This document shows, in pieces, positions 1-64,000 of a DNA stretch of 64,000 nucleotides (its first letter is position 1; the number at the start of each line of letters is the position of its first letter). The DNA lies in the NCBI GenBank assembly GCA_021845985.1, contig JAJZES010000039.1, forward strand, positions 46,079 to 110,078, in the 5' to 3' direction. The stretch comes from Pseudomonadota bacterium. Lineage in GTDB: Bacteria; Pseudomonadota; Alphaproteobacteria; Acetobacterales; Acetobacteraceae. The notes beneath the pieces are model-generated. The model did no database searches. It had not been told where the DNA came from and was given only the letters and a program-made list of their open reading frames with translations. The position numbers were made by a program, and so were the translations under genes.

Positions 1-42
1 GCGGTCCTGCTGGAGCGGGTGCGCGGGCGCAAGCGCGAGTAG
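1..42 (+). CDS. C-terminal end of an upstream CDS, cut by the window edge (…AVLLERVRGRKRE*)
   Basis: Open frame 1 from base 1 to TAG at 40-42; product not identifiable. Confidence 0.4.
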   Translation, partial: AVLLERVRGRKRE

Positions 43-114
43 GGCCGGGCGCCATTCCGGCCAGTGCCGCAGAAACGTCAACCAAACGTTGGGAAGCAAA
101 AGGAAGGTCCGTTC

Positions 115-1128
115 ATGCTGAAGTATCTCGCGGGCGCTGCGGTGATTGCGCTGACTCTCGCCGCCGGCAGCCATCCGGGCGTCGCCGCCGACAAAACCTA
201 CACCTTCGCGCTGGTGCCGAAGAACACCAACAACCCGTTCTTCGACGCGGCCCGCGACGGCTGCAAGAAGGCCGAAGCCGAATTGAAGGGCGCGATCAAG
301 TGCCTCTATATCGGCCCTGACGAACACGGCGGCGGCGAAGAAGAAGTCCAGGTCGTCGCCGACCTGATCGCCAAGCATGTCGATGGCATCGCCGTGTCGC
401 CAGCCAATGCGGCGGCGATGGGGCATGAGCTGGCGGAAGCCAAGAAGGCGGGCATTCCGGTGCTGACCTTCGACGCCGACCTGCTGCCCAAGGACCAGGG
501 CGAGCGCATCGCCTTCGTCGGCACGCACAACTACGAGATCGGCACCAATCTGGCCAAGATGGTGATGGCCAAGAAGCCGAATGGCGGCACCATCTGCATC
601 CAGTCCGGCGGCGCCGCCGCGGCCAACCACAACGAGCGTATGCAGGGCATCCGCGACGAGTTGTCGGGCACCAAGAGCGCTGAGGCGCCGGGCATCAAGC
701 TGACCGGCCAGAACGGCTGGAAAGAGGTCGATGGCTGCCCGCTGTACACCAACGACGACTTCACCGTCGCGGTGCAGCAGATGGAAGACATCCTCGGCAA
801 ATACCCCAACCTCGATGCCTTCGTGCCGACCGGCGGCTTCCCGGAGTTCGTCGAGCAGGCCTACAAGAGCGTCGCTGGCAAGTATAAGAGCAAGATCGCC
901 AACGGCACGCTGGTCGTCGCCGTCGCCGACACGCTCGGCATGCAGATCGATGAGCTGAAGCTCGGTCTCGCCACCGGCAATGTCGGTCAGCGGCCGTTCG
1001 AGATGGGCTACAAGGCGATGTATTTCCTCAAAGACATCAAGGACGGCAAGCCGGGTCCGCATGACCCGACCTATACCGGCCTCGACGTCTGCACGCCGCA
1101 GAACGTGGACCACTGCCTCGGCAACTGA
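115..1128 (+). CDS. Sugar-type ABC transporter periplasmic substrate-binding protein
   Basis: Signal peptide MLKYLAGAAVIALTLAAGSHPGVAA; RbsB-like fold motifs (FALVPKNTNNPFFDAARDGCKKA; DGIAVSPANAAAMGHELAEAKKAGIPVLTFDAD); RBS AAGGAAGG before ATG 115. Confidence 0.85.
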   Translation: MLKYLAGAAVIALTLAAGSHPGVAADKTYTFALVPKNTNNPFFDAARDGCKKAEAELKGAIKCLYIGPDEHGGGEEEVQVVADLIAKHVDGIAVSPANAAAMGHELAEAKKAGIPVLTFDADLLPKDQGERIAFVGTHNYEIGTNLAKMVMAKKPNGGTICIQSGGAAAANHNERMQGIRDELSGTKSAEAPGIKLTGQNGWKEVDGCPLYTNDDFTVAVQQMEDILGKYPNLDAFVPTGGFPEFVEQAYKSVAGKYKSKIANGTLVVAVADTLGMQIDELKLGLATGNVGQRPFEMGYKAMYFLKDIKDGKPGPHDPTYTGLDVCTPQNVDHCLGN

Positions 1129-1401
1129 GCTGCCGCAGCAGACCGACCGGACGACGGGCGGGCGGGGAGCGATCCCCGCCCGCTCGGCTGACTGCCCAGG
1201 CCGGCGCCGGCGCCGTCGGTCAACCGGTGCGGGCCGAGGCTGTTCGCCGGCTCGCAACATCGTGCGCGCGGTGCGGCTTGCCGTGGCAGGGAGCTGATGG
1301 CGGTGATCGTCCGGCGGCGGCTGGCGCACCTGATGCCGCGCCAGTAGCGTCGCCGGCGCGAGCTACCTATGCTCACGCGTCACTCCTGGAGACCCCAGCG
1401 C

Positions 1402-2184
1402 ATGCGCCTGGCCGCCGCCCTCTTCTCCGCCACCCTGCTCGTCGCCGCGCTGCCCGCCGCCGCCGCCGATATGGCTGCGCATCAGGCAGCCTATGCGCTC
1501 AAGCTCTCATCGACCAAAAACGGCGACGTGTCGCAGGCCAGCGGCACCATGACCTATGAGGTGCAGGACGCCTGCGACGGCTGGGCAACCCGCCAGCGGC
1601 TGCACATGATCCTGACCAACCGCGACGGCCAGGATGTCGATATGCTGTCGGACTATACGACCTGGGAAAGCAAGGACGGGCTGCGCCTGCGCTTCCGCAC
1701 CCGCCAGACCACCGATCAGGCGGTGACCAGCGACATCGCCGGCGAGGCGACGCTGAGCGCCACCGGCGGCCCCGGCACCGCGCATTTCACCAGCCCCGAG
1801 GAATCGACCAAGGACTTGCCCGCCGGCACGCTGTTCCCGATGACCCACACGGAAACCATGCTGGCCGCCGCCGTCGCCGGCAAGAAGTTCTTCGCCGTGC
1901 CGCTGTTCGACGGCACCTCGGCCGCCGGCGCGCAGGACAGTTCCATCGTCATCCTCAAATGGCAGGACGCCCATGCCGGCAAATGGCCCGATCTGGCGAC
2001 GCTGCCGAGCGGGATGTTTCACATCGCCTTCTTCGATCGCGGCCCGGACCATCCGCAGCCGGATTACGAGACCACGATGCGCTACTGGTCGAACGGCGTC
2101 GCCGATGACCTGGCGATGGATTTCGGTGACTTCGTCATGGGCGGCAAGCTGACCGAGTTCAAGCTGCTGCCGCATCATTGCTGA
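1402..2184 (+). CDS. EipB/DUF1849-like exported cell-envelope protein
   Basis: Signal peptide then AHQAAYALKLSSTKNGDVSQASGTMTYEVQDACDGWATRQRL, characteristic of DUF1849. Confidence 0.75.
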   Translation: MRLAAALFSATLLVAALPAAAADMAAHQAAYALKLSSTKNGDVSQASGTMTYEVQDACDGWATRQRLHMILTNRDGQDVDMLSDYTTWESKDGLRLRFRTRQTTDQAVTSDIAGEATLSATGGPGTAHFTSPEESTKDLPAGTLFPMTHTETMLAAAVAGKKFFAVPLFDGTSAAGAQDSSIVILKWQDAHAGKWPDLATLPSGMFHIAFFDRGPDHPQPDYETTMRYWSNGVADDLAMDFGDFVMGGKLTEFKLLPHHC

Positions 2185-2197
2185 CGCAGGACCGCCG

Positions 2198-3208
2198 ATG
2201 GACCTGTCGCGCCGCGCCGTACTGACCTCCGGCGCCGCCCTGGCCGCCGCCGGGGCGCTGCCCGCCGCCGCCGCCGTCGCCCCGGTGGCGGAGATCGCCC
2301 TGGTGATGAACTCCGCCGATGCCTCGGTCAGCGTCATCGACATGGCGACGCGGCGCGAGATTCGCCGCGAGCCGGTGCTGCGCGAGCCGCATCACTGGAC
2401 GCTGTCGCCCGACGGCCGCACCCTGCTGGTCGGCGATGCCGCCGGCAATGCGCTGTTCAGCTTCGACCCGGCGACCGGCGCGCCGCTCGGCCATCAGGTC
2501 TGCGCCGACCCCTATCAGTTGTGGATTTCGCCCCGCGGCAGCGTGCTTGTTGTCGCGGCGCTGCGGCTCGACCACATCGACATCTACGACGCCGCCGGCC
2601 GCACGCTGAAAAAGCGCATCGCCGCCCGCTCGATGCCGAGCCATATCGCCTTCTCCCCCGATGAGGCGATGGTCTTCGTCACCCTCCAGCGCAGCGGCGC
2701 GGTGATGGCCATCGACCTCGCCCGCCTCGCCCCGGTGTGGACACAGCCATCCGGGCCGACGCCGGCCGGCATCGTCTGGCACGATGGCCGCCTGCTGGTC
2801 GCCTGCATGGGCAGCGATCATGTCGCCGAGATGGACCCGGCCGACGGGCGGGTGCTGCGCCGCATCGTCACCGGCAAGGGCACCCACATCATCGCCCCGG
2901 CCCCGGACGGCGACACCATCTATGTCGGCAACCGCGTCGGCGGCACGCTGACCGCGCTCGACGCCGCGACGCTGAAGCCGCGGCAGAGCTTCACCCTGTC
3001 CGGCGGACCCGACTGCATCGCCTTCGCGCCGGACGGCAAGCTGTGGATCACCCGTCGCTTCACCACCACGGTTGCCGTGCTCGACCCGGCCAGCGGCAGC
3101 GTCGAGCCGATCACCGTCGGGCGCTCGCCGCATGGCATTTTCCTCAGCAGCGTGCTGCCGGCGGCGCGGCGCGATCCGGCGGCGGCGCTCGGCACCGCCT
3201 CGGTATGA
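2198..3208 (+). CDS. YVTN/YncE-like beta-propeller protein with Tat-like signal
   Basis: RRAVLTSGAALAAAGALPAAAA signal; repeated blades (SPDGRTLLVGDAAGNALFSFD, SPDEAMVFVTLQRSGAVMAID). Confidence 0.75.
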   Translation: MDLSRRAVLTSGAALAAAGALPAAAAVAPVAEIALVMNSADASVSVIDMATRREIRREPVLREPHHWTLSPDGRTLLVGDAAGNALFSFDPATGAPLGHQVCADPYQLWISPRGSVLVVAALRLDHIDIYDAAGRTLKKRIAARSMPSHIAFSPDEAMVFVTLQRSGAVMAIDLARLAPVWTQPSGPTPAGIVWHDGRLLVACMGSDHVAEMDPADGRVLRRIVTGKGTHIIAPAPDGDTIYVGNRVGGTLTALDAATLKPRQSFTLSGGPDCIAFAPDGKLWITRRFTTTVAVLDPASGSVEPITVGRSPHGIFLSSVLPAARRDPAAALGTASV

Positions 3209-4146
3209 CCGACCCGGCGCTCGCCGTCGCCGGCTGGCTGCAGCAGGCGCTGCTGCTGCCGCTGCTCTACCGGCTGGGCGCCATGCAGTGGGAGGATTTG
3301 TCATTCGGCTGGGCGCTGTTCGCGGTCTATGGGCTGGTGCAGGTGGCGGCGACCTTCGCCGTGTGCATGCCGCTGGAGCACTGGCGCCCGGTGGAACGCT
3401 GGCCGGACCGGCGGGCGGTGGCGACCGACATGCTTTATACTCTGGTCTCGCGCGTCGGCATCCTGCCGCTGGTCACCTTTGTCGGCTTCTATCAGGTGCA
3501 GGTCGCCTTCACCGGCTACCTCGCCGATCACGGCTGGGTGCCGCCGACGCTCGAACTGCTGGTGCCGCCGCTGCTCGGCCATCCGGTGGCGGCCTTCGTC
3601 GTCTATGCCGTGCTGCTCGACGGCGCCGAGTACTGGCGGCACCTTCTGTCGCACCGGGTCCGCTGGTGGTGGGCGCTGCATTCGCTGCATCACGCGCAGC
3701 GGCAGATGACGTTCTGGTCCGACGACCGCAACCATCTGCTCGATGACCTGATCGCGGCGCTGTGGTTCGGTGCCATCGCGCTGCTGATCGGCGTGCCGCC
3801 GCTGCAATTTCCCATGCTGGTGCTGGTGCTGCGCTTCCTCGAAAGCCTGTCGCACGCCAATGCGCGGGTCTCCTTCGGCTGGCTCGGCGAGCGGCTGCTG
3901 ATCTCGCCGCGGTTTCATCGCGCGCATCACGGCGTCTGGGCGGCGGGGCGGCGGAGCTGCAACTACGGCGCCATTCTGCCGTGGTGGGACATGATTTTCG
4001 GCACCGCCGATTTCGCCGCAAGCGCCGTGCACACCGGCGACCCGAGCGCGCCCGAGGCGCTGGTCAGCGGCGGCTACTGGGCGCAGCAGGCCGGCGGGCT
4101 GCGCCGCATGGCCGGCAGCCGCCGCCCTGCGGTGACCCAACGCTGA
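3205..4146 (+). CDS. Sterol desaturase/fatty acid hydroxylase family membrane protein
   Basis: Histidine boxes HLLSH, HSLHH, HRAHH; ATGA overlap with upstream CDS. Confidence 0.85.
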   Translation: MTDPALAVAGWLQQALLLPLLYRLGAMQWEDLSFGWALFAVYGLVQVAATFAVCMPLEHWRPVERWPDRRAVATDMLYTLVSRVGILPLVTFVGFYQVQVAFTGYLADHGWVPPTLELLVPPLLGHPVAAFVVYAVLLDGAEYWRHLLSHRVRWWWALHSLHHAQRQMTFWSDDRNHLLDDLIAALWFGAIALLIGVPPLQFPMLVLVLRFLESLSHANARVSFGWLGERLLISPRFHRAHHGVWAAGRRSCNYGAILPWWDMIFGTADFAASAVHTGDPSAPEALVSGGYWAQQAGGLRRMAGSRRPAVTQR

Positions 4147-5783
4147 TGGCCGGAGACCCCGCCATGCCCGGGATGAGCACCGCCGAAGCCGTCGTCGAAC
4201 GCCTGATCCAGCACGGCATCGACACCGTCTATGGCCTGCCCGGTGTGCACAACGACCCGCTGTTCGATGCGTTCTATGGCGCGCGCAACCGGCTGCGGGT
4301 GCTGCACACCCGCCACGAGCAGAGCGCGGCCTACATGGCGCTCGGCGCGGCGCTCGCCACCGGCCGGCCGCAGGCGTTCGCGGTGGTGCCGGGGCCGGGC
4401 TTCCTCAACGCCGCGGCGGCGCTGCTGACCGCCTATGGCGTGGGGGCGCCGGTGCTCGGCCTGCTCGGGCAGATCCCGCAGCGCGACATCGACCGCGGCC
4501 ACGGCCATCTGCACGAGTTGCGCGACCAGCTCGGCATCGCCCGCCATTTCACCGGCTTCGCCGCGCGCATCGAGGCGCCGCACGAGGCACCCGGCCTGGT
4601 CTCGGCCGCCCTCGCCGCCACCACCACCGGGCGGCCGGGTCCGGCGGTGCTGGAATGCGCGATGGATGTGTGGCCGCGCCGCGCCGCCATCCGCTTCGAT
4701 GATCTGCCCGCCCCGGCGGCGCCGCCGCCGATCGACGCCGCCGCCGCCGACCGCGCCGCCTCACTGCTCGCCGGCGCCGCCCGCCCGCTGATCGTCGTCG
4801 GCGGCGGCGCGCTCGCTGCGGCGGCCGAGGTGCGGGCGCTGGCCGAGCGGCTGGAGGCGCCGGTGCTGTCCTATCGCCGCGGTCGCGGCGTGCTGCCCAC
4901 CACACACCGCCTCGCCGTCAGCCTGCCGGTCGGCCATCGTCTGTGGCGCGATGCCGATGTGGTGCTGGCGATCGGCACCCGGCTGCATGCGCCGCAGGCA
5001 CAATGGGGCGTCGATGCCGGGCTGAAGATCATCCGCATCGACATCGACGGCGCCGCCGCCGGCCGGCTGCATCGCCCCGCCGTCGCCCTGACCGGTGACG
5101 CCGCCGCCTGCGCCGCCGCCCTGCTCGCCCGCCTGCCCGAGGCGCCGCGGCCGTCCCGCGCCGCCGAGCTGGAGGCGCATGCCGCCTGGTTCGCCACCCG
5201 GCTGGCGCGGCTGGAGCCGCAGATGGCATTCCTGCGGGCGATGCGCGCGGCGCTGCCGGCCGAGGGTATTTTCGTCGATGAGGTGACGCAGCTCGGCTTC
5301 GCCAGCCGCCTCGCCTTCCCGGTGCCGGGGCCGCGCAAATTCCTCTCGCCCGGCTATCAGGACAATCTCGGCTGGGGCTACGGCGCAGCACTCGGCGCCC
5401 AGGCGGCCTGCCCGGATGTGCCGGTGCTGGCCATCGCCGGGGATGGCGGATTCATGTACCAAGCCAGCGAACTCGCCACCGCCCGGCAGCACGGCCTGCC
5501 GGTCGTCGTCGTGGTGTTCGACAACGGGCTGTACGGCAATGTCCGGCTGATCCAGCGTGAGCAATACGGCGACCGCCGGATCGCCTCCGACCTGCACAAC
5601 CCGGATTTCGTCCGCTTCGCCGAGAGTTTCGGCGTCGCCGCCTGCCGTGCCGAGACGCCGGCGGCGCTGGAACGCGCCGCCGGCGATGCACTGGCCGCAC
5701 GCCAGCCGGCGCTGATCCATGTCCCCTGCGGCGAGATGCCCTCGCCGTGGGACATGCTGATGCTGCCCCGGGTGCGCGGCTGA
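4146..5783 (+). CDS. Thiamine-pyrophosphate-dependent enzyme (acetolactate synthase-like)
   Basis: HGIDTVYGLPGVHNDPLFDA N-term; AIAGDGGFMYQASELATARQHGLPVVVVVFDNGLYGN ThDP motif. Confidence 0.85.
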   Translation: MAGDPAMPGMSTAEAVVERLIQHGIDTVYGLPGVHNDPLFDAFYGARNRLRVLHTRHEQSAAYMALGAALATGRPQAFAVVPGPGFLNAAAALLTAYGVGAPVLGLLGQIPQRDIDRGHGHLHELRDQLGIARHFTGFAARIEAPHEAPGLVSAALAATTTGRPGPAVLECAMDVWPRRAAIRFDDLPAPAAPPPIDAAAADRAASLLAGAARPLIVVGGGALAAAAEVRALAERLEAPVLSYRRGRGVLPTTHRLAVSLPVGHRLWRDADVVLAIGTRLHAPQAQWGVDAGLKIIRIDIDGAAAGRLHRPAVALTGDAAACAAALLARLPEAPRPSRAAELEAHAAWFATRLARLEPQMAFLRAMRAALPAEGIFVDEVTQLGFASRLAFPVPGPRKFLSPGYQDNLGWGYGAALGAQAACPDVPVLAIAGDGGFMYQASELATARQHGLPVVVVVFDNGLYGNVRLIQREQYGDRRIASDLHNPDFVRFAESFGVAACRAETPAALERAAGDALAARQPALIHVPCGEMPSPWDMLMLPRVRG

Positions 5784-5786
5784 GCC

Positions 5787-7241
5787 TCACCCGGCGGCGT
5801 CTGCCACCGCGCGCGCCACGCCCTCGCCATAGGCCGGATCGACGCGCTGAAACAGCGCCACCTGACGGGCGACGATTTCTGCCGGCACGCCCTGCATCGC
5901 GGCGGCGATGTTGGCGAACAGGCGCCCCCGCTGCGCCGCGTCGAACAGCGCGAACAGCGCCCGCGGCTGGGCGAAATCGTCGTTGCCGAGACGGTGATCA
6001 TAGTGCGCCGCATCACCGGAAAGGTGCATCGGCGGCGCGGCGACCGAGGGGTCCTGTACCGGCCCGTTGAACGAGTTGGGTTCGTAATACGCATCCGTGC
6101 CGTGCGGCGCGTCGAAGCGCATCGCCCCGTCGGCATGGTAGGTGCGCACGGCCACGCGCGGCCGGTTGACCGGCAGCGCCTCATAATGCGTGCCGACGCG
6201 GTAGCGGTGCGCATCGGCATAGGCGAACACCCGCGCCTGCAGCATCTTGTCGGGCGAGAAGCCGATGCCCGGCACGACGTTGGAGGGCGAGAACGACGCC
6301 TGCTCGACCTCGGCGAAATAATGCGCCGGGTTGCGGTTCAGCTCCAGCACGCCGACCTCGATCAGCGGATAGTCCTTGTGCGACCACACTTTGGTCAGGT
6401 CGAACGGGTTGAAGTCGGTGGTCGCGGCCTGCTGTTCCGGCATGATCTGCACCGAGACGCGCCAGCGCGGAAAATCGCCGCGGGCGATCGCCTCATAAAG
6501 GTCGCGCTGGGCGCTCTCACGGTCATTGGCGATCACCGCAGCGGCCTCGGCGTTGGTCCAGTATTTGTGGCCCTGCATCGACTTGAAATGGAACTTTACC
6601 CAGAACCGGGTGCCGGCGGCGTTCCAGAAGCTATAGGTGTGGCTGCCATAGCCGTTAAGGAAACGATAGCCCTGCGGCAGCCCGCGGTCGGAGAACAGGA
6701 TCGTCACCTGATGCAGGCTTTCCGGCGACAGCGACCAGAAATCCCACATCGCCGTCGGCGAGCGCAGATTGGTCTGCGGATGGCGCTTCTGGGTGCGGAT
6801 GAAATCGGGGAATTTCAGCGGATCGCGGACGAAGAAAACCGGCGTGTTGTTGCCGACGAGGTCCCAGTTGCCTTCTTCGGTGTAGAACTTCACCGCGAAG
6901 CCGCGCACGTCGCGCTCGGCATCGGCGGCGCCGCGCTCACCGGCGACGGTGGAGAAGCGCAGCAGCGCCTCGGTGGTCTTGCCGACGCCGTTAAAGATCG
7001 CGGCGCGGGTATAGCGGCTGATGTCCTGGGTCACGGTGAAGCTGCCGAAGGCGGCGCTGCCTTTGGCATGCACCACCCGCTCGGGGATGCGCTCGCGGTT
7101 CTGCTGCGCCAGTTTTTCGATCAGGTAATAGTCTTCCAGCAGCACCGGGCCGCGCGGGCCGGCGGTGAGACTGTTCTGGTTGTCGGCAACCCTGTTGCCG
7201 CCGGTGGTGGTCAGCACCGGCCGGGCGGTGGCGTCGGTCAT
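5787..7241 (-). CDS. katA: Monofunctional heme catalase
   Basis: [75 protein letters not shown]: clade catalase signature. Confidence 0.93.
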
Positions 7242-7321
7242 GGCGGTCTCCCTCGCGTCGTCGTCGGCAGGATGTAGGGCGGCCGTCCGATCGGTGGAAG
7301 TCGATGTTTCCTGCCGCCGCA

Positions 7322-7336
7322 ATCGGTGCTACCGAT
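7322..7336. promoter_or_regulatory. LysR-type T-N11-A palindrome ATCGGT-GCT-ACCGAT in the katA/oxyR intergenic region
   Basis: Perfect 6-bp inverted repeat with 3-nt spacer, 6 bp upstream of the oxyR-like ATG. Confidence 0.5.
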
Positions 7337-7342
7337 CGTTGC

Positions 7343-8287
7343 ATGACCCTCGCCGGCCTCTCGCTGCGCGACCTGGAATACGCCGTCGCTGTCGGCCGGT
7401 TGCGCCATTTCGGCCGCGCGGCCGAGCAATGCGGCGTCAGCCAGTCGGCGCTGAGCGAACAAATCCGCAAGCTGGAGGCCATTCTCGGCGTCGCCCTGTT
7501 CGAGCGGACGAGGCGCCGGGTCGAGCCGACGCCGCGCGGCGCGCTGTTGCTGCGCCGGGCCGAAGCGGTGCTGGCCGAGGCGCGCTTTCTGATCGCCGCG
7601 GCGCAGCATGCGGCCGAGCCGCTGAGCGGCGAACTGCGCCTCGGCGTGATCGCGACGCTGGGGCCATATTACCTGCCCGGCCTGCTCGGCGCGCTGCGGG
7701 CGCGCTTCCCGCGGCTGCAACTGCGCCTGACCGAGGCGCGCACGGCGGAGTTGCTGCAGCAGGTGCGGCGCGGCGAGCTGGATGCGGCGCTGCTGGCGCT
7801 GCCGGCGGACGATGCCGAGCTGTCGGCGCAGGCGCTGTTTTTCGAGCCGTTTCACCTCGTCTGCCCGGCGCAGCACGTGCTGTCGCAGATGGCGCGGGTG
7901 ACGCTGGCCGATCTCGATCGCGACGGGATGCTGTTGCTGGAGGAAGGGCATTGCCTGCGCGACCAGGCGCTGGCGCTGTGCGGTACGGCGGCGGCCGGGT
8001 CGCCGGCGCGCTTTGCCAGCAGCCTGGAAATGCTGCGCAACATGATCGCCGCGGGTGAGGGATTTTCGCTGCTGCCGCTGCTGGCCACCGCGGGGCGGGC
8101 GGCCGACGGGCTGACCCACTGCCGCAAGCTGGACGATCCGGCGGCCGGCCGCACCATCGGCCTGTGCTGGCGGCGCAGCGATCCGCGGGGGGAGGAGTTT
8201 CGCACCCTCGCCGCCCTGCTGGCGGCCGAGGCGCCGGCCGGCACTCGCCGCTGCCACGGCGCGGCAGTCGGCGGCGACGCGGTTTGA
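7343..8287 (+). CDS. oxyR: LysR-family transcriptional regulator, OxyR-like, divergent from catalase
   Basis: LSLRDLEYAVAVGRLRHFGRAAEQCGVSQSALSEQIRKLE HTH; divergent to katA. Confidence 0.85.
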   Translation: MTLAGLSLRDLEYAVAVGRLRHFGRAAEQCGVSQSALSEQIRKLEAILGVALFERTRRRVEPTPRGALLLRRAEAVLAEARFLIAAAQHAAEPLSGELRLGVIATLGPYYLPGLLGALRARFPRLQLRLTEARTAELLQQVRRGELDAALLALPADDAELSAQALFFEPFHLVCPAQHVLSQMARVTLADLDRDGMLLLEEGHCLRDQALALCGTAAAGSPARFASSLEMLRNMIAAGEGFSLLPLLATAGRAADGLTHCRKLDDPAAGRTIGLCWRRSDPRGEEFRTLAALLAAEAPAGTRRCHGAAVGGDAV

Positions 8288-8395
8288 ACCCGCCCACAGC
8301 ATTGTGTCGCCGCCATCGGCCGAACGCCGCCCGGCCGGCGCGCCGGGCGCGGCCGGAAGGCTTGCACTCCCTTTGCATCGGGCTACCTTCCACAC

Positions 8396-9208
8396 ATGCG
8401 GACTCCTGTGATCTCCCTGGCCCTGACCCTGGCGTTGTCCGCCGCCGCCCTGGCCGACCCGCCGCCGACCGTGGTGCATCTGATCTACGAGGGCTATTCT
8501 GCCGGGTTTCACATGCTTGACCTGCAGAGCGACGTGACCATCGGCAGCGACGGCTACCGCATTGAAATGGCCGGCCACACCGCCGGCATGATCGGCTTCG
8601 TCTATCACGCCAACTGGCATACCGAGGCGGATGGCAGTTGGACCGGCCCCGGCGTGCTGCCGGCGCATTACGACAACCAAGGCGAGTTCGGCGGCGAGCT
8701 GCGCCGCGTCGATATGGATTACCAGCAGGGCAATCCGGTGCTGCGCGTGCTCGACCCGCCGGACGACCACGAACACGGGCCGGTGCCCTCGACGCTGGAG
8801 CGGCATACGGTGGACGGGCTGTCGGTGCTGGCGCTGGCCATCCATCAGATCATGGACGGCGGCACCTGCATCGGCCGGGTGATGAGCTTCGACGGGCGCG
8901 AGGTCGAGGACCGCACGCTGCGCACCATCGGCATGGAACAACTGCCCAACACCGCGCGCTCGTCGTTCCAGGGGCCGGCGCTGCGCTGCGACGTGGAGAG
9001 CCACACCGTCGCCGGATTTTACCACAACGACGCGACCGAGGCGCAACGGCCGTACACCGACTCGATCTGGTTCGCCCGCCTCGCCCCGGACCTGCCGCCG
9101 CTGCCGGTGCGCTTCACCGCCACGACGCACCATACCGGCCGCGTGCTGCTGTATTTGACCGGCATGTCGCAGCACCCGTCCGGCGCGATGAGCGCAACGA
9201 CGAAGTAG
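8396..9208 (+). CDS. DUF3108-like exported protein
   Basis: Signal peptide; LIYEGYSAGFHMLDLQSDVTIGSDGYRIEMAGHTAGMIGF. Confidence 0.65.
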   Translation: MRTPVISLALTLALSAAALADPPPTVVHLIYEGYSAGFHMLDLQSDVTIGSDGYRIEMAGHTAGMIGFVYHANWHTEADGSWTGPGVLPAHYDNQGEFGGELRRVDMDYQQGNPVLRVLDPPDDHEHGPVPSTLERHTVDGLSVLALAIHQIMDGGTCIGRVMSFDGREVEDRTLRTIGMEQLPNTARSSFQGPALRCDVESHTVAGFYHNDATEAQRPYTDSIWFARLAPDLPPLPVRFTATTHHTGRVLLYLTGMSQHPSGAMSATTK

Positions 9209-9261
9209 CGCCCGGCGCGCCAACGCGACATGTTGCGCTCCCCCTGGCGAGAGTGCGCAAC

Positions 9262-10773
9262 GTGAGCCGAGCCCCCAATCTGCTGATCCTGATGGCCGAC
9301 CAGTTGTCGGCCCTTGCCCTGCCCGCCTATGGCAACCGCATCGCCCGCACCCCGCAGATCGACGCGCTGGCCGAACGCGGCGTGGTGTTCGACGCCGCCT
9401 ATTGCAACAGCCCGCTCTGCGCCCCCTCGCGCGGCGTGCTGACCTACGGCCGGCTGCCCTCCGGCACCGGCGTCTATGACAATGCCGCCGAGTTCCCCTC
9501 GCAGGTGCCGGGCTTCGCGCATTACCTGCGCCATGCCGGCTACCGGACGATTCTCACCGGCAAAATGCATTTCTGCGGCCCCGACCAGTTGCACGGGTTC
9601 GAGGAGCGGCTGACCACCGACATCTACCCCGCCGACTATGCCTGGACGCCGGACTGGCGGAACTTCGCGGCGCGGCCGGACTGGTATCATTCGATGGAAT
9701 CGGTGATCCAGGCCGGGCCGAGCACCCGCACCAACCAGATCGACTTCGACGAGGAAGTCACCTTCACCGCCCAGCAGAAACTGTTCGACATCGCCCGCGG
9801 CACTGATGCGCGGCCGTTCTGCATGGTCGCCTCGTTCACTCATCCGCACGATCCGTTCACCATCGGCAGCGAGTACTGGGACCGCTTCGGCGCCGCCGAC
9901 ATCCCGCCGCCCCGGCTGCAAGCCGCCGACGATCCGCACAGCCGGCGGCTGCGCCATGTCATCGGCATGGACCTCCAGCCGGTCACGCCGGCGCAGGTGC
10001 AGGCGGCGCGGCGCGCCTATTTTGCCGAGATCGCCTATTTCGATGACAATGTCGGCCGGCTGATGGCGGCGCTGCGGGCGGCGCGGCTGGCCGACAGCAC
10101 CATCGTCATGGTCATCGCCGATCACGGCGAGATGCTGGGCGAGCGCGGGCTGTGGTACAAAATGTCGTTCCATGAGCCGGCGGCGCGGGTGCCGTTGATC
10201 GTCGCGGCAGCCGGGCATTTCGCCCCCGGCCGGGTGGCGCAGGCGGTGTCGCTGGCCGATCTGCTGCCGACACTGGCCGAGATTGCCGGCGACGGACGGC
10301 CGCCCGACTATGCCGCGCCGATCGACGGGCGCAGCCTGCTGCCGCATCTCGGCCGCAACGGCGGACATGACGAGGCGATCGGCGAATATCTCGCCGAGGG
10401 CGTGGTTGCGCCGATGCTGATGATCCGCCGCGGGGCGATGAAATACATCCACACCCCGACCGACCCCGACCTGCTGTATGACCTCGCCGCCGACCCCGAC
10501 GAGCAGGTCAACCTCGCCGCCGCCGAACCGGCGCGCGCCGCGCCGTTCCGCGCCGAGGTGGCGCGGCGGTGGAACGTCGATGCGCTGCACGCGGCGGTGC
10601 TGGAGAGCCAGCTTCGCCGGCTGTTCGTTAGCGCGGCGCTGGCGGACGGGCGCCAGACCGCCTGGGACTGGAACCCGCCGCGCGACGCCAGCCAGATGTA
10701 TGTGCGCAACACGATGAAGCTGGAGGAGCTGGAGGCGATGGCGCGGTTCCCGAAATGGGCGGCGTCGCCCTGA
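9262..10773 (+). CDS. Sulfatase (choline-sulfatase-like)
   Basis: NLLILMADQLSALALPAYGNRIARTPQIDALAERGVVFDAAYCNSPLCAPSR sulfatase motif (C-x-P-S-R); GTG start. Confidence 0.85.
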   Translation: MSRAPNLLILMADQLSALALPAYGNRIARTPQIDALAERGVVFDAAYCNSPLCAPSRGVLTYGRLPSGTGVYDNAAEFPSQVPGFAHYLRHAGYRTILTGKMHFCGPDQLHGFEERLTTDIYPADYAWTPDWRNFAARPDWYHSMESVIQAGPSTRTNQIDFDEEVTFTAQQKLFDIARGTDARPFCMVASFTHPHDPFTIGSEYWDRFGAADIPPPRLQAADDPHSRRLRHVIGMDLQPVTPAQVQAARRAYFAEIAYFDDNVGRLMAALRAARLADSTIVMVIADHGEMLGERGLWYKMSFHEPAARVPLIVAAAGHFAPGRVAQAVSLADLLPTLAEIAGDGRPPDYAAPIDGRSLLPHLGRNGGHDEAIGEYLAEGVVAPMLMIRRGAMKYIHTPTDPDLLYDLAADPDEQVNLAAAEPARAAPFRAEVARRWNVDALHAAVLESQLRRLFVSAALADGRQTAWDWNPPRDASQMYVRNTMKLEELEAMARFPKWAASP

Positions 10774-10776
10774 GGC

Positions 10777-12009
10777 TCAGCGGCGGCGGTCCTGCCAGTC
10801 GCCGAACGGCAGCAGCAGGCGCGGCACCAGCCGCGCCAGCGCCGGCGCCCGGAACGGCCGCGGCGGCGTGATCGGCACCGGCAGCGCCGCCGGGTCGCCG
10901 CTCAGCAGGTAGTCGGCCAGCGCCCGGCCGAGCAGCGTGGACAGCACGATGCCGCGGCCGTTGCAGGCGCTCGCCGCGATCCAGCCCGGCGCCGGCTGCA
11001 TCAACCGCGGCAGGAAATCCCCGGTCAGGGCGGCGCGCCCCTGCCACATATGGCTGAAGCGCACCGGCCCGAGCGCCGGAAACACCCGCTCCAGCCGCCG
11101 CGCCAGCCAGCGCGGGCGCAGCGCCAGCGCCCCGGTCACCAGCCGCCCGCCGGCCGTCCAGCGGCAGGCGAGCAGATTGTTGCGGGTGTCGGAAAACGCC
11201 GCGTCACCGGGCAGGATGCAGCGCGGCATCGGCGGCGTGGCAAGCTGCCAGACGGTCAGCGGCACCAGGCTGTCGCGCACCGCCGCACAAGGCAGGCCGG
11301 GCAGCGCCGCGTTGGTCGCCTGCAGCACGCACCCGGCGCGCACCTCCCCGCCAGGCGTGACCAGCCGCCAGCCGCCCTGGTCATGCCCGGCGGTGACCGG
11401 CGAGGCTTCATGCACCGCCGCCCCCGCGCCGAGCGCCGCGCGCGCCAGCCCGCGGGTATAGCCGAGCGGGTCGAGATGGCCGCCGCTCGGGTCGAACAGC
11501 GCGCCGTGAAACGCCGTACTGCCCAGATGCGCCGCCGCCGCCGCCGCATCGAGCCAGACGCAGCCCGCCCCCGCCGCCTGCCATTCCGCCACCCGCGCCC
11601 GCAGCCCCGGCGCGCGCGAGGCGGCATGCGCCGGCTGCAGCCATCCCGCCTGCACCGCGTCGCAATCGATGCCGTGGCGGCGGATGGTGTCGAACACCGC
11701 CGCCGCCCCGCCGGCCACCAGCGCCAGCAGCCTTGCGGCAAACGCCGCCGGCAGCGCCGCCCGCACCTCGGCCGGGCCGATGCGCGGCAGGCTCGGCACC
11801 ACCAGCCCGCCATTGCGCCCCGACGCCCCCGCGCCGATCGTGCCCGCCTCCAGCACGATCACCCGCCGCCCCGCCGCCGCCAACGCCAGCGCCGCCGCGA
11901 GGCCAAAAATGCCGGCGCCGATGATGGCGATGTCGCACGCGGCAGCACCAGCCAGCGGCGGCGCGGCCGGGGCCGGCGCCGCCGTTTCACTCCACAGCGA
12001 TGGCGTCAC
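10777..12009 (-). CDS. FAD-dependent oxidoreductase (DAO family)
   Basis: CDIAIIGAGIFGLAAALALAAAGRRVIVLEAGTIGAGASGRNGG; GTGA overlap with upstream substrate-binding CDS. Confidence 0.85.
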   Translation of the reverse strand: MTPSLWSETAAPAPAAPPLAGAAACDIAIIGAGIFGLAAALALAAAGRRVIVLEAGTIGAGASGRNGGLVVPSLPRIGPAEVRAALPAAFAARLLALVAGGAAAVFDTIRRHGIDCDAVQAGWLQPAHAASRAPGLRARVAEWQAAGAGCVWLDAAAAAAHLGSTAFHGALFDPSGGHLDPLGYTRGLARAALGAGAAVHEASPVTAGHDQGGWRLVTPGGEVRAGCVLQATNAALPGLPCAAVRDSLVPLTVWQLATPPMPRCILPGDAAFSDTRNNLLACRWTAGGRLVTGALALRPRWLARRLERVFPALGPVRFSHMWQGRAALTGDFLPRLMQPAPGWIAASACNGRGIVLSTLLGRALADYLLSGDPAALPVPITPPRPFRAPALARLVPRLLLPFGDWQDRRR

Positions 12010-13256
12010 TTGGCCGCGATCTGCGCCCGCAGCTTGTCCACGTCGGCGGTCGAGAGCGTGCCTTTGGTGACGACCTGCCCGGCCTTGATCTGCCACAGGC
12101 GGAACGGGCCGGTGATGTCGCCGTACTGGTCGAAATGGATCGGCCCGATGACGCCGACATAGCGGATCGCCTTGCCCTCCTTGAGCAAGGCCAGTGCGTG
12201 ACGGAACCCGTCCGGCCCGGCGGTCACCGCCTCGCCGTTCGGGTCGGTGACTGTGTACATCCCCGCACGGATCGCCGCGCTGTCGGTCTTGCCGGTCGCC
12301 GCCACCGCCAGCCCGACCAGCGCGCCGGCGTCATAGGCCTGCACCGCCGCCGGCGAGCCGGGGTCGAGGCCGGAGAAGGTTTTGTAATTCTGGTTGAAAT
12401 ACTGGGTGGAGGCGCTGTCCTCGGTGCCCGAGGAGGTGCCATAGGCATCGTCGAGATAGCGGGCGCCGACGGCGGAGATGAAGTCGCCGCTGTTCATCCC
12501 GTCGTTGAGCAGGAAGCGGCGCGGCCCGCCCTTGCTGATCCAGGCGCGGGCGATGGTGGCGCCATCGACCGGATAGCTGATCAGATAAAGCCCGTCCGGG
12601 TCGCCCTGCATCGCCGCGGTGACCTCGGCGTCGTACGAGGCGGCCTTTTCGTTATACGGGGTGATCGAGACGATGGTGCCGCCGAGTGCCTTGTAGGCGG
12701 CGGCGAACTCCTTCGTCATGTTGGCGCCGAAATCGTTATTGACCTGGATGATGGCGAGTTTCTTCAGCCCGACATCGAGCGCGTAGCGCGCCGCGGCAAC
12801 GCCCTGCAGCGCGTCCGAGGTGATGGTGCGGAAGAAGATGCCGTTGGTCTTGCCCTGCCGCCCCAGTTCGGTGAGCGTCGGCGAGGAGGAGGCCGGCGAC
12901 ACCTGCACCACCTTGGCCGGCGCCGTCACCGCGGTCAGCACCGGGATTGAGACCGAGGAGATGATGCCGCCGATGATCGCCGGAACATGGCTGATCTCGA
13001 CAAGCTGTTTGGCCGCATCGACGGCGACGGTGCCCTGGCTCTGGGCGTCCCGCGTCTCCGCGGTGAGGGTGCAGGCGGCGCCGGCCTCGTTGAGATCGCG
13101 AAACGCCATCTCGACCGATTTGGCGCCGGCCTGGCCATAGGCGCCGGCCGGGCCGGTCAGCGACATGACCACGCCGACCGTCACCTTGCACGCCGCGAAG
13201 CCGGGTGATGCAGCCAGCGCCGACGCGGCGACGCAGGCCGCGAGAATCCGTTTCAT
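12006..13256 (-). CDS. Branched-chain-amino-acid-type ABC transporter substrate-binding protein
   Basis: Signal peptide; VTVGVVMSLTGPAGAYGQAGAKSVEMAFRDLNEAG. Confidence 0.88.
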   Translation of the reverse strand: MKRILAACVAASALAASPGFAACKVTVGVVMSLTGPAGAYGQAGAKSVEMAFRDLNEAGAACTLTAETRDAQSQGTVAVDAAKQLVEISHVPAIIGGIISSVSIPVLTAVTAPAKVVQVSPASSSPTLTELGRQGKTNGIFFRTITSDALQGVAAARYALDVGLKKLAIIQVNNDFGANMTKEFAAAYKALGGTIVSITPYNEKAASYDAEVTAAMQGDPDGLYLISYPVDGATIARAWISKGGPRRFLLNDGMNSGDFISAVGARYLDDAYGTSSGTEDSASTQYFNQNYKTFSGLDPGSPAAVQAYDAGALVGLAVAATGKTDSAAIRAGMYTVTDPNGEAVTAGPDGFRHALALLKEGKAIRYVGVIGPIHFDQYGDITGPFRLWQIKAGQVVTKGTLSTADVDKLRAQIAAK

Positions 13257-13269
13257 CGTCTGTTCCCCC

Positions 13270-14301
13270 TCAGGAATCGCCGAGATTGTATTTCATGATC
13301 CGCCCGTGCCGACCGTCGCGGTCGCGCTCGAGCGCATAAACGTCGCCGTCCAGCGTCCGGCGCTGCGCCAGAACGGCGTTGACGGCGGCAGCATCCTGCG
13401 CGTCCAGCAGCAGATCGCACAGCGCCGCATGCGCCGCCAGATGCGCCGGCGTGCGCACGCCGACGATCACCGCGGCCACCTCGGGCAACGCCAGCACCAT
13501 GCGGCTGGCCACCGCGGCGATGTCGCAGCCGTGGCGCGCTGCCACCCCGGCAAGCGCGCGCAACAGCGCCTGAAACCACTCCCAGCCGCCGGCATCGTCG
13601 ATGATCAGCTTGTATTTGACCAGCGAACGGTTGGCCGGCGCATCCACCGGTTCCGCCGCGCCGAGCCAGCGTTCGGACAGGAAGCCGCCGGCGACGGTGC
13701 CGTAACACAGCAGCTTGATGCCGTGCGCGGCGGCCAGCGCGGTCATGCCGCGCGCCGGACGATCATCGAGCAGCGAATACTGCACCTGCATGCTGGCCAG
13801 CCGCACACCGGCCTGCAGCATCGCCGCGACATGCGCGGTGTCGAAATTGGTGCCGCCGAGCAGGTCGATGCGGCCGGCCTGCTGCAGCTCGCGCAGCCAG
13901 CCGGCGGTCTCCAGCCAGCCGGGACTGAGGTAATCCCACCAATGGAACTGCACCAGATCGAGCCGCTCGCGGCCGAGCCGGGCGCAGGAGCGGTCGATGA
14001 TGCGGGCCACATCGGCGCGGCTGATGCGCGGCAGGATTTCGAGATCGGGCACGTATTTGGTGTGCACCTTGACCCGCGCCCGCGTCGCCGCGTCGGCGGC
14101 GCGCAGGAAATCGCCGATCCGCTGCTCGACCCCGGTATAGATGTCGGCGCAGTCGAAGGTGGTGATGCCGGCGGCGACATAGGCCGCCATGTCGGCCGCC
14201 GAATCGCCGACCGCGCCGTGATCGCCGGCAAGCTGCCAGCCGCCCTTGATGACGCGGGAGATGACATAGCCGGACGCCAGCGCCGCCGTGGCGACGCTCA
14301 T
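13270..14301 (-). CDS. Aldo/keto reductase
   Basis: GITTFDCADIYTGVEQRIGDFLR; RLDLVQFHWWDYLSPGW. Confidence 0.85.
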   Translation of the reverse strand: MSVATAALASGYVISRVIKGGWQLAGDHGAVGDSAADMAAYVAAGITTFDCADIYTGVEQRIGDFLRAADAATRARVKVHTKYVPDLEILPRISRADVARIIDRSCARLGRERLDLVQFHWWDYLSPGWLETAGWLRELQQAGRIDLLGGTNFDTAHVAAMLQAGVRLASMQVQYSLLDDRPARGMTALAAAHGIKLLCYGTVAGGFLSERWLGAAEPVDAPANRSLVKYKLIIDDAGGWEWFQALLRALAGVAARHGCDIAAVASRMVLALPEVAAVIVGVRTPAHLAAHAALCDLLLDAQDAAAVNAVLAQRRTLDGDVYALERDRDGRHGRIMKYNLGDS

Positions 14302-14633
14302 GGACGTTGCACCGCCGTCGTCTCCGCGTGGCGGAAGCGGCGCGTGCCGGTGCGCACGATGCGCAGCCGGGTGCCGCAATGCGGATCGGGACAGGCGACT
14401 TCGCCATCGGTGGTCATCCAGTCATTGGCCTGCGTCGGCCGCTGCTTGGCCGCCAGCAGCGGCAGCACCGCGGCCAGCGAATAGATCGACATGCCCTGAC
14501 CGGGCGGCAGATGCAGCATCTCGCCGCGCAACTCGAAATGGTCGCCCGGTTTGGCGCCGCACAGCACCCGCGCATCCGGCGGAATGACCACCTCGACCCG
14601 CAGATCGAACAGCTCGAAGAAATCGTCGCTCAT
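14298..14633 (-). CDS. TIGR04076-like small protein
   Basis: FDLRVEVVIPPDARVLCGAKPGDHFELRGEML…CPDPHCGTRLRIVR. Confidence 0.6.
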   Translation of the reverse strand: MSDDFFELFDLRVEVVIPPDARVLCGAKPGDHFELRGEMLHLPPGQGMSIYSLAAVLPLLAAKQRPTQANDWMTTDGEVACPDPHCGTRLRIVRTGTRRFRHAETTAVQRP

Positions 14634-15094
14634 GCGGCCCGCGCGAAGCGCAGGGTGCAGGCGCCGGCGGCGCGGATGCGCGCACAGGCGGCGGCCAGCT
14701 CGGCCACCTGGCCGACGCGCGCGACGATGCTGCCCGGCTGCCAGCCGATCGGGAAGAACAGCCGCGCCCCCGGCCCGTAAAACAGCCCGATGTCGAACAC
14801 CGGCGCCGGCCCGCCGCCCCACAGCCGCGGCGGCAGGTAGGTCAGCACGATGTCGCCCGGCTGCGGCATCACCGTCGCCTGTTCGAGCGGCAGCGGCGCC
14901 GCGCCGCCGTGCATGGCGGCGGGCACCGGGGCGGAAATCTCCGGCCCGGTCCACATCGCATGGATCGCCGCAATGGCGCGCGGCTCGGCCAGCAGGTCCC
15001 ACAGGAAGGCGGCATTGGCCGGTGCCCGGTCATCGTCGAGCGTGGCGGTGACGCTGAGGCGCGACCCGTCCTCCTCGATGCGAATGGCGCGCAT
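14630..15094 (-). CDS. DUF3830-like protein (cyclophilin-like fold)
   Basis: APANAAFLWDLL…GDIVLTYLPPRLWGGGPAPVFDIGLFYGPGARLFFPIGWQPGSIVARV. Confidence 0.6.
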   Translation of the reverse strand: MRAIRIEEDGSRLSVTATLDDDRAPANAAFLWDLLAEPRAIAAIHAMWTGPEISAPVPAAMHGGAAPLPLEQATVMPQPGDIVLTYLPPRLWGGGPAPVFDIGLFYGPGARLFFPIGWQPGSIVARVGQVAELAAACARIRAAGACTLRFARAA

Positions 15095-15174
15095 GGTCTC
15101 TCCCGGCTTGGCAAGGTTGAGGATCGTGCATACCGTGGCGTCCGACGCAACCGGCAAACGGCATCACCATCCCC

Positions 15175-15930
15175 ATGCTCGACCTTTCCGGCGTCTCGCG
15201 CCGTTTCGGCGGTGCCCGCGCGGTCGATGGCGTGTCGCTCGCCATCGCCGCGGACGGCATCACCGGCCTGATCGGCCCCAACGGCGCCGGCAAATCGACG
15301 CTGTTCAACCTGATCGCCGGCAGCCTGGCGCTGTCGGAGGGACGCATCCGCTTCGGCGCCGCCGATCTGTCGCATGCCCCGGCGCATCGCCGCCTCGCCG
15401 CCGGCATCGGCCGCACGTTTCAGATCCCGCGCCCCTTCGCCGCCATGACAGTGCTGGAAAACGTGCTGCTGGCGGCGCAGCGCCAGACCGGCGAACGGCC
15501 CTTCGCCAACTGGCTGACCCCCGGCGCGGTGGCAAGGCAGGAGCGGCGCAACATCGCGCAGGCGCGCGAGATCATCGACTTCCTGGCGCTCGCCCGACTG
15601 GCCGGGGCGCCCGCCGCGACCCTGTCGGGCGGGCAGCGCAAACTGCTCGAACTGGCGCGCGTGCTGATGGCGGCGCCGCGGCTGATCCTGCTCGACGAGC
15701 CGGCCGCCGGCGTCAACCCGTCGCTGCTGGAGACGATCATCGACCGCATCCGCACGCTGCATGGCCGCGGCATCGGCTTTCTTATCGTCGAGCACAATCT
15801 CGATCTGATCGCCCGGCTGTGTTCGACGGTGCATGTCATGGCCGGCGGGCGGCTGCTCGCCTCCGGCACGCCGCAGGCGGTGACCGCCGATCCGCGCGTC
15901 ATCGACGCCTATCTCGGCGGTGCGGCATGA
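15175..15930 (+). CDS. livG: Branched-chain amino acid ABC transporter ATPase (LivG-like)
   Basis: Walker A GPNGAGKST, signature LSGGQRK, LILLDEPAAGVNP. Confidence 0.9.
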   Translation: MLDLSGVSRRFGGARAVDGVSLAIAADGITGLIGPNGAGKSTLFNLIAGSLALSEGRIRFGAADLSHAPAHRRLAAGIGRTFQIPRPFAAMTVLENVLLAAQRQTGERPFANWLTPGAVARQERRNIAQAREIIDFLALARLAGAPAATLSGGQRKLLELARVLMAAPRLILLDEPAAGVNPSLLETIIDRIRTLHGRGIGFLIVEHNLDLIARLCSTVHVMAGGRLLASGTPQAVTADPRVIDAYLGGAA

Positions 15931-16649
15931 CCGCGCTCGCCGTGCGCGACCTCGTCGCCGGCTACGATCCGGCGTTGCCGATCGTGCGCGGCGTCTCGTT
16001 CGATCTCGCCGGCGGCGCCATCCTGGCGCTGCTCGGGCCGAACGGCGCCGGCAAATCGACGCTGGCCAAGGCGGTGGCCGGGCTGGTCACCGTGGTCTCG
16101 GGCAGCATCCATCTGCGCGGCACCCCGCTCGGCGACGTGCCGGCGCATGCCCGGCTGCGCCGCGGCCTCGGCTTCGTGCCGCAGACCGACAATGTGTTTG
16201 CCGGGCTGACGGTGGCGGAAAACCTCGCCATCGCCGCCGCCATTCTGCCGCGCGCCGGACGCGCCGGGCGCATCGCCGCGATGCTGACGCTGTTCCCCGA
16301 TCTGGCGGCGGCGCGGCGCGGCGCCGCCGGCCGGCTGTCCGGCGGGCAGCGGCAGATGCTGGCGATGGCGCGCGCGCTGATCGCCGCCCCGGCCGTGCTG
16401 GTGCTCGACGAACCCTCGGCCGGATTGTCGCCCAAGCTGGTTGGGGTGGTGATGGCGCGGCTGCGCGACATCGCCGCCACCGGCGTCGCCGTGCTGCTGG
16501 TCGAGCAGAATGTGCGCGCCGCGCTGGCGATTGCCGATCACGCGCTGATCCTGGTCGAGGGCCGCGTCGCCCATGCCGGCGGCGGCGCCACGCTGCGCGA
16601 CGATCCGGCGGTCGCCGCGCTCTATCTCGGCGGCAGGCACGCCGCATGA
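15927..16649 (+). CDS. livF: Branched-chain amino acid ABC transporter ATPase (LivF-like)
   Basis: GPNGAGKSTLAKAVAGL, LSGGQRQMLAMARAL, VLDEPSAGLSPKLV. Confidence 0.9.
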   Translation: MTALAVRDLVAGYDPALPIVRGVSFDLAGGAILALLGPNGAGKSTLAKAVAGLVTVVSGSIHLRGTPLGDVPAHARLRRGLGFVPQTDNVFAGLTVAENLAIAAAILPRAGRAGRIAAMLTLFPDLAAARRGAAGRLSGGQRQMLAMARALIAAPAVLVLDEPSAGLSPKLVGVVMARLRDIAATGVAVLLVEQNVRAALAIADHALILVEGRVAHAGGGATLRDDPAVAALYLGGRHAA

Positions 16650-17542
16650 TCGCCCAGATACTGGTCGATGGCATCACCTCCGGGGCGATGATCGGCCTCG
16701 GCGCGATCGGCCTGACGCTGACCTACGGGCTGCTGCGCTTCGCCAATTTCGCCCATGGCGAGTTCGCCACCTGGGGTGCCTATCTGGCGCTGCTGGTCGC
16801 CGGGGCGATCGGCCCGGCCGATCCGCTCGGCCCGCTCACCTTCGGCTGGCCGCTGCTGGCCGCGCTCGCCGCCAGCATGGTCCTGACGGCGCTGCTGGCG
16901 GCGGCGCTGGATGGCGTGCTGTTCCGCCGGCTGCGCCGCCACGGCAGCGCGATCACCCTGGTCATCGCCAGTTTCGGCGCCTCTCTCGCGCTGCGCAGCG
17001 CGCTGGAGTTCGGCTTCGGCCCGCAGCCCTGGTACTACACGCGCGACATCGCCATGACGGTGCGGCTGGGGCCGGGCATGCGCGCCACCTGGGATCAGCT
17101 CGCGGTGCTCGGCCTCGCCATCGTGCTGATGCTGGCGATGCATCTGCTGATGACGCGCACGCCGCTCGGCCGCGCCATGCGCGCGGTCAGCGAGAACCCC
17201 GACCTTGCCCGGCTCGCCGGCATCGACCCGGCGCGCATCGTGCGGGTGACCTGGCTGCTCGGCGGCGCGCTGGCCGCCTCGGCCGGGGTGTTCCTCGGCG
17301 TCACCGTGCAGCTTCGCCCGAGCATGGGGTTTGAATTGCTGCTGCCGCTGTTCGCCGCCGCCATCCTCGGCGGCATCGGCAGCGTGCCGGGGGCGATGCT
17401 CGGCGGCCTGATCATCGGCATCGCCGAGGCGGCGTCGGTGCCGCTCGCCGGGGCACAATATCGCGCCGCCGTCGCCTTCGTGGTCATGCTGGCGATGCTG
17501 CTGGTGCGGCCCTCCGGGCTGTTCGGGGGGCGCGGCGGATGA
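16646..17542 (+). CDS. livH: Branched-chain amino acid ABC transporter permease (LivH-like)
   Basis: DGITSGAMIGLGAIGLTLTYGLLRFANFAHGEFATWGAYLAL. Confidence 0.9.
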   Translation: MIAQILVDGITSGAMIGLGAIGLTLTYGLLRFANFAHGEFATWGAYLALLVAGAIGPADPLGPLTFGWPLLAALAASMVLTALLAAALDGVLFRRLRRHGSAITLVIASFGASLALRSALEFGFGPQPWYYTRDIAMTVRLGPGMRATWDQLAVLGLAIVLMLAMHLLMTRTPLGRAMRAVSENPDLARLAGIDPARIVRVTWLLGGALAASAGVFLGVTVQLRPSMGFELLLPLFAAAILGGIGSVPGAMLGGLIIGIAEAASVPLAGAQYRAAVAFVVMLAMLLVRPSGLFGGRGG

Positions 17543-18486
17543 GCGGGCTGGCCAGTTACGCCTGCTTCTTCTTCACCGTGGCGCTGACCTACGGCGTGGC
17601 GACGCTCGGCCTCAATCTGCAATGGGGGTCGGCGGGGCTGTTCAATGTCGGTGTCGCCGGCTTCGCCGCGGTCGGCGCCTATGCCGCGGCGTGGCTCACC
17701 GCCGCGCCGGCGGCCGGACACTGGGGCGGGTTTCAGTTGCCGATCGCCCTCGGCTGGATCGGCGCGATGGCGGCGGCGGCGCTGGCGGCGGCGATTCTCG
17801 GCGCCATCACGCTGCGGCTGCGCGCCGATTACCTCGCCATCACCACCTTCGGCGCCGCCGTCACCATCGAACTCGTCGCCCTCAACGCCCAGACACTGAC
17901 CGGCGGGCCGTTCGGCATCGCCTTCATCCCCAAGCCGTTCGAGGCGCTCGCCGACCGGCCGCTGGCCTTCGGCGCGGCCAATCTGGCCCTGGTTGCCGCC
18001 GTCGCCGCCCTCGCCTACTGGGCGCTGGAGCGGCTGACCGGCAGCCCGTGGGGCCGCGTGCTGCGGGCGCTGCGTGAGGACGAGGCCGCCGCCGCCTCGC
18101 TCGGCAAGGCGCCGGACGCCTTCCGGCTTCAGGCCTTCGTCATCGGCGCCGCACTGATCGGCCTGGCCGGGGCGATGCAGGCGCAGTTCTTCGGCTTCAT
18201 CGCGCCCGACAACTATCTGCCGGTGCTGACCTTTCAGGTCTGGGTGATGCTGGTGGTCGGCGGCAGCGGCAATAATCGCGGGGCGCTGCTCGGGGCGCTG
18301 GCGGTGTGGGCGCTGTGGAGTTTCAGCGGCACCGCGCTCGCCGCGCTGCTGCCCGGCACGTTGCAGGCGCGCGGCGCGGCGCTGCGCGTCGTCGCCATCG
18401 GCGTCGTGCTGGCCGGCGTGCTGCTGCTGCGCCCGCGCGGGCTGATCGGCGAGCGGGCGACGGTGTCACGACATATCAGTGGATGA
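17539..18486 (+). CDS. livM: Branched-chain amino acid ABC transporter permease (LivM-like)
   Basis: GLNLQWGSAGLFNVGVAGFAAVGAYAAAWL; LRLRADYLAITTFGAAVTIELVALN. Confidence 0.9.
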   Translation: MSGLASYACFFFTVALTYGVATLGLNLQWGSAGLFNVGVAGFAAVGAYAAAWLTAAPAAGHWGGFQLPIALGWIGAMAAAALAAAILGAITLRLRADYLAITTFGAAVTIELVALNAQTLTGGPFGIAFIPKPFEALADRPLAFGAANLALVAAVAALAYWALERLTGSPWGRVLRALREDEAAAASLGKAPDAFRLQAFVIGAALIGLAGAMQAQFFGFIAPDNYLPVLTFQVWVMLVVGGSGNNRGALLGALAVWALWSFSGTALAALLPGTLQARGAALRVVAIGVVLAGVLLLRPRGLIGERATVSRHISG

Positions 18487-18497
18487 AAGGCTCGGCG

Positions 18498-19160
18498 ATG
18501 GACGATCTGGTGTTCCTGTTCGACGTGGACAACACACTGCTCGACAACGATCAGGTGCAGGCCGATCTGCACGACTACGTCACCCGTGAGCATGGCGCCG
18601 AGGCGTGCCGCCGCTACTGGGACATCTTCGAGCAGTTGCGCGGCGAACTCGGCTATGCCGACTATCTCGGCGCGCTGGAACGCTTCCGGGTCGAGGCGAT
18701 GCACGATCCGCGGGTGCTGCGTATGGCCAACTGGCTGGTCGATTATCCGTTCGCCGACCGACTCTATCCCGGCGCGCTCGATGTGCTGCGCCATGTCCGG
18801 CAATGGGGTCCGACGGTGGTGCTGTCGGACGGCGACGCGGTGTTTCAGCCGCGCAAGGTGCAGCGCAGCGGCATCTGGGCAGCGGTGGAAGACCGCGTGC
18901 TGATCTATATCCACAAGGAGCAGGAAATCGACGATGTCGAGCGGCTGTTTCCGGCCCGGCGCTATGTGATGATCGACGACAAGGTGCGCATCCTGGCGTC
19001 GCTGAAAGCGCAATGGGGGGCGCGCGTGCGCACCGTGTTTCCGCGCCAGGGACATTATGCGATGGACGCCGCGGAGGTGGCGAAATATCCCGCCGCCGAT
19101 GCCAGCGTGGCGCGGATCGACGCGTTGCTGAACACCACCGCGGATGACTGGCTGGGCTGA
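18498..19160 (+). CDS. HAD-superfamily hydrolase
   Basis: FLFDVDNTLLDND, VVLSDGDA, YVMIDDKVRIL. Confidence 0.8.
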   Translation: MDDLVFLFDVDNTLLDNDQVQADLHDYVTREHGAEACRRYWDIFEQLRGELGYADYLGALERFRVEAMHDPRVLRMANWLVDYPFADRLYPGALDVLRHVRQWGPTVVLSDGDAVFQPRKVQRSGIWAAVEDRVLIYIHKEQEIDDVERLFPARRYVMIDDKVRILASLKAQWGARVRTVFPRQGHYAMDAAEVAKYPAADASVARIDALLNTTADDWLG

Positions 19161-19168
19161 CCCGCCGC

Positions 19169-19381
19169 TCAGTCGGTCGGCTTCAGCCCGGTCTCATCGA
19201 GCATCGCCCCATCAAGCATGGCCCCGTCGAGCATGCGCTGCTGACGGGCATGCTGCTGCTGCGCGGCTGCCTTGTCGGCCCGGGTGCGGCCGTGGGCGAC
19301 CCGGTTGGCCGCCGCCTGCTCGGCCGCGGCGGCGCGCGCGCGCTGCTTCTTCACCCGGCGAAGGTTGACGATCTCGGCCAT
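19169..19381 (-). CDS. DUF4169-like small basic protein
   Basis: MAEIVNLRRVKKQRARAAAAEQAAANRVAHGRTRADKAA; imperfect C-terminal repeat MLDGAMLDGAMLDET. Confidence 0.6.
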   Translation of the reverse strand: MAEIVNLRRVKKQRARAAAAEQAAANRVAHGRTRADKAAAQQQHARQQRMLDGAMLDGAMLDETGLKPTD

Positions 19382-19427
19382 CCCGCCATCCTGCGCGCCG
19401 CACCAGAGCCACGCAAGGAGACGCCGC

Positions 19428-20096
19428 ATGGGCACCACGATCACTCTCACCGCCGCCGACGGGCACAGCGTCTCGGCCTGGCGCGACGGGCCGGACGACG
19501 CCACCCGCGGCCTCGTCGTCGTGCAGGAGATCTTCGGCGTCAACCATCACATCCGCACCGTCTGCGCCCGGTTCGCCGCGCAGGGCTACGCGGTGATCGC
19601 GCCGGCGCTGTTCGACCGCGCCCGGCCGGGCAGCGAGCTCGGCTACACGGCGGACGATATTGCCGGCGGCCGCGCGCTGCGCGCGCAGGTGGCCGACGCC
19701 GCGGCGATGGCCGATATCGCCGCCGCCGCGGCGGCGCTGGGCGGCAGGGCGCTCGGCATCGTCGGCTATTGCTGGGGCGGCACGCTGGCCTGGTGGGGGG
19801 CGACGCGCAGCACCCAGTTCAAGGCGGCTTGCGGCTGGTACGGCGGCGGCATCGCGGCGACGCGGACGGAGACGCCGCATTGCCCGGTGCAGTTGCATTT
19901 CGGCGATCAGGACGGCTCCATCCCGCAAACCGACGTGGCGCTGATCCGCGCGGCCCAGCCGGGCATCGAGGTGCATGTCTATCCGGGGGCCGGCCACGGG
20001 TTCGGCTGCGACGAGCGCGCCAGCTTCAGCCGCGCCGACGCCGAGGTCGCGCAGGCGCGCACGCTGGCCTTTTTCGCCGCCCATCTGACGCCCTGA
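19428..20096 (+). CDS. Dienelactone hydrolase family protein
   Basis: VVVQEIFGVNHHIRTVCARFAAQGYAVIAPALFDR; GIVGYCWGG; YPGAGHGFGCDER. Confidence 0.88.
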   Translation: MGTTITLTAADGHSVSAWRDGPDDATRGLVVVQEIFGVNHHIRTVCARFAAQGYAVIAPALFDRARPGSELGYTADDIAGGRALRAQVADAAAMADIAAAAAALGGRALGIVGYCWGGTLAWWGATRSTQFKAACGWYGGGIAATRTETPHCPVQLHFGDQDGSIPQTDVALIRAAQPGIEVHVYPGAGHGFGCDERASFSRADAEVAQARTLAFFAAHLTP

Positions 20097-20189
20097 CGCG
20101 GCGCCGGATCACAGCACGGCGCCGCCGCAACCCGGCGGCGCCGGCGCACGTTCAGGGTGCGAATCTCCGACCGGAAAGGTCACCCACCC

Positions 20190-20342
20190 ATGGGCACAAT
20201 CCTGCTCATTATCCTGATCGTGCTGCTGCTTGGCGCCTTGCCGACCTGGCCGTACAGCGGCGGCTGGGGCTATTATCCCTCGGGCGGCCTGGGGCTGGTG
20301 CTGATCATCATCGTCGTACTGCTGGTGATGGGACGGATCTGA
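20190..20342 (+). CDS. DUF3309-like 50-aa membrane protein
   Basis: MGTILLIILIVLLLGALPTWPYSGGWGYYPSGGLGLVLIIIVVLLVMGRI. Confidence 0.75.
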   Translation: MGTILLIILIVLLLGALPTWPYSGGWGYYPSGGLGLVLIIIVVLLVMGRI

Positions 20343-20373
20343 GTCTGCCGCCGGCGCGCCCGGCGGCGGCACC

Positions 20374-21273
20374 TCAGGCGGTCAGCATCCGTCCGGCCAC
20401 CGCGTCCAGCCGCGCCATCAGCGCCGGGTCGCGCCGCTCCGGCGCGGTGATGATGGCGTAGTCGAGCGCCCGATCGCACCCGGCCGGGCACGGCCCGCGC
20501 GGCGCGCCGATCATCGGCACCACCGCCTGCACCAGCGCCCGCGCCCGCGCCGCGTTCTCGAACAACACCTTGACCACCATATCGACGGTGACGGCATCGT
20601 GCTCGGGGTGCCAGCAATCGTAATCCGTCACCATCGCCACCGTGGCGTAGCAAAGCTCCGCCTCGCGCGCGAGCTTGGCCTCCGGCATGTTGGTCATGCC
20701 GATGACGCTGCAGCCCCAGGAGCGGTAGAGCTCGCTTTCCGCCTTGGTGGAAAACTGCGGCCCCTCCATCACCAGATAGGTGCCGCCGCGCGTCACCGGC
20801 AGGCCGATCTGTCGCGCCGCCGCCTCCGCCGCATCGCCCAGGCGCGGGCACACCGGATGGGCCATCGAGACATGCGCCACGCAGCCATCGCCGAAGAAGC
20901 TTTTTTCCCGCGCGAAGCTGCGGTCGATGAACTGATCGACGATGACGAAATGCCCTGGCGGCAACTCCGCCCGCAGGCTGCCGACCGCCGACAGCGACAG
21001 AATATCGGTGCAGCCGGCGCGCTTCAGCGCGTCGATATTGGCGCGGTAGTTGAGATGGGTCGGCGACAACGGGTGGCCCCGCCCGTGGCGCGGCAGGAAC
21101 ACGCAGCGCACGCCGCCGAGCCAGCCTTCCAGCACCTCATCGGACGGCGCGCCCCAGGGGGTGGCGATGCGCCGCCAGGATGTACGCTCCAGCCCGTCGA
21201 TGTCATAGAGGCCGGAGCCGCCGATGATGCCGATCACCGGCGTGATCGTCGGCTCCGGCATCGCCGCGCTCAA
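20374..21273 (-). CDS. mtnP: S-methyl-5'-thioadenosine phosphorylase
   Basis: IGIIGGSGLYDIDGLE; FLPRHGRGHPLSPTHLNYRANIDALKRAGC; VMEGPQFSTKAESELYR. Confidence 0.92.
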   Translation of the reverse strand: MSAAMPEPTITPVIGIIGGSGLYDIDGLERTSWRRIATPWGAPSDEVLEGWLGGVRCVFLPRHGRGHPLSPTHLNYRANIDALKRAGCTDILSLSAVGSLRAELPPGHFVIVDQFIDRSFAREKSFFGDGCVAHVSMAHPVCPRLGDAAEAAARQIGLPVTRGGTYLVMEGPQFSTKAESELYRSWGCSVIGMTNMPEAKLAREAELCYATVAMVTDYDCWHPEHDAVTVDMVVKVLFENAARARALVQAVVPMIGAPRGPCPAGCDRALDYAIITAPERRDPALMARLDAVAGRMLTA

Positions 21274-22028
21274 TGCACGTCCGACCAGACGCGACGCTTC
21301 ACCGCATAGGTCACGCCGGTCAGCATCGCCAGGAACAGGATGATCTTCACCCCGGCCCGCTTGCGCTGTTCCATCTCGGGATTGGCGATATAGGTCAGGA
21401 AGGTGACGACATCATGCGCTTCCTGCTCGACCGTCGCCTTGGTGCCGTCGCTGTATTCGACCTGATCGGCCTGCAGCGGCTGCGGCATACCAATCTGATG
21501 GCCGGGGTACATTTTGTTGTAGTACATGCCCGAGCCCATCTTCATCGTCGCCGGCGCATCGGCGTAGCCGGTGAGGATGCCATAGACATAATCCGGGCCG
21601 CCCTGTCGGGCCTTGACGATCACCGACAGATCGGGCGGCAGCGCCCCGTTCAGCGCCGCCCGCGCCGCCTTCTCATTCGGATAAGGCGACCTGAAATGAT
21701 CGGACGGCAGCGCCGGCCGCTCCGCCGGTTCGCCGTCGTCATTGATCGTCGGCACCGAAACGCTGGCGGCGATCGCCTTCACCTGCTCCTCCGACAGGCC
21801 GATGCCGTCGAGGTTGCGGTAATAGGCTTCCTTCATCGAATGGCAGTTCGAGCAGACTTCCTTATAGACCTGAAAGCCGCGCTGCGCCGCGGCGCGGTCG
21901 AAGGTGCCGAACGGACCGGAGAAGCTCCAGGTCTCGTGCGGCATCTCCGCCTCGTCATCGGCGGCATAGGCCGGTGCCACGGCGATGCTGCCCAACAGCA
22001 GGGCGGCGGCGAGCAGGGCGGCGCGCAT
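21270..22028 (-). CDS. petC: Cytochrome c1
   Basis: CSNCH heme motif; YNKMYPGHQIGMPQPL; C-terminal TM helix. Confidence 0.9.
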   Translation of the reverse strand: MRAALLAAALLLGSIAVAPAYAADDEAEMPHETWSFSGPFGTFDRAAAQRGFQVYKEVCSNCHSMKEAYYRNLDGIGLSEEQVKAIAASVSVPTINDDGEPAERPALPSDHFRSPYPNEKAARAALNGALPPDLSVIVKARQGGPDYVYGILTGYADAPATMKMGSGMYYNKMYPGHQIGMPQPLQADQVEYSDGTKATVEQEAHDVVTFLTYIANPEMEQRKRAGVKIILFLAMLTGVTYAVKRRVWSDVH

Positions 22029-23299
22029 CACGGCTTCTCCATCGGCTTGGCGGTCGCGGCGGTGGGCAGGGGTCCGCCGCCGCGCGGCACCACCGGCTGA
22101 CTGATGCTCTCGGGCAGCGGCAGCGGCCGCTCGATCTTGCCGAGCAGCGGCAGGATGACCAGGAAATGCAGGAAGTAATAGGTCGTGGCGACGCGCCCGA
22201 GGACCACCCAGAGGCCTTCCGGCCGATGCGCGCCGACCGCGGCCAGGGCGACGCAGGCAACCGCCAGCACCCAGAAGAAGATGCGGTAGAGCGGCCGGAA
22301 CTTGGCGCTGCGCACCGGGCTGGTGTCGAGCCAGGGCAGCACGAACAGCACCAGGATGGCGCCGAACATCATGCACACGCCGCCGAGCTTGTTCGGCACC
22401 GAGCGCAGAATGGCGTAGAACGGCAGCAGATACCATTCGGGGACGATCTCGGAGGGCGTCTGCAGCGGATTGGCCTGGATGTAGTTATCCGGGTCGCCAA
22501 AGAAGTTCGGCGCGAAAAACACGAACCCGGCCCACACCATCAAGAACACGCACAGGCCGACGCTGTCCTTGACCGTATAATACGGATGGAACGGCAGCGT
22601 GTCCTGCGGCGACTTCACGTCGATGCCCAGCGGGTTGTTCGACCCGGTGATGTGCAGCGCCGCGACATGCAGGAACACCACCGCCAGGATGACGAACGGC
22701 AGCAGATAATGCAGGCTGAAGAAGCGGTGCAGCGTCGGATCGCCGACCGCGAAGCCGCCCCACAGCCAAGTGACGATCGGGCCGCCGACGATCGGGAAGG
22801 CCGAGAACAGGTTGGTGATGACAGTCGCGCCCCAGAACGACATCTGCCCCCAGGGCAGCACGTAGCCCATGAAGGCGGTCGCCATCATCAGCAGCAGGAT
22901 GACGACGCCGAGCATCCACAGCAATTCGCGCGGCGTTTTGTAGGAGCCGTAATACAGGCCGCGGAAGATGTGGATGTAAACGACCATGAAAAACATCGAG
23001 GCGCCGTTGGCGTGCGCGTAGCGCAGCAGCCAGCCGTAATTCACGTCGCGCATGATGCGCTCGACCGAATCGAACGCCATGCCGCCATCAGGCGTGTAGT
23101 TCATCGCCAGGAAGACGCCGGTGACGATCATGAGCATCAGCGCGACCGTCGCCAGCGCGCCGAAATTCCAGAAATAGTTGAAGTTCTTCGGCGTCGGAAA
23201 GACCGCGTATTCCTTGTTCATCATGGTGATGATCGGAAGTCGCGTGTCGATCCAGTTCAGGACTGGGTTCTTGACGTCGCTTTTGTGCAGGCCGGCCAT
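22028..23299 (-). CDS. petB: Cytochrome b
   Basis: [61 protein letters not shown]. Confidence 0.95.
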
Positions 23300-23322
23300 G
23301 GGTCTGTGCTCCGCGGATCGGC

Positions 23323-23907
23323 TCAGCCGACCTTGATCTTGGTGTCGGTCTCGAAGGCGTAGGGCGGCAGGGTCAGGTTCAGCGGCGCCGGCCCGTGGCG
23401 GACGCGGCCCGAGGTGTCGTACTGGCTGCCGTGACACGGGCAGAACCAGCCGCCCCAGTCGCCGCGCGGGTCGGTCGGCTTGTTGCCGAGCGGGATGCAG
23501 CCGAGATGGGTGCAGATGCCGATGACGATGATCCACTGGTCATGCCCGGCCTTGACCCGCGCGCTGTCCGCCTCCGGCTCGATGAGTTGGCCGAGCGGCA
23601 CGTCCTGCGCCTCCTTGATCTCCTTGTCGGTGCGGTGGCGCACGAACACCGGCTTGCCGCGCCAGGCGACGGTGATGCCCGAGCCGGCGACGATCGGCGT
23701 CAGATCGACCTCGATGGAGGACAGCGCCAGCACGTCGGCCGCCGGGTTCATGCTGTCGATCAGCGGCCAAGCGATGGCGCCGATGGCGATGACGGCGCCG
23801 GCGCTGGCCACCAGCTTGAGGAAGTCCCGCTTCCCGCCAGCCAGCTCAGGCCCGTGACCATGATCATGTGTGGGGGCGGTCGCTGACATCGTATCGGCCA
23901 TCCTCAT
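23323..23907 (-). CDS. petA: Ubiquinol-cytochrome c reductase Rieske iron-sulfur subunit
   Basis: CTHLGCIP and CPCHGSQYD Rieske motifs; several alternative in-frame ATGs. Confidence 0.93.
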
Positions 23908-24047
23908 CCGAAAATCCGCGCGCGAAACTGCCCCGCGCAGCGGCGCGTGGCAAGGTGCGCGGGGCATCTTATGGCCCGCTGTTCGCCCCTGCAACACGGC
24001 CGCGGAGCCGGCTAGTGTGGCGCCCGGCAACCTTGGGCGATCTGAGC

Positions 24048-24935
24048 ATGGCACCCCCCCCACCCCCGCATGCCGCATTGCGCACGGCGGCGCGCACCTG
24101 GTTCGAGGGAGTGCGCGACGCGCTGTGCGCCGCGTTCGAGGCCATCGAGGCCGAGCCGCACGACGCGCCGGCCGAGCCGCCGCCCGGCCGCTTCGTCCGC
24201 ACCGCCTGGTCGCGCCCGACCGAAGACGGCGCGGACGGCGGCGGCGGGGTGATGAGCGTGCTGCGCGGCCGGGTGTTCGAGAAAGTGGGGGTGAATGTCT
24301 CGACCGTGTCCGGCACGTTCAGCCCGGAGTTCCGCGCCCAGATCCCCGGCGCCGCCGAAGACCCGCGCTTCTGGGCCAGCGGTATCAGCCTGGTGGCGCA
24401 TCTGCGCAGCCCGCGCGTGCCGGCGGCGCATTTCAACACCCGCATGCTGGTGACGACGCAGGGCTGGTTCGGCGGCGGCGGCGACCTGACGCCGATGCGC
24501 CTGGAGAGCGCCGAAGCGGTGGCGGACGCCGCCGATTTCCACGCCACCTTGCGCGCCGCCTGCGACCGCCACGACCCGACCTATTATCCGCAGTTCAAGG
24601 CATGGTGCGACCGCTATTTCCATCTGCCGCACCGCGACGAGCCGCGCGGCGCCGGCGGCATTTTCTTCGACCACCATTTTACCGGCGACGCGGCGGCCGA
24701 CTTCGCCTTCACCCAGGATGTCGGCCGGGCGTTCCTGGAGGTCTATCCGCGCATCGTTCGCCGGCGCATGGCCGAGCCGTGGACCGCGGCCGAGCGCGAA
24801 CACCAGCTCATCCGCCGCGGCCGCTACGTCGAGTTCAACCTGCTGCACGACCGCGGCACCCTGTTCGGGCTGAAAACCGGCGGCAATGTCGAGGCGATTT
24901 TGATGAGCCTGCCGCCGGAAGTGCGCTGGCCTTGA
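24048..24935 (+). CDS. hemF: Aerobic coproporphyrinogen III oxidase
   Basis: [91 protein letters not shown]. Confidence 0.94.
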
Positions 24936-24939
24936 CCAA

Positions 24940-25050
24940 AGAGGGAGCGGCCGGCCGTAGCCGGCCGCTCATCTGGTGCGCCCAAGGGCGGTGAGGCCCA
25001 GGGGCACTTGTTAACGGAAGGCCCGCATTCCCCCATCGGCTATATGGAAC
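24940..25050 (-). ncRNA. Putative tracrRNA of the type II-C CRISPR-Cas locus (ends approximate)
   Basis: Minus strand reads TATAGCCGATGGGGGAATGCGGGCC (25044-25020), identical to repeat positions 3-27 on the + strand and so complementary to minus-strand crRNA repeats. It continues TTCCGTTAAC (lower stem, with 2x2 U.U loop), then a nested stem-loop (24976-25007), then GAGCGGCCGGC-UACG-GCCGGCCGCUC (24945-24970) followed by CCUCUUU. Confidence 0.85.
24945..24970 (-). terminator. Terminal hairpin of the tracrRNA: 11-bp stem with C(UACG)G tetraloop and short U-rich tail
   Basis: Perfect inverted repeat gagcggccggc-cgta-gccggccgctc; the 3' side on the minus strand is CCTCTTT. Confidence 0.65.
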
Positions 25051-25105
25051 GGTGACTTTCCAACCCGACGTTGCGCCGAAATCGCGCGTGGCGTCAAGTT
25101 GGCGG

Positions 25106-28100
25106 ATGACATACCGTCTCGCACTCGACATTGGTGCCAACTCCATCGGCTGGTGCCTGTTCACCCTCGACGCCTCCGAACCACCGGAGCCGATCGGCAT
25201 TCGCGACATCGGCGTCCGGGTGTTCCCGGACGGGCGGGAGGCGAAAACCAACGCCTCGCTCGCAGCGGCGCGGCGCGCGGCGCGGCAGATGCGGCGGCGG
25301 CGCGACCGCTATCTGCAGCGGCGGGCCGCCCTGCTCAACACGCTGACCCGCTGGGGTCTCATGCCCGCCGCCACGGCAGAGCGGGCGGCGGTGGCGGCGC
25401 TCGACCCCTATGTGCTGCGCGACGTGGCACTGACGCGGCGGCTGGAAGCGTTTGAACTTGGCCGGGCAATCTTTCATCTCAACCAGCGCCGCGGCTTTCG
25501 CAGCAATCGCACGATCGACCGCAGCAATCAGGACGAGAAGGGCAAGATCAAGCAGGGCGGCGAAAATCTGGCCATTCAGATCGCCCGCGGCAATTTTGCC
25601 ACGCTCGGCGCGTGGCTGGCGGAGCGGCACGCAAAACGGGCGGAGGTGCGGGCACGGCTGCGCGGCACCGGCATGCGGGCGGCGTATCCGTTCTATCCGA
25701 TGCGCCACATGATCGAGGCCGAGTTCGACACGATCTGGACGGCGCAGGCGGCATGGAACCCGGCCTTGTCGGCGCCGATGCGCGCAGAGATTCATCGCGT
25801 CCTGTTCTCCCAGCGCAACCTGCGCAAGCCGCTCGTCGGCAGATGCTGGCTGGAGCCGACGCAGGACCGGGCGCCGCGCGCGCTGCCGAGCACGCAGGCA
25901 TTCCGCATCGCCCAGGATCTCGCCAACCTCGCCATCCGCCGGCCCGGAGAGCCGGATCAGCGGCCAACTGACCAGCAACGGGCGCTGCTGTTCGATTTGC
26001 TCATGGCTGGCCACGATCAGTCGTTCGGCCAGATGCGCAAGCTGCTCGGGCTGAGCCGCAGAGAACCCTTCAATCTCGAATCGCGCGCCCGCGACGGCCT
26101 GAAGGGCAGCGCGACGGCGACGCGACTGGCCGGCAAAAAAGGGCCGTTGCGGGCGGTGTGGACGGATTTGCCGCTGCTGGAACAAGACGAGATCGTCCGC
26201 ATTCTGCTGGAAGCGGAGGGAGAGGAGGCGGTGGCGGCGGCGCTGGCGCGGTTCGCCATCCCGGCCGACGCCGCCGCGGCAGCGGCCGACATGACGCTGC
26301 CGGATGGGCATGGCTCACTCTCGACCAAGGCGATCACGGCGATCCTGCCGCATCTGCTGGCCGGCAACACCTATGATGCCGCCGTGCAACTGGCCGGCTA
26401 CGCGCATCACTCCGACGACCGCGACGGGGTGATCCGCCCCTGCCTGCCATATTACGGCGAGATTCTCGGCGAGCGGCTCGGGACCGGCAGCGGCAAGCCC
26501 GAAGACTCCGAGGAACGCCGCTTCGGCCGTGCGCCCAATCCGACCGTCCATGTCGCGCTCAACCAACTGCGCATCGTCGTCAACACGCTGATCGAGCGCT
26601 ACGGGCCACCGGCGCAGGTGGTGGTGGAGGTGCTGCGCGAACTGGCGCAATCGGCCCATCAGCGGGCGCTGGTGGAAAAGGAACAGGCGGAAAATGCCAA
26701 GCGCCGCGCTGGATGGGTCAAGCAGCTTGAGGAGCTGCGCGAGAGGCCGAACGGCCGCAACCTCGCCTTCATGCGCCTGTGGCACGAACAGGCCGAGGAC
26801 CCGAAGGATCGGGTCTGTCCCTATACTGGCCGGCTGATTTCGCTCGAACTGCTGTTTTCGGGCGAGGTCGAGGAAGACCACATCCTGCCTTATGCGGTGA
26901 CGCTGGACGACAGTTTCGCCAACCGCGTGCTGGTGACGCGGGAGGCCAATCGCCGCAAGGGCCGGCAGACGCCGCATAAGGCGTTCGGCGGTTCGCCCGA
27001 ATGGCCGGACATTCAGGCACGGATCAAGGCACTGCCGGGCAACAAGGCGTGGCGGTTCGCCCCCGGCGCGCTGGAAAAATGGCGCGGCGAGCATGGCGAT
27101 TTTCTCGCCCGGCATCTGACCGACAGCGCCTATCTGGCGCGGCTGGCGCGGCTGTATCTGCGCGCGGTGTGCGACCCCGATCAGGTCTGGGTGGTGCCGG
27201 GCCGGCTGACCGGCATGCTGCGCGGCGTGCTGGGGCTGAACAGCGCGACGCTGCTCGGCAAGGGCGGTGCGCGCAAGGAGCGCAACGACCACCGCCACCA
27301 CGCCATCGACGCCCTGACCATCGGGCTGATCGACCGCAGCCTGTTGCAGCGCGTGGCGACGGCAGCGCGGCGGGCGGAGGACAGCGGGCGGCGATTGATG
27401 GAGGATGTGGAGCCGCCCTGGCCTGGCTTCGTGGCGGAGGCAGCGGCGCGGGTGCGCGGGATCGTGGTGTCGTTCCGGCCGGATACCGCCCCGGCAGGGC
27501 AGTTGCACAACGCCACCGCCTATCGCCAGCTAATCGGGGCCGGCAAGGGCGAGCCGAACGTCGCCCATCGGGTGCCCATCCAGTCTCTGGCGGGCTGGTC
27601 GGCGGAGGACGTGACGACGGCGGTGCCCGACCCCGATCTGCGCGCGCGCATTCTTGCCGCCCTTGCCGCCGACGGAAAACCGGCGCAGGCCGCGGCCCTG
27701 GCGCAAGTGGCGCACGATCCCGACAGCGCCGTTCGTCATATCCAGGTGCGCGAACGCCTGGACGGAACCGCCGCCATCAAGGACCGCCGGACCGGCCGGC
27801 CATACAAGCTGGTGAAGCTGGACGCCAATCATCGGGTCGAAATCTGGCGGCTGCCGGGCGAGCCGGGCGCGCCCGCCAGGCCGGTGATGTGCGTCATCGC
27901 GTTGATGCAGGCGGCGATGGATGCGGAACTGGCGCGCCTCGGCCGCCCCGTGCCCGACCGCCGGCCGCATCCGGCCGCCCGGCTGCTGATGCGGCTGCAC
28001 AAGGGCGACGTGGTGGCGTTCGGCAACGGGGCCGGGCGGCGGCTGTTGCGCGTCATTAAGTATCGCAGCGGGCAGGTGACACTTGCCACTCTGCATGAAG

Positions 28101-28249
28101 CCGGAAATCTGAAGGCCCGGGATGCCGAAAAGGACGATCCGTTCAAGTATGTAAACGCCGGCGTGACGAGATTTCGCGAGGAGCGCGCCCGAAAGGTGTT
28201 CGTCGATCCCGCCGGCCGGGTCCGCGACCCCGGCCCGCTCAAATGGTGA
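25106..28249 (+). CDS. cas9: CRISPR-associated endonuclease Cas9, type II-C, about 1047 aa
   Basis: RuvC-I MTYRLALDIGANSIGW; Arg-rich bridge helix AAARRAARQMRRRRDRYLQRRAALL; RuvC-II QVVVEVLREL; HNH CPYTGRLISLELLFSGEVEEDHILPYAVTLDDSFANRVLVTREANRRKG; RuvC-III NDHRHHAIDALTIGL. The ORF track start at 25052 adds 18 upstream residues; MTYRLALDIG at 25106 is the family-typical start. Confidence 0.96.
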   Translation: MTYRLALDIGANSIGWCLFTLDASEPPEPIGIRDIGVRVFPDGREAKTNASLAAARRAARQMRRRRDRYLQRRAALLNTLTRWGLMPAATAERAAVAALDPYVLRDVALTRRLEAFELGRAIFHLNQRRGFRSNRTIDRSNQDEKGKIKQGGENLAIQIARGNFATLGAWLAERHAKRAEVRARLRGTGMRAAYPFYPMRHMIEAEFDTIWTAQAAWNPALSAPMRAEIHRVLFSQRNLRKPLVGRCWLEPTQDRAPRALPSTQAFRIAQDLANLAIRRPGEPDQRPTDQQRALLFDLLMAGHDQSFGQMRKLLGLSRREPFNLESRARDGLKGSATATRLAGKKGPLRAVWTDLPLLEQDEIVRILLEAEGEEAVAAALARFAIPADAAAAAADMTLPDGHGSLSTKAITAILPHLLAGNTYDAAVQLAGYAHHSDDRDGVIRPCLPYYGEILGERLGTGSGKPEDSEERRFGRAPNPTVHVALNQLRIVVNTLIERYGPPAQVVVEVLRELAQSAHQRALVEKEQAENAKRRAGWVKQLEELRERPNGRNLAFMRLWHEQAEDPKDRVCPYTGRLISLELLFSGEVEEDHILPYAVTLDDSFANRVLVTREANRRKGRQTPHKAFGGSPEWPDIQARIKALPGNKAWRFAPGALEKWRGEHGDFLARHLTDSAYLARLARLYLRAVCDPDQVWVVPGRLTGMLRGVLGLNSATLLGKGGARKERNDHRHHAIDALTIGLIDRSLLQRVATAARRAEDSGRRLMEDVEPPWPGFVAEAAARVRGIVVSFRPDTAPAGQLHNATAYRQLIGAGKGEPNVAHRVPIQSLAGWSAEDVTTAVPDPDLRARILAALAADGKPAQAAALAQVAHDPDSAVRHIQVRERLDGTAAIKDRRTGRPYKLVKLDANHRVEIWRLPGEPGAPARPVMCVIALMQAAMDAELARLGRPVPDRRPHPAARLLMRLHKGDVVAFGNGAGRRLLRVIKYRSGQVTLATLHEAGNLKARDAEKDDPFKYVNAGVTRFREERARKVFVDPAGRVRDPGPLKW

Positions 28250-28253
28250 CGCC

Positions 28254-29261
28254 ATGTCCAGTCCGCTCGGCCGCATCGTCGAGATCGTGGAAACCGGCCG
28301 GCATCTGTCGAAGGAGCGCGGCTTCCTGGTGGTGAGCGCGGGCGCGCGGGAAGTTGGCCGCGTGCCATTGGATGATCTGGCGGCGGTGCTGGCGACGGCG
28401 CGCGGCACCTCGGTGTCCGTGGCGTTGCTCACGGCGCTGGCCGAGCGCGGATTGCCGTTCGTGGTGCCGGGCACGAACTTCGCGCCGGCGGCGCTGCTGT
28501 GGCCGCTGGCCGGGCACCACGCCGCCAGCCGGCGCATGGCAATGCAGATCGAGCGCACGCGGCCGATGGAAAAGCGGCTCTGGGCGCTGGTGGTGGCGGC
28601 GAAAATCCGCCGCCAGGGCTGGGCGCTGCAATGCGCCGGCCTGCCCGCCGGCGCGTTCGTTCGTCTCGCTCGTGCGGTGAAGGCGGGCGACCCGGACAAT
28701 CTGGAGGCGCAGGCGGCGCGGCGATATTGGACCCTGCTGTTCGGCGCCGCGTTCCGGCGCGATGCCGACGCGGCCGGCGCCAATGCGCTGCTCAATTACG
28801 GCTACGCGGTGTTGCGCGCGGCGGTGGCGCGGGCGATCTGCGCCGCCGGGCTGCATCCGGCACTCGGCATTTTCCATCGCCATCCCGAAAACCCGACGCC
28901 GCTGGCCGACGATCTGATGGAGCCGTTCCGCCCGATCGTCGATGCGGCGGTGCGGCGCTTGCTCGATGCAGGCGTCACCGAGGTCACGGTGGCGGCGAAG
29001 CGACAGCTTGCCGGGCTGCTGTGGCAGGATGAAGTGACCGCGGCGGGGCACAGCCCGCTGATGACGGCGCTGTTGCGCTGCGCCCAAAGCCTCGCCGACA
29101 GCTACCTGACCGGCGAGCCGGATTTGCAGTTTCCGCTGCTGCGATTGAGGGAGACCGCAGATGGCCGAACGCCTGAGCGGCTATCGGATCATGTGGCAAG
29201 TGCTGATGTTCGATCTTCCGGTGATGACGAAGCCGCAGCGCAAGGCGGCGACGGGGTTTAG
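28254..29261 (+). CDS. cas1: CRISPR-associated endonuclease Cas1 (type II)
   Basis: DPDNLEAQAARRYW (catalytic Glu), HPALGIFHRHPENPTPLADDLMEPFRPIVDAAV (His, Asp); directly downstream of cas9. Confidence 0.94.
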   Translation: MSSPLGRIVEIVETGRHLSKERGFLVVSAGAREVGRVPLDDLAAVLATARGTSVSVALLTALAERGLPFVVPGTNFAPAALLWPLAGHHAASRRMAMQIERTRPMEKRLWALVVAAKIRRQGWALQCAGLPAGAFVRLARAVKAGDPDNLEAQAARRYWTLLFGAAFRRDADAAGANALLNYGYAVLRAAVARAICAAGLHPALGIFHRHPENPTPLADDLMEPFRPIVDAAVRRLLDAGVTEVTVAAKRQLAGLLWQDEVTAAGHSPLMTALLRCAQSLADSYLTGEPDLQFPLLRLRETADGRTPERLSDHVASADVRSSGDDEAAAQGGDGV

Positions 29262-29499
29262 GCAATGGCTGCTGGACGAGGGCTGGGAGATGAGCCAGTT
29301 CAGCGTCTATCTGCGCTGGTGCGTCGGCAAGGAACAGGCGGACGTGCGCACGCGCGCGGTGGCCCGCAAAGTCCCGGCGGAGGGCAAGGTGCATGTGCTG
29401 AACGTGACCGACCGGCAGTTCGCGGCGATGGCGGTTTTCCGCGGCAAGACGCGCGAGCGGCCGGGCCGGGGGCAGCCGGACCAGTTGACGCTGTTCTGA
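29161..29499 (+). CDS. cas2: CRISPR-associated endoribonuclease Cas2
   Basis: YRIMWQVLMFDLPVMTKPQRKAATGFRQWLLDEGWEMSQFSVYLRWCVGKEQ; overlaps cas1 by 101 nt in another frame. Confidence 0.93.
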   Translation: MAERLSGYRIMWQVLMFDLPVMTKPQRKAATGFRQWLLDEGWEMSQFSVYLRWCVGKEQADVRTRAVARKVPAEGKVHVLNVTDRQFAAMAVFRGKTRERPGRGQPDQLTLF

Positions 29500-29519
29500 T
29501 GCAGCCGCTTTCGGCAGCC

Positions 29520-29567
29520 CCGATCGGCGCTAATCTGTCACGTATTCAACAGATTAGCGCCGATCGG
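29520..29567. repeat. Perfect 19-bp inverted repeat with 10-nt loop, between cas2 and the first CRISPR repeat
   Basis: CCGATCGGCGCTAATCTGT (29520-29538), CACGTATTCA, ACAGATTAGCGCCGATCGG (29549-29567); last base is base 1 of the first CRISPR repeat. Confidence 0.9.
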
Positions 29568-30787
29568 TTATAGCCGATGGGGGAATGCGGGCCAACCGCA
29601 ACTATTCCGGCATTCAAGGCTCGCTTGCCGTGGTTATAGCCGATGGGGGAATGCGGGCCAACCGCAACGGATGCGCTGTTCCGCCGGATCGGCCGGCGGT
29701 TATAGCCGATGGGGGAATGCGGGCCAACCGCAACCTTGCCGGGCTTCGGCGCGACATGTTCACGGTTATAGCCGATGGGGGAATGCGGGCCAACCGCAAC
29801 TCGCGCGCCTGTTCGCGTGGTGCGCGTTGCGTTATAGCCGATGGGGGAATGCGGGCCAACCGCAACTTTTCGGCGTTCAACCAGCTCAGCAACATCGTTA
29901 TAGCCGATGGGGGAATGCGGGCCAACCGCAACTCACCATCCTGTCATATTGGCGACGCGAAAGTTATAGCCGATGGGGGAATGCGGGCCAACCGCAACTC
30001 CCTGCGGAAGCAGGCGAAGGCGTCTATCGTTATAGCCGATGGGGGAATGCGGGCCAACCGCAACGTACCAGTCACTCTGACACCCGCCAAGGGTGTTATA
30101 GCCGATGGGGGAATGCGGGCCAACCGCAACCTTGCGCAGCAAGACTCGCGTGGTGCGTGCGTTATAGCCGATGGGGGAATGCGGGCCAACCGCAACGGCT
30201 TGACCACCTGCACGATCGACAGTGTGGTTATAGCCGATGGGGGAATGCGGGCCAACCGCAACTAGCCCGCGACGCTGGCGCCGGTGACCGGGGTTATAGC
30301 CGATGGGGGAATGCGGGCCAACCGCAACTCTGCGAGCGACGGGCAGCCAGGGAAAGACGTTATAGCCGATGGGGGAATGCGGGCCAACCGCAACCGGGTC
30401 ACGCACGGCGACGCCGCCGGCGGGGTTATAGCCGATGGGGGAATGCGGGCCAACCGCAACAGCGGCGTGCGTGATGCGCTCATAGGCCGAGTTATAGCCG
30501 ATGGGGGAATGCGGGCCAACCGCAACTACCTAATCGTTCACGTTCCCCCGCGCAATGTTATAGCCGATGGGGGAATGCGGGCCAACCGCAACACCGGCCC
30601 CGTGCTCATGGCCAGCGCGGCGTTATAGCCGATGGGGGAATGCGGGCCAACCGCAACACGTGCCAGCCGAGGATGTGTCGCCGGTGGTTATAGCCGATGG
30701 GGGAATGCGGGCCAACCGCAACACTACGCGCGGCTGGCGCCCGGCACCTACGTTATAGCCGATGGGGGAATGCGGGCCAACCGCAAG
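29567..30787 (-). CRISPR. Type II-C CRISPR array: 19 x 36-bp repeats, 18 spacers (15 of 30 bp, 3 of 29 bp); crRNA strand inferred minus, repeat GTTGCGGTTGGCCCGCATTCCCCCATCGGCTATAAC
   Basis: + strand repeat GTTATAGCCGATGGGGGAATGCGGGCCAACCGCAAC starts at 29567, then every 66 bp to 30557, then 30622, 30687, 30752; only the last copy differs (terminal C to G). Orientation from tracrRNA anti-repeat strand. Confidence 0.97.
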
Positions 30788-30839
30788 CTGAGTACACTGA
30801 GTACAGGGGACTCGCCGCGACTCGAAACGGCCGGCCGGT
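30788..30839 (-). promoter_or_regulatory. Putative CRISPR leader (52 bp), bounded by the ABC exporter stop codon
   Basis: Abuts the distal repeat; contains tandem CTGAGTACA x2 (30788-30805) and GACTCG-CCGC-GACTCG (30809-30824). Confidence 0.5.
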
Positions 30840-32588
30840 TCAGGCCAGCGTCTGGGTGCGCACCAGCCGGGCATACAGGCCCTCGCCGGCCATCAGTTCG
30901 CCGTGCCGGCCCTGCTCCACCGCCCGGCCCTCGGCCAGCGTCACCACCAGATCGGCGTCGCGCACCGTGGACAGCCGGTGCGCGACGACGATCGTGGTCC
31001 GCCCGCGCCGCAGCACCGCCAGCGCTTCCTGCACCGCCGCCTCGCTTTCCGTGTCCAGCGCGCTGGTCGCCTCGTCCAGCAGCAGGATGCGCGGGTTGCG
31101 CAGCAACGCCCGGGCAATCGCCACCCGCTGGCGCTGGCCGCCCGACAGGCGCCCGCCGCCCGGCCCGAGCGGGGTGGCAAAGCCAAGCGGCAGCGCCGCG
31201 ATGAACTCCGCCGCCGCCGCCGCCCGCGCCGCCGCCATCACCTCCGCCTCGGTCGCGCCCGGCCGGCCGAGCGCGATATTGGCGCCGACCGTGTCGTCGA
31301 ACAGCAGCGTATCCTGCCCGACATAGGCGATGGCGTCGCGCAGGCTGGACAGCGACACGTCGCGCACATCGGCGCCATCGACCAGCACCCGCCCGCCGGT
31401 CGCCTCATGCAGCCGCGGGATCAGCGCCAGCGCGGTCGATTTGCCCGCCCCGGACGGCCCGACCAGCGCCAGCGTGGTGCCCGGCTCGGCGACGAACGAC
31501 AACCCGTCCAGCCCCACCCGCCCGTCCGGGTAGCGAAAGCAGACCGCATCGAACACCACCCGCCCGCGCCCCGCCGGCAGCGACGCCGCGCCCGGCCGGT
31601 CGATGATGCGCGGCGCCTCATCGAGCACGCCGAAAATGCGCACCAGACCGGCCAGCCCCTCCTGCACCGCCGCATTGAGGCTGCCGAGCGCGCGCAGCGG
31701 CTGCGCCGCCAGCAGCAGGGCGGTGACGAAGCCGGTGAAATTGCCCAGCGTGCTGTCGCCGCGCGCCGCCCGCCAGCCGGCAAAGCCGAGCACCAGCGCC
31801 ACCGCGACGCCGCCGAGCACCTCCAGCAGCGGGTCGATGCGGCTGCGGCTGCGCACCAGCCGCATCAGCTCGCCATAAAGACTGCCGAACGCCGCCTCGG
31901 CGCGCGCGCTCTCCGCCGCCTCCAGCCGATAGGCGCGCACCGTGCGCGCCTGCATGAAACTCTCGGTCAGGATTGAGGCGGTCTCGCCGACGCGCACCTG
32001 CATGTCGCCGGAGACGCGGCGCAGGCGGCGGCCGATGCGCTGGATCGGCAGCGCCGCGATCGGATAGAGCGCCGCCGCGATCAGGAACAGCGGCCAGTCG
32101 AGATACAGCATCGAGCCGATCAGCCCGACGATCTTGACCGCGTCGCCGGCGCCGTTGACGGCGCGGCTGAGCGCATCGCGCACCGTCGCGGTGTCGGCGG
32201 TGAAGCGCGCCGCCAGCGCCGCCGGCGCCTCGCGCTCCACCCGCGCCAGATCGGCGCGCGCCAGATGGCCGAACATGCGCGTCTGCAGGCCGCGCACGAT
32301 CAGCAGCACCGAGCGCTGGATCAGCACGCTCTGGCCGTATTGCGTCATCGCCTTGAAGGTGGTGACGATGACCACGATCACCGGCACCTGATAGAGAATG
32401 CGCGGATCGCGGCGCTGGAACATCTCGATGGCGCGGTCGATGACCACCGGGTAGAGCGCCTGGGTCGCCGCGGTCGCGGCGGTGAGCAGCAGGATGACCA
32501 GCAGCGAGCCGCCCTGCGCCCGGATATGCTCGCGCCACAGACGAAGCAGGAGGCGCCTGGTGGCGGGGGAAGACGCATCTTCGGGCAT
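30840..32588 (-). CDS. ABC exporter, fused permease/ATPase (MsbA-like)
   Basis: TM domain plus LVGPSGAGKSTALALIPRLHEATGGRVLVDGADVRDVSLSSLRDAIAYVGQD, LSGGQRQRVAIARALLRNPRILLLDEATSALD. Confidence 0.92.
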   Translation of the reverse strand: MPEDASSPATRRLLLRLWREHIRAQGGSLLVILLLTAATAATQALYPVVIDRAIEMFQRRDPRILYQVPVIVVIVTTFKAMTQYGQSVLIQRSVLLIVRGLQTRMFGHLARADLARVEREAPAALAARFTADTATVRDALSRAVNGAGDAVKIVGLIGSMLYLDWPLFLIAAALYPIAALPIQRIGRRLRRVSGDMQVRVGETASILTESFMQARTVRAYRLEAAESARAEAAFGSLYGELMRLVRSRSRIDPLLEVLGGVAVALVLGFAGWRAARGDSTLGNFTGFVTALLLAAQPLRALGSLNAAVQEGLAGLVRIFGVLDEAPRIIDRPGAASLPAGRGRVVFDAVCFRYPDGRVGLDGLSFVAEPGTTLALVGPSGAGKSTALALIPRLHEATGGRVLVDGADVRDVSLSSLRDAIAYVGQDTLLFDDTVGANIALGRPGATEAEVMAAARAAAAAEFIAALPLGFATPLGPGGGRLSGGQRQRVAIARALLRNPRILLLDEATSALDTESEAAVQEALAVLRRGRTTIVVAHRLSTVRDADLVVTLAEGRAVEQGRHGELMAGEGLYARLVRTQTLA

Positions 32589-32637
32589 GGGGCGCGGCTC
32601 TAGCAGCCGCCACCGCTGCCCGCCAGTTCCGTCGCGG

Positions 32638-33579
32638 GTGGCCGCCTATGTCGATCTGGACCTGGTCGGCGACGGGTTGATCAAGCTGCCGTTCGTGCGC
32701 GCCCTGCGCCACGCCTGCCCCGCCGCCGAGATCACCTGGATCGCCGGGCGCGGCGCCAGCGCCTATGCCGGCGTGCTGGCCCCGCTGATGCCGGGCCTGC
32801 TCGACCGGGTGGTGGAGCGCTGCGGCGTCGGCGGCGGGTTGCGCGCCGCCATCGGGCCGCCGCGGCTCGATCTGCTGATCGACACCCAAAGCCATGTCGG
32901 CACCACGCTGGCGTTGCGCGCCCTGCTGCCGCGCCGCTTCGTCAGCGCCGCCGCCGGCTACTGGCTGTCCGGCGTGCGGCCCGGGCGCGGCTACCGCAAG
33001 CCGCGGCGGCTGATCCGCCGGCTGCTCGATCTGGTCGAACTGGCGACCGGCGCGCCGGCGGTGGTCGATGGCGCGCTGCGCCTGCCCGAGGCGACGCGGG
33101 CTCGCGCCGCCGCCCTGCTGCCGGCGGGACCGTGCTACGTGGCGCAGGCGGTCGGCGCCGGCGGGCGGCACAAGGCATGGCCGGCCGAGCGCCATATCGA
33201 GCTGGCCCGGGCGCTGGCCGGGCGCGGCATCGTCCCGGTGATGATCCTCGGCCCGGCCGAGGCCGATCTGGCGGCGCCGCTCGCCGCTGCGCTGCCGATG
33301 GCGCGCTTCCCGCTGCGCGACCTGCCGCCCGATCCGGCGCTGACCATCGCGCTTGGCGCCGGCTGCGCCGCCGCGGTCGCCGCCGATTGCGGCGCGGGAC
33401 ACATGCTGGCCGCCGCCGGCGTGCCGATGGTCTCGCTGTTCGGCCCGACCGACCCGGACAAGCTCGCGCCCTGGGCGACGCGGCTGACCATCCTGCGGGC
33501 GCAGGATTTCGGCGGCGGCGGGATGGCGGCGATCCCGCTGGCGGCGGTGCTGGCGGCGGTCGCGCAAACGATCCTATGA
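32638..33579 (+). CDS. Glycosyltransferase family 9 (heptosyltransferase-like)
   Basis: VAAYVDLDLVGDGLIKLPFVRALRHACPAAEITWI…AADCGAGHMLAAAGVPMVSLFGPTDPDKLAPW; GTG 32638 or ATG 32587 possible. Confidence 0.8.
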   Translation: MAAYVDLDLVGDGLIKLPFVRALRHACPAAEITWIAGRGASAYAGVLAPLMPGLLDRVVERCGVGGGLRAAIGPPRLDLLIDTQSHVGTTLALRALLPRRFVSAAAGYWLSGVRPGRGYRKPRRLIRRLLDLVELATGAPAVVDGALRLPEATRARAAALLPAGPCYVAQAVGAGGRHKAWPAERHIELARALAGRGIVPVMILGPAEADLAAPLAAALPMARFPLRDLPPDPALTIALGAGCAAAVAADCGAGHMLAAAGVPMVSLFGPTDPDKLAPWATRLTILRAQDFGGGGMAAIPLAAVLAAVAQTIL

Positions 33580-33839
33580 TGCACCGCCGCATGAACGGGA
33601 TCGAGATGCCGCCCGCCCTGACCCGCCGCGCCCTGCTCGGCAGCGCCCTCACCACGCCCATGCTGGCCGCCCCCATGCTGGCCGCACCCGCCATCGCCGC
33701 CGACGCGCCAGTGCGCATCGGCGTGCTGGTGGACGAAAGCGGCCCCTATCACGACATCGGCGGCCCCGGCTCGGCCGAGGCGGCGCGCATGGCGGCGGAG
33801 GATTTCGGCGGCTCGGTGCTCGGCCGGCCAATCGAAATC
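33576..33839 (+). pseudogene. 5' fragment of an ABC transporter substrate-binding protein gene, truncated by an IS element
   Basis: Signal peptide then PVRIGVLVDESGPYHDIGGPGSAEAARMAAEDFGGSVLGRPIEI, at which point homology stops at the IS end; no C-terminal remainder right of the IS. Confidence 0.8.
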
Positions 33840-34918
33840 GCTCTTATGTCGTTCTCTGTTGATAGGGGCCTAACCCTGCGGCTCCCATGATCCAGGTGGT
33901 GCGGTCTGATGTGGCACCGAGGGCTTCGATGGTTCTGCGCCAACTCAGGTAGCTCGGCAGGTTCTTGGTGGCGACGCCGTGAAAGCGCCGCATCCATTCC
34001 TTGAGTCGGCCGTGGCAGGCATTGACGTTGTTGATGTGAAGCTCCGGCGCCTGGGGCTTTGGCAGGCCAGGAGCGGCCAACACATGGCACCTGATCCCGG
34101 CGCGCCGTGCAAGCGCGGTGATCGCCGTCCCTCCGTCGCAGCACAACTCTGCCGGCCGGCTCATGACATTGTGCAGAGCCACCGTGATGCTGGCAGCGTC
34201 GAGGCGTGCCAGCACGGCATCGGTGGTGGCGCCGCTGCGGTCGCGCGCGACGATGACCGGGATCTGTTCTGCCGAGAGCCCGCGCTTGAGCGCCTTGCCG
34301 CCGCGCTTGCGCGCGGGCCTCGGCAGGGCGCGGCGTTTGCCCTTGAAGGATTCCAGGATGAACGTCTCGTCGGCCTCGACGAGGCCGGTCAGGCGCGGCG
34401 GTTTGTCGAGCGTGAGTGCCGACAGGAACCGATGCCGCCAGCGGAACGCGGTGGTATAGGCCACTTTGCAGCGCCCTGCGGCTTGCGCCACCGTCGCGCC
34501 GACGATCAACGCTTGTGCCTGATCCGGCCAGCGATCCTGGTGGTGCAGCGGTAGCGCGGCTTGCCGCTGGCGTTGCCCCAGGGATGAATGTCATCTCTGC
34601 CGCAATGCGGACAGCCGAAGCTCGCAATGCGACTGCGCCCGACCTGCGACAGCAGGCCCCGGTCAACGTCGGACGCAACCGTCGTGACGCCCGACGGCGC
34701 AGCCACGGCTTCACCCGGCACCGCGGGCGCAGCGGCCGAAGCCTCCATCGGATCAGCCGCCCCGGCCAACCCCAGTTCCCGCATTGCCCGGCGCCGCTGT
34801 GACGCACTCAGCCGCCCAATACCGGCAAGCCAATCCGCAAACGCCCCCGTGTCCATGTCAGGCTTCCCCCGCCGAACGCCCAACCCTCCCATCGATCAAC
34901 AGAGATTGCTATAAAAGC
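33840..34918 (-). mobile_element. IS1595-family-like insertion sequence, degenerate
   Basis: Imperfect terminal inverted repeats GCTCTTATGTCGTTCTCTGTTGAT (33840-33863) and, on the opposite strand, GCTTTTATAGCAATCTCTGTTGAT (34918-34895); transposase similarity inside. Confidence 0.75.
33844..34892 (-). pseudogene. IS1595/ISXO2-like transposase, split into two frames
   Basis: Zinc ribbon CPHCGRDDIHPWGNASGKPRYRCTT in ORF 34506-34892; DDE-type GLVEADETFILESFKGKRR… and HINNVNACHGRLKEWMRRFHGVATKNLPSYLSWRR in ORF 33844-34509; the in-frame continuation HHQDRWPDQAQALIVGA is out of phase. Confidence 0.8.
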
Positions 34919-34962
34919 CAAAAAAGTCGTTGCCGGGTCCCTTTTGGTCAGCCGGTGCCATT

Positions 34963-36198
34963 TCAATTGTTGCTGTCCGCCTCCCTGCCGGGAGCGCCAG
35001 CCGATCCAGACGCACGCAAGTCACCAGCCGCCGCCGCCAACCGCCGCGCCAGCTCCGCCCGCACATCGCCGGTGCAGCCGCCGTCCAGCCACCACTGCCG
35101 CAGCGCCTGCAGCAGCGCGCCCAAATCCGGCCCCGCCGGCACCCCCGCATCGCGCAGATCCTGGCCGCGCAGCGCAAACACCGGCGCCGGCATCGCCGCC
35201 AGCCGCGCCAACACCGCCGCATCTCCACCGGCCAGCCAAACCCGCCCGATCAGCACCGCCCGCGGCAGCTCCGCCAACGCCCGGCGCAAATCGGCATCAT
35301 CGGCCCCCGCCGGCACCGCCGCCGCGTCGCGCAGCGCGATCAGCCGGTCGCGCTCGGCCGATGACAGCCGCAGCCGCTCGGCGACGCGCCCGGCATCCCC
35401 GGTCAGCAGCGCCGCCAGCCGCAGCAGCGGATCGGCCGGCGCGCCGCACGCCACCAGCGCCGCCAGCCGCGCCGGCGCCGTCCCCTCCGGCAGCACCGCC
35501 GCCAACACGCCGAGCCGTGCCATCAACTGCACCGCCGCCACCGGATCGGGCGCCGCCAAAATGCGTTTCAACTCGCTCCACACCCGCTCGGCCGACAGCA
35601 GCGCGAGGCCCGGCACCGCCGCGCCGATCGCCGCCACCGCCGCCGGGTCCGGCGCGCCCACGCCATACCGCGCCCAAAACCGGAAAAACCGCAAAATGCG
35701 CAAATAATCCTCGGCAATGCGCGTCGCCGCCGCGCCGACGAAGCGCACCCGGCCGGCGCGCAGATCGTCGATGCCGGCGAAATAGTCGAACACCGCGCCG
35801 GCCGGCGTCATCGACATGGCGTTGATGGTGAAATCCCGCCGCGCCGCATCGGCGCGCCAGTCATCGGTGAACGCCACCACGGCGCGCCTGCCGTCGGTGG
35901 TCACGTCGCGGCGCAGCGTCGTCACCTCGAACCCGCGATGTGCGGCGATGGCGGTGACGGTGCCGTGGGCGATCCCGGTCGGCGCCGATTTCAGCCCGGC
36001 CGCGCGCAGCGCCGCCACCACCGCGGCGGGCGGCATCGGCGTTGCCAGATCGATGTCGGCGACCGGCCGCCCGGCCAGCGCGTCGCGCACCGCGCCGCCG
36101 ACCAGCCGCGCCCCCGGCAGCGCCGCCAGCACCGCCGCCAGGCCGGGTTCGCCCAGCACGGCAGGCGGCGGCAGGATCAGCGCCGGCGGCGCGCTCAT
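34963..36198 (-). CDS. cca: CCA tRNA nucleotidyltransferase/poly(A) polymerase family
   Basis: ARLVGGAVRDALAGRPVADIDLATP; RDFTINAMSMTPAGAVFDYFAGIDDLRAGRVRFVGAAATRIAEDYLRILRFFRF. Confidence 0.92.
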   Translation of the reverse strand: MSAPPALILPPPAVLGEPGLAAVLAALPGARLVGGAVRDALAGRPVADIDLATPMPPAAVVAALRAAGLKSAPTGIAHGTVTAIAAHRGFEVTTLRRDVTTDGRRAVVAFTDDWRADAARRDFTINAMSMTPAGAVFDYFAGIDDLRAGRVRFVGAAATRIAEDYLRILRFFRFWARYGVGAPDPAAVAAIGAAVPGLALLSAERVWSELKRILAAPDPVAAVQLMARLGVLAAVLPEGTAPARLAALVACGAPADPLLRLAALLTGDAGRVAERLRLSSAERDRLIALRDAAAVPAGADDADLRRALAELPRAVLIGRVWLAGGDAAVLARLAAMPAPVFALRGQDLRDAGVPAGPDLGALLQALRQWWLDGGCTGDVRAELARRLAAAAGDLRASGSAGAPGREADSNN

Positions 36199-36428
36199 GG
36201 TGCGGCATGCCCAGGGATGATCCGACCATCGATCAGCGCCGCCGGCACATAATCCTGCCCGCGATCGAGCCGGTGCGACAGGCCGTACCACAGTGTTCCC
36301 GCCGCCAGCCCGGCGATGGCGGCGACCACCGGCCAGACCAGCGCCGGCCGCGCCAGCCGCGCCGCCAGCCACCACGCGGCCAGCAGCAGCAGCGGCGCCA
36401 GGAACAGGCCGGCCTCGGCCCAGCGCAT
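36195..36428 (-). CDS. Small DUF6111-like membrane protein
   Basis: Two TM segments; GLSHRLDRGQDYVPAALIDGRIIPGH; overlaps neighbours by 4 bp or less. Confidence 0.6.
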   Translation of the reverse strand: MRWAEAGLFLAPLLLLAAWWLAARLARPALVWPVVAAIAGLAAGTLWYGLSHRLDRGQDYVPAALIDGRIIPGHAAP

Positions 36429-37063
36429 CAGCGCGGGCTCCGCAGCCGCACCGCCAGATTGACCAGAATGGCGGCGGTGGCGCCCCAGATGTGATGCTCG
36501 GGATGCGGCCACACCCAGAACTCGCGCCAGCGTCCGCGGAAATGCGCCCGCTGCTTCTGCGGCGCGTCGGGGTCGAGCAGCACCGCCAGCGGCAGCTCGA
36601 ACACCGCCGCCACCTCCGCCGCCGAGGGCCGCAGCTCCAGCGCCGCCAGCGCCCGCCCCGCCGGCAGCAGGCCGAGCACCGGGGTAATGCGGAACCCGGT
36701 GCCGGTGACATAGTCGGGCAGCCGTCCGAGCAACTCGACATGTTCGGGTCCGAGGCCGATTTCCTCCTGCGCCTCGCGCAGCGCCGCCGCCTCCGGCCCG
36801 CTGTCGCCCGGATCGATGCGCCCGCCGGGGAAACTCACCTGCCCGGCATGGTTGGACAGATGCGCCGTGCGCCGCGTCAGCAGCACCCCAGGCACCGGGC
36901 CGAGCACAAACGGCACCAGAACCGCGGCCGGTGTCAGCGCCGCCGGGGCGAGGTCTCTGGTGTCATCGCCATCGAGCGCTGCGGCGGTCGCCTGCGGCCT
37001 CGGCCGGCTGTTCTCGGCCAGCGCCAGACCGGCAAGGCGGGCGCGCAAATCATCGGCATCCAC
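36428..37063 (-). CDS. NUDIX hydrolase (CoA pyrophosphatase-like)
   Basis: NUDIX box GGRIDPGDSGPEAAALREAQEEIGL. Confidence 0.9.
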   Translation of the reverse strand: MDADDLRARLAGLALAENSRPRPQATAAALDGDDTRDLAPAALTPAAVLVPFVLGPVPGVLLTRRTAHLSNHAGQVSFPGGRIDPGDSGPEAAALREAQEEIGLGPEHVELLGRLPDYVTGTGFRITPVLGLLPAGRALAALELRPSAAEVAAVFELPLAVLLDPDAPQKQRAHFRGRWREFWVWPHPEHHIWGATAAILVNLAVRLRSPR

Positions 37064-37072
37064 CTGGCCCGG

Positions 37073-37687
37073 CTACTCCTCGCCGTTGGGCAGCTCGCCG
37101 AGCGGGAAGAACACGCCGCAGCTCCACACCCCGAGCATGCGCTGACAATGCCGCATCCCCGGCTCGCCCAGCGCCACCAGCTCGTAATAGACGGCGCGCG
37201 AGATGCGCGCCTCGACCGGCGCCTCGGCGCTGCCGCGGACGCGGAGATAGGGGGTCGGCTCGCAGGTCAGGATATCGTGGGCGATGCGGATCGGGTGGTC
37301 CGGTCCGGCGGTCACCATCTGATCGACATTGGTGCGGAAGGTCAGCGCCTGGGTCCGGCCGCAGCCGACCCAGTCCATCTCGACGGCGACGAAGGGCGCG
37401 TCTTCGACCTCGATGCGGCCGCGTTCGGCGGGCGTCTGCAGCCAGAAACTGCCGTCCGGCTCGCGGCGCAGCACCGAGGCGAACAGACAGACCAGTTCCT
37501 TCCGCCCGATTGGGCTGCCGCGATACATCCAGGTGCCGTCGCGCCGGATCAGGAACGGCAGCTCGCCGCACTCAACCGGGCGGCGCACCGGCCGCGACGC
37601 CGCCGCGGTCGGTTCGCCGGCCAGTGCCGGCGCCTTCGACATGCGCATTGCGTTGTCGTCCTCCCGCGTGAGGGTGGCCTCGTTCAC
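37073..37687 (-). CDS. DUF1285-like protein
   Basis: FLIRRDGTWMYRGSPIGRKELVCLFASVLRREPDGSFWLQTPAERGRIEVEDAPFVAVEM; start uncertain (GTG 37687 or ATG 37648). Confidence 0.75.
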   Translation of the reverse strand: MNEATLTREDDNAMRMSKAPALAGEPTAAASRPVRRPVECGELPFLIRRDGTWMYRGSPIGRKELVCLFASVLRREPDGSFWLQTPAERGRIEVEDAPFVAVEMDWVGCGRTQALTFRTNVDQMVTAGPDHPIRIAHDILTCEPTPYLRVRGSAEAPVEARISRAVYYELVALGEPGMRHCQRMLGVWSCGVFFPLGELPNGEE

Positions 37688-37858
37688 GTTGTCGTCTCCG
37701 CCTCCGTCATCAGGCCGCCGCCCACGTTGGCGATATAGGGTGCGCCCCCCATCCGGTAAAAGTGGCAGGGTCAACTTCGTCGCTGGCGCTTCCACAATCT
37801 CGGCGCGCTATAACATCCAGCCAAGGGCCATACTGCGACGCAGCATCGAGGAATCGGC

Positions 37859-38872
<1,014 letters not shown>

Positions 38873-38906
38873 AACGGTCGCCGCCCGCCGCACGGATGCC
38901 CGCCGC

Positions 38907-39776
38907 ATGACCCCCCTCACCCGCCCTGCCGAGGCAATGGGGGCGCATCTGCCGCCGCTGATGGTCACCGCCGAGCGGGTGGCGGCGACGGTGGCGCAGG
39001 GCGTGCACGGCCGCCGCCGGGTCGGCCAGGGCGACAGTTTCTGGCAGTTCCGCCCGTTCCTGCCCGGTGACACCGCGGCGCGCATCGACTGGCGCGTCTC
39101 CGCCCGCGCCAATCGCACCTTCGTGCGCGAGACCGAGTGGGAGGCGGCGCAGACCGTCTGCCTGTGGCGCGACGGCGGCGCCTCGATGCGCTGGAAGTCG
39201 CGCGCCGCGCCGGTCGAGAAGGCCGATCGCGCCGGGCTGATCCTGCTGGCGCTGGCGGCGCTGCTGCTGCGCGGTGGCGAGCGGGTGCGGCTGCTGGCGC
39301 CGGGGTCGCGCCCGCTGCATGGCCGTGCCGGGCTGGAACGCCTCGCCGATGAGCTGGAGCGCAGCACCGCCGGGGACGGCATCCCGCCCGACCTGGCGGT
39401 GCCGCGCCATGCCAGCGTGGTGCTGATCGGCGATCTCCTGGCGCCGCTGGAGACGCTGGCGGCGCGCATCGCCGGCCTCGCCGCGATGCCGGCGGGCGGC
39501 ACCGTGCTGCAGGTGCTCGACCCGGCCGAAATCATGCTGCCCTATCAGGGCCGGGTGCGCTTTCAGGGCATGGCCGGCGGCGCCGCCGCGCTGATCCCGC
39601 GCGTCGAGGGCGTGCGGGCGCAGTATGCCGAGCGGCTGGCGGCGCAGCAGCGCGGGCTGGCGGCGATCTGCGCCGCCGCCGGCTGGGGGTTTTCCGTCCA
39701 CCGCACCGATCAGCCGCCGGAGACGGCGCTGCTGGCGCTCTACAGCGCACTCGCGCCGCAGCGGGGCCGGCGGTGA
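38907..39776 (+). CDS. DUF58 domain protein
   Basis: HGRRRVGQGDSFWQFRPFLPGDTAARIDWRVSARANRTFVRETEWE. Confidence 0.88.
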   Translation: MTPLTRPAEAMGAHLPPLMVTAERVAATVAQGVHGRRRVGQGDSFWQFRPFLPGDTAARIDWRVSARANRTFVRETEWEAAQTVCLWRDGGASMRWKSRAAPVEKADRAGLILLALAALLLRGGERVRLLAPGSRPLHGRAGLERLADELERSTAGDGIPPDLAVPRHASVVLIGDLLAPLETLAARIAGLAAMPAGGTVLQVLDPAEIMLPYQGRVRFQGMAGGAAALIPRVEGVRAQYAERLAAQQRGLAAICAAAGWGFSVHRTDQPPETALLALYSALAPQRGRR

Positions 39777-42442
39777 TTTTCGCCGCGCCGTGGCTGCTGC
39801 TGGCGCTGGCGGCGCTGCCGCTGCTGTGGTGGCTGCTGCGCGTCACCCCGCCGGCGCCGCGGCGGGAGGTGTTCCCCGCCGTGCGCCTGCTGCTCGGCCT
39901 GCACGCCGCCGCCGAGACCCCGGCGCGCACGCCGTGGTGGCTGCTGGCGCTGCGCATGCTGGCTGCCGGCCTGATCATCGTCGGGCTGGCGCGCCCGGTG
40001 CTCGATGCCGGCGGCCGGCTCGGCGGGCAGGGGCCGGTGTTGCTGGTGGTCGATGACGGCTGGGCCGCGTCCGGCGACTGGCCGCGGCGCATGGCGGCGG
40101 CCGGCGGCGTGCTGGACCGCGCCGAACGCGAGGGCCGCGCCGCCGCGCTGCTGGCCACCGCCGCCGGCGAAACCGGCGCCGCCCCGGCGGCCGGCCTCGC
40201 CATGCCGGCGAGCGAACTGCGCGCCCGGCTCGCCGCGCTGCGGCCGAAACCCTGGGCGGTCGATCGCGCCGCCGCGGTCGCGGCGCTGCGGGCGTGGCAC
40301 GGCGGCGGCCCGGTCGCCTATGTCGCCGACGGGCTGACCGATGGTCCCGGCTGGCCGGGCTTCGCCGCTTCGCTGGCGGCGATCGGCCCGCTGACGGTGC
40401 TGCGCGACGCGGTGCCGCAGGCCCGCCTGCTGCTGCCGCCCGAGGCCAGCGCCGACCGCATCACCGTGCGCGTGGCGCAGGTGCCGCGACCGCTGCCGGC
40501 GGCGCTGGCGGTGCTGGCGCAGTCGGGCGACGGGCGCACCCTCGCCCGGCTGCCGCTGAGCATCGCCGCCGACGCCGCCATCGGCACGGCGGCGTTGCGC
40601 CTGCCGCTGGAAATCCGCAACCGTCTCGCCGGGCTGATGCTGGAGGGCGCCGCCTCGGCCGGCGCAGTGGAGCTGCTCGACGAGCGCTGGCGCCGCCGCC
40701 CGGTCGGCATCCTGGCCGGCGACGCCGCGGCGGCCGATACGCCGCTGCTCGGTCAGGCGTACTATCTGCGCCGCGCGCTCGGCCCCTATACCGAGGTGCG
40801 CGACGGCGATCTCGATGCGCTGCTGGGGCGCGACCTGTCCGTGCTGGTGCTGGCCGACCACGTCATCGCCGACGGGCCGGAGCATGACCGCATCGCCGAC
40901 TGGGTGGACCATGGCGGGCTGCTGCTGCGCTTCGCCGGGCCGCAGACGGCGGCGCACCCGGACAGTCTGCTGCCGGTGAAGCTGCTGGCGGGCGATCGCC
41001 AGCTCGGCGGCGCGCTGTCCTGGAGCAAGCCGGCCGGCCTCGCCGCGTTTGCCGACGACTCGCCGTTCGCCGGGCTGGCGGTGCCCGACGATGTGCGGGT
41101 GACGCGGCAGGTGCTGGCCGAACCCGACGCGCATCTTGCCGACGCCACCTGGGCGCGGCTCGGCGACGGCACCCCGCTGGTGACCACGGCGACGCGCGGC
41201 CGCGGCCGCATCGTGCTGTTCCACATCACCGCCAATGCCGACTGGTCGGATCTGCCGCTGTCCGGTCTGTTCGTCGAAATGCTGCGCCGGCTGGTGGCGC
41301 TGTCGGCCGGCGTCGCCAGCAGCGCGCCGGGCAATGCCCGGCTGGCGCCGGCGGCGACGCTGGACGGCTTCGGCCAACTGGTCGCGCCGCCCTCCGCCGC
41401 CACCGCCCTGGCCGCCGACGAGGTGGCGGCGGCGGTCGCCGCGCCGCTGCATCCGCCCGGCCTGTACGGACCGGAAAACGGCCGCCGCGCGCTCAATCTG
41501 GCGACCCATGCGGCGCTGCCGGAGGACGCGCCGGCGATCGCCGGGGCCAGCGTCGCGCCGATCGCCGGCGCCGCGCCGGAGCGCGCCATCGGGCCGTGGC
41601 TGATCGCGCTGGCGCTGGCGCTGCTGGCCGCCGACCTGCTGGTGTCGCTGCGGCTGCGCGGCCTGCTGCGCCCGGCCGTCGCGGCGCTGCTGCTCGGCGT
41701 CGTGCTGGCCGGCCCGGCGCGGGCGCAGGACGCCAGCGAACAGAACCCGGCGCTGATCACCCGCCTCGCCTATGTCGTCACCGGCGATGCCCAGCTCGAC
41801 GCGGTGTCGCGCATGGGGCTGGCGGGCCTGTCGGATTACGTCAACCGGCGCACCGCGGCGACGCTCGGCGATCCGGCGCCGGTCGAACCGGGGCGCGACG
41901 ATCTGAGCTTCTATCCGCTGCTCTACTGGCCGATCGCCGCCGACGCGGCGGTGCCCTCGGGGGCAGCGGTGGCGGCACTCAACGGCTTCATGTCGCATGG
42001 CGGCATCATCCTGATCGACACCCGCGACGGCGGCAGCGGCGCCGGCATGGTCGCCGGCGCCGGCGACGCCCTGACGCGCATCGGCCAGGGCCTCGCCGTG
42101 CCGCCGCTGACGCCGCTGACCTCGGCGCATGTGCTGGCGCGCGCCTTTTACCTGCTGCAGGATTTCCCCGGCCGCTACGACGGCGACACCGTCTGGGTGC
42201 AGCGCGATCAGGACCGCAGCAATGACAGCGTCAGCCCGGTGATCATCGGCGCCCATGACTGGGCCGCCGCCTGGGCGATCGACGCCGAGGGCCGCAACCC
42301 CTACGCCACCCTGCCCGGCGGCGCGCGGCAGCGCACCCTGGCCTATCGGTTCGGGGTCAATCTGGTGATGTACGCGCTGACCGGCAACTACAAGGGCGAT
42401 CAGGTGCATGTGCCGTCGCTGCTGGAACGGCTAGGGCAATAG
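39773..42442 (+). CDS. BatA-like N-terminal domain/DUF4159 membrane protein
   Basis: MIFAAPWLLLALAALPLLWWLLRVTPPAPRREVFPAVRLLLGL; C-terminal DUF4159-like NGFMSHGGIILIDTRDGG…YALTGNYKGDQVHVPSLLERL. Confidence 0.85.
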   Translation: MIFAAPWLLLALAALPLLWWLLRVTPPAPRREVFPAVRLLLGLHAAAETPARTPWWLLALRMLAAGLIIVGLARPVLDAGGRLGGQGPVLLVVDDGWAASGDWPRRMAAAGGVLDRAEREGRAAALLATAAGETGAAPAAGLAMPASELRARLAALRPKPWAVDRAAAVAALRAWHGGGPVAYVADGLTDGPGWPGFAASLAAIGPLTVLRDAVPQARLLLPPEASADRITVRVAQVPRPLPAALAVLAQSGDGRTLARLPLSIAADAAIGTAALRLPLEIRNRLAGLMLEGAASAGAVELLDERWRRRPVGILAGDAAAADTPLLGQAYYLRRALGPYTEVRDGDLDALLGRDLSVLVLADHVIADGPEHDRIADWVDHGGLLLRFAGPQTAAHPDSLLPVKLLAGDRQLGGALSWSKPAGLAAFADDSPFAGLAVPDDVRVTRQVLAEPDAHLADATWARLGDGTPLVTTATRGRGRIVLFHITANADWSDLPLSGLFVEMLRRLVALSAGVASSAPGNARLAPAATLDGFGQLVAPPSAATALAADEVAAAVAAPLHPPGLYGPENGRRALNLATHAALPEDAPAIAGASVAPIAGAAPERAIGPWLIALALALLAADLLVSLRLRGLLRPAVAALLLGVVLAGPARAQDASEQNPALITRLAYVVTGDAQLDAVSRMGLAGLSDYVNRRTAATLGDPAPVEPGRDDLSFYPLLYWPIAADAAVPSGAAVAALNGFMSHGGIILIDTRDGGSGAGMVAGAGDALTRIGQGLAVPPLTPLTSAHVLARAFYLLQDFPGRYDGDTVWVQRDQDRSNDSVSPVIIGAHDWAAAWAIDAEGRNPYATLPGGARQRTLAYRFGVNLVMYALTGNYKGDQVHVPSLLERLGQ

Positions 42443-42444
42443 CC

Positions 42445-44550
42445 ATGCACATGGAGCAGGCGATTGCCGCGCTGCGCTTTCACCCGGCCCTGCCGCTGTG
42501 GCTGCTGGCCGCGCTCGGCGCGCTGTGCGTCGCGGCGCTGGCGGTCGCGGTGTGGCGGCGGGCGGCCGGAACGGTCTGGCGGGCCGGCGCCTTCGCGGTG
42601 CTGCTGCTGTGGCTGGCGGGGCCGCTGCTGGTCGAGGAGACGCGGCAGACGCTGCCTGATATCGGGCTGCTGGTGATCGACCAGAGCGCCAGCATGGCGG
42701 TCGGCGACCGCACCCGCCTCGCCGAGCAGGCGCGCCGACAGATCGAACGCGCCGCCGGCGCGCTGCCCGATCTCGACCTGCGCACCATCACCGTGCCGGA
42801 GAGCGGCAGCGACGGCACCCGGCTGTTTGCCGCGATCGAGCGGGCGCTGGCCGACATTCCGCGCGCCCGCCTCGCCGGCATCGTCGCGGTCACCGACGGG
42901 CAGGTCCACGACATCCCCGCCACCGCCCCCGGCGGCGTGCCGCTACAGGTGCTGCTGGCCGGGCGCGGCGAGGAGACCGACCGGCGCATCCGCATCATCT
43001 CGGCGCCCGAATACGGCATCGTCGGCAAATCGGTGCAGTTGCGCGTCGCCGTGGACGATCTCGGCGTCAGCCATGGCGGGCTGCTCGGCGGCGATGCCGG
43101 CGCCGCCCGGCTGACCATCCGCCGCGACGGCGAGCCGCCGGTGGTTGAGAGCGTGCCGGTCGGCCGCGAGCACGTCATCGAGCTGCCGATCACCCGCGCC
43201 GGCCCGAGCGTCGTCGCCCTCACCGCCGAGACGCTGCCGGGCGAGGTCTCCACCGCCAACAATACCGCGGTGGTGCAGATCAACGGCGTGCGCGACCGGC
43301 TGCGCGTGCTGCTGGTCTCGGGCGAGCCGCATCCGGGCGAGCGGACCTGGCGGCGGCTGCTGAAATCCGACCCGGCGGTCGATCTGGTGCATTTCACCAT
43401 CCTGCGCCCGCCGGAAAAGGACGATTTGACGCCGCTGCGCGAACTGGCGCTGATCGCGTTTCCGGTGCGCGAGCTGTTCATGATGAAGATCAAGGAGTTC
43501 GATCTGATCATCCTGGACCGCTTCCAGAACCGCGGCACGCTGCCGCCGATCTATCTGCGCAACATCGCCGACTATGTGCGCGACGGCGGTGCGCTGCTGA
43601 TGAGCGTCGGGCCGGAGTTCACCGGCGACACCAGCCTCGGCAACACGCCGCTCGGGGCGGTGCTGCCGGCAACCGCGCCGGAGGAGGGCGGCGTCGTCGA
43701 GGGCGCCTTCCGCCCGACGGTGACGCCGCTCGGGCTGCGCCATCCGGTCACCGCCGACCTGCCGGGACTGCATGGCGCGGCGGCGCCGAGCTGGGGTCGC
43801 TGGTACCGCCGCATCGCGCCGATCGAGAGCCATGGCGAAGTGCTGATGACCGGGCCGGACAACACGCCGCTGCTGCTGCTCGACCGGGTCGGGCCGGCGG
43901 AGACCGGCGGGCGGGTGGCGATGCTGCTGTCGGACCAGATCTGGCTGTGGTCGCGCGGCCATGACGGCGGCGGGCCGCAGGCTGAACTGTTGCGCCGCGT
44001 CGCGCATTGGCTGATGAAGGAACCCGATCTGGAGGAAACGGCGCTGACCGCGCGTATCGACCATGGCCGGCTGACGGTGGAGCGGCGTACCACCGAAGAC
44101 ACGCCGCCGCCCCCGGTCACCGTCACCGCACCGGACGGGACGGCGGCGACGCTCGCGCTGGCGCCGCTGCGGCCGGGCCGCGCCGCCGGCAGCATGGCGG
44201 CGGCGGCGCCGGGGGTGTGGCAGGCGAGCGACGGCACGCTGCACGCCTACGCCGCCGCCGCCGCCGCCAACCCGTTGGAAATGGCCGATCTGCGCGCCAC
44301 CGCGAGCAAGCTCGGCCCGCTGGCGCGGGCGTCCGGCGGCAGCATCCACTGGCTCGACCCGGCGGGGGTGCCGGCGCTGCGCCGCACCGAGCCGGGGCGC
44401 GAGGCGGCCGGCGCCGACTGGATCGGGCTGCAGCGCCGGCACGACCATCTGGTGACCGGCATCGCCGCGCTGCCGCTGCTGCCGCCCTGGGCGGCGTTGC
44501 CGCTGCTGCTCGGGTTTGCCCTGGCGGCATGGCGACGCGAGGCGGCGTGA
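42445..44550 (+). CDS. Membrane protein with VWA-like DxSxS motif and glutamine-amidotransferase-like region
   Basis: Two N-terminal TMs; IGLLVIDQSASMAVGDRT; NIADYVRDGGALLMSVGPEFTG; C-terminal TM; overlaps the moxR/DUF58 operon. Confidence 0.7.
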   Translation: MHMEQAIAALRFHPALPLWLLAALGALCVAALAVAVWRRAAGTVWRAGAFAVLLLWLAGPLLVEETRQTLPDIGLLVIDQSASMAVGDRTRLAEQARRQIERAAGALPDLDLRTITVPESGSDGTRLFAAIERALADIPRARLAGIVAVTDGQVHDIPATAPGGVPLQVLLAGRGEETDRRIRIISAPEYGIVGKSVQLRVAVDDLGVSHGGLLGGDAGAARLTIRRDGEPPVVESVPVGREHVIELPITRAGPSVVALTAETLPGEVSTANNTAVVQINGVRDRLRVLLVSGEPHPGERTWRRLLKSDPAVDLVHFTILRPPEKDDLTPLRELALIAFPVRELFMMKIKEFDLIILDRFQNRGTLPPIYLRNIADYVRDGGALLMSVGPEFTGDTSLGNTPLGAVLPATAPEEGGVVEGAFRPTVTPLGLRHPVTADLPGLHGAAAPSWGRWYRRIAPIESHGEVLMTGPDNTPLLLLDRVGPAETGGRVAMLLSDQIWLWSRGHDGGGPQAELLRRVAHWLMKEPDLEETALTARIDHGRLTVERRTTEDTPPPPVTVTAPDGTAATLALAPLRPGRAAGSMAAAAPGVWQASDGTLHAYAAAAAANPLEMADLRATASKLGPLARASGGSIHWLDPAGVPALRRTEPGREAAGADWIGLQRRHDHLVTGIAALPLLPPWAALPLLLGFALAAWRREAA

Positions 44551-44658
44551 TGACGAGGACGGGAGGGATGTGTCTTCCAGAACCTGCAGGACCCTGAGCG
44601 CGGCTCGTCCGGCTCCTCCGCACACTGGCCGGCGCTGATCGGCTTCGTCGGGCTGACC

Positions 44659-45087
44659 ATGCTGGTCGGCACCGTCGATGGCATGCTCACCGCGCCGGTG
44701 ATCCGCGGCTGGTATCTGTCGCTGATCCGACCGCTGGGCACGCCACCGAACTGGCTGTTCGGGCCGGTGTGGTCGGTGCTCTACGTGATGATCGCGGTGG
44801 CCGCGTGGCTGGTCTGGCGCCAGCCCTTCCACCGCCGGGCGCTGCGCCTGTGGGGCTGGCAATTGCTGCTCAACGCGCTGTGGACGCCGCTCTTTTTCAA
44901 CCTGCACATGCTCGGCGCGGCGCTCGTCGAAGTGCTGCTGCTGATCGGCCTGGAGGTACTGACATTGCTGGCCTTCCGCCGACGCGCGACGCTGGCGGCG
45001 ATACTGATGCTGCCCTATTTGCTGTGGACGTGCTACGCTGCCTATCTCAATGCCGGATTCTGGTGGTTGAATCGCGGTCAGGGCTGA
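44659..45087 (+). CDS. tspO: TspO/MBR family protein (true start unclear, probably upstream)
   Basis: WYLSLIRPLGTPPNWLFGPVWSVLYVMIAVAAWLVW; WTPLFFNLHMLGAALVEVLLL; reading frame open upstream to 44554. Confidence 0.85.
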   Translation: MLVGTVDGMLTAPVIRGWYLSLIRPLGTPPNWLFGPVWSVLYVMIAVAAWLVWRQPFHRRALRLWGWQLLLNALWTPLFFNLHMLGAALVEVLLLIGLEVLTLLAFRRRATLAAILMLPYLLWTCYAAYLNAGFWWLNRGQG

Positions 45088-45098
45088 GGGCGGGCGGC

Positions 45099-45737
45099 AT
45101 GCGACTGAGCTTTGTCATACGGGCGGTGACGGTGATCGGGCTGGGCCTCAGCCTGCCTGTGCTGGCGGTGACGCTGGCCACCCCGGCGCAGGCGCAGATG
45201 CCGCAGGGCGTCAGCCCCGGCACCCAGGGCTTCCAGCCGATGGTCAAGCCGGATCAGCCGAACGGGCCGAAAGACGTGGTGCCGCCGGCGCTGCCCGGGG
45301 CCACACCCGGCCGCGGCGCCGCCCCGGCCGACAAGAGCGTGGCCGATCTCGGCCCCAACGAAGCGCTGTTCGACGCCATCAACCGCGGCGACATCGGCCA
45401 GGCGCGCGACGCGATCGGCCGCGGCGCCGAGCTCAACGCACAGAACGTGCTGGGGATGACGCCGCTTGAGCTGTCGGTCGATCTCAGCCGCAACGACATC
45501 ACCTTCTTCCTGCTGTCGCTGCGCGGCGCCGGCGAGGCGAAAGCCGGCGCCGGCAAGGCCACGGCGCCGGTGAGCATCGCCAAGACATCACCCCGGCCCG
45601 CCCCGGCCAAGCCGGCGCCGGCGAAATTCATCGCCGTGCGGGAAAAGCCGGCGGCGCGGCAATATGCCGGGCCGTCCGACCCCGGCATCCCCGACCCCTC
45701 CGCCGGCTTCCTCGGCTTCGGCCGCAGCGTCCAGTAG
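45099..45737 (+). CDS. Exported ankyrin-repeat-like protein
   Basis: Signal peptide; NEALFDAINRGDIGQARDAIGRGAELNAQNVLGMTPLELSVDLSRNDITFFLLS. Confidence 0.65.
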   Translation: MRLSFVIRAVTVIGLGLSLPVLAVTLATPAQAQMPQGVSPGTQGFQPMVKPDQPNGPKDVVPPALPGATPGRGAAPADKSVADLGPNEALFDAINRGDIGQARDAIGRGAELNAQNVLGMTPLELSVDLSRNDITFFLLSLRGAGEAKAGAGKATAPVSIAKTSPRPAPAKPAPAKFIAVREKPAARQYAGPSDPGIPDPSAGFLGFGRSVQ

Positions 45738-45741
45738 CGAC

Positions 45742-48554
45742 TCAGGCGCGGCGACGGCGGCCGAGCGGCACCTCGGCCCAGTAGGTCTCGCCCGGCGCCA
45801 GCACCAGATCGAGCCAGCCGCCGCCGCTCAGCGCCAGCCGGGCATCGCCGTCCGTCCAGCGGAAATCCGCCACTTCGCCCTGATATTCCACCGCGTGCCA
45901 GCCGGCGCCGAGCCGGGCATCGTCGAGCGCGATCGGCGTGCCGTTGACCACCAGGGCGCGCAGCGCCACCCCGAGGCGGCGGCGATCCTCGGTATCGCCG
46001 CGGGTTTCCGCCGGCAGCGCGGCGCGCGAGACGATGCGCACGCCGCGCGTGCCGGCGGGCAGGCGGGCAGGCGGGCAGGCGGAAGCCGCGGCGGCTGCCC
46101 CAGCCCTCCGGGTCGATGCGCCGCCCGGCGGCGATGATGTGCAGATCGGGGTCGCTGGTGCGGGCATGGCCCATCGCCTCGGCGCGCGCCAGCAGGCGCG
46201 CACGCACCGCCGCCAGCGCCGGCCCCGCGCGCAGCAACGGCGCGCAGGCCCGCACCTGCCACACATTCAGCGCGAAATCGGGATGCAGATGCGTGCCCGG
46301 CCCGCCATTGGCGAAGGCGCCGCGATTGCCGGTGTCGAGATAGGATTCCGCCGGCATCCCCTCGGCCAGCAGCACGTCATGCGCCGGCAGTTCGACATGC
46401 CAGTAGGTGACGCGGTCGCGCCGCTCCTGCACGATGGTACGGCCGTTCAGCAGATAACGCACCGGCACCAGCGCGCCGTCGAGATACAGCGCATGATCGG
46501 GAGACAGCAGCAGATCGCGCGCCGGCTGTCCGGGGGCGATGGCGCCGGCGCACACCCGCACCGGCCAGACGTCCTGCGGACGCGGCTGGCGGCGGCAATC
46601 GGTGTCGCGATGGCCGAGCCAGACGATCGGCGCCGTCCCGCCCGCTGCGGTCCACACCATGTCGCCGCGGCGCAACCGCTCGACCGCGACCGCGCCGCGG
46701 GTGGTGGCGATGCGCGTGCCGGCGGCGAAACAGGGCGCATCGAGCGTGCCGAGCGCGGCGGCGGCAAAGCTGGCGCCGGCGCTGTCGGCGATCGGCGCCG
46801 CGCTCATCGTCAGGCTGTAGTCGTTGGCGTAGCTGCTGCTGGTGGAAACATCGACATAGTAGGTGCCGGCAGCGAGGTTCTGGCCGAGCCAGACGTCGCC
46901 ATTGGTGTTGAACGGGGCGGCGACGATCTGGCTGCCCGACACGTTATCGAGGTTCAGCGCCACCTGCCCCGGATTGGCGAGGCCGCTGGGATGCAGCGAC
47001 ACCGTGGCGGCGGCCGACAGGGTGAATTTGTAGAAATTGTCGGTGTTGCCGGTGCCGACATCGCTGTTGAAGGTCTGTGCGGCGCCGCGGCAAGCGTGTT
47101 GCCCGCCGCCTCGTTGATGATGTTGGCCGATGCAGTCAGACTGTATCCCGTCCCGCCGGTCGAGAAACTGTTGTTGATGTCGAGGTAATAGGTTCCGGTG
47201 GTAAGCACCGTGACCAGCGATCCGCCAAAGATCGGAGTCGCCCCTGCCTGGTCGATCAGGTTGCCGGAAATGTCGCGCAATATCAGTTCCGCGCTGTAGC
47301 TGGCTGAAATGCCTGTCACGTCGAGATGCACGATGCTGGTCTGGGTGATGTCCAGCTTGTAATAGTCGTCGGGATGCGTGGCACCGGCCCAGCCGGCGTA
47401 GGTCGCGCCGGTCGCCGGCGGCGCGCCGATGTCGAGCGCCGTCGCGATGCTGCCGCCGGGATTGCTGCCTGCCGCGGTGCCGACCGCGGGCGCGCCGTCC
47501 GACAGGGACAGCCTGTACTCCGAGGGTGCAGTACTGTTCGGCAGAACCTCGGCATAATACGTCCCGGCGCCCAACTGCGTACTGATCGACGCATCGGCGA
47601 TCGACGTCGCATACGTCGCCTGCAGCGACGTACCGTTGGAGTTGAGCAGCTTGAGATTGGTGAAGTTGGGCACATCGCCGGCGCCGTAGGCGGACAGCAC
47701 GAGGTTGACGGTGTTGGTGCCGGTCAGGGTGAAGGCGAACACGTCGGCCGGATTGACCGCCGACACTTCCCCGGTGAAGCTCTGCGGCGTCGCGCTCAGC
47801 GCCGGCACGACACGCGCGGTCGCCAACGTGTCGCCGGCGATGTTAGTAACCGCGGTGGCACTGGCCGTCAGCGTGTAGCCGGCGGTGTTGGCGAGCGGCG
47901 CCGTCGCCACCGACAGATTATAGCCGTTCGACCCGTTCGGGTTCTGGTCGTTGACGACGATGTAATAGGTGCCGGAGGGCAGCGGCGCGAGATCGGTGTT
48001 GATCCAGGCATCGGCATTGAGACCGCCGGTGATCGTGTCCAGCGTCGGGCCGGAGGCGTTCTCCAGCGTCAGCGTCGCGGTCTCGGACAGGCCGGAGAGA
48101 TGCAGCCTCACCGCCGCGGCCGAGGTCAGGTTGAAGGCGTAATAGTCGCTCGGGTTGCTGCTGCCGACCCAGTCAGCGAAACTCTGGGTTGACGTGCCAA
48201 GCGTCCCGAGCTGCGTCGCCACGGCCATGCTGGTGCCGCCCGCCGTCGAACTCGGGCTGCCGACCGGCGGCGTGGCGACGCTGGCGTTCAGCGTGTAGGC
48301 AATGTCACTGTTCGCCGCGACAAGGACGCAATTCGTGCCCGGCGCGAGATTTTCAACGATCGAGCCGGTCGAAACGGATAGGCGGTTCCGGTAGCGATCG
48401 GAGTGTCGTTGGCCCCGAACAGGCCGACGGACATCGTATAGTTACCGTAGCCGGCGATGTAGCCGAGACTGAGCGTCACCGTCTCGGTATTGGCCAGGCT
48501 GAATGAATACCAGTCCCTCTGCTTGTAAGCCCCGACAATGCCGCCGACCGTCAT
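45742..48554 (-). pseudogene. Secreted protein with several PPC-like beta domains and a C-terminal Hint (Hint_2-like) domain; interrupted by at least three frameshifts
   Basis: Consecutive frames: 48614-48288, an unlisted continuation VSTGSIVENLAPGTNCVLVAANSDIAYTLNASVATPP, ORF 48228-46954 (repeated DYYAFNLTS…GTYYIVVND units), ORF 47002-45254 (CFAAGTRIATTRGAVAVERLRRGDMVWT Hint), ORF 46266-45742 (AGTRGVRIVSRAALPAETRGDTEDRRRLGVALRALVV). Confidence 0.75.
46054..46082. repeat. 8-bp tandem repeat (GGCGGGCA)x3 plus GGCGG inside the Hint-protein coding region
   Basis: ggcgggca ggcgggca ggcgggca ggcgg read directly; unit length not a multiple of 3. Confidence 0.9.
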
Positions 48555-48585
48555 TCCCTGCTGCGACACCCGCGCCCTGTGGCGA

Positions 48586-50529
48586 TCAGAACCCCCACGC
48601 CACCCGCTTGTCATTCCCCCGGCGCAGACCGCGCAACCGCGCCAGCGCCATCAGCGGGAAAAACAGCCGGTAGCCGTGATAGCGCAGGTAGAACACGCGC
48701 GGGAAACCCACCGCCGTATAGGGCGCCTCATCCCACTCGCCATCGGCCTTCTGGCACCCGGCCAGCCACGCCGCGCCGCGCGCCGTCGCCGCGTGCTCCG
48801 CCTCCCCCGCCGCCATCAGCCCGAGCACCGCCCAGGCGGTCTGCGACGGGGTGCTGCGGTGATAGCGGCCGCGCGGCGCCTCGGCGTAGGTTTCGTTGTC
48901 CTCGCCCCAGCCGCCATCGTCACGCTGCGTCGCCAGCAGAAACCCCACCGCGCGGCGCACCGCCGGATCATCGGCGGCGACGCCCGCCGCGTTGAACGCG
49001 CACAGCACCGACCACGTCCCATAAATGTAGTTGGTGCCCCAACGGCCGAACCAACTGCCATCCGCGAGCTGCTCGGCGCGCAGCCACGCCAGCGCCCGCG
49101 CCAGCACCGGATCGTCCGCCGGCATGCCGATCTGCGCCAGGAACGAGACGCAGCGCGCGGTGACATCGGCAGTCGGCGGATCGAGCAGCGCGCCGTGATC
49201 GGCGAACGGGATGTGATTGAGATACATCCTGTCGTTATCAGCATCGAACGCGCCCCAGCCGCCGCCGCGGCACTGCATGCCGACGATCCAGTCGCGCGCC
49301 CGCGCCACCGCAGCGGCCAGTGTCGGGTCGCCGCCGCCCTGCTCCATATGCCGATGCAGCAGCATGCCGACGACGGCGGTGTCATCGACATCCGGGTAAT
49401 GCGGATTGGCATACTGAAACGCCCAGCCGCCGGGCGTCGCCGCCGGCCGCGCCCGCGCCCAGTCGCCGACCACGTCGTTGATCTGCCGTGCGCGCAGCCA
49501 CGCCACCGCCTGCGCCACCGCCGGTGCCGCGGCCCCCTGCGCCTCGATCACCGCATGCCCGGCCAATCCGGTGTCCCAGACGGGTGAAAGACAGGGCTGG
49601 CAGTAGGCGCGATCTTCCTCCACCACCAGCAGCTTGCGCACGCTGGCCCAGGCGATGGCGGCGTGTGGGTGGTCGGGCGGACAGCCGAGCGTGTCGAACA
49701 TCATCACCGCATTGGCCATCGCCGGATAGATGGCGCCGAGACCATCCTCACCGTTCAGCCGCTCGGCGACGAAGCCGACGGCGCGGGCAATGGCGCGCCG
49801 CCGCGTCGCCGGCGGAAACAGCGGCTGCGCCAGCCGCAGCACGCGGTCGAGATGTTTGAACACATGGCCCCAGCCGGAGCGGAACGGCCCGCGGATCCAG
49901 TCGCGCACCTGCTCCGGCGGGGTGACGAACAGCTCGGCCACATGCACGCCGCGCGGGTTGCGCGCGCGCGGGCGCAGCGCCATCAGCACCACCAGCGGCA
50001 CGATCACCGTGCGCGACCAGTACGACACCTTGTCGAGGTGGAACGGGAACCAGCGCGGCAGCAGCATCAGTTCGACCGGCATCACCGGTACGGCGCGCCA
50101 CGGCACCTCGCCGTACAGCGCCAGTTGCGCGCGGGTGAAGACATTGCTGCGCTCGGCCCCGCCGGCCGCCAGAATCGCCGCGCGCGCCCGCTGCATATGC
50201 GGCGCCGCGCGGTCGTCACCGATCATCTTCAGGGCAAAATACGCTTTCACGCTGGCCGAGAGATTGAACGCACCATCATGAAACAGCGGCCAGCCGCCAT
50301 GCGCGCCCTGCGTCGCGCGCAGATAGCGGCCGATCTTGCCCTCCAGCTCCGGCGTGATGCGGTCGAGAAAATGCTCCAGCAGCACGTATTCGGCGGGAAT
50401 CGTCGCGTCGGCCTCAAGCTCGAACACCCAGTGTCCGTCGCCGCGCTGCCGCCGCAGCAGCGCCGCCTCCGCGCGCGCCACCGCGTCGTCGAGCATGCTA
50501 TCGGCGATGGTGGCACGGTCGCTGGGCAT
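48586..50529 (-). CDS. shc: Squalene-hopene cyclase
   Basis: DVDDTA motif (DxDD) and multiple QW motifs (DGGWGEDNETY, QCRGGGWGAFDADND, DGEWDEAPYTAVGFPRVFYLRYHGYRLFFPLMALAR). Confidence 0.96.
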   Translation of the reverse strand: MPSDRATIADSMLDDAVARAEAALLRRQRGDGHWVFELEADATIPAEYVLLEHFLDRITPELEGKIGRYLRATQGAHGGWPLFHDGAFNLSASVKAYFALKMIGDDRAAPHMQRARAAILAAGGAERSNVFTRAQLALYGEVPWRAVPVMPVELMLLPRWFPFHLDKVSYWSRTVIVPLVVLMALRPRARNPRGVHVAELFVTPPEQVRDWIRGPFRSGWGHVFKHLDRVLRLAQPLFPPATRRRAIARAVGFVAERLNGEDGLGAIYPAMANAVMMFDTLGCPPDHPHAAIAWASVRKLLVVEEDRAYCQPCLSPVWDTGLAGHAVIEAQGAAAPAVAQAVAWLRARQINDVVGDWARARPAATPGGWAFQYANPHYPDVDDTAVVGMLLHRHMEQGGGDPTLAAAVARARDWIVGMQCRGGGWGAFDADNDRMYLNHIPFADHGALLDPPTADVTARCVSFLAQIGMPADDPVLARALAWLRAEQLADGSWFGRWGTNYIYGTWSVLCAFNAAGVAADDPAVRRAVGFLLATQRDDGGWGEDNETYAEAPRGRYHRSTPSQTAWAVLGLMAAGEAEHAATARGAAWLAGCQKADGEWDEAPYTAVGFPRVFYLRYHGYRLFFPLMALARLRGLRRGNDKRVAWGF

Positions 50530-50541
50530 GGTCGGCTCCGG

Positions 50542-51765
50542 TCAGCGGGCGAGAAGCAGTTGGGCGGCAGTGCGGCCGGAGCGGATGGCGCCCTCGATGG
50601 TGGCGGGCAGTCCGGTCGCGGTCCAGTCCCCGGCCAGCACGAGGTTGGCCAGCGCGGTGCGGGCGCCGGGGCGGCGTTGCTCCTGCGCCACGGTGGCGGC
50701 GAAGGTGGCGCGGCGTTCCTTGACCACCCGCCACGGCGGCAGCGTGCCGGCAAGGCCGAAGGCGGCGCAGAGATCGGGCCAGACGCGGGCGGCGATGGTC
50801 TCGGCCGGCAGTTCGGCCAGCGCGTCGGCGGCACTGATGGTGACCGAGACGATGCCCGGCCGCACGAACGCCCATTCGGCGGTGCCGCCGATCAGGCCGA
50901 CGAAGCCGGCCGGCCCCGGATCGGCCGCGGCGCGGACATGCACGTTGACGATGGCGCCGAACCGGTCGGGCACGCTCAGCCCCGGCAGCAGGGCGGCGGC
51001 GACCGGCGGCGGCACCGCCAGCACCACCTGCGCGTCGTCCGCCAGCGCCACCGCATCCAGCGCCGCGACCCGCCCGGCGGCGATGCCGAGTGCGGCGATG
51101 CGCTGGCCGGTGCGCAGCACGCCGCCGCGCGCGGAAATATAGGCCACCGCCGGATCGACGAAGCTCTCCGACAGGCCGACGCGGGCGAAGCGCGGCAGTG
51201 TCGCGCCGCCGCCGCGCAGCAGCGTCTCGCGCACCACCTGCGCCAGCAGCGTCGCCGCGCCCTGCTGCGGCGGCGTGTTCAGCGCCGCGATGGCGAGCGG
51301 CTCCAGCAGACGGCGATACAGCGCGCCGCCATCGTCGAGCGCTGCGGCGACGCTGCCGCGCGCGCGCAGCAGCCGCAGCAGCGCCAGATAGTCGCGCGCG
51401 CTGGTGCCCGGCACGCGACGGGACGGCCGCAGCAGCCACCACGGCAGCCGCCCAGCACTCGGCGCCACCGTCCAGCGCTCGCCGCGGGCCACATCGACGA
51501 ACGGAAACAGCGGCCGCTGCGGCCCCGCCAGCGAGTCGGCCGCGCCGATCTGCGCCAGATAGCCAAGCGCCGCGCGGTTGCCGGAGAGGAGCAGATGATT
51601 GCCGTTGTCGATGCGGCAGCCGAGTTCGCGGTCGAAATAGGAGCGGCAGCGCCCGCCGGCGGCCGGCCCCGCCTCATACAGCGTCACCCTGCGCCCGGCG
51701 GCGGCGAGCGCCACGCCGGCCGAGAGGCCGGCCAGCCCGGCGCCGATGATGTGAACGTGGCTCAT
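50542..51765 (-). CDS. hpnE: Hydroxysqualene dehydroxylase (squalene-associated FAD desaturase)
   Basis: VHIIGAGLAGLSAGVALAAAGRRVTLYEAGPAAGGRCRSYFDRELGCRIDNGNHLLLSGN. Confidence 0.93.
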   Translation of the reverse strand: MSHVHIIGAGLAGLSAGVALAAAGRRVTLYEAGPAAGGRCRSYFDRELGCRIDNGNHLLLSGNRAALGYLAQIGAADSLAGPQRPLFPFVDVARGERWTVAPSAGRLPWWLLRPSRRVPGTSARDYLALLRLLRARGSVAAALDDGGALYRRLLEPLAIAALNTPPQQGAATLLAQVVRETLLRGGGATLPRFARVGLSESFVDPAVAYISARGGVLRTGQRIAALGIAAGRVAALDAVALADDAQVVLAVPPPVAAALLPGLSVPDRFGAIVNVHVRAAADPGPAGFVGLIGGTAEWAFVRPGIVSVTISAADALAELPAETIAARVWPDLCAAFGLAGTLPPWRVVKERRATFAATVAQEQRRPGARTALANLVLAGDWTATGLPATIEGAIRSGRTAAQLLLAR

Positions 51766-51799
51766 CGCCGCGCACACTGGCGCTGCGACCAACCGCCGC

Positions 51800-52651
51800 T
51801 CATGCCAGCCCGTGGCGCAGCGCGATCCACAGTTTCTCCGCCCGCGGCAGCTTCGCCGGGGTGGCGAGGTCGCGCCAGCCGCGCCGCTCCAGCCGCGCCA
51901 GCACCGCTTCATAGGTGGCGCCCATCAGCCGCGCCGGGCGCATCGCCCGCCGGTCACAGCGCCGCATCGCCGCTGCGGCGGCGGCGAAATGCGCATGCGC
52001 CATCACGGCGACGCGGGCACACACCGCGGCGCGCGCCGGATGCGCCAGAATCGCCGCCGGATCATGCGCAACGCCGGCCTCGTCGAGATACGCTGCGGGC
52101 AGATAGAGCCGGCCGCGCCCGGCATCCTCGGCCACGTCGCGCAGGATGTTGGTCAGTTGCAGCGCCCGGCCGAGATGATGCGCCACCTCGTCCGCCGCCG
52201 CCGAGGCATCGCCGAAGGCGCGCACCGACAGCCGGCCGACCGCCGAGGCGACGCGGTCGCAATACAGATCGAGCGTCGCCAGATCCGGCGCCACGATGGC
52301 GCTGCCGGCATCCATCTGCATGCCGTCAATAACGTCGAGGAAATCCGCCTGACGCAGCCGGAAGCGCTGCACCGCGCGCAGCAGCACCCGCGTCACCGGC
52401 TGGTCGGCCTCGTTCTGCCACAGCCCCGCGATGCGCCCGCGCCAGGCGTCGAGCGCCGGCACCTTCTCGACAAAAGCCGTGTCGGCGTCGGCGATGTCAT
52501 CGACGATTCGGCAGAATCCGTAGATCGCATACATGGCATGACGGCGATCCGGCGGCAGCACCCGCATGCCGCGATAAAAACTGGTGCCGGCGCCGCGCAC
52601 GATCGCCTCGACCGCCGCCAGATCGCCCGGTGCGGCGCCGAGCGGCGTCAC
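51800..52651 (-). CDS. hpnD: Presqualene diphosphate synthase
   Basis: GTSFYRGMRVLPPDRRHAMYAIYGFCRIVDDIAD; LGRALQLTNILRDVAEDAGRGRLYLP. Confidence 0.93.
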   Translation of the reverse strand: MTPLGAAPGDLAAVEAIVRGAGTSFYRGMRVLPPDRRHAMYAIYGFCRIVDDIADADTAFVEKVPALDAWRGRIAGLWQNEADQPVTRVLLRAVQRFRLRQADFLDVIDGMQMDAGSAIVAPDLATLDLYCDRVASAVGRLSVRAFGDASAAADEVAHHLGRALQLTNILRDVAEDAGRGRLYLPAAYLDEAGVAHDPAAILAHPARAAVCARVAVMAHAHFAAAAAAMRRCDRRAMRPARLMGATYEAVLARLERRGWRDLATPAKLPRAEKLWIALRHGLA

Positions 52652-53487
52652 GGCAGAAACCGCAGCGCGGCAAGGATGCTGCCGAGCGCATCGGATTTGC
52701 CCAGGGCGACGCGCCCGGCGAGCGGATCGCCGCGCCGCAGCCGCGCCGCCAGACGCCGCGACAGCCCGACAATGACCGCGGTTTCCAGCCGCAGCCGACG
52801 GTCACGCGTGCGCCGCGGCAGCGCGCCGGCGCTGCGGTTCAGCGCGTCGCAGCGGTCGAGCAGCGCATCCAGCACCGCGCGCAGCGCCGGCGACGCCGAG
52901 GGCGCCCGCAGGTCCGCGACCTCCGCGCCATGCGCCGCCATCAGCTCGGCCGGCAGATACAGCCGGTCGAGCGTTGCCAGATCAGCGGCGCAGTCCTGCA
53001 GATGGTTCTCCACCTGCAGCGCGGTACACAGCGCGTCGGAGGCCGCCCAGGTGTCGCGGCTTTCGCCGTGCAGGTCGAGCACATGGCGCCCGACCGGCAT
53101 CGCCGAATGGCGGCAATAGTCGTACAGCGCCGCCCAGTCGGCATAGCGGCGCTGCGTCGCGTCCTGACGGAAGGCGATCAGCAGGTCGCGGGCATGGCGA
53201 TCGGTGGTGCCGGTCGCCGCGAGACTGTCGCGCAGCCGCGCCGCACTCGCGCTGCCAGCAGCGCGCGCCCCGGTCAGCACCGCCTCCATGACATCGAGCC
53301 GCGCCAGTTTCGCCGCCGGGTCCAGCGTCGCGCTGTCGGCGATGTCGTCGGCGTTGCGGGCGAAGGCGTAGAACGCATGCACGTGCGGGCGCAGCCGCGC
53401 GGCGATCAGCGCCGAACCGACCGGAAAATTCTCGTCGCCGCGGTCCTTGCCCGACCATGCCTCGGCGCTGTCCGCCGCCGCGCTCAT
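52648..53487 (-). CDS. hpnC: Hydroxysqualene synthase
   Basis: DENFPVGSALIAARLRPHVHAFYAFARNADDIAD; LQVENHLQDCAADLATLDRLYLP. Confidence 0.92.
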   Translation of the reverse strand: MSAAADSAEAWSGKDRGDENFPVGSALIAARLRPHVHAFYAFARNADDIADSATLDPAAKLARLDVMEAVLTGARAAGSASAARLRDSLAATGTTDRHARDLLIAFRQDATQRRYADWAALYDYCRHSAMPVGRHVLDLHGESRDTWAASDALCTALQVENHLQDCAADLATLDRLYLPAELMAAHGAEVADLRAPSASPALRAVLDALLDRCDALNRSAGALPRRTRDRRLRLETAVIVGLSRRLAARLRRGDPLAGRVALGKSDALGSILAALRFLP

Positions 53488-54599
53488 GCCTGAAACTCCG
53501 TGTAGGCGCGGCGCTTCCACACCACGCCGCGTCCGCGATGGTGGTCGATGGCGGCGCCGATGGTGGCCGCCATGTAGAACACCGCGACCAGCGGCAGCAG
53601 CGGCGCGCGCAGCGGCGACAGGCAAAAGCGCCGCAGCGTCGGCAGCAGCGTCGCCGCCATCACCGCCCAGGCGAGCAGCCCGCACAGCCGCGCCGCGCCC
53701 TGCCCGGCCAGCGCCGCCAGCGGCGGGACCAGGTAGATCAGCCCGAGGCCGAGCGTCGTTGCCGCCAGCAGCAGCAGCGAATGGCGCAACTGCACATAGG
53801 CCGAGCGCGCCACCATGCGCCAGATATCGCCCGCCGACGGGTAGGGCCGCACCGAGCGCGCCAGCGCGCTGTGGCCGAGCCAGATGCGCCGTCCCTGCCG
53901 CTTGACCGCCACCGCCAGCGCCACGTCGTCGATCAGCGCGCCGCGGATCGCCGCGATGCCGCCGATCGCCTCCAGCGCGGCGCGGCGGATCAGCAGCGTG
54001 CCGCCGGCGGCGGCGGCGACGCGGCTGGCCGGCCGGTTGACCCACGCGAACGGATAGAGGAGCTGGAAGAAATAGACGAAGGCCGGGATCAGCGCCCGCT
54101 CGGCGGCGCTGCTGCAGTTCAGCGCCACCATTTCGCTGACCATGTCGGCGCCGCTGCGCTCCGCCTCGGCCATCAGCGTCGCCAGATGCGCCGGCGCATG
54201 CACGATGTCGGCGTCGGTCAGCAGCAGCCACGGCGCCGCGGTCGCGGCGAAGCCCTGCTGCACCGCCCACAGCTTGCCGGCCCAGCCCGGCGGACGCGCC
54301 GCCCCCTCCAGCACCACGAGCCGCGCATCGCCGAGCGCGCGCGCCACCTCCCCGGTGCCATCGCCGCTGCCGTCATCGACCAGCACCACGCCGAGGTCGC
54401 CCGCATAGTCCTGCGCCAGCAGCGAGCGCAGCACCGGGCCGACCAGCGCCGCCTCGTCGCGCGCCGGCACCACCACCGCCACCGCCGGCGCCGCCGCCGG
54501 CCGCGCCGCCGCCAGCACCGGCCCCGACTGCCAGAACCGCCCATGCAGCAGCGCCAGATACAGCCACGCCAGCAGCGCCGCGCCGGCCAGCCAGATCAT
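53484..54599 (-). CDS. hpnB: Hopanoid-cluster glycosyltransferase
   Basis: VAVVVPARDEAALVGPVLRSLLAQDYAGDLGVVLVDDGSGDGT; ALIDDVALAVAVKRQGRRIWLG; gene context. Confidence 0.9.
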   Translation of the reverse strand: MIWLAGAALLAWLYLALLHGRFWQSGPVLAAARPAAAPAVAVVVPARDEAALVGPVLRSLLAQDYAGDLGVVLVDDGSGDGTGEVARALGDARLVVLEGAARPPGWAGKLWAVQQGFAATAAPWLLLTDADIVHAPAHLATLMAEAERSGADMVSEMVALNCSSAAERALIPAFVYFFQLLYPFAWVNRPASRVAAAAGGTLLIRRAALEAIGGIAAIRGALIDDVALAVAVKRQGRRIWLGHSALARSVRPYPSAGDIWRMVARSAYVQLRHSLLLLAATTLGLGLIYLVPPLAALAGQGAARLCGLLAWAVMAATLLPTLRRFCLSPLRAPLLPLVAVFYMAATIGAAIDHHRGRGVVWKRRAYTEFQA

Positions 54600-55585
54600 G
54601 CGCCCGCCCGCAGCCACGCCACCGCGTCGCGCACCGCCAGCGCCGCCGGCCGCGGCGCGTAGCCGAGTTCGGCGATGGCCTTGGCCGAGGAAAAAAACAT
54701 CTTCTTGCGCGCCATCCGCAGATGGTCGCGCGTCACCAGCGGCGTCATGCCGGTCAGCCGCGCCACCCCCTCCATGCCGAGCGCCAGCGGCCACAGCAGC
54801 CGGTTCGGCAGGCGGATGCGCGGCGCCGCGCGCCCCGCCGCCTCGGCGATCAGCCCCAGCAATTCGCGCAGATGCAGATTCTCCCCGCCCAGGATGTAGC
54901 GTTCGCCGATCCGCCCGCGCTCCAGCGCCAGCATGTGGCCCTCGGCCACGTCATCGACATGCACCACATTCAGCCCGGTATCGACATAGGCCGGCAGCCG
55001 CCCGGCGGCGGCGTCGGCGACCATGCGCCCGGTCGGCGTCGGCTTGCGGTCGCGCGGGCCGATCGGCGTCGCCGGATTGACGATCACCGCCGGCAGCCCG
55101 GCGTCGCGCACCAGCGCCAGCACCGCCTGCTCGGCGCGGTATTTCGAGCGTTTGTAGATGCCGGCGATGGCCGCCTCGGTGACCGGCGTGGTCTCGTCGG
55201 CCGGCGAGCCGTCGGCGGTCAGGCCGAGGGCGGCGACGCTGCTGCAATAGACGATACGCTCCACCCCGGCGGCCAGCGCCGCGCCCATCAGCGCCTCGGT
55301 GCCGCCGACATTGGCGCGCAGCATCGCCGCCGGATCGGGCACCCAGATGCGGTAATCGGCGGCGACATGCACGACATGGCGGCAGCCGGCGACGGCGCGC
55401 TGCAGGCTGGCCGGGTCGGTCAGATCGCCCTCCGCCGGTTCCACTGCCAGACCATCGAGGTTGTGCCGCGGCGTGCCCGGCCGCAGCAGCACGCGCACAC
55501 GATGGCCGCGGCCGAGCAGCGCGCGCGCCACCGCCGAGCCGACGAAGCCGGTGCCGCCGGTCAGCAAAGTGAGGTCGCCGCTCAT
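54596..55585 (-). CDS. hpnA: Hopanoid-associated sugar epimerase
   Basis: LLTGGTGFVGSAVARALLGRGHRVRVLLR; VHVAADYRIWVPDPAAMLRANVGGT; IAGIYKRSKYRAEQAV. Confidence 0.93.
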   Translation of the reverse strand: MSGDLTLLTGGTGFVGSAVARALLGRGHRVRVLLRPGTPRHNLDGLAVEPAEGDLTDPASLQRAVAGCRHVVHVAADYRIWVPDPAAMLRANVGGTEALMGAALAAGVERIVYCSSVAALGLTADGSPADETTPVTEAAIAGIYKRSKYRAEQAVLALVRDAGLPAVIVNPATPIGPRDRKPTPTGRMVADAAAGRLPAYVDTGLNVVHVDDVAEGHMLALERGRIGERYILGGENLHLRELLGLIAEAAGRAAPRIRLPNRLLWPLALGMEGVARLTGMTPLVTRDHLRMARKKMFFSSAKAIAELGYAPRPAALAVRDAVAWLRAGA

Positions 55586-56421
55586 GCCGCCGGGTCTATA
55601 GACTGCGGCCCCGCCGCTGCCAAAACCTGGCGGATGAAGGCCGTGGTGTCGGCCAGCACCGGGCAGCGATGGCGCAGCAGCGGCGCCAGGGCGCTGACGA
55701 TGCCGATATGGCCGATATGCGGATAGAGCCGCGCCTCGGCCTGGCCGCCGGCGGCGCTCAGCCGGGCGGCAAGCGCCAGGGAATTGCGCGGATAGCACGT
55801 CCTGTCCGCCCCGCCATGCAACAACAGCATCGGCGGATGCGTTGCACCGGCATGGTTGATCGGCTGCGTCAGGCGCAGATCGGCCCCGGCAGGGGCGAAC
55901 ACGGCGCGGATATCGGCCCCCAGGATGGGCAGGAAATCATAGGGGCCGGCCAGCCCCACCACCCCGGCCAGCGCCGCGCGCCCGGCGCCGAGCCAGCGCG
56001 CGTCGAGCGCCAGCATGGCGGCGATGTAGGCGCCGGCCGAATGTCCGGCGACGAAGATGCGTCGCGGATCGCCGCCCTGCGCCGCGGCGCCGCGGCCGAC
56101 GGCGGCGACCGCTGCCGCCGCGTCCTCCAGGAAGGCGGGATAGCCGATCTCCGGGTGCAACCGGTAATCCGGCACCGCCACCAGCAACCCGCTGCGCGCC
56201 AGCGTCGCGGCGGCGAACATGTAGTCGGCGCGGGCGCCGCTCTGCCACGCCCCGCCGTAGAACCAGACCAGCACCGGCAGCGGCGGCGGCGTCGCGGCCG
56301 GACGGAACAGGTCGAAGACCTGGCGCGGATGGCTGCCGTAGCGCAGGCCGCGCTGGATCGACAGGCCGGTGGTGGCGATGCTGGCGTTGAGCAGATCGAC
56401 GGGAGACGGCAGCCGCAGCAT
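55582..56421 (-). CDS. Alpha/beta-hydrolase (carboxylesterase-like)
   Basis: VLVWFYGGAWQSGARADYMFAAATLARSGLLVAVPDYRLHPE; GHSAGAYIAAMLALD; ATGA overlap with hpnA. Confidence 0.88.
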   Translation of the reverse strand: MLRLPSPVDLLNASIATTGLSIQRGLRYGSHPRQVFDLFRPAATPPPLPVLVWFYGGAWQSGARADYMFAAATLARSGLLVAVPDYRLHPEIGYPAFLEDAAAAVAAVGRGAAAQGGDPRRIFVAGHSAGAYIAAMLALDARWLGAGRAALAGVVGLAGPYDFLPILGADIRAVFAPAGADLRLTQPINHAGATHPPMLLLHGGADRTCYPRNSLALAARLSAAGGQAEARLYPHIGHIGIVSALAPLLRHRCPVLADTTAFIRQVLAAAGPQSIDPAA

Positions 56422-56548
56422 GGGGTCCAGACATCAGGCCAAGGCATGCAGTATCGGAAGCCAACCGGCCGTCGCCAAGCCACCATTGCGCTTGTCGCCG
56501 GGCGCGGATCGTGACCAATCGAAAACAGCGCAGCGGAGGTCGCTCGAA

Positions 56549-58534
56549 ATGGCCGGACTCTTGGGATTCTTTAACCATTCCGACCTGCCGCCGCACGGTT
56601 TCTGCCTGCTCTGGGACCCGACGCTGATCTGGCTGCATGTCGTGTCCGACGCGCTGATCGGCGTCGCCTATTATTCGATCCCGCTGGCTCTGGCCTATTT
56701 CGTGCTGCACCGGCGCGACCTCGCCCTGCGCTGGGTGCTCGGCCTGTTCGCCGGCTTCATCCTGGCCTGCGGCACCACCCATTTCCTTGAAATCTGGGTG
56801 CTGTGGCACCCCGACTACGCGATCCAGGGGCTGGTCAAGCTGCTCACCGCGGCGATCTCCATCGCCACCGCCGTGCTGCTGTGGCCGCTGGTCATCCGCC
56901 TGATCAGCTTCCCGACGCCGGCGCAGTTCCGCGCCGTCACCGACCAGTTGGCCAGCGAGGTGGTCGGCCGCCAGCGCGCCGTCACCTCGCTCACCCGCTC
57001 CGAGCAGAGTCTGCGCCTGCTGCTCGAAGGGGTCACCGACCTCGCCATCTTCATGCTCGATCCGGGCGGGCGGATCAGCAGTTGGAACAGCGGCGCCGCG
57101 CGCATTACCGGCTACACCGAGCGCGAGGCGATCGGCCAGCATTTCGCCGCCCTCTACACGCCGCAGGAGCGCGGTGACGAGCTGCCGCTGCGGGCGCTGG
57201 AAACGGCGGCGCGGGTCGGCAAGATGCACAGCGAGGGCTGGCGGGTGCGCAAGGACGGCAGCCAGTTCTGGGCCAGCATGATGATCGAGGCGCTGCACGA
57301 CGACAGCGGCACACTGATCGGCTTCGCCAAGGTGACGCGCGACATCACCGAGCAGCGGCAGGCGGCGCTGGCGCTCGATCAGACGCGGGCGGCGCTGGCG
57401 CAGGCGCAGAAGATGGAAACCGTCGGCCAGCTCACCGGCGGCGTGGCGCACGATTTCAACAACCTGCTGACCGCCATTCTCGGCGGCGCCGACCTGCTCA
57501 GCCGCCGCGTCGCCACGCTCGACGACACCTCGCGCCGGGTGCTCACCGGCATCACCGACGCGGCGCAGCGCGGGGCGGTGCTGGTGCAGCGGCTGCTCGC
57601 CTTCTCGCGCAAACAGACGCTGCGGCCGCAGGCCACCGACATCAACCAGCTTCTCGCCGCGATGTCGGAGCTGCTGCGGCGCGCCCTCAGCGAGCGGGTC
57701 CAGGTCGAGACGATGCTCGCCGGCGGCGTCTGGCCGTGCTTCGTCGATCGCAACCAGTTGGAAAACGCCGTCCTCAACCTCGCCATCAACGCCCGCGACG
57801 CCATGCCGGCGGGTGGGCGGCTGACGCTTGCCACCGGCAACGCCACGCTCGCCGCCGGCGACATTCCGGCCGGCGACTATGCCACCCTCAGCGTCGGCGA
57901 TTCCGGCACCGGCATGGACGCGGCGACGCTGGCCCGCGCCTTCGAGCCGTTCTTCACCACCAAGGCGGAGGGCGCGGGCACCGGCCTCGGGCTGAGTCAG
58001 GTCTATGGCTTCGTCCGCCAGACCGGCGGCGACGTGCGCATCGACAGCGCCCCCGGCCAGGGCACCACGGTCTGCATCTACCTGCCGCGCCATCGCGGCG
58101 GCGGCGTCGAGGCGCGCCGCGCCATCGCCGAGGACATCAAGCCGCCGCGCGGCAGCGAGACGGTGCTGGTGGTCGAGGACCACGCCGATGTCCGCGTCTA
58201 TGCGGTCGAGGCGCTGAGCCATCTCGGCTACCGGGTGCTGGAGGCGGCGAACGCCGAGTTCGGGCTGGAACTGCTGGCGCGGCACGGCGAGATCGCCGTG
58301 CTGTTCACCGATGTCGGCCTGCCGGGCAGCAGCGGCCGGGCGCTGGCCGACGAGGCGCGGCGGCGGCGGCCGGGGCTGCGGGTGCTGTTCACCACAGGCT
58401 ATGCCTGCGACGCCATCGCCCAGCACGGCGTGCTCGACACCGGGCTGGACGTGCTGCCCAAACCCTATACGGTGGAGCGGCTGGCGCGCACCCTGCGCGC
58501 GGTGCTGAGTGCGGCGGCGGTGGTGCCGGGCTGA
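56549..58534 (+). CDS. Hybrid sensor histidine kinase with N-terminal ETR1-like ethylene-binding domain, PAS, HisKA/HATPase and REC
   Basis: SDALIGVAYYSIPLALAYFVLHRRDLALRWVLGLFAGFILACGTTHFLEIWVLW; PAS ISSWNSGAARITGYTEREAIG; QLTGGVAHDFNNLLTAILGGADLL; HATPase GTGLGLSQVYGFVRQTGG; REC VLVVEDHADVRVYAVEAL…LPKPY. Confidence 0.9.
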   Translation: MAGLLGFFNHSDLPPHGFCLLWDPTLIWLHVVSDALIGVAYYSIPLALAYFVLHRRDLALRWVLGLFAGFILACGTTHFLEIWVLWHPDYAIQGLVKLLTAAISIATAVLLWPLVIRLISFPTPAQFRAVTDQLASEVVGRQRAVTSLTRSEQSLRLLLEGVTDLAIFMLDPGGRISSWNSGAARITGYTEREAIGQHFAALYTPQERGDELPLRALETAARVGKMHSEGWRVRKDGSQFWASMMIEALHDDSGTLIGFAKVTRDITEQRQAALALDQTRAALAQAQKMETVGQLTGGVAHDFNNLLTAILGGADLLSRRVATLDDTSRRVLTGITDAAQRGAVLVQRLLAFSRKQTLRPQATDINQLLAAMSELLRRALSERVQVETMLAGGVWPCFVDRNQLENAVLNLAINARDAMPAGGRLTLATGNATLAAGDIPAGDYATLSVGDSGTGMDAATLARAFEPFFTTKAEGAGTGLGLSQVYGFVRQTGGDVRIDSAPGQGTTVCIYLPRHRGGGVEARRAIAEDIKPPRGSETVLVVEDHADVRVYAVEALSHLGYRVLEAANAEFGLELLARHGEIAVLFTDVGLPGSSGRALADEARRRRPGLRVLFTTGYACDAIAQHGVLDTGLDVLPKPYTVERLARTLRAVLSAAAVVPG

Positions 58535-58538
58535 CCGG

Positions 58539-59573
58539 CTAAAGCGTTTGCGTCACCTTGCGCAGATGCGCCGGGTGGTCGGGGTCGTGGCCGCGGGCGC
58601 GGGCCACCGCCTCGGCGAGGCCATAGAACGACAGCAGCATGGCCAGCGGGTCGAGCAGCGGATGCGCCGTCGGGCGGAACGCCAGCCGCGCCGCATCGGC
58701 CGGCCCGGCCTCGCAGACCAGCACCCGCCCGCCCGCCCCGCGCAGCCGGGCGATGCTGTCGCCCATCGAGGCATGCGCCGCATCGCCGGGGCGGAAGGCG
58801 ATCACCGGGAATCCGGCCGCGACCAGTTGCAGCGGGCCGTGCATGACCTCCGCCCCGCTGAACGCCTCGGCGTGCAGCACCGCGGTTTCCTTAAGCTTCA
58901 ACGCCGCCTCCAGCGCCACCGGCAAAGCCGGGCCGCGGCCGACGACATAGGCCGAGGCGGCGCCGGCCAGCATCGCCTCGGCCGCCCCCCAATCGGCGGC
59001 CAGCGCCTGATCGAGCGCCTCCGGCAGGGCGCGGACGGCGCGGCGCAGCGGCGCGTCATCGGCCAGTTCGGCGACCAGGGCGGCGAGCACGGCGGCGGAG
59101 ACGAGGCAGGTTTTGGTCGCCGCGACGCTGCGCTCCGCCCCGGCATGCAGCGGCAGCACCGCATCGGCGCCGCGCGCCAGCGGCGAGTCGGCATCGTTGA
59201 CGACGGCGATGGCGATGGCGCCGGCGGCGCGCCCGGCCGCCTGCAGGGCGACGATGTCGGGGCTTTGCCCCGATTGCGACACCGAGACCAGCAGCGCCCC
59301 GCCGAGCCGCAGCTTTGCCCGGTAGATCGAGGCGACCGAGGGGCCGATCGAGGCGACCGGGAGTCCGGCGACGATTTCCAGCAGATATTTGAAACTGAGC
59401 GCGGCGTGCTCCGACGAGCCGCGGGCGCAGGTGGCGGCGAAGCCCGGCGCCCGGCCGCGCAGCGCCGCGCCGAGCCGGCGCAGCGCCGCATCCTCCCGAT
59501 CAAAGAACCGGGCCAGCGCGGCCGGCGTTTCACGCAGTTCCGCCGCCATCGCGGTGGGGGGGGATTGGGTCAT
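58539..59573 (-). CDS. SIS-domain sugar-phosphate isomerase/aminotransferase-like protein (GlmS C-terminal-like)
   Basis: CARGSSEHAALSFKYLLE; LLVSVSQSGQSPDIVALQAA; GRGPALPVALEAALKLKETAVLHAEAFSGAEVMHGP. Confidence 0.88.
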   Translation of the reverse strand: MTQSPPTAMAAELRETPAALARFFDREDAALRRLGAALRGRAPGFAATCARGSSEHAALSFKYLLEIVAGLPVASIGPSVASIYRAKLRLGGALLVSVSQSGQSPDIVALQAAGRAAGAIAIAVVNDADSPLARGADAVLPLHAGAERSVAATKTCLVSAAVLAALVAELADDAPLRRAVRALPEALDQALAADWGAAEAMLAGAASAYVVGRGPALPVALEAALKLKETAVLHAEAFSGAEVMHGPLQLVAAGFPVIAFRPGDAAHASMGDSIARLRGAGGRVLVCEAGPADAARLAFRPTAHPLLDPLAMLLSFYGLAEAVARARGHDPDHPAHLRKVTQTL

Positions 59574-61291
59574 TTCAGCACCACATCGACGGCGGCGGGG
59601 CGCAGGGCAGCGCTGCCGGGAAAACGGACGCGCAGCGTCGTGGCGCCGGGCGGCGGCGGCGGAAAGACGAAGCGCCCCTCGGCGTCCGTCGTCGTCGCGG
59701 CGAGCGGGACGAGGCTGCGGCCAATCGGCAGGGAGACGCGGCCGAGATCATGGCCGGCGGCGCCGAACCAGACGATCTGAACCGAACCGAAGGCGCCCGT
59801 CGGCGTCAGCGAACCGACCGCCGCGGTCAGCGTGAAGGTGGTCCCGCCATCGACCGGGAAACGGCCGGTTGCCACCCGGAAAGCCTGATCGGCGGCGACG
59901 CGCAGGCGCACCGGCGCCATCCGCTCGACCGCAGATTCGCGTGTCGCCACGACAGCCCCGCTGCGCGCGATCGGAGCGCGGATGATCGCATCGGCCAGGG
60001 CGACCGCACGATGTTCCGTGGCGCCGGTATCGCTGTAGTCCACGCCGCCGATGCGCAGGTCGGCGGCCCCGCCCGGCGGGCGTGCATTGAGTTCAAGCGC
60101 CACCGCGGCGACCACGGCGGCGGCAGGCACCTCGCCGCTGAGCTGCAGCGTCGGCGGCAGGCGCGCCGGCGGCACGCCGAGGGCGGTCAGGTCAACCGGC
60201 GCGCCGGAAACCGGCTGGCCCTGCGCATCGAGCAACTGCCCGGCAACACCGTTCAGGCCGGCCGGTGCCGCGACAAGGCGCGGGCGCGGCTGGAGATACG
60301 ACAGGATCAGGTTGCTGTGGGCGTTCGGCGACGTTTCCGGGAGAATACGGTCGGGGAAGCGGTTCCACGAGCTGAAAATCGCCGTGTCCGGCACGATGTC
60401 CATTTCGCCTTCGATGCGGTCGATGTTGGCGCGGGCATGCGCCATCCAGGCCTGTTCACTGAGATCCAGGCCATCGCCGTTATAGATGATGCCGAAGCGC
60501 AGGCCGGCGCCGCGCGCGAAGGCGGCCACGTCGCGCACCGCATCCGGCCAGTCCGGCCGCGTCCAATCGACATCGACATTGAGGTAGGCCACCGGCCGGC
60601 CGATCGCCGTTTGCAGCATCGACCGATATTGCGTGACCGCATCGCGCCACCCCGGCGCATCCGTTTCGCCGGGGATGGGTTCGACCTCGCCGACCTCGGC
60701 ATCGGGGAAGTATTGCAGAAAGCCGTTCACCGACTGGGCAACGCGCTTGACCAGTTCGGCGACGGGCAGGCCGCACGTTCCCGGCTCGCGGTCGAAATGC
60801 CCGAACCACAGCGCCTCATCCGGCTCGACATGGCGCACCACGATGCCGAGGCGGCGCAGCCGGGCCGCCATCTGCTCCGTTTCGCCCGGCCAGCTATAGC
60901 CCTCGGTGGTGCCGCAATGCTCTCCCCTGACCCGTTCGATACCCATGATGCCAACGCCGAAGGCGGCATTGTGCCGCAGCAGAAAATCATTCGCCGTGCG
61001 CAGTTCCGCGTCCGATGCCTGGTTGAAGTAGCCGGGTCCGGCGATCAGCAGGGCGGTGTGGGAGGCGGCAACCTGCCAGGGCGCGCCCGGGAGAAACACA
61101 TCCCGCCAGTCGGCGGCGCCGTGCGACACCGGGCCGGGCGTGTTGGGTGCGAACCATATCTGCGGGTCGGCGGCCAAAGCCGCACCCGGCCGCCCGGCCA
61201 GCGCGAGGGCGGACAACGCCGTCAGCAGCCGCAGCCAGCGACCAAGTTCGCCGCGCGTTTCACGCCGGCACGAACGCCGCGCCGGCCTCAT
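59570..61291 (-). CDS. Exported protein of unknown function (possible TIM-barrel-like N-terminal region plus C-terminal beta domain)
   Basis: Signal region LLTALSALALAGRPGAALA; FGVGIMGIERVRGEHCGTTEGYSWPGETEQ; GRFVFPPPPPGATTLRVRFPGSAAL near C-term. Confidence 0.55.
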   Translation of the reverse strand: MRPARRSCRRETRGELGRWLRLLTALSALALAGRPGAALAADPQIWFAPNTPGPVSHGAADWRDVFLPGAPWQVAASHTALLIAGPGYFNQASDAELRTANDFLLRHNAAFGVGIMGIERVRGEHCGTTEGYSWPGETEQMAARLRRLGIVVRHVEPDEALWFGHFDREPGTCGLPVAELVKRVAQSVNGFLQYFPDAEVGEVEPIPGETDAPGWRDAVTQYRSMLQTAIGRPVAYLNVDVDWTRPDWPDAVRDVAAFARGAGLRFGIIYNGDGLDLSEQAWMAHARANIDRIEGEMDIVPDTAIFSSWNRFPDRILPETSPNAHSNLILSYLQPRPRLVAAPAGLNGVAGQLLDAQGQPVSGAPVDLTALGVPPARLPPTLQLSGEVPAAAVVAAVALELNARPPGGAADLRIGGVDYSDTGATEHRAVALADAIIRAPIARSGAVVATRESAVERMAPVRLRVAADQAFRVATGRFPVDGGTTFTLTAAVGSLTPTGAFGSVQIVWFGAAGHDLGRVSLPIGRSLVPLAATTTDAEGRFVFPPPPPGATTLRVRFPGSAALRPAAVDVVLK

Positions 61292-61346
61292 CGCACGCCG
61301 CTCGGCGCAGCCACCCGGCCGGCAACAATCGGGCCGCCCGGATGCA

Positions 61347-62483
61347 TCACGCGACTGCCCGGAAACCCGATGCGACAAGCGCCTGCTCGATGGCCTCCTC
61401 ATCGCAGACGATCGGCACAGCCTCGGGCGGCGGCGGCGGCGCAGCCTTGGCGGCGGCACTCTCGACGCCTGCGGCGCGGCTCGCCGGCGGCGGCGCAGCC
61501 GCGGTCGGCTGCTGCTCGGCTGCCGGCTTCATGCGGTCCGGGAAATAGTGTTTGGCAAACAGCTTCATGACGTGCCCGACGCCCAAATCAGTGACCTGTC
61601 GCAGGTCGTCCTGATAATACGCGCCTCCGGCCGCCGGCGACGTGATCACTTCGTAGGACGGGAAATAGTGAACGAAGCCGAAATGCCGCGCCGCTTCATC
61701 GGCAGCGACGCGCAGCACCGCCTTGCTGTAGGTGGTCGAGACCCAGACGTGCCGCTGTTCATAGGTTGCGACCAGCGGAACCGGAGACACCGTCAGCAGG
61801 ATTTGGCAGGACGGATTGACCTGATGAACCCGCGTGATGAATTCCTCAAGGTCTGCGCGGACCTGATCGACGCCGAAATTGATGAATTCGTATTTCGCCG
61901 GATCAAAGATTCCGCCGCTCACACCTGGGGCGACCGGATAGACTGCGCCGTCGATCCGCGACGCCCATCCCTCGGTCAGCCCGAGCGTGAACACCAGCCA
62001 GTCGGCGGTCATGAACATTTCACGGACGCAGGCCAGATGCGCCCTGGCGCTTTTCCTGACGGCGTCGATGGTGGCGATCTCGGCCGGCTCGATCTGCGGG
62101 CGGAAGGCGTCCACGAAGCCGGAGCCTTTCGGCCAGACATCATCCTGCGGGGCAAAAATCCCGAAGGCGCGATAGAACAATTGCACGGCCTGCCGTACCG
62201 TATAGACGTTTCCGTAGCGGGCGGAGAACGTCCCATAGTTTCGCCGCACCGCCTCGTCTGCTGAGAGGCCTTCCGGCGCCGGTTCGGCAATGTAGTAATT
62301 CAATCCGCTCTTGCGAACATGCCGGGCGAGATGCTGCGCGAAGCAGCTACCCATCGTGGCGATCTTCGCCGCGGCATTGATCGTGACCCCCGCCACCACC
62401 GGATCAATCTGGCCGGGCTGAGGCGCCGTCACGGCTCGGGACCAATAGCAATGGTCGGGAAGATCGCGGTACGGATTGGTCAT
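61347..62483 (-). CDS. GSCFA-domain protein
   Basis: AAKIATMGSCFAQHLARHVRKSGLNYYIAE; YGTFSARYGNVYTVRQAVQLFYRAFG; VFTLGLTEGWASRIDGAVYPVAPGV. Confidence 0.9.
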   Translation of the reverse strand: MTNPYRDLPDHCYWSRAVTAPQPGQIDPVVAGVTINAAAKIATMGSCFAQHLARHVRKSGLNYYIAEPAPEGLSADEAVRRNYGTFSARYGNVYTVRQAVQLFYRAFGIFAPQDDVWPKGSGFVDAFRPQIEPAEIATIDAVRKSARAHLACVREMFMTADWLVFTLGLTEGWASRIDGAVYPVAPGVSGGIFDPAKYEFINFGVDQVRADLEEFITRVHQVNPSCQILLTVSPVPLVATYEQRHVWVSTTYSKAVLRVAADEAARHFGFVHYFPSYEVITSPAAGGAYYQDDLRQVTDLGVGHVMKLFAKHYFPDRMKPAAEQQPTAAAPPPASRAAGVESAAAKAAPPPPPEAVPIVCDEEAIEQALVASGFRAVA

Positions 62484-63373
62484 TTGCCTGCGCCCACCTT
62501 GCCGCCGAGCACGCTGTCAAATCGCTCGGCCCACGGCCCGTACGCGATCAGTTCGAGGTCCGCCGGCGATTCGCTTTCGGCAGCGAACCGCTCGTAGGAG
62601 AATTCTATAAATGACTCCAGACCGGTCAGCCTGCGCCGATTTATCGTCCAGTTGTACGACGATGGCACGGCAAGATACTCCCCTACCGCCGGATACACCG
62701 GCCACTGCAGCAGTTCGGGAAATGAGTCGTTGACCAGGATGTCATCGTCGAAAACCCTGTCATCCAGGCCGATCTTGATGCCAACCAATTTGGCCAGCAG
62801 CATCAGGACATGGGCCTTCGGATGCCCGGCCGTATACATGAACACGCCGGAGCGCTTGGCCCGCTGAAAAAAGCGACGGAAATCCAAACCGCACCAATCA
62901 AAACAGCCGCGCAGCCACCGTTCGCCGTCGTCCCACAGCGAAAAATACCCCAGATTTGAGAACACCTCGGCGCTGAACAAAGCCGCCGCATCACCCGGAT
63001 CAATCTGGTGACGATAGCACCAAATCAAAATGCCCGAGTGATCGTTGGGAGTAATTAACCTTCCCGTCGCCCGCGAGCGGGCGGAAAATATGTCGGGATG
63101 AAACCCGCGAAAGTTGATATGTGGAATGTCCACGGTCTTTTTTTCGGCGCAGAGCGCGCTGATTTCCGGATCGGCGATCAATGAGCCGAAATCATGATAG
63201 CGCACCCATACGTCGGCGCGCCGCAAAACCTCAGCAAAGCGCCGCACCACGTCGGCGTTGCCACTGCCCGGCTGGTTTTCCGCCAATATCTCGGAATCGG
63301 GGAACAGAAGCCGCAGCCCCGATGCGATCACCCCGGACTGACAGTTGCTTGAAACCAGAATGCATCGGCTCAT
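62480..63373 (-). CDS. WcbI-like polysaccharide biosynthesis putative acetyltransferase
   Basis: CILVSSNCQSGVIASGLRLLFPDSEILAENQ; TVDIPHINFRGFHPDIF. Confidence 0.65.
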   Translation of the reverse strand: MSRCILVSSNCQSGVIASGLRLLFPDSEILAENQPGSGNADVVRRFAEVLRRADVWVRYHDFGSLIADPEISALCAEKKTVDIPHINFRGFHPDIFSARSRATGRLITPNDHSGILIWCYRHQIDPGDAAALFSAEVFSNLGYFSLWDDGERWLRGCFDWCGLDFRRFFQRAKRSGVFMYTAGHPKAHVLMLLAKLVGIKIGLDDRVFDDDILVNDSFPELLQWPVYPAVGEYLAVPSSYNWTINRRRLTGLESFIEFSYERFAAESESPADLELIAYGPWAERFDSVLGGKVGAGK

Positions 63374-63508
63374 CTCGATCTCGCGGCAGTCTAACTTCTG
63401 TTTAGCCCGAAAACGATCATCACGCAACCCGACAGCGCCATTGACCGCAACCGGGGATTCGTTCGCCGGCAAACGAAAACGGCCAAGCTGGCACGGCGTC
63501 TTTCTTCG

Positions 63509-63529
63509 CCCCTCCCCTTGCGGGAGGGG
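63509..63529. repeat. GC-rich hairpin CCCCTCCC-CTTGC-GGGAGGGG (dispersed palindromic repeat type)
   Basis: Perfect 8-bp inverted repeat in the non-coding gap, followed by ATGGGGGAGGGG. Confidence 0.6.
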
Positions 63530-63714
63530 ATGGGGGAGGGGTGATGCCGCGACGATCGCACGCAACGAGCGGCACCGGTTGCGGCGAAATCTCCTGCTGC
63601 CCCGGCAACCCTGCCGCGGCCTTTGGTCTGCATCGCCGCCCAGGCCGCACGGCAAGCGGGATGCAAGCAGCGTCGTATAATGTCCGTGTGCCGCAACATA
63701 CCCGACAGACAGGA

Positions 63715-64000
63715 TCAATCAGCGTTCAATCCAAGATCGCTGCCGATGCGATTGATCATGTCGTCAACCGCCTGCGGATTAACCTCGAAATTATAGCGCC
63801 AAGCGTCGTCCCCGACTGAAATCAGCCGCGCTGCGTCCGGTCTGTCAATGACCTGCCTCGGATCAATTCTGTAGGTCGCTGCCGGCGATTCGAGATACCA
63901 GTCCCGATCATAGAGATGCGATTCCTGCGTGCTGAGAAATAACTTGTTCGATACGATCATTCCCGGCCGGTTGCATACCCATTTGTATTTCGCCAGACCC
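63715..64000 (-). CDS. Partial CDS running off the window edge, unknown function
   Basis: VWRNTNGYATGRGMIVSNKLFLSTQESHLYDRDWYLESPAATYRIDPRQVIDRPDAARLIS… open to base 64000. Confidence 0.5.
   Translation of the reverse strand, partial: GLAKYKWVCNRPGMIVSNKLFLSTQESHLYDRDWYLESPAATYRIDPRQVIDRPDAARLISVGDDAWRYNFEVNPQAVDDMINRIGSDLGLNAD

What the first reader, a model, noticed from the sequence alone, without database searches (positions are those of the whole stretch)
24940..30839. Complete compact type II-C CRISPR-Cas9 locus with a 1047-aa Cas9
All parts can be read: tracrRNA, cas9, cas1, cas2, 19-repeat array and a short leader. The Cas9 sequence keeps the RuvC-I Asp region, RuvC-II Glu (VVVEVLREL), HNH EEDHILPYAV…N, and RuvC-III HHAIDA, so it looks catalytically intact. 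18 of 19 repeats are identical, which suggests an actively maintained array. The repeat form GTTGCGGTTGGCC… resembles the Parvibaculum-type II-C repeat (GCTGCGGATTGCGG…), while the rest is different. This is a candidate small, high-GC genome editor with unknown PAM.
Basis: partly seen in the sequence, partly recalled or inferred. Interest (0 to 1): 0.8.

Follow-up and report, generated by a model that had tools for sequence, protein, structure and literature searches.

The report
Ordinary Cas9 locus, unusual leader hairpin
This is a complete and probably working but ordinary bacterial CRISPR-Cas9 immune system with a Cas9 not seen among solved ones, and its newest-memory end carries an RNA hairpin that turns out to be conserved across dozens of related systems and may mark where transcription of the memory bank stops and new memories are inserted.

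Summary
The window holds a complete type II-C CRISPR-Cas9 locus: tracrRNA, cas9 (1047 aa), cas1, cas2 and 19 repeats with 18 spacers. Cas9 is full-length, with RuvC and HNH catalytic residues invariant across 46 relatives. It folds like Nme1Cas9/HpaCas9 (Z about 28, about 25% identity). Congeners carry 67%-identical Cas9s with matching arrays, so it is a new member of a known kind. No spacer target was found, so the PAM is unknown and recent activity unproven. tracrRNA and crRNAs read on the minus strand, toward cas2. Mutated repeats lie only at the cas2-distal end (20 of 43 complete arrays, against 0 of 43), so new spacers enter beside cas2, as reported for II-C. The unexpected part is the 67-bp cas2-array leader: it carries a hairpin abutting the newest repeat. 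Across II-C relatives this hairpin sits at a fixed position, covaries (13 of 16 pairs), is more stable as minus-strand RNA (49 of 58 loci), and is absent from the other array end. I infer that it ends or insulates array transcription; many relatives have a U-tract after it, this one does not. That function is untested.

The parts
24936..25047 (-). tracrRNA, approximate ends; 5' end at the anti-repeat, 3' end at the terminator-like hairpin
   Evidence: Repeat:anti-repeat match, alignment with six relatives, fold z -4.7 for the tail, co-fold with the crRNA repeat -113 kcal/mol
25020..25044 (-). anti-repeat, 25-bp duplex with the crRNA repeat; UU/UU internal loop and 7-bp lower stem follow
24976..25007 (-). 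tracrRNA first hairpin, with a 16-nt insertion absent from six relatives
   Evidence: alignment A2, folds
24945..24970 (-). tracrRNA terminator-like hairpin with CCTCTTT tail
25106..28249 (+). cas9, 1047 aa, type II-C
   Evidence: TIGR01865, Pfam HNH_4/RuvC_III/Cas9_a, invariant catalytic residues in 46 sequences, AF2 model pLDDT 85 matching Nme1/Hpa Cas9
28254..29261 (+). cas1, 335 aa, type II
   Evidence: TIGR03639 214 bits
29161..29499 (+). cas2, 112 aa; overlaps the 3' end of cas1 by 101 bp
   Evidence: TIGR01573; Cas2_II; overlap shared by the clade
29500..29566 (-). leader (acquisition end), read here in crRNA sense; 67 bp between cas2 and the newest repeat
   Evidence: cas2-array distance conserved in 49 of 58 loci; mutated repeats only at the other end
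29520..29567 (-). leader hairpin, 20-bp stem abutting the newest repeat; no U-tract after it
   Evidence: fold z -8.3; covariation in relatives; covariance-model match 34.6 bits
29567..30787 (-). CRISPR array, 19 repeats and 18 spacers; crRNA sense is the minus strand (GTTGCGGTTGGCCCGCATTCCCCCATCGGCTATAAC)
29567..29602 (-). newest, leader-adjacent repeat; like each repeat it contains a sigma-70-like promoter, TTGGCC-N17-TATAAC, pointing toward cas2
   Evidence: sequence only
30752..30787 (-). oldest repeat, one base changed

Best explanation
This is a complete type II-C CRISPR-Cas9 immunity locus of an uncultured alphaproteobacterium, very probably Acetobacteraceae. Each repeat probably carries its own promoter, so crRNAs are transcribed on the minus strand from oldest to newest, toward cas2, with starts a few nucleotides into each spacer. 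The minus-strand tracrRNA pairs with the repeat over 25 bp plus a lower stem, RNase III trims the duplex, and Cas9 uses the dual guide to cut DNA. Cas1-Cas2 insert new spacers beside cas2, between the newest repeat and a 48-nt hairpin. The hairpin is most probably an RNA element that ends or insulates array transcription and keeps the newest repeat's promoter from firing antisense into cas2-cas1-cas9. Shown here by sequence: genes, catalytic residues, guide-RNA pairing, array polarity, and the hairpin with its covariation and strand bias. Inferred: transcription starts, cleavage, acquisition and the hairpin's function. The confidence given is for the locus, its guide RNA and its polarity; for the hairpin's transcriptional role alone I would say about 0.6.
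For: Cas9, Cas1 and Cas2 family hits. Catalytic residues invariant in 46 sequences and a full-length fold match to Nme1/Hpa Cas9. Repeat-tracrRNA architecture conserved in seven loci, with matched changes in repeat and anti-repeat. Same gene order in about 60 loci. Distal repeat mutated in 20 of 43 complete arrays, cas2-proximal repeat in 0 of 43, internal 12 of 816. TTGGCC-N17-TATAAC in the repeat. Hairpin: leader-side z median -5.1 against -0.3 at the distal side and -0.1 in coding controls; 13 of 16 pairs with compensatory changes, 116 double-change cells against 42 in shuffles, and 63 against 26 after redundancy removal to 18 sequences; minus strand more stable in 49 of 58 loci, GU pairs 112 against 35; model matches abut II-C repeats. 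Many relatives have a U-tract after it on the minus strand, for example Pasteurella multocida and Limnohabitans. Literature: II-C repeat promoters (PMC3656092), 3'-end acquisition (PMC12080349, PMC12638026), insertion beside cas2 in Riemerella (PMC6008519).
Against: No protospacer was found, so neither PAM nor recent activity is shown. The hairpin in this window lacks a U-tract, so it is not a canonical intrinsic terminator here. No transcription data exist for this organism. The window's -10-like box TATAAC lacks the usual final T, and the simple promoter scan found no site.
Confidence: 0.85

Rival explanations
1. The leader hairpin is a DNA element: the dyad is read by Cas1-Cas2 or a host protein (or extruded as a cruciform) to place new spacers.
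For: Fixed, almost ungapped position from the repeat edge; GATC next to the repeat in many members; it is exactly at the acquisition site, and in L015/L080, where cas2 was not found and cas1 is a fragment, the hairpin is gone too.
Against: GU pairs favour minus-strand RNA (112 against 35; minus strand more stable in 49 of 58 loci; 16 of 18 after redundancy removal), which a DNA dyad would not produce.
Confidence: 0.25
2. The hairpin is simply the cas2 mRNA terminator, placed there by chance.
For: It lies just downstream of cas2 in most loci.
Against: In L091, L093 and L094 cas1-cas2 run the other way, the end of cas2 is about 1 kb from the array, yet the hairpin still abuts the array. Strand bias favours the minus strand. 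T-runs follow it on the minus strand in 14 loci and on the plus strand in 3.
Confidence: 0.12
3. The locus is a degraded or inactive relic, with intact-looking genes but no current immunity.
For: No spacer targets found anywhere searched.
Against: Open reading frames full-length, catalytic residues intact, matched repeat and anti-repeat, 18 identical repeats, congeners with different spacers. Databases are probably poor in phages of this host.
Confidence: 0.07

Closest known systems
Type II-C CRISPR-Cas9 of Neisseria/Haemophilus type (Nme1Cas9, HpaCas9)
   Same: Cas9 fold over the full length including the C-terminal PAM-interacting part (Z about 28, rmsd 5-6 A), catalytic residues
   Different: Only about 25% identity; high GC; PAM unknown
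Alphaproteobacterial II-C loci (Acetobacteraceae/Rhodospirillales MAGs, Azospirillum thermophilum megaplasmid, Parvibaculum, Rhodobacterales)
   Same: Gene order, minus-strand tracrRNA upstream of cas9, repeat family, leader spacing, leader hairpin
   Different: Cas9 identity 60-69% in the near clade, 43% for Azospirillum, about 40% for the rest; the window's tracrRNA has a private 16-nt insertion
Leader palindrome of Riemerella anatipestifer II-C CRISPR1 (PMC5006608)
   Same: A palindrome AAACCCATTG-N5-CAATGGGTTT in the cas2-array interval, with the same TTG...CAA around the loop
   Different: Described in one species as a palindrome; not tested there for covariation, strand, or conservation beyond the species
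Hairpins and terminators upstream of II-C arrays (Feussner 2025, PMC12080349)
   Same: RNA hairpins flanking II-C arrays, thought to limit useless crRNA production
   Different: That study examined the upstream, oldest-repeat side; the element here is on the downstream, newest-repeat side

Membership tests
Type II-C CRISPR-Cas | Cas9 with RuvC and HNH nuclease domains and catalytic residues | tested here: met
   TIGR01865 507 bits; D8, E508, H592, N615, H732, D735 invariant in 46 sequences
Type II-C CRISPR-Cas | cas1 and cas2 of type II in the operon | tested here: met
   TIGR03639 and TIGR01573; Cas1_II and Cas2_II
Type II-C CRISPR-Cas | No csn2 (II-A) or cas4 (II-B) in the locus | tested here: met
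   Only a hemF-like gene and an ABC transporter flank cas9-cas1-cas2-array; no room for a further gene in the operon. The rest of the genome was not searched for these genes
Type II-C CRISPR-Cas | tracrRNA with an anti-repeat matching the repeat | tested here: met
   25-nt match, conserved structure in 7 loci
Type II-C CRISPR-Cas | 36-nt repeats with about 30-nt spacers | tested here: met
   19 repeats, spacers 29-30 nt
Type II-C CRISPR-Cas | Spacer acquisition at the 3' end of the array, away from the first transcribed repeat | tested here: met
   Indirect: mutated repeats only at the cas2-distal end, 20 of 43 against 0 of 43
Type II-C CRISPR-Cas | Promoter inside each repeat | tested here: inconclusive
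   TTGGCC-N17-TATAAC present, but the generic scan requiring T at the last -10 position found none; no transcript data
Type II-C CRISPR-Cas | RNA-guided DNA cleavage with a defined PAM | not testable with these tools
   No protospacer found
Already characterised Cas9 (over 90% identity) | High identity to a characterised protein | tested here: inconclusive
   Nearest solved structures about 25% identical, so not met among those; Cas9s characterised without a solved structure could not be checked
Intrinsic (Rho-independent) terminator, for the leader hairpin | GC-rich hairpin followed by a U-tract | tested here: not met
   Hairpin yes, but in the window it is followed by GGGGCTGCC; many relatives do have the tract
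Known Rfam RNA family, for the leader hairpin | Match to an Rfam covariance model | tested here: not met
   No match at the leader up to E = 1

The most novel reading that the evidence does not exclude
Type II-C leaders carry a conserved, covarying RNA hairpin that exactly abuts the newest repeat, is read on the crRNA strand and stays in place as the array grows. It is an undescribed cis-element that ends or insulates array transcription at the acquisition site and marks the acquisition end of II-C arrays, whose orientation existing tools dispute.
Probability: 0.55. Interest if true: 0.6.

Novelty: new member of a known kind. Interest (0 to 1): 0.42.

Why it matters
The Cas9 itself adds one more divergent, high-GC II-C enzyme with a predictable guide RNA and unknown PAM. 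The leader hairpin matters more. A 2025 study reports that orientation tools disagree on type II-C arrays and suggests subgroups with different acquisition ends (PMC12638026). A hairpin that sits only at the acquisition end, with a covariance model that finds it from sequence alone, gives a direct way to orient II-C arrays and to ask how a system with a promoter in every repeat stops transcription at the place where it also inserts new spacers.

Tried and rejected
Spacer targets. The whole native array was searched against phages (best hits E about 1, chance) and plasmids (hits were another CRISPR array and noise), and congener arrays against phages (none). Among 299 family genomes the best spacer matches had 3-5 mismatches with no common flank, as expected by chance in GC-rich genomes. 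Exact seeds of six spacers in IMG/VR gave no full-length match, best 7 mismatches. Hence no PAM is proposed. The single-sequence genome-contig scan found nothing and was repeated with an alignment. The idea that the palindrome is just a cas2 terminator was rejected on strand bias and on loci with cas1-cas2 reversed. Caveat on selection: the 36 leaders of alignment A4 were picked by me from 54 as those with a similar pattern, so covariation was also checked on a non-redundant 18 of them, and the fold statistic was run on all 63 loci. Eleven of the 63 loci show no leader hairpin (z -2 or above), among them L015, L017, L018, L028, L040, L063, L069, L086 and L092. The plasmid-borne set gave only weak model scores, although hairpins are visible by folding in three of them. 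In the class-wide model search, half of the 16 genomes with a match were not at CRISPR loci, so the model is not specific at weak scores. An uncorrected count of GU against AC cells in the alignment favoured the minus strand only weakly once column composition was allowed for; the clearer strand signal is the per-sequence folding test, and the loci are related, so its p-value is not exact.
Full report
WHAT IS THERE. The window carries a complete CRISPR-Cas9 locus between a hemF-like gene and a convergent ABC-transporter gene. In order: a tracrRNA on the minus strand (about 25047-24936), cas9 25106-28249, cas1 28254-29261, cas2 29161-29499, a 67-bp leader, and an array 29567-30787 of 19 repeats and 18 spacers. 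Cas9, Cas1 and Cas2 match their curated families far above cut-off.

CAS9. The protein is 1047 aa. Among 46 full-length or near-full-length relatives D8, E508, H592, N615, H732 and D735 are invariant; from established Cas9 knowledge these are the RuvC and HNH catalytic positions. An AlphaFold2 model (mean pLDDT 85, pTM 0.67) aligns over its full length to HpaCas9 and Nme1Cas9 at Z about 28 with 22-26% identity, and next to BlCas9, GeoCas9/ThermoCas9 and CjCas9. Two congeners (G001, G002) carry Cas9s 67% identical, and named MAGs carry 60-69% identical ones. An Azospirillum thermophilum megaplasmid has a 43%-identical Cas9 already annotated as type II Cas9. So the enzyme is new in sequence and ordinary in kind. 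Its size is normal for II-C.

GUIDE RNA. The repeat in crRNA sense is GTTGCGGTTGGCCCGCATTCCCCCATCGGCTATAAC. It pairs with the tracrRNA through a 7-bp lower stem, a UU/UU internal loop and a 25-bp upper duplex. Repeats and anti-repeats change together in the clade, for example GCGGGC to GGGGGC in L020 and L021, and a G-to-A change in the tracrRNA with its partner in the repeat in L023. After the anti-repeat come one hairpin and a GC-rich terminator-like hairpin. The first hairpin has a 16-nt insertion in the window that none of six relatives has.

POLARITY. tracrRNA pairing fixes the crRNA sense as minus, so transcription runs toward cas2. Each repeat contains TTGGCC-N17-TATAAC, in line with the repeat-borne promoters shown in Campylobacter (PMC3656092). 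In 43 complete arrays of the window and its relatives the cas2-distal repeat is mutated in 20, the cas2-proximal in none, internal repeats in 12 of 816. The oldest end is therefore distal and new spacers enter beside cas2. This agrees with published statements on II-C (PMC12080349, PMC12638026) and with insertion shown beside cas2 in Riemerella (PMC6008519). It is a known oddity, not a new one.

THE LEADER HAIRPIN. In 49 of 58 loci cas2 and the array are 69-81 bp apart (measured from the end of the cas2 match). In the window this interval holds a 20-bp-stem hairpin whose edge is the repeat itself (z -8.3). Folding the 60 nt next to the array gives a median z of -5.1 on the leader side (52 of 63 loci below -2), against -0.3 on the distal side (2 of 44) and -0.1 in coding controls (6 of 63). 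An almost gap-free alignment of 36 leaders supports a 16-pair stem: 13 pairs have compensatory changes, 116 double-change cells against 42 in shuffles, and sliding the partner by one column roughly halves the signal or worse. With only 18 sequences under 60% identity the excess remains (63 against 26, maximum 41 in 1000 shuffles). The stem is more stable as minus-strand than plus-strand RNA in 49 of 58 loci, with 112 against 35 GU pairs. This points to an RNA made in crRNA sense. A covariance model finds the element in loci not used to build it; those inspected abut a II-C repeat, including one-repeat arrays. In 385 genomes of the class, searched without any protein, 16 had a match and 8 of these lie at cas2 or at arrays, among them four of the best six. 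Pasteurella multocida and Limnohabitans plasmid-borne loci have the same kind of hairpin followed by T-runs on the minus strand. Rfam has no match.

HOW IT PROBABLY WORKS. If every repeat is a promoter facing cas2, the newest repeat would fire antisense into cas2-cas1-cas9, and array transcripts need an end. A hairpin placed exactly there would end or insulate these transcripts, and because spacers are inserted between it and the newest repeat it stays at the end as the array grows. In members with a U-tract this looks like a normal intrinsic terminator. In this window and many alphaproteobacteria the tract is missing, so another ending mechanism or a stabilising role must be assumed. That step is inference. 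A DNA role in acquisition is the main rival.

LITERATURE. Within the open-access papers searched I found one species-level note of a palindrome in a II-C leader (PMC5006608) and a study of hairpins on the opposite, upstream side (PMC12080349). A 2025 study describes II-C array orientation as unresolved by current tools (PMC12638026). I found no description of the conserved element, but subscription journals were not covered.

VERDICT. New member of a known kind, with a well-supported, apparently undescribed conserved leader hairpin. Interest 0.42.

Noticed in passing
window 29161-29261: cas1 and cas2 overlap by 101 bp in different frames, giving Cas1 a tail of about 34 residues. The overlap is kept in the near clade (83-107 bp in seven loci) and essentially absent in the eleven more distant II-C loci checked.
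   Followed up: partly
window 24976-25007: The tracrRNA hairpin after the anti-repeat has a 16-nt insertion, forming an extra 4-bp stem and loop, not present in six relatives.
   Followed up: partly
L021 6001-9141: This 67%-identical relative (lake MAG) has an in-frame stop at codon 234 of cas9 while its 11 repeats are intact; broken gene or sequencing error.
   Followed up: no
L015 and L080, around 10676-11953 of L015: An Acetobacteraceae MAG with cas9 split over two frames, a cas1 fragment, no cas2 found, and no leader hairpin next to its 16-repeat array.
   Followed up: no
window 33750-34800: A transposase-like ORF on the minus strand (33844-34509) lies directly after a short ORF that begins like an ABC-transporter substrate-binding protein and is cut off, which looks like an insertion-sequence disruption.
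   Followed up: no
L194 1501-1560 (G652:C3): A strong match to the leader-hairpin model (39 bits) that abuts a tRNA-like sequence, not a CRISPR array; probably an unrelated terminator-like palindrome.
   Followed up: no

Follow-up and report, generated by a model that had tools for sequence, protein, structure and literature searches.

The minus strand of positions 24,940 to 25,050 almost certainly carries a tracrRNA gene that is functional and belongs to a complete type II-C CRISPR-Cas9 locus. The gene was found in a 64,000-nucleotide stretch of an Acetobacteraceae contig (the window), just upstream of a complete cas9-cas1-cas2 operon with the CRISPR array beyond cas2. This reading is based on the pairing with the repeat, covariation in the structure, conservation of position and strand, a conserved upstream box and the intact cas genes. 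The anti-repeat lay outside the array, the gene lay near cas9, and the nexus-like and terminal hairpins were conserved in relatives, in line with the general account of tracrRNA finding in Cas9 surveys (PMC7606464).

Pairing of the anti-repeat with the CRISPR repeat

Positions 25020–25044 were the exact reverse complement of repeat positions 3–27 (25 nt; repeat read on the plus strand), as the first-pass annotation had stated, and a scan of the 64 kb showed this to be the sole site outside the array that shared at least 12 bases with the repeat. The chance expectation for a 25-nt match was about 1e-9 by our own arithmetic. When the 100-nt tracrRNA candidate was searched against its own genome, the matches were the candidate locus and the array only. 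When the repeat GUUGCGGUUGGCCCGCAUUCCCCCAUCGGCUAUAAC and the candidate, both read on the minus strand, were cofolded, a 25-bp duplex was followed by a 2x2 internal loop (UU/UU) and a lower stem of 7 bp that contains a bulged U and a G.U pair, at −66.3 kcal/mol for the whole; this reproduced the pairing to repeat nt 1–7 that had been predicted earlier. On the minus strand, the perfectly complementary upper anti-repeat (25020–25044) is thus followed by the UU on the tracrRNA side of the internal loop (25018–25019; a 2-nt gap in most relatives) and by the lower anti-repeat CCGUUAAC (25010–25017), which pairs with repeat nt 1–7 and in which U25013 is bulged.

Because the anti-repeats of relatives were located by complementarity, the upper-stem pair counts are biased, and the independent evidence came from the lower stem and the tail only. 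Scoring of the lower stem was anchored on GTTAAC and therefore free of selection for complementarity. All 7 positions of this stem paired in 22 of 23 systems, and exchanges at repeat positions 6 and 7 (G-C to C-G, and A-U) were matched on the tracrRNA side. Compensatory changes were seen in L037 and L038, where the repeat starts with GUUGCGC and the tracrRNA has the matching GCGUUAAC, and in L039 and L081, where GUUGCCG is matched by CGGUUAAC. Since the changes in repeat and tracrRNA compensate each other, the 3' half of the anti-repeat is formed by CCGUUAAC. A resemblance of CCGUUAACAAG to the SpCas9 nexus had also been pointed out; homology was ruled out by these compensatory changes, and the nexus position holds only AAG and the following hairpin.

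Extra hairpin-forming inserts were observed in three relatives, between the upper and lower anti-repeat in L075 and L090, and inside the upper anti-repeat in L034. No array was present in the stretches examined for these three, of which those of L075 and L034 reach contig ends.

Structure and covariation of the 3' tail

The tail folded into a nexus-like stem around GGGC-CUCACC-GCCC and then an 11-bp hairpin closed by C(UACG)G, which agreed with the nested and terminal stem-loops of the first-pass annotation. The folding energy was −50.5 kcal/mol (z −6.4), and none of 200 shuffles was equally stable. The nexus-like stem-loop, GUGCC...GGCGC, occupies 24978–25007 on the minus strand and is lengthened by the inner GGGC/GCCC hairpin, with a 19-nt loop insertion in the covariance model match described below. 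The terminator-like hairpin (24945–24970) was called on the minus strand only (24970–24945, tail CCTCTTTGGT) and is followed by a U-containing tract, CCUCUUUGG (24936–24944, minus strand), which is weak.

Tail covariation was counted in 11 close relatives with the window left out, because distant members aligned poorly in the 20-sequence tail alignment (A1). Both hairpins (helices 1 and 2) covaried, with 99.4% of the cells paired and 7 pairs changed on both sides. The covariation score was 0.400 vs 0.201 in shuffles, a value reached by 0 of 500 shuffles and by no slid version. A covariance model built from the same 11 relatives, and thus out-of-sample for the window, gave a single strong match there (25017–24941, minus strand, 70 bits, E 1.4e-15); the next matches were the palindromic hairpin on the opposite strand (18.7 bits) and noise. 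No Rfam family reached its gathering score in a scan of the window.

The hairpin at 24945–24970 starts 10 nt beyond the stop codon (24935) of the upstream hemF gene (24048–24935, coproporphyrinogen oxidase) and is nearly symmetric, so that it might be mainly a terminator of hemF and not of the tracrRNA. However, the plus strand has no U run, and in relatives the equivalent hairpin stands 3' of the nexus at a near-constant distance and covaries within the tracrRNA model, which makes a hemF terminator in the main improbable. The hairpin may well serve both hemF and the tracrRNA.

The cas operon and the CRISPR array

The cas9 gene (25106–28249, plus strand, 1047 aa) matched TIGR01865 (E 1.4e-151), HNH_4 and RuvC_III. 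Its start is most likely the ATG at 25106, where the conserved Cas9 N-terminus starts, rather than the upstream GTG at 25052. Residues D7, E507, D590, H591, H731 and D734 (counted from T at 25109) were invariant among the aligned relatives, and the residues expected for RuvC and HNH catalysis were conserved in the window Cas9. The type II cas1 (cas1_NMENI; 28254–29261, plus strand; TIGR03639, E 2.4e-63; PADLOC Cas1_II) and cas2 (29161–29499, plus strand; TIGR01573; PADLOC Cas2_II) follow. Neither csn2 nor cas4 was present between cas9 and the array, which assigns the locus to subtype II-C by gene content: a compact Cas9 that has RuvC and HNH is accompanied by cas1 and cas2 alone.

The array (29567–30787, crRNA strand minus by pairing orientation) was found by repeat scan and consists of 19 repeats of 36 nt with spacers of 29–30 nt. 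The repeats were identical in 18 of the 19 copies; the last one, which is the extra, first-transcribed repeat on the minus strand (30752–30787), has one mismatch, at its first base (30787). In relatives, degenerate repeats were also mostly at the cas-distal end. Published work on II-C systems reports promoters lying inside the repeats, the uptake of new spacers at the last repeat and a mutated extra first repeat (PMC12080349, PMC12638026). The mutation in the window, which by its sequence position falls in the extra repeat, fits the II-C pattern of PMC12080349; the degenerate repeat is at the crRNA-5' (cas-distal) end, and by the published rule the new-spacer end would be the opposite one. By sequence resemblance, a −10-like TATAAC is present at the 3' end of the crRNA repeat; TA occurs at that place in all 26 repeats compared, and 21 of the 26 end in T.

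The three cas-distal spacers (30593–30751) are 29 nt long and the other fifteen 30 nt; these three are probably the oldest. A 19-bp hairpin (29520–29567), a putative pre-crRNA terminator, abuts the cas2-side array end, and a strong hairpin was seen at this end in most alphaproteobacterial relatives, often with TTTCA or ATCA in the loop. Given its place, at the expected end of pre-crRNA transcription and on the side at which II-C arrays take up spacers, this hairpin may be a terminator, an acquisition signal or both. With the array as query, no spacer target was matched in the phage collection. Among plasmids, the array gave one weak 39-nt piece and an array-wide match to an Azospirillum thermophilum plasmid, which is probably array against array since that plasmid also carries a Cas9.

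The locus is dispensable, because this cas9 was absent from 2 of the 5 genomes searched in the window's own genus, and the tracrRNA gene might be a decayed, non-functional relic next to a dead locus. Such decay is very improbable, however, given that the Cas9 catalytic residues are kept, the repeats are identical but for one, the 25-nt anti-repeat is exact and the hairpins are intact.

Promoter and direction of transcription

A −35-like element, TTGACG, of a putative tracrRNA promoter is located at 25092–25097 on the minus strand. Its TTGAC was conserved: counting the window, 13 of 15 close relatives have it 78–84 nt before CCGTTAAC, vs 0.83 expected in shuffles. A putative −10 element, CAACGT (25068–25073, minus strand), lies 18 nt from the −35 element, and by eye most close relatives have a CAANNT-like hexamer in the corresponding position. 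The promoter scan called no consensus sigma-70 promoter for the tracrRNA. As judged from the placement of the two elements, the tracrRNA would start near 25061, and the conserved TTGAC box supports transcription from the minus strand.

In cofolding, only the minus orientation of the array paired with the minus-strand tracrRNA; with the tracrRNA read from this strand, the array transcript that pairs with it is the minus one as well. The identity of the tracrRNA, its architecture and the minus direction of both tracrRNA and array, which the first-pass annotation had likewise assigned, are therefore supported at the level of sequence by the pairing, the covariation, the out-of-sample model match, the TTGAC box and the layout in dozens of relatives. 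Transcription of repeat and anti-repeat in the cas direction is hardly conceivable and was rejected: the same 25 bp can also form as a duplex of two plus-strand RNAs, and the near-palindromic terminal hairpin gives a weak plus-strand model score (18.7 bits), but the lower part of that duplex is shorter and weaker (−60.3 vs −66.3 kcal/mol), the region downstream on the plus side is the cas9 start region, where no terminator was called, and both the covarying conserved tail and the TTGAC box are on the minus side.

The minus-strand tracrRNA is divergent to cas9, and 8 bp separate its −35 box from the start codon of cas9. Several Acetobacteraceae had the −35-like box about 8–13 nt from this codon, without a clear Shine-Dalgarno sequence. 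A cas9 transcript begun upstream of the tracrRNA gene would carry the exact tracrRNA complement, including the repeat-like stretch, in its 5' leader. Nevertheless, we consider it unlikely that in Acetobacteraceae the tracrRNA regulates cas9 as an antisense or guide-type RNA. A built-in single guide of the tracr-L type was rejected: upstream of the anti-repeat, where the predicted leader would be about 17 nt, the sequence showed no repeat-plus-target stretch.

Distribution in relatives

Within the order, for which 397 genomes were searched, a Cas9 relative was detected in 19 other genomes, and 387 genomes of the class yielded additional ones. In the 12 order-level relatives in which repeat and anti-repeat were both read, the anti-repeat was on the minus strand at a small distance upstream of cas9, and its placement was the same in the class-level relatives. 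One relative with an array, L040, showed no clear anti-repeat when read by repeat complementarity; its tail was later matched by the covariance model. Among 398 family genomes, the model matched 26, the window's own included (25 further). Matches in three of the family genomes (G086, G339 and G782) fell outside the Cas9 matches listed at 1e-60; these loci are possibly partial, divergent or unsampled.

In a named collection, the Cas9-alone query gave no matches, and the alignment query gave 80 loci. The closest were from Rubritepida, Elioraea, Roseomonas- and Rhodopila-labelled genomes, and other Acetobacteraceae or Rhodospirillales. The motif GTTAACAAG or its variants, followed by hairpins, was present on the minus strand at most 700 nt upstream of cas9 in 62 of the 80. 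The nexus segment is 27 nt in the window vs 11–12 nt in close relatives (about 16 nt longer), and it measured 20–24 nt in 13 of the 80 named loci, mainly from Azospirillum and similar groups. The longer nexus of the window is natural length variation, not a new part, and it is the sole peculiarity of this tracrRNA.

Comparison with known systems

EH CRISPR-Cas9 is a type II-C system whose closest homologues are in Alphaproteobacteria and whose guide activity was tested in E. coli (PMC10281378). EH and the window share the order cas9-cas1-cas2-array, a tracrRNA gene of about 100 nt upstream of cas9 with predicted promoter and terminator, one direction of transcription for tracrRNA and array, and two stem-loops 3' of the anti-repeat. 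Their sequences differ, and the comparison is one of layout and RNA anatomy; a further point of difference is the window's nexus hairpin, whose length exceeds that in its relatives. Rubritepida flocculans DSM 14296 and other Acetobacteraceae-type genomes (L126, L124, L128 and L131) were near-identical to the window in anti-repeat, hairpin order and distance to cas9. Their tracrRNAs share UUCCGUUAACAAG (or UGCGUUAACAAG) with that of the window and their Cas9 proteins are 51–69% identical, whereas their nexus segments are 11–12 nt long.

The Cas9 and tracrRNA of Neisseria meningitidis belong to the same subtype II-C, and the closest solved structures to the window Cas9 included 6kc8 and 6jdv, which we take to be structures of the Nme-type Cas9 (NmeCas9). 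The N. meningitidis tracrRNA differs in sequence from that of the window. Streptococcus pyogenes has a II-A locus with csn2 and follows the same outline of dual RNA, RNase III and Cas9; the likeness of its tracrRNA to the window in CCGUUAUCAAC is not homologous in position.

Proposed function

We propose that transcription of the tracrRNA would run along the minus strand from near 25061 to near 24937 and end at the C(UACG)G hairpin. The anti-repeat would pair with every repeat of the pre-crRNA, which would be read from the minus strand too, and the resulting duplex would then be trimmed by RNase III. Cas9 (25106–28249) would bind the dual RNA via the lower stem, the nexus-like hairpin and the 3' hairpin, and would cut spacer-matching DNA beside its PAM.

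This is an ordinary tracrRNA, well preserved and common to many related bacteria, and its layout matches that of published, partly tested II-C loci. It adds one more example of a lengthened nexus hairpin and leaves the current understanding of type II-C systems unchanged. The locus provides a guide-RNA pair that is complete and self-consistent, for a compact Cas9 (1047 aa) of a high-GC, Acetobacteraceae-type lineage; the pair is usable for the design and testing of a single guide RNA.

Follow-up and report, generated by a model that had tools for sequence, protein, structure and literature searches.

Judging from its sequence and predicted fold, the hybrid histidine kinase encoded in the window (the whole stretch of 64,000 nucleotides that we analysed) is very likely an ethylene receptor that depends on Cu(I) and acts by His-Asp phosphorelay, akin to ETR1, SynEtr1 and AzoEtr1. 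Its N-terminal membrane domain keeps, at constant spacing, all seven residues that are essential for ethylene binding in Arabidopsis ETR1. Table 1 lists the features of the gene.

Table 1. Positions in the window of the kinase gene and its parts.
Feature	Position	Strand	Evidence
Whole gene, EBD-PAS-HisKA-HATPase-REC hybrid histidine kinase, 661 aa	56549..58534	+	intact ORF, Pfam domains, motifs
GGAGG, Shine-Dalgarno-like, nine bases 5' of ATG	56535..56539	+	sequence reading
ETR1_N ethylene-binding domain (EBD), residues 1-120; predicted helices 24-54, 61-86, 90-119	56549..56908	+	Pfam PF25487; AlphaFold model pLDDT 92.3
Helix 1 binding residues D34, Y41, I44, P45	56648..56683	+	alignment
Helix 2 binding residues I71, C74, H78; C74 and H78 predicted Cu(I) ligands	56759..56782	+	alignment
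Signalling helix 124-145, connects membrane domain to PAS	56918..56983	+	AlphaFold model
PAS domain, residues 156-271	57014..57361	+	Pfam
HisKA, residues 293-356; phospho-acceptor H301 within AHDFNN	57425..57616	+	Pfam and motif
HATPase_c, residues 400-514; N box (N414), DSGTGM, GTGLGL	57746..58090	+	Pfam and motifs
Receiver (Response_reg), residues 539-649; phospho-acceptor D588, acidic D543 or neighbour, K638	58163..58495	+	Pfam and motifs

An ETR1-like membrane domain joined to an intact hybrid kinase

The reading frame runs unbroken from the ATG at 56549 to the TGA at 58534 (661 aa), and no consensus sigma-70 promoter was found upstream of the gene. The initial annotation had proposed an ETR1-like N-terminal domain, and the Pfam profile ETR1_N bears this out, matching residues 26-120 with an E-value of 1.3e-36 for the full-length protein and 3.4e-38 for residues 1-130. 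A chance match is excluded because the score reaches 130 bits (range 125-130), far above the cut-off of 27. The sequence has three hydrophobic segments, with midpoints near residues 40, 70 and 107. Behind this three-TM region, the Pfam domains follow in the order read earlier, namely PAS, HisKA, HATPase and the protein's own REC domain. The protein has the HisKA H box, the HATPase_c N and G boxes and the REC phospho-acceptor Asp of a hybrid histidine kinase, and none of its catalytic motifs is disrupted, in the kinase or in the receiver (H301, N414, DSGTGM, GTGLGL, D588 and K638). Identity with the cell-cycle kinase CckA was rejected: the scores of 358 and 287 bits fall below the NCBIfam cut-off of 1000, and the match is confined to the PAS-kinase-receiver part of the protein.

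In the alignment with ETR1, D34, Y41, I44, P45, I71, C74 and H78 correspond one-to-one to D25, Y32, I35, P36, I62, C65 and H69. The offset is +9 at all seven residues, and the stretch from D34 to H78 is free of gaps. The ETR1 numbering in this alignment is consistent with the published residues. The same seven residues are common to AzoEtr1, taken from the Sp7 plasmid record, which serves as an independent check. Agreement with both receptors confirms the seven binding residues and unchanged spacing of the initial annotation, whose Cys-x3-His pair is C74 and H78.

Both the Cys and the His are kept in 84 of 87 EBDs, and all seven residues in 63 of the 87. The EBD could instead be a decayed sensor, leaving the protein a constitutive or PAS-driven kinase. 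Ligand residues have indeed been lost in some relatives, where C...R replaces C...H (for example, in L118 and L119). In the window protein, however, the binding residues are unchanged and the reading frame is intact, and two further species of the genus have orthologues, with EBDs 67-70% identical, that keep all seven residues. We therefore consider decay very improbable here. As for L118 and L119 themselves (EBD matches at 1501-1788), they come from two genomes belonging to a single genus; Arg stands in place of the His ligand and further binding residues are altered, so that these kinases have probably lost ethylene binding.

An AlphaFold monomer model based on a 16-sequence alignment (pLDDT 92.3) has three long N-terminal helices, with C74 and H78 separated by one turn of helix 2. 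With only two sequences the pLDDT was 63, too low to rely on, and it was the 16-sequence alignment that raised the score. No solved structure of the domain was found by sequence search, nor by fold search at E < 0.001, which left none for use as a template or for comparison. In a model of the ETR1 membrane domain, C65 and H69 hold Cu(I) at the dimer interface (PMC6586836), and C74 and H78 map onto these two residues. Our model is of a monomer, and it is from this correspondence that we infer a Cu(I) site at the dimer interface of the window protein.

How the receptor could signal

We propose that the receptor would be a membrane-bound dimer in which C74 and H78 of helix 2 hold Cu(I), with D34 close by, and in which ethylene would be bound inside the membrane. 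Binding would shift the helix bundle and, by way of helix 124-145 and the PAS domain, alter autophosphorylation of H301. The analogy with AtETR1 and SynEtr1 suggests that ethylene would lower this autophosphorylation; inhibition of the kinase by ethylene has been proposed for relatives (PMC11819568). Phosphate would pass from H301 to D588 of the fused receiver and then to a response regulator, probably via a histidine phosphotransfer protein. We found no ethylene-related partner, and ACC deaminase gave no match over the cut-off.

It could also be that the Cu(I) site is kept while the natural input is something other than ethylene, such as copper itself, a different small alkene, CO or the redox state, and that the PAS domain supplies a second input. 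The ETR1_N domain is present in many bacteria, and ligand specificity has been tested in only a few relatives. SynEtr1 is a dual ethylene/light receptor (PMC11819568). Against this, conservation extends beyond the Cys/His pair to all seven ethylene-binding residues, and AzoEtr1, a close relative, both binds and responds to ethylene. A different input is thus unlikely in our view, and ethylene remains the preferred ligand.

The hopanoid-type neighbours are not kept beside the fetched orthologues

The initial annotation described the kinase gene as divergent from a hopanoid operon. The divergence is real and the cluster is there, but the immediate neighbour is an alpha/beta-hydrolase gene (55582-56421, minus strand), and the hopanoid-type genes lie behind it (two squalene/phytoene synthases, an amine-oxidoreductase-type desaturase, a squalene-hopene cyclase and others). 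Downstream, the gene for a SIS-domain protein is convergent. With divergent orientation and a gap of 127 bases to the hydrolase gene that heads the cluster, the kinase gene might be thought to regulate hopanoid synthesis. However, 11 neighbouring genes were tested and none stands beside the fetched orthologues, which come from G001 (16.5 kb read), G003 and Rhodovastum; in the last of these the orthologue is on a plasmid, flanked by transposases. The comparison is strongest for G001 and Rhodovastum, as some orthologue contigs are short (that of G003 measures 7.6 kb). The implied link to hopanoids therefore finds no backing among the orthologues: because the neighbourhood is not conserved, the adjacency is best read as accidental, and we regard regulation of hopanoid synthesis as extremely improbable. 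For the same reason, the gene context gives no hint of the receptor's output.

Distribution of the domain and probable host phototrophy

The host genome holds a single EBD gene copy. The domain occurs in four of the five genomes of the genus, one each, in 61 of 299 sampled family genomes (59 over the cut-off; ~20%) and in 29 of 398 sampled phylum genomes (~7%), and was found in none of 14 control genomes. By EBD, the nearest named relative is Rhodovastum atsumiense, a culturable bacterium in which two EBD genes were found on plasmids, and the family is therefore most likely Acetobacteraceae. In the EBD tree, the window protein clusters (support 0.98) with the proteins of two species of the genus, of Rhodovastum and of two more members of the family, and AzoEtr1 falls on a neighbouring branch. 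G004, a third species of the genus, has a copy that lies on a different branch and is 38% identical over its full length, so the genus has gained or lost EBD genes on more than one occasion. Several other genomes share the order EBD-PAS-kinase-receiver with G001, Rhodovastum and Bradyrhizobium sp. AT1, and the fused form is thus not unusual.

Several variants were seen. Elsewhere in the family, G711, G688, G561, G500 and others have three to five ETR1_N matches each, which suggests receptor expansion in certain genera. A frame change near residue 172 interrupts the G003 orthologue (L131:1468-3452); it could be either a sequencing error of the draft assembly or a real break. Two IMG/VR contigs (279 kb and 350 kb) also carry the domain, in one case joined to a short sensor-kinase-like region (L171:2974-4089) and in the other as a stand-alone 139-aa EBD with no kinase (L172:2992-3411). 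These contigs may be viral or mis-sorted bacterial DNA.

A search of the host for nitrogenase-like proteins returned only BchN, BchB, BchY and BchZ (L140-L143, on contigs C9 and C36), and no nitrogenase NifD/NifK. Since the nitrogenase-type genes are these four, we dropped for this host a link between ethylene and nitrogen fixation as in Azospirillum. The presence of bchN, bchB, bchY and bchZ indicates that the host is probably an anoxygenic phototroph. Across the family, BchY is found in 35 of 59 genomes with an EBD versus 61 of 240 without (odds ratio 4.3, Fisher p 1.7e-6), and, counted by genus, in 20 of 30 versus 21 of 72 (p 7e-4), statistics that are uncorrected for genome size or phylogeny. 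The co-occurrence is above expectation, and we treat it as a lead only, because neither factor was controlled and family members with small genomes may lack both genes. It agrees with a suggestion in the literature that microbes encounter ethylene formed by the action of sunlight on dissolved organics (PMC6682694). One could go further and imagine that, in bacteriochlorophyll-bearing Acetobacteraceae, the receptor would sense ethylene from sunlight-degraded dissolved organic matter as an indirect light or habitat cue rather than as a plant signal, a speculation that we consider improbable as it stands.

Comparison with known ethylene receptors

To our knowledge, very few bacteria (Synechocystis, Azospirillum) have been shown by experiment to perceive ethylene. 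The window protein does not represent a new receptor class: bacterial receptors of this sort have been described before, and it belongs to a known kind, since the domain is present in ~20% of sampled family genomes and ~7% of sampled phylum genomes and the hybrid order recurs in other Alphaproteobacteria. It is useful as a test case rather than surprising. With EBD, kinase and receiver fused in one protein, and with an orthologue group of its own in a lineage that appears to be phototrophic, it makes a compact system for testing the ligand, the phosphorelay and the ecological reason for ethylene sensing separately from nitrogen fixation and root colonisation. According to a review, bacterial ethylene-binding proteins carry a wide range of output domains (PMC7700396).

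Among the closest known systems are the Rhodovastum atsumiense protein WP_150045232 (L125) and a hybrid kinase of Bradyrhizobium sp. AT1 (L015), which share the EBD-PAS-HisKA-HATPase-REC order and are 58% and 44% identical over their full lengths. The former differs in being plasmid-borne and next to transposases. We know of no ethylene test for either kinase.

Similar to Arabidopsis ETR1, the window protein has a C-terminal receiver fused to the kinase, and the two EBDs are 36.5% identical (115 aligned positions), with the seven residues at the same spacing. ETR1 has a GAF domain where the window protein has PAS. In plants, the receptors signal to a Ser/Thr kinase, for the most part without the use of histidine kinase activity (PMC11819568). 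SynEtr1 of Synechocystis, compared by description, is likewise a bacterial ethylene receptor kinase with phosphorelay signalling, but it is also a light receptor and has a separate regulator, Slr1213.

AzoEtr1 of Azospirillum brasilense Sp7 is a close relative that has been tested: its first 130 residues bind 14C-ethylene (PMC11819568), and its EBD is 52% identical to that of the window protein. In both, the seven residues are followed by PAS and a histidine kinase, and in both systems the receiver is without an output domain. At the AzoEtr1 locus (L124), we find an ORF of 525 aa that overlaps, at its stop, a response-regulator ORF of 135 aa, matching the published description of Sp7. The receiver AzoRR-etr1 is thus a separate, overlapping gene in Azospirillum, whereas that of the window protein is fused to the kinase. 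The two receivers align at 32.5%, and the fusion therefore supports the published proposal that AzoEtr1 and AzoRR-etr1 cooperate.
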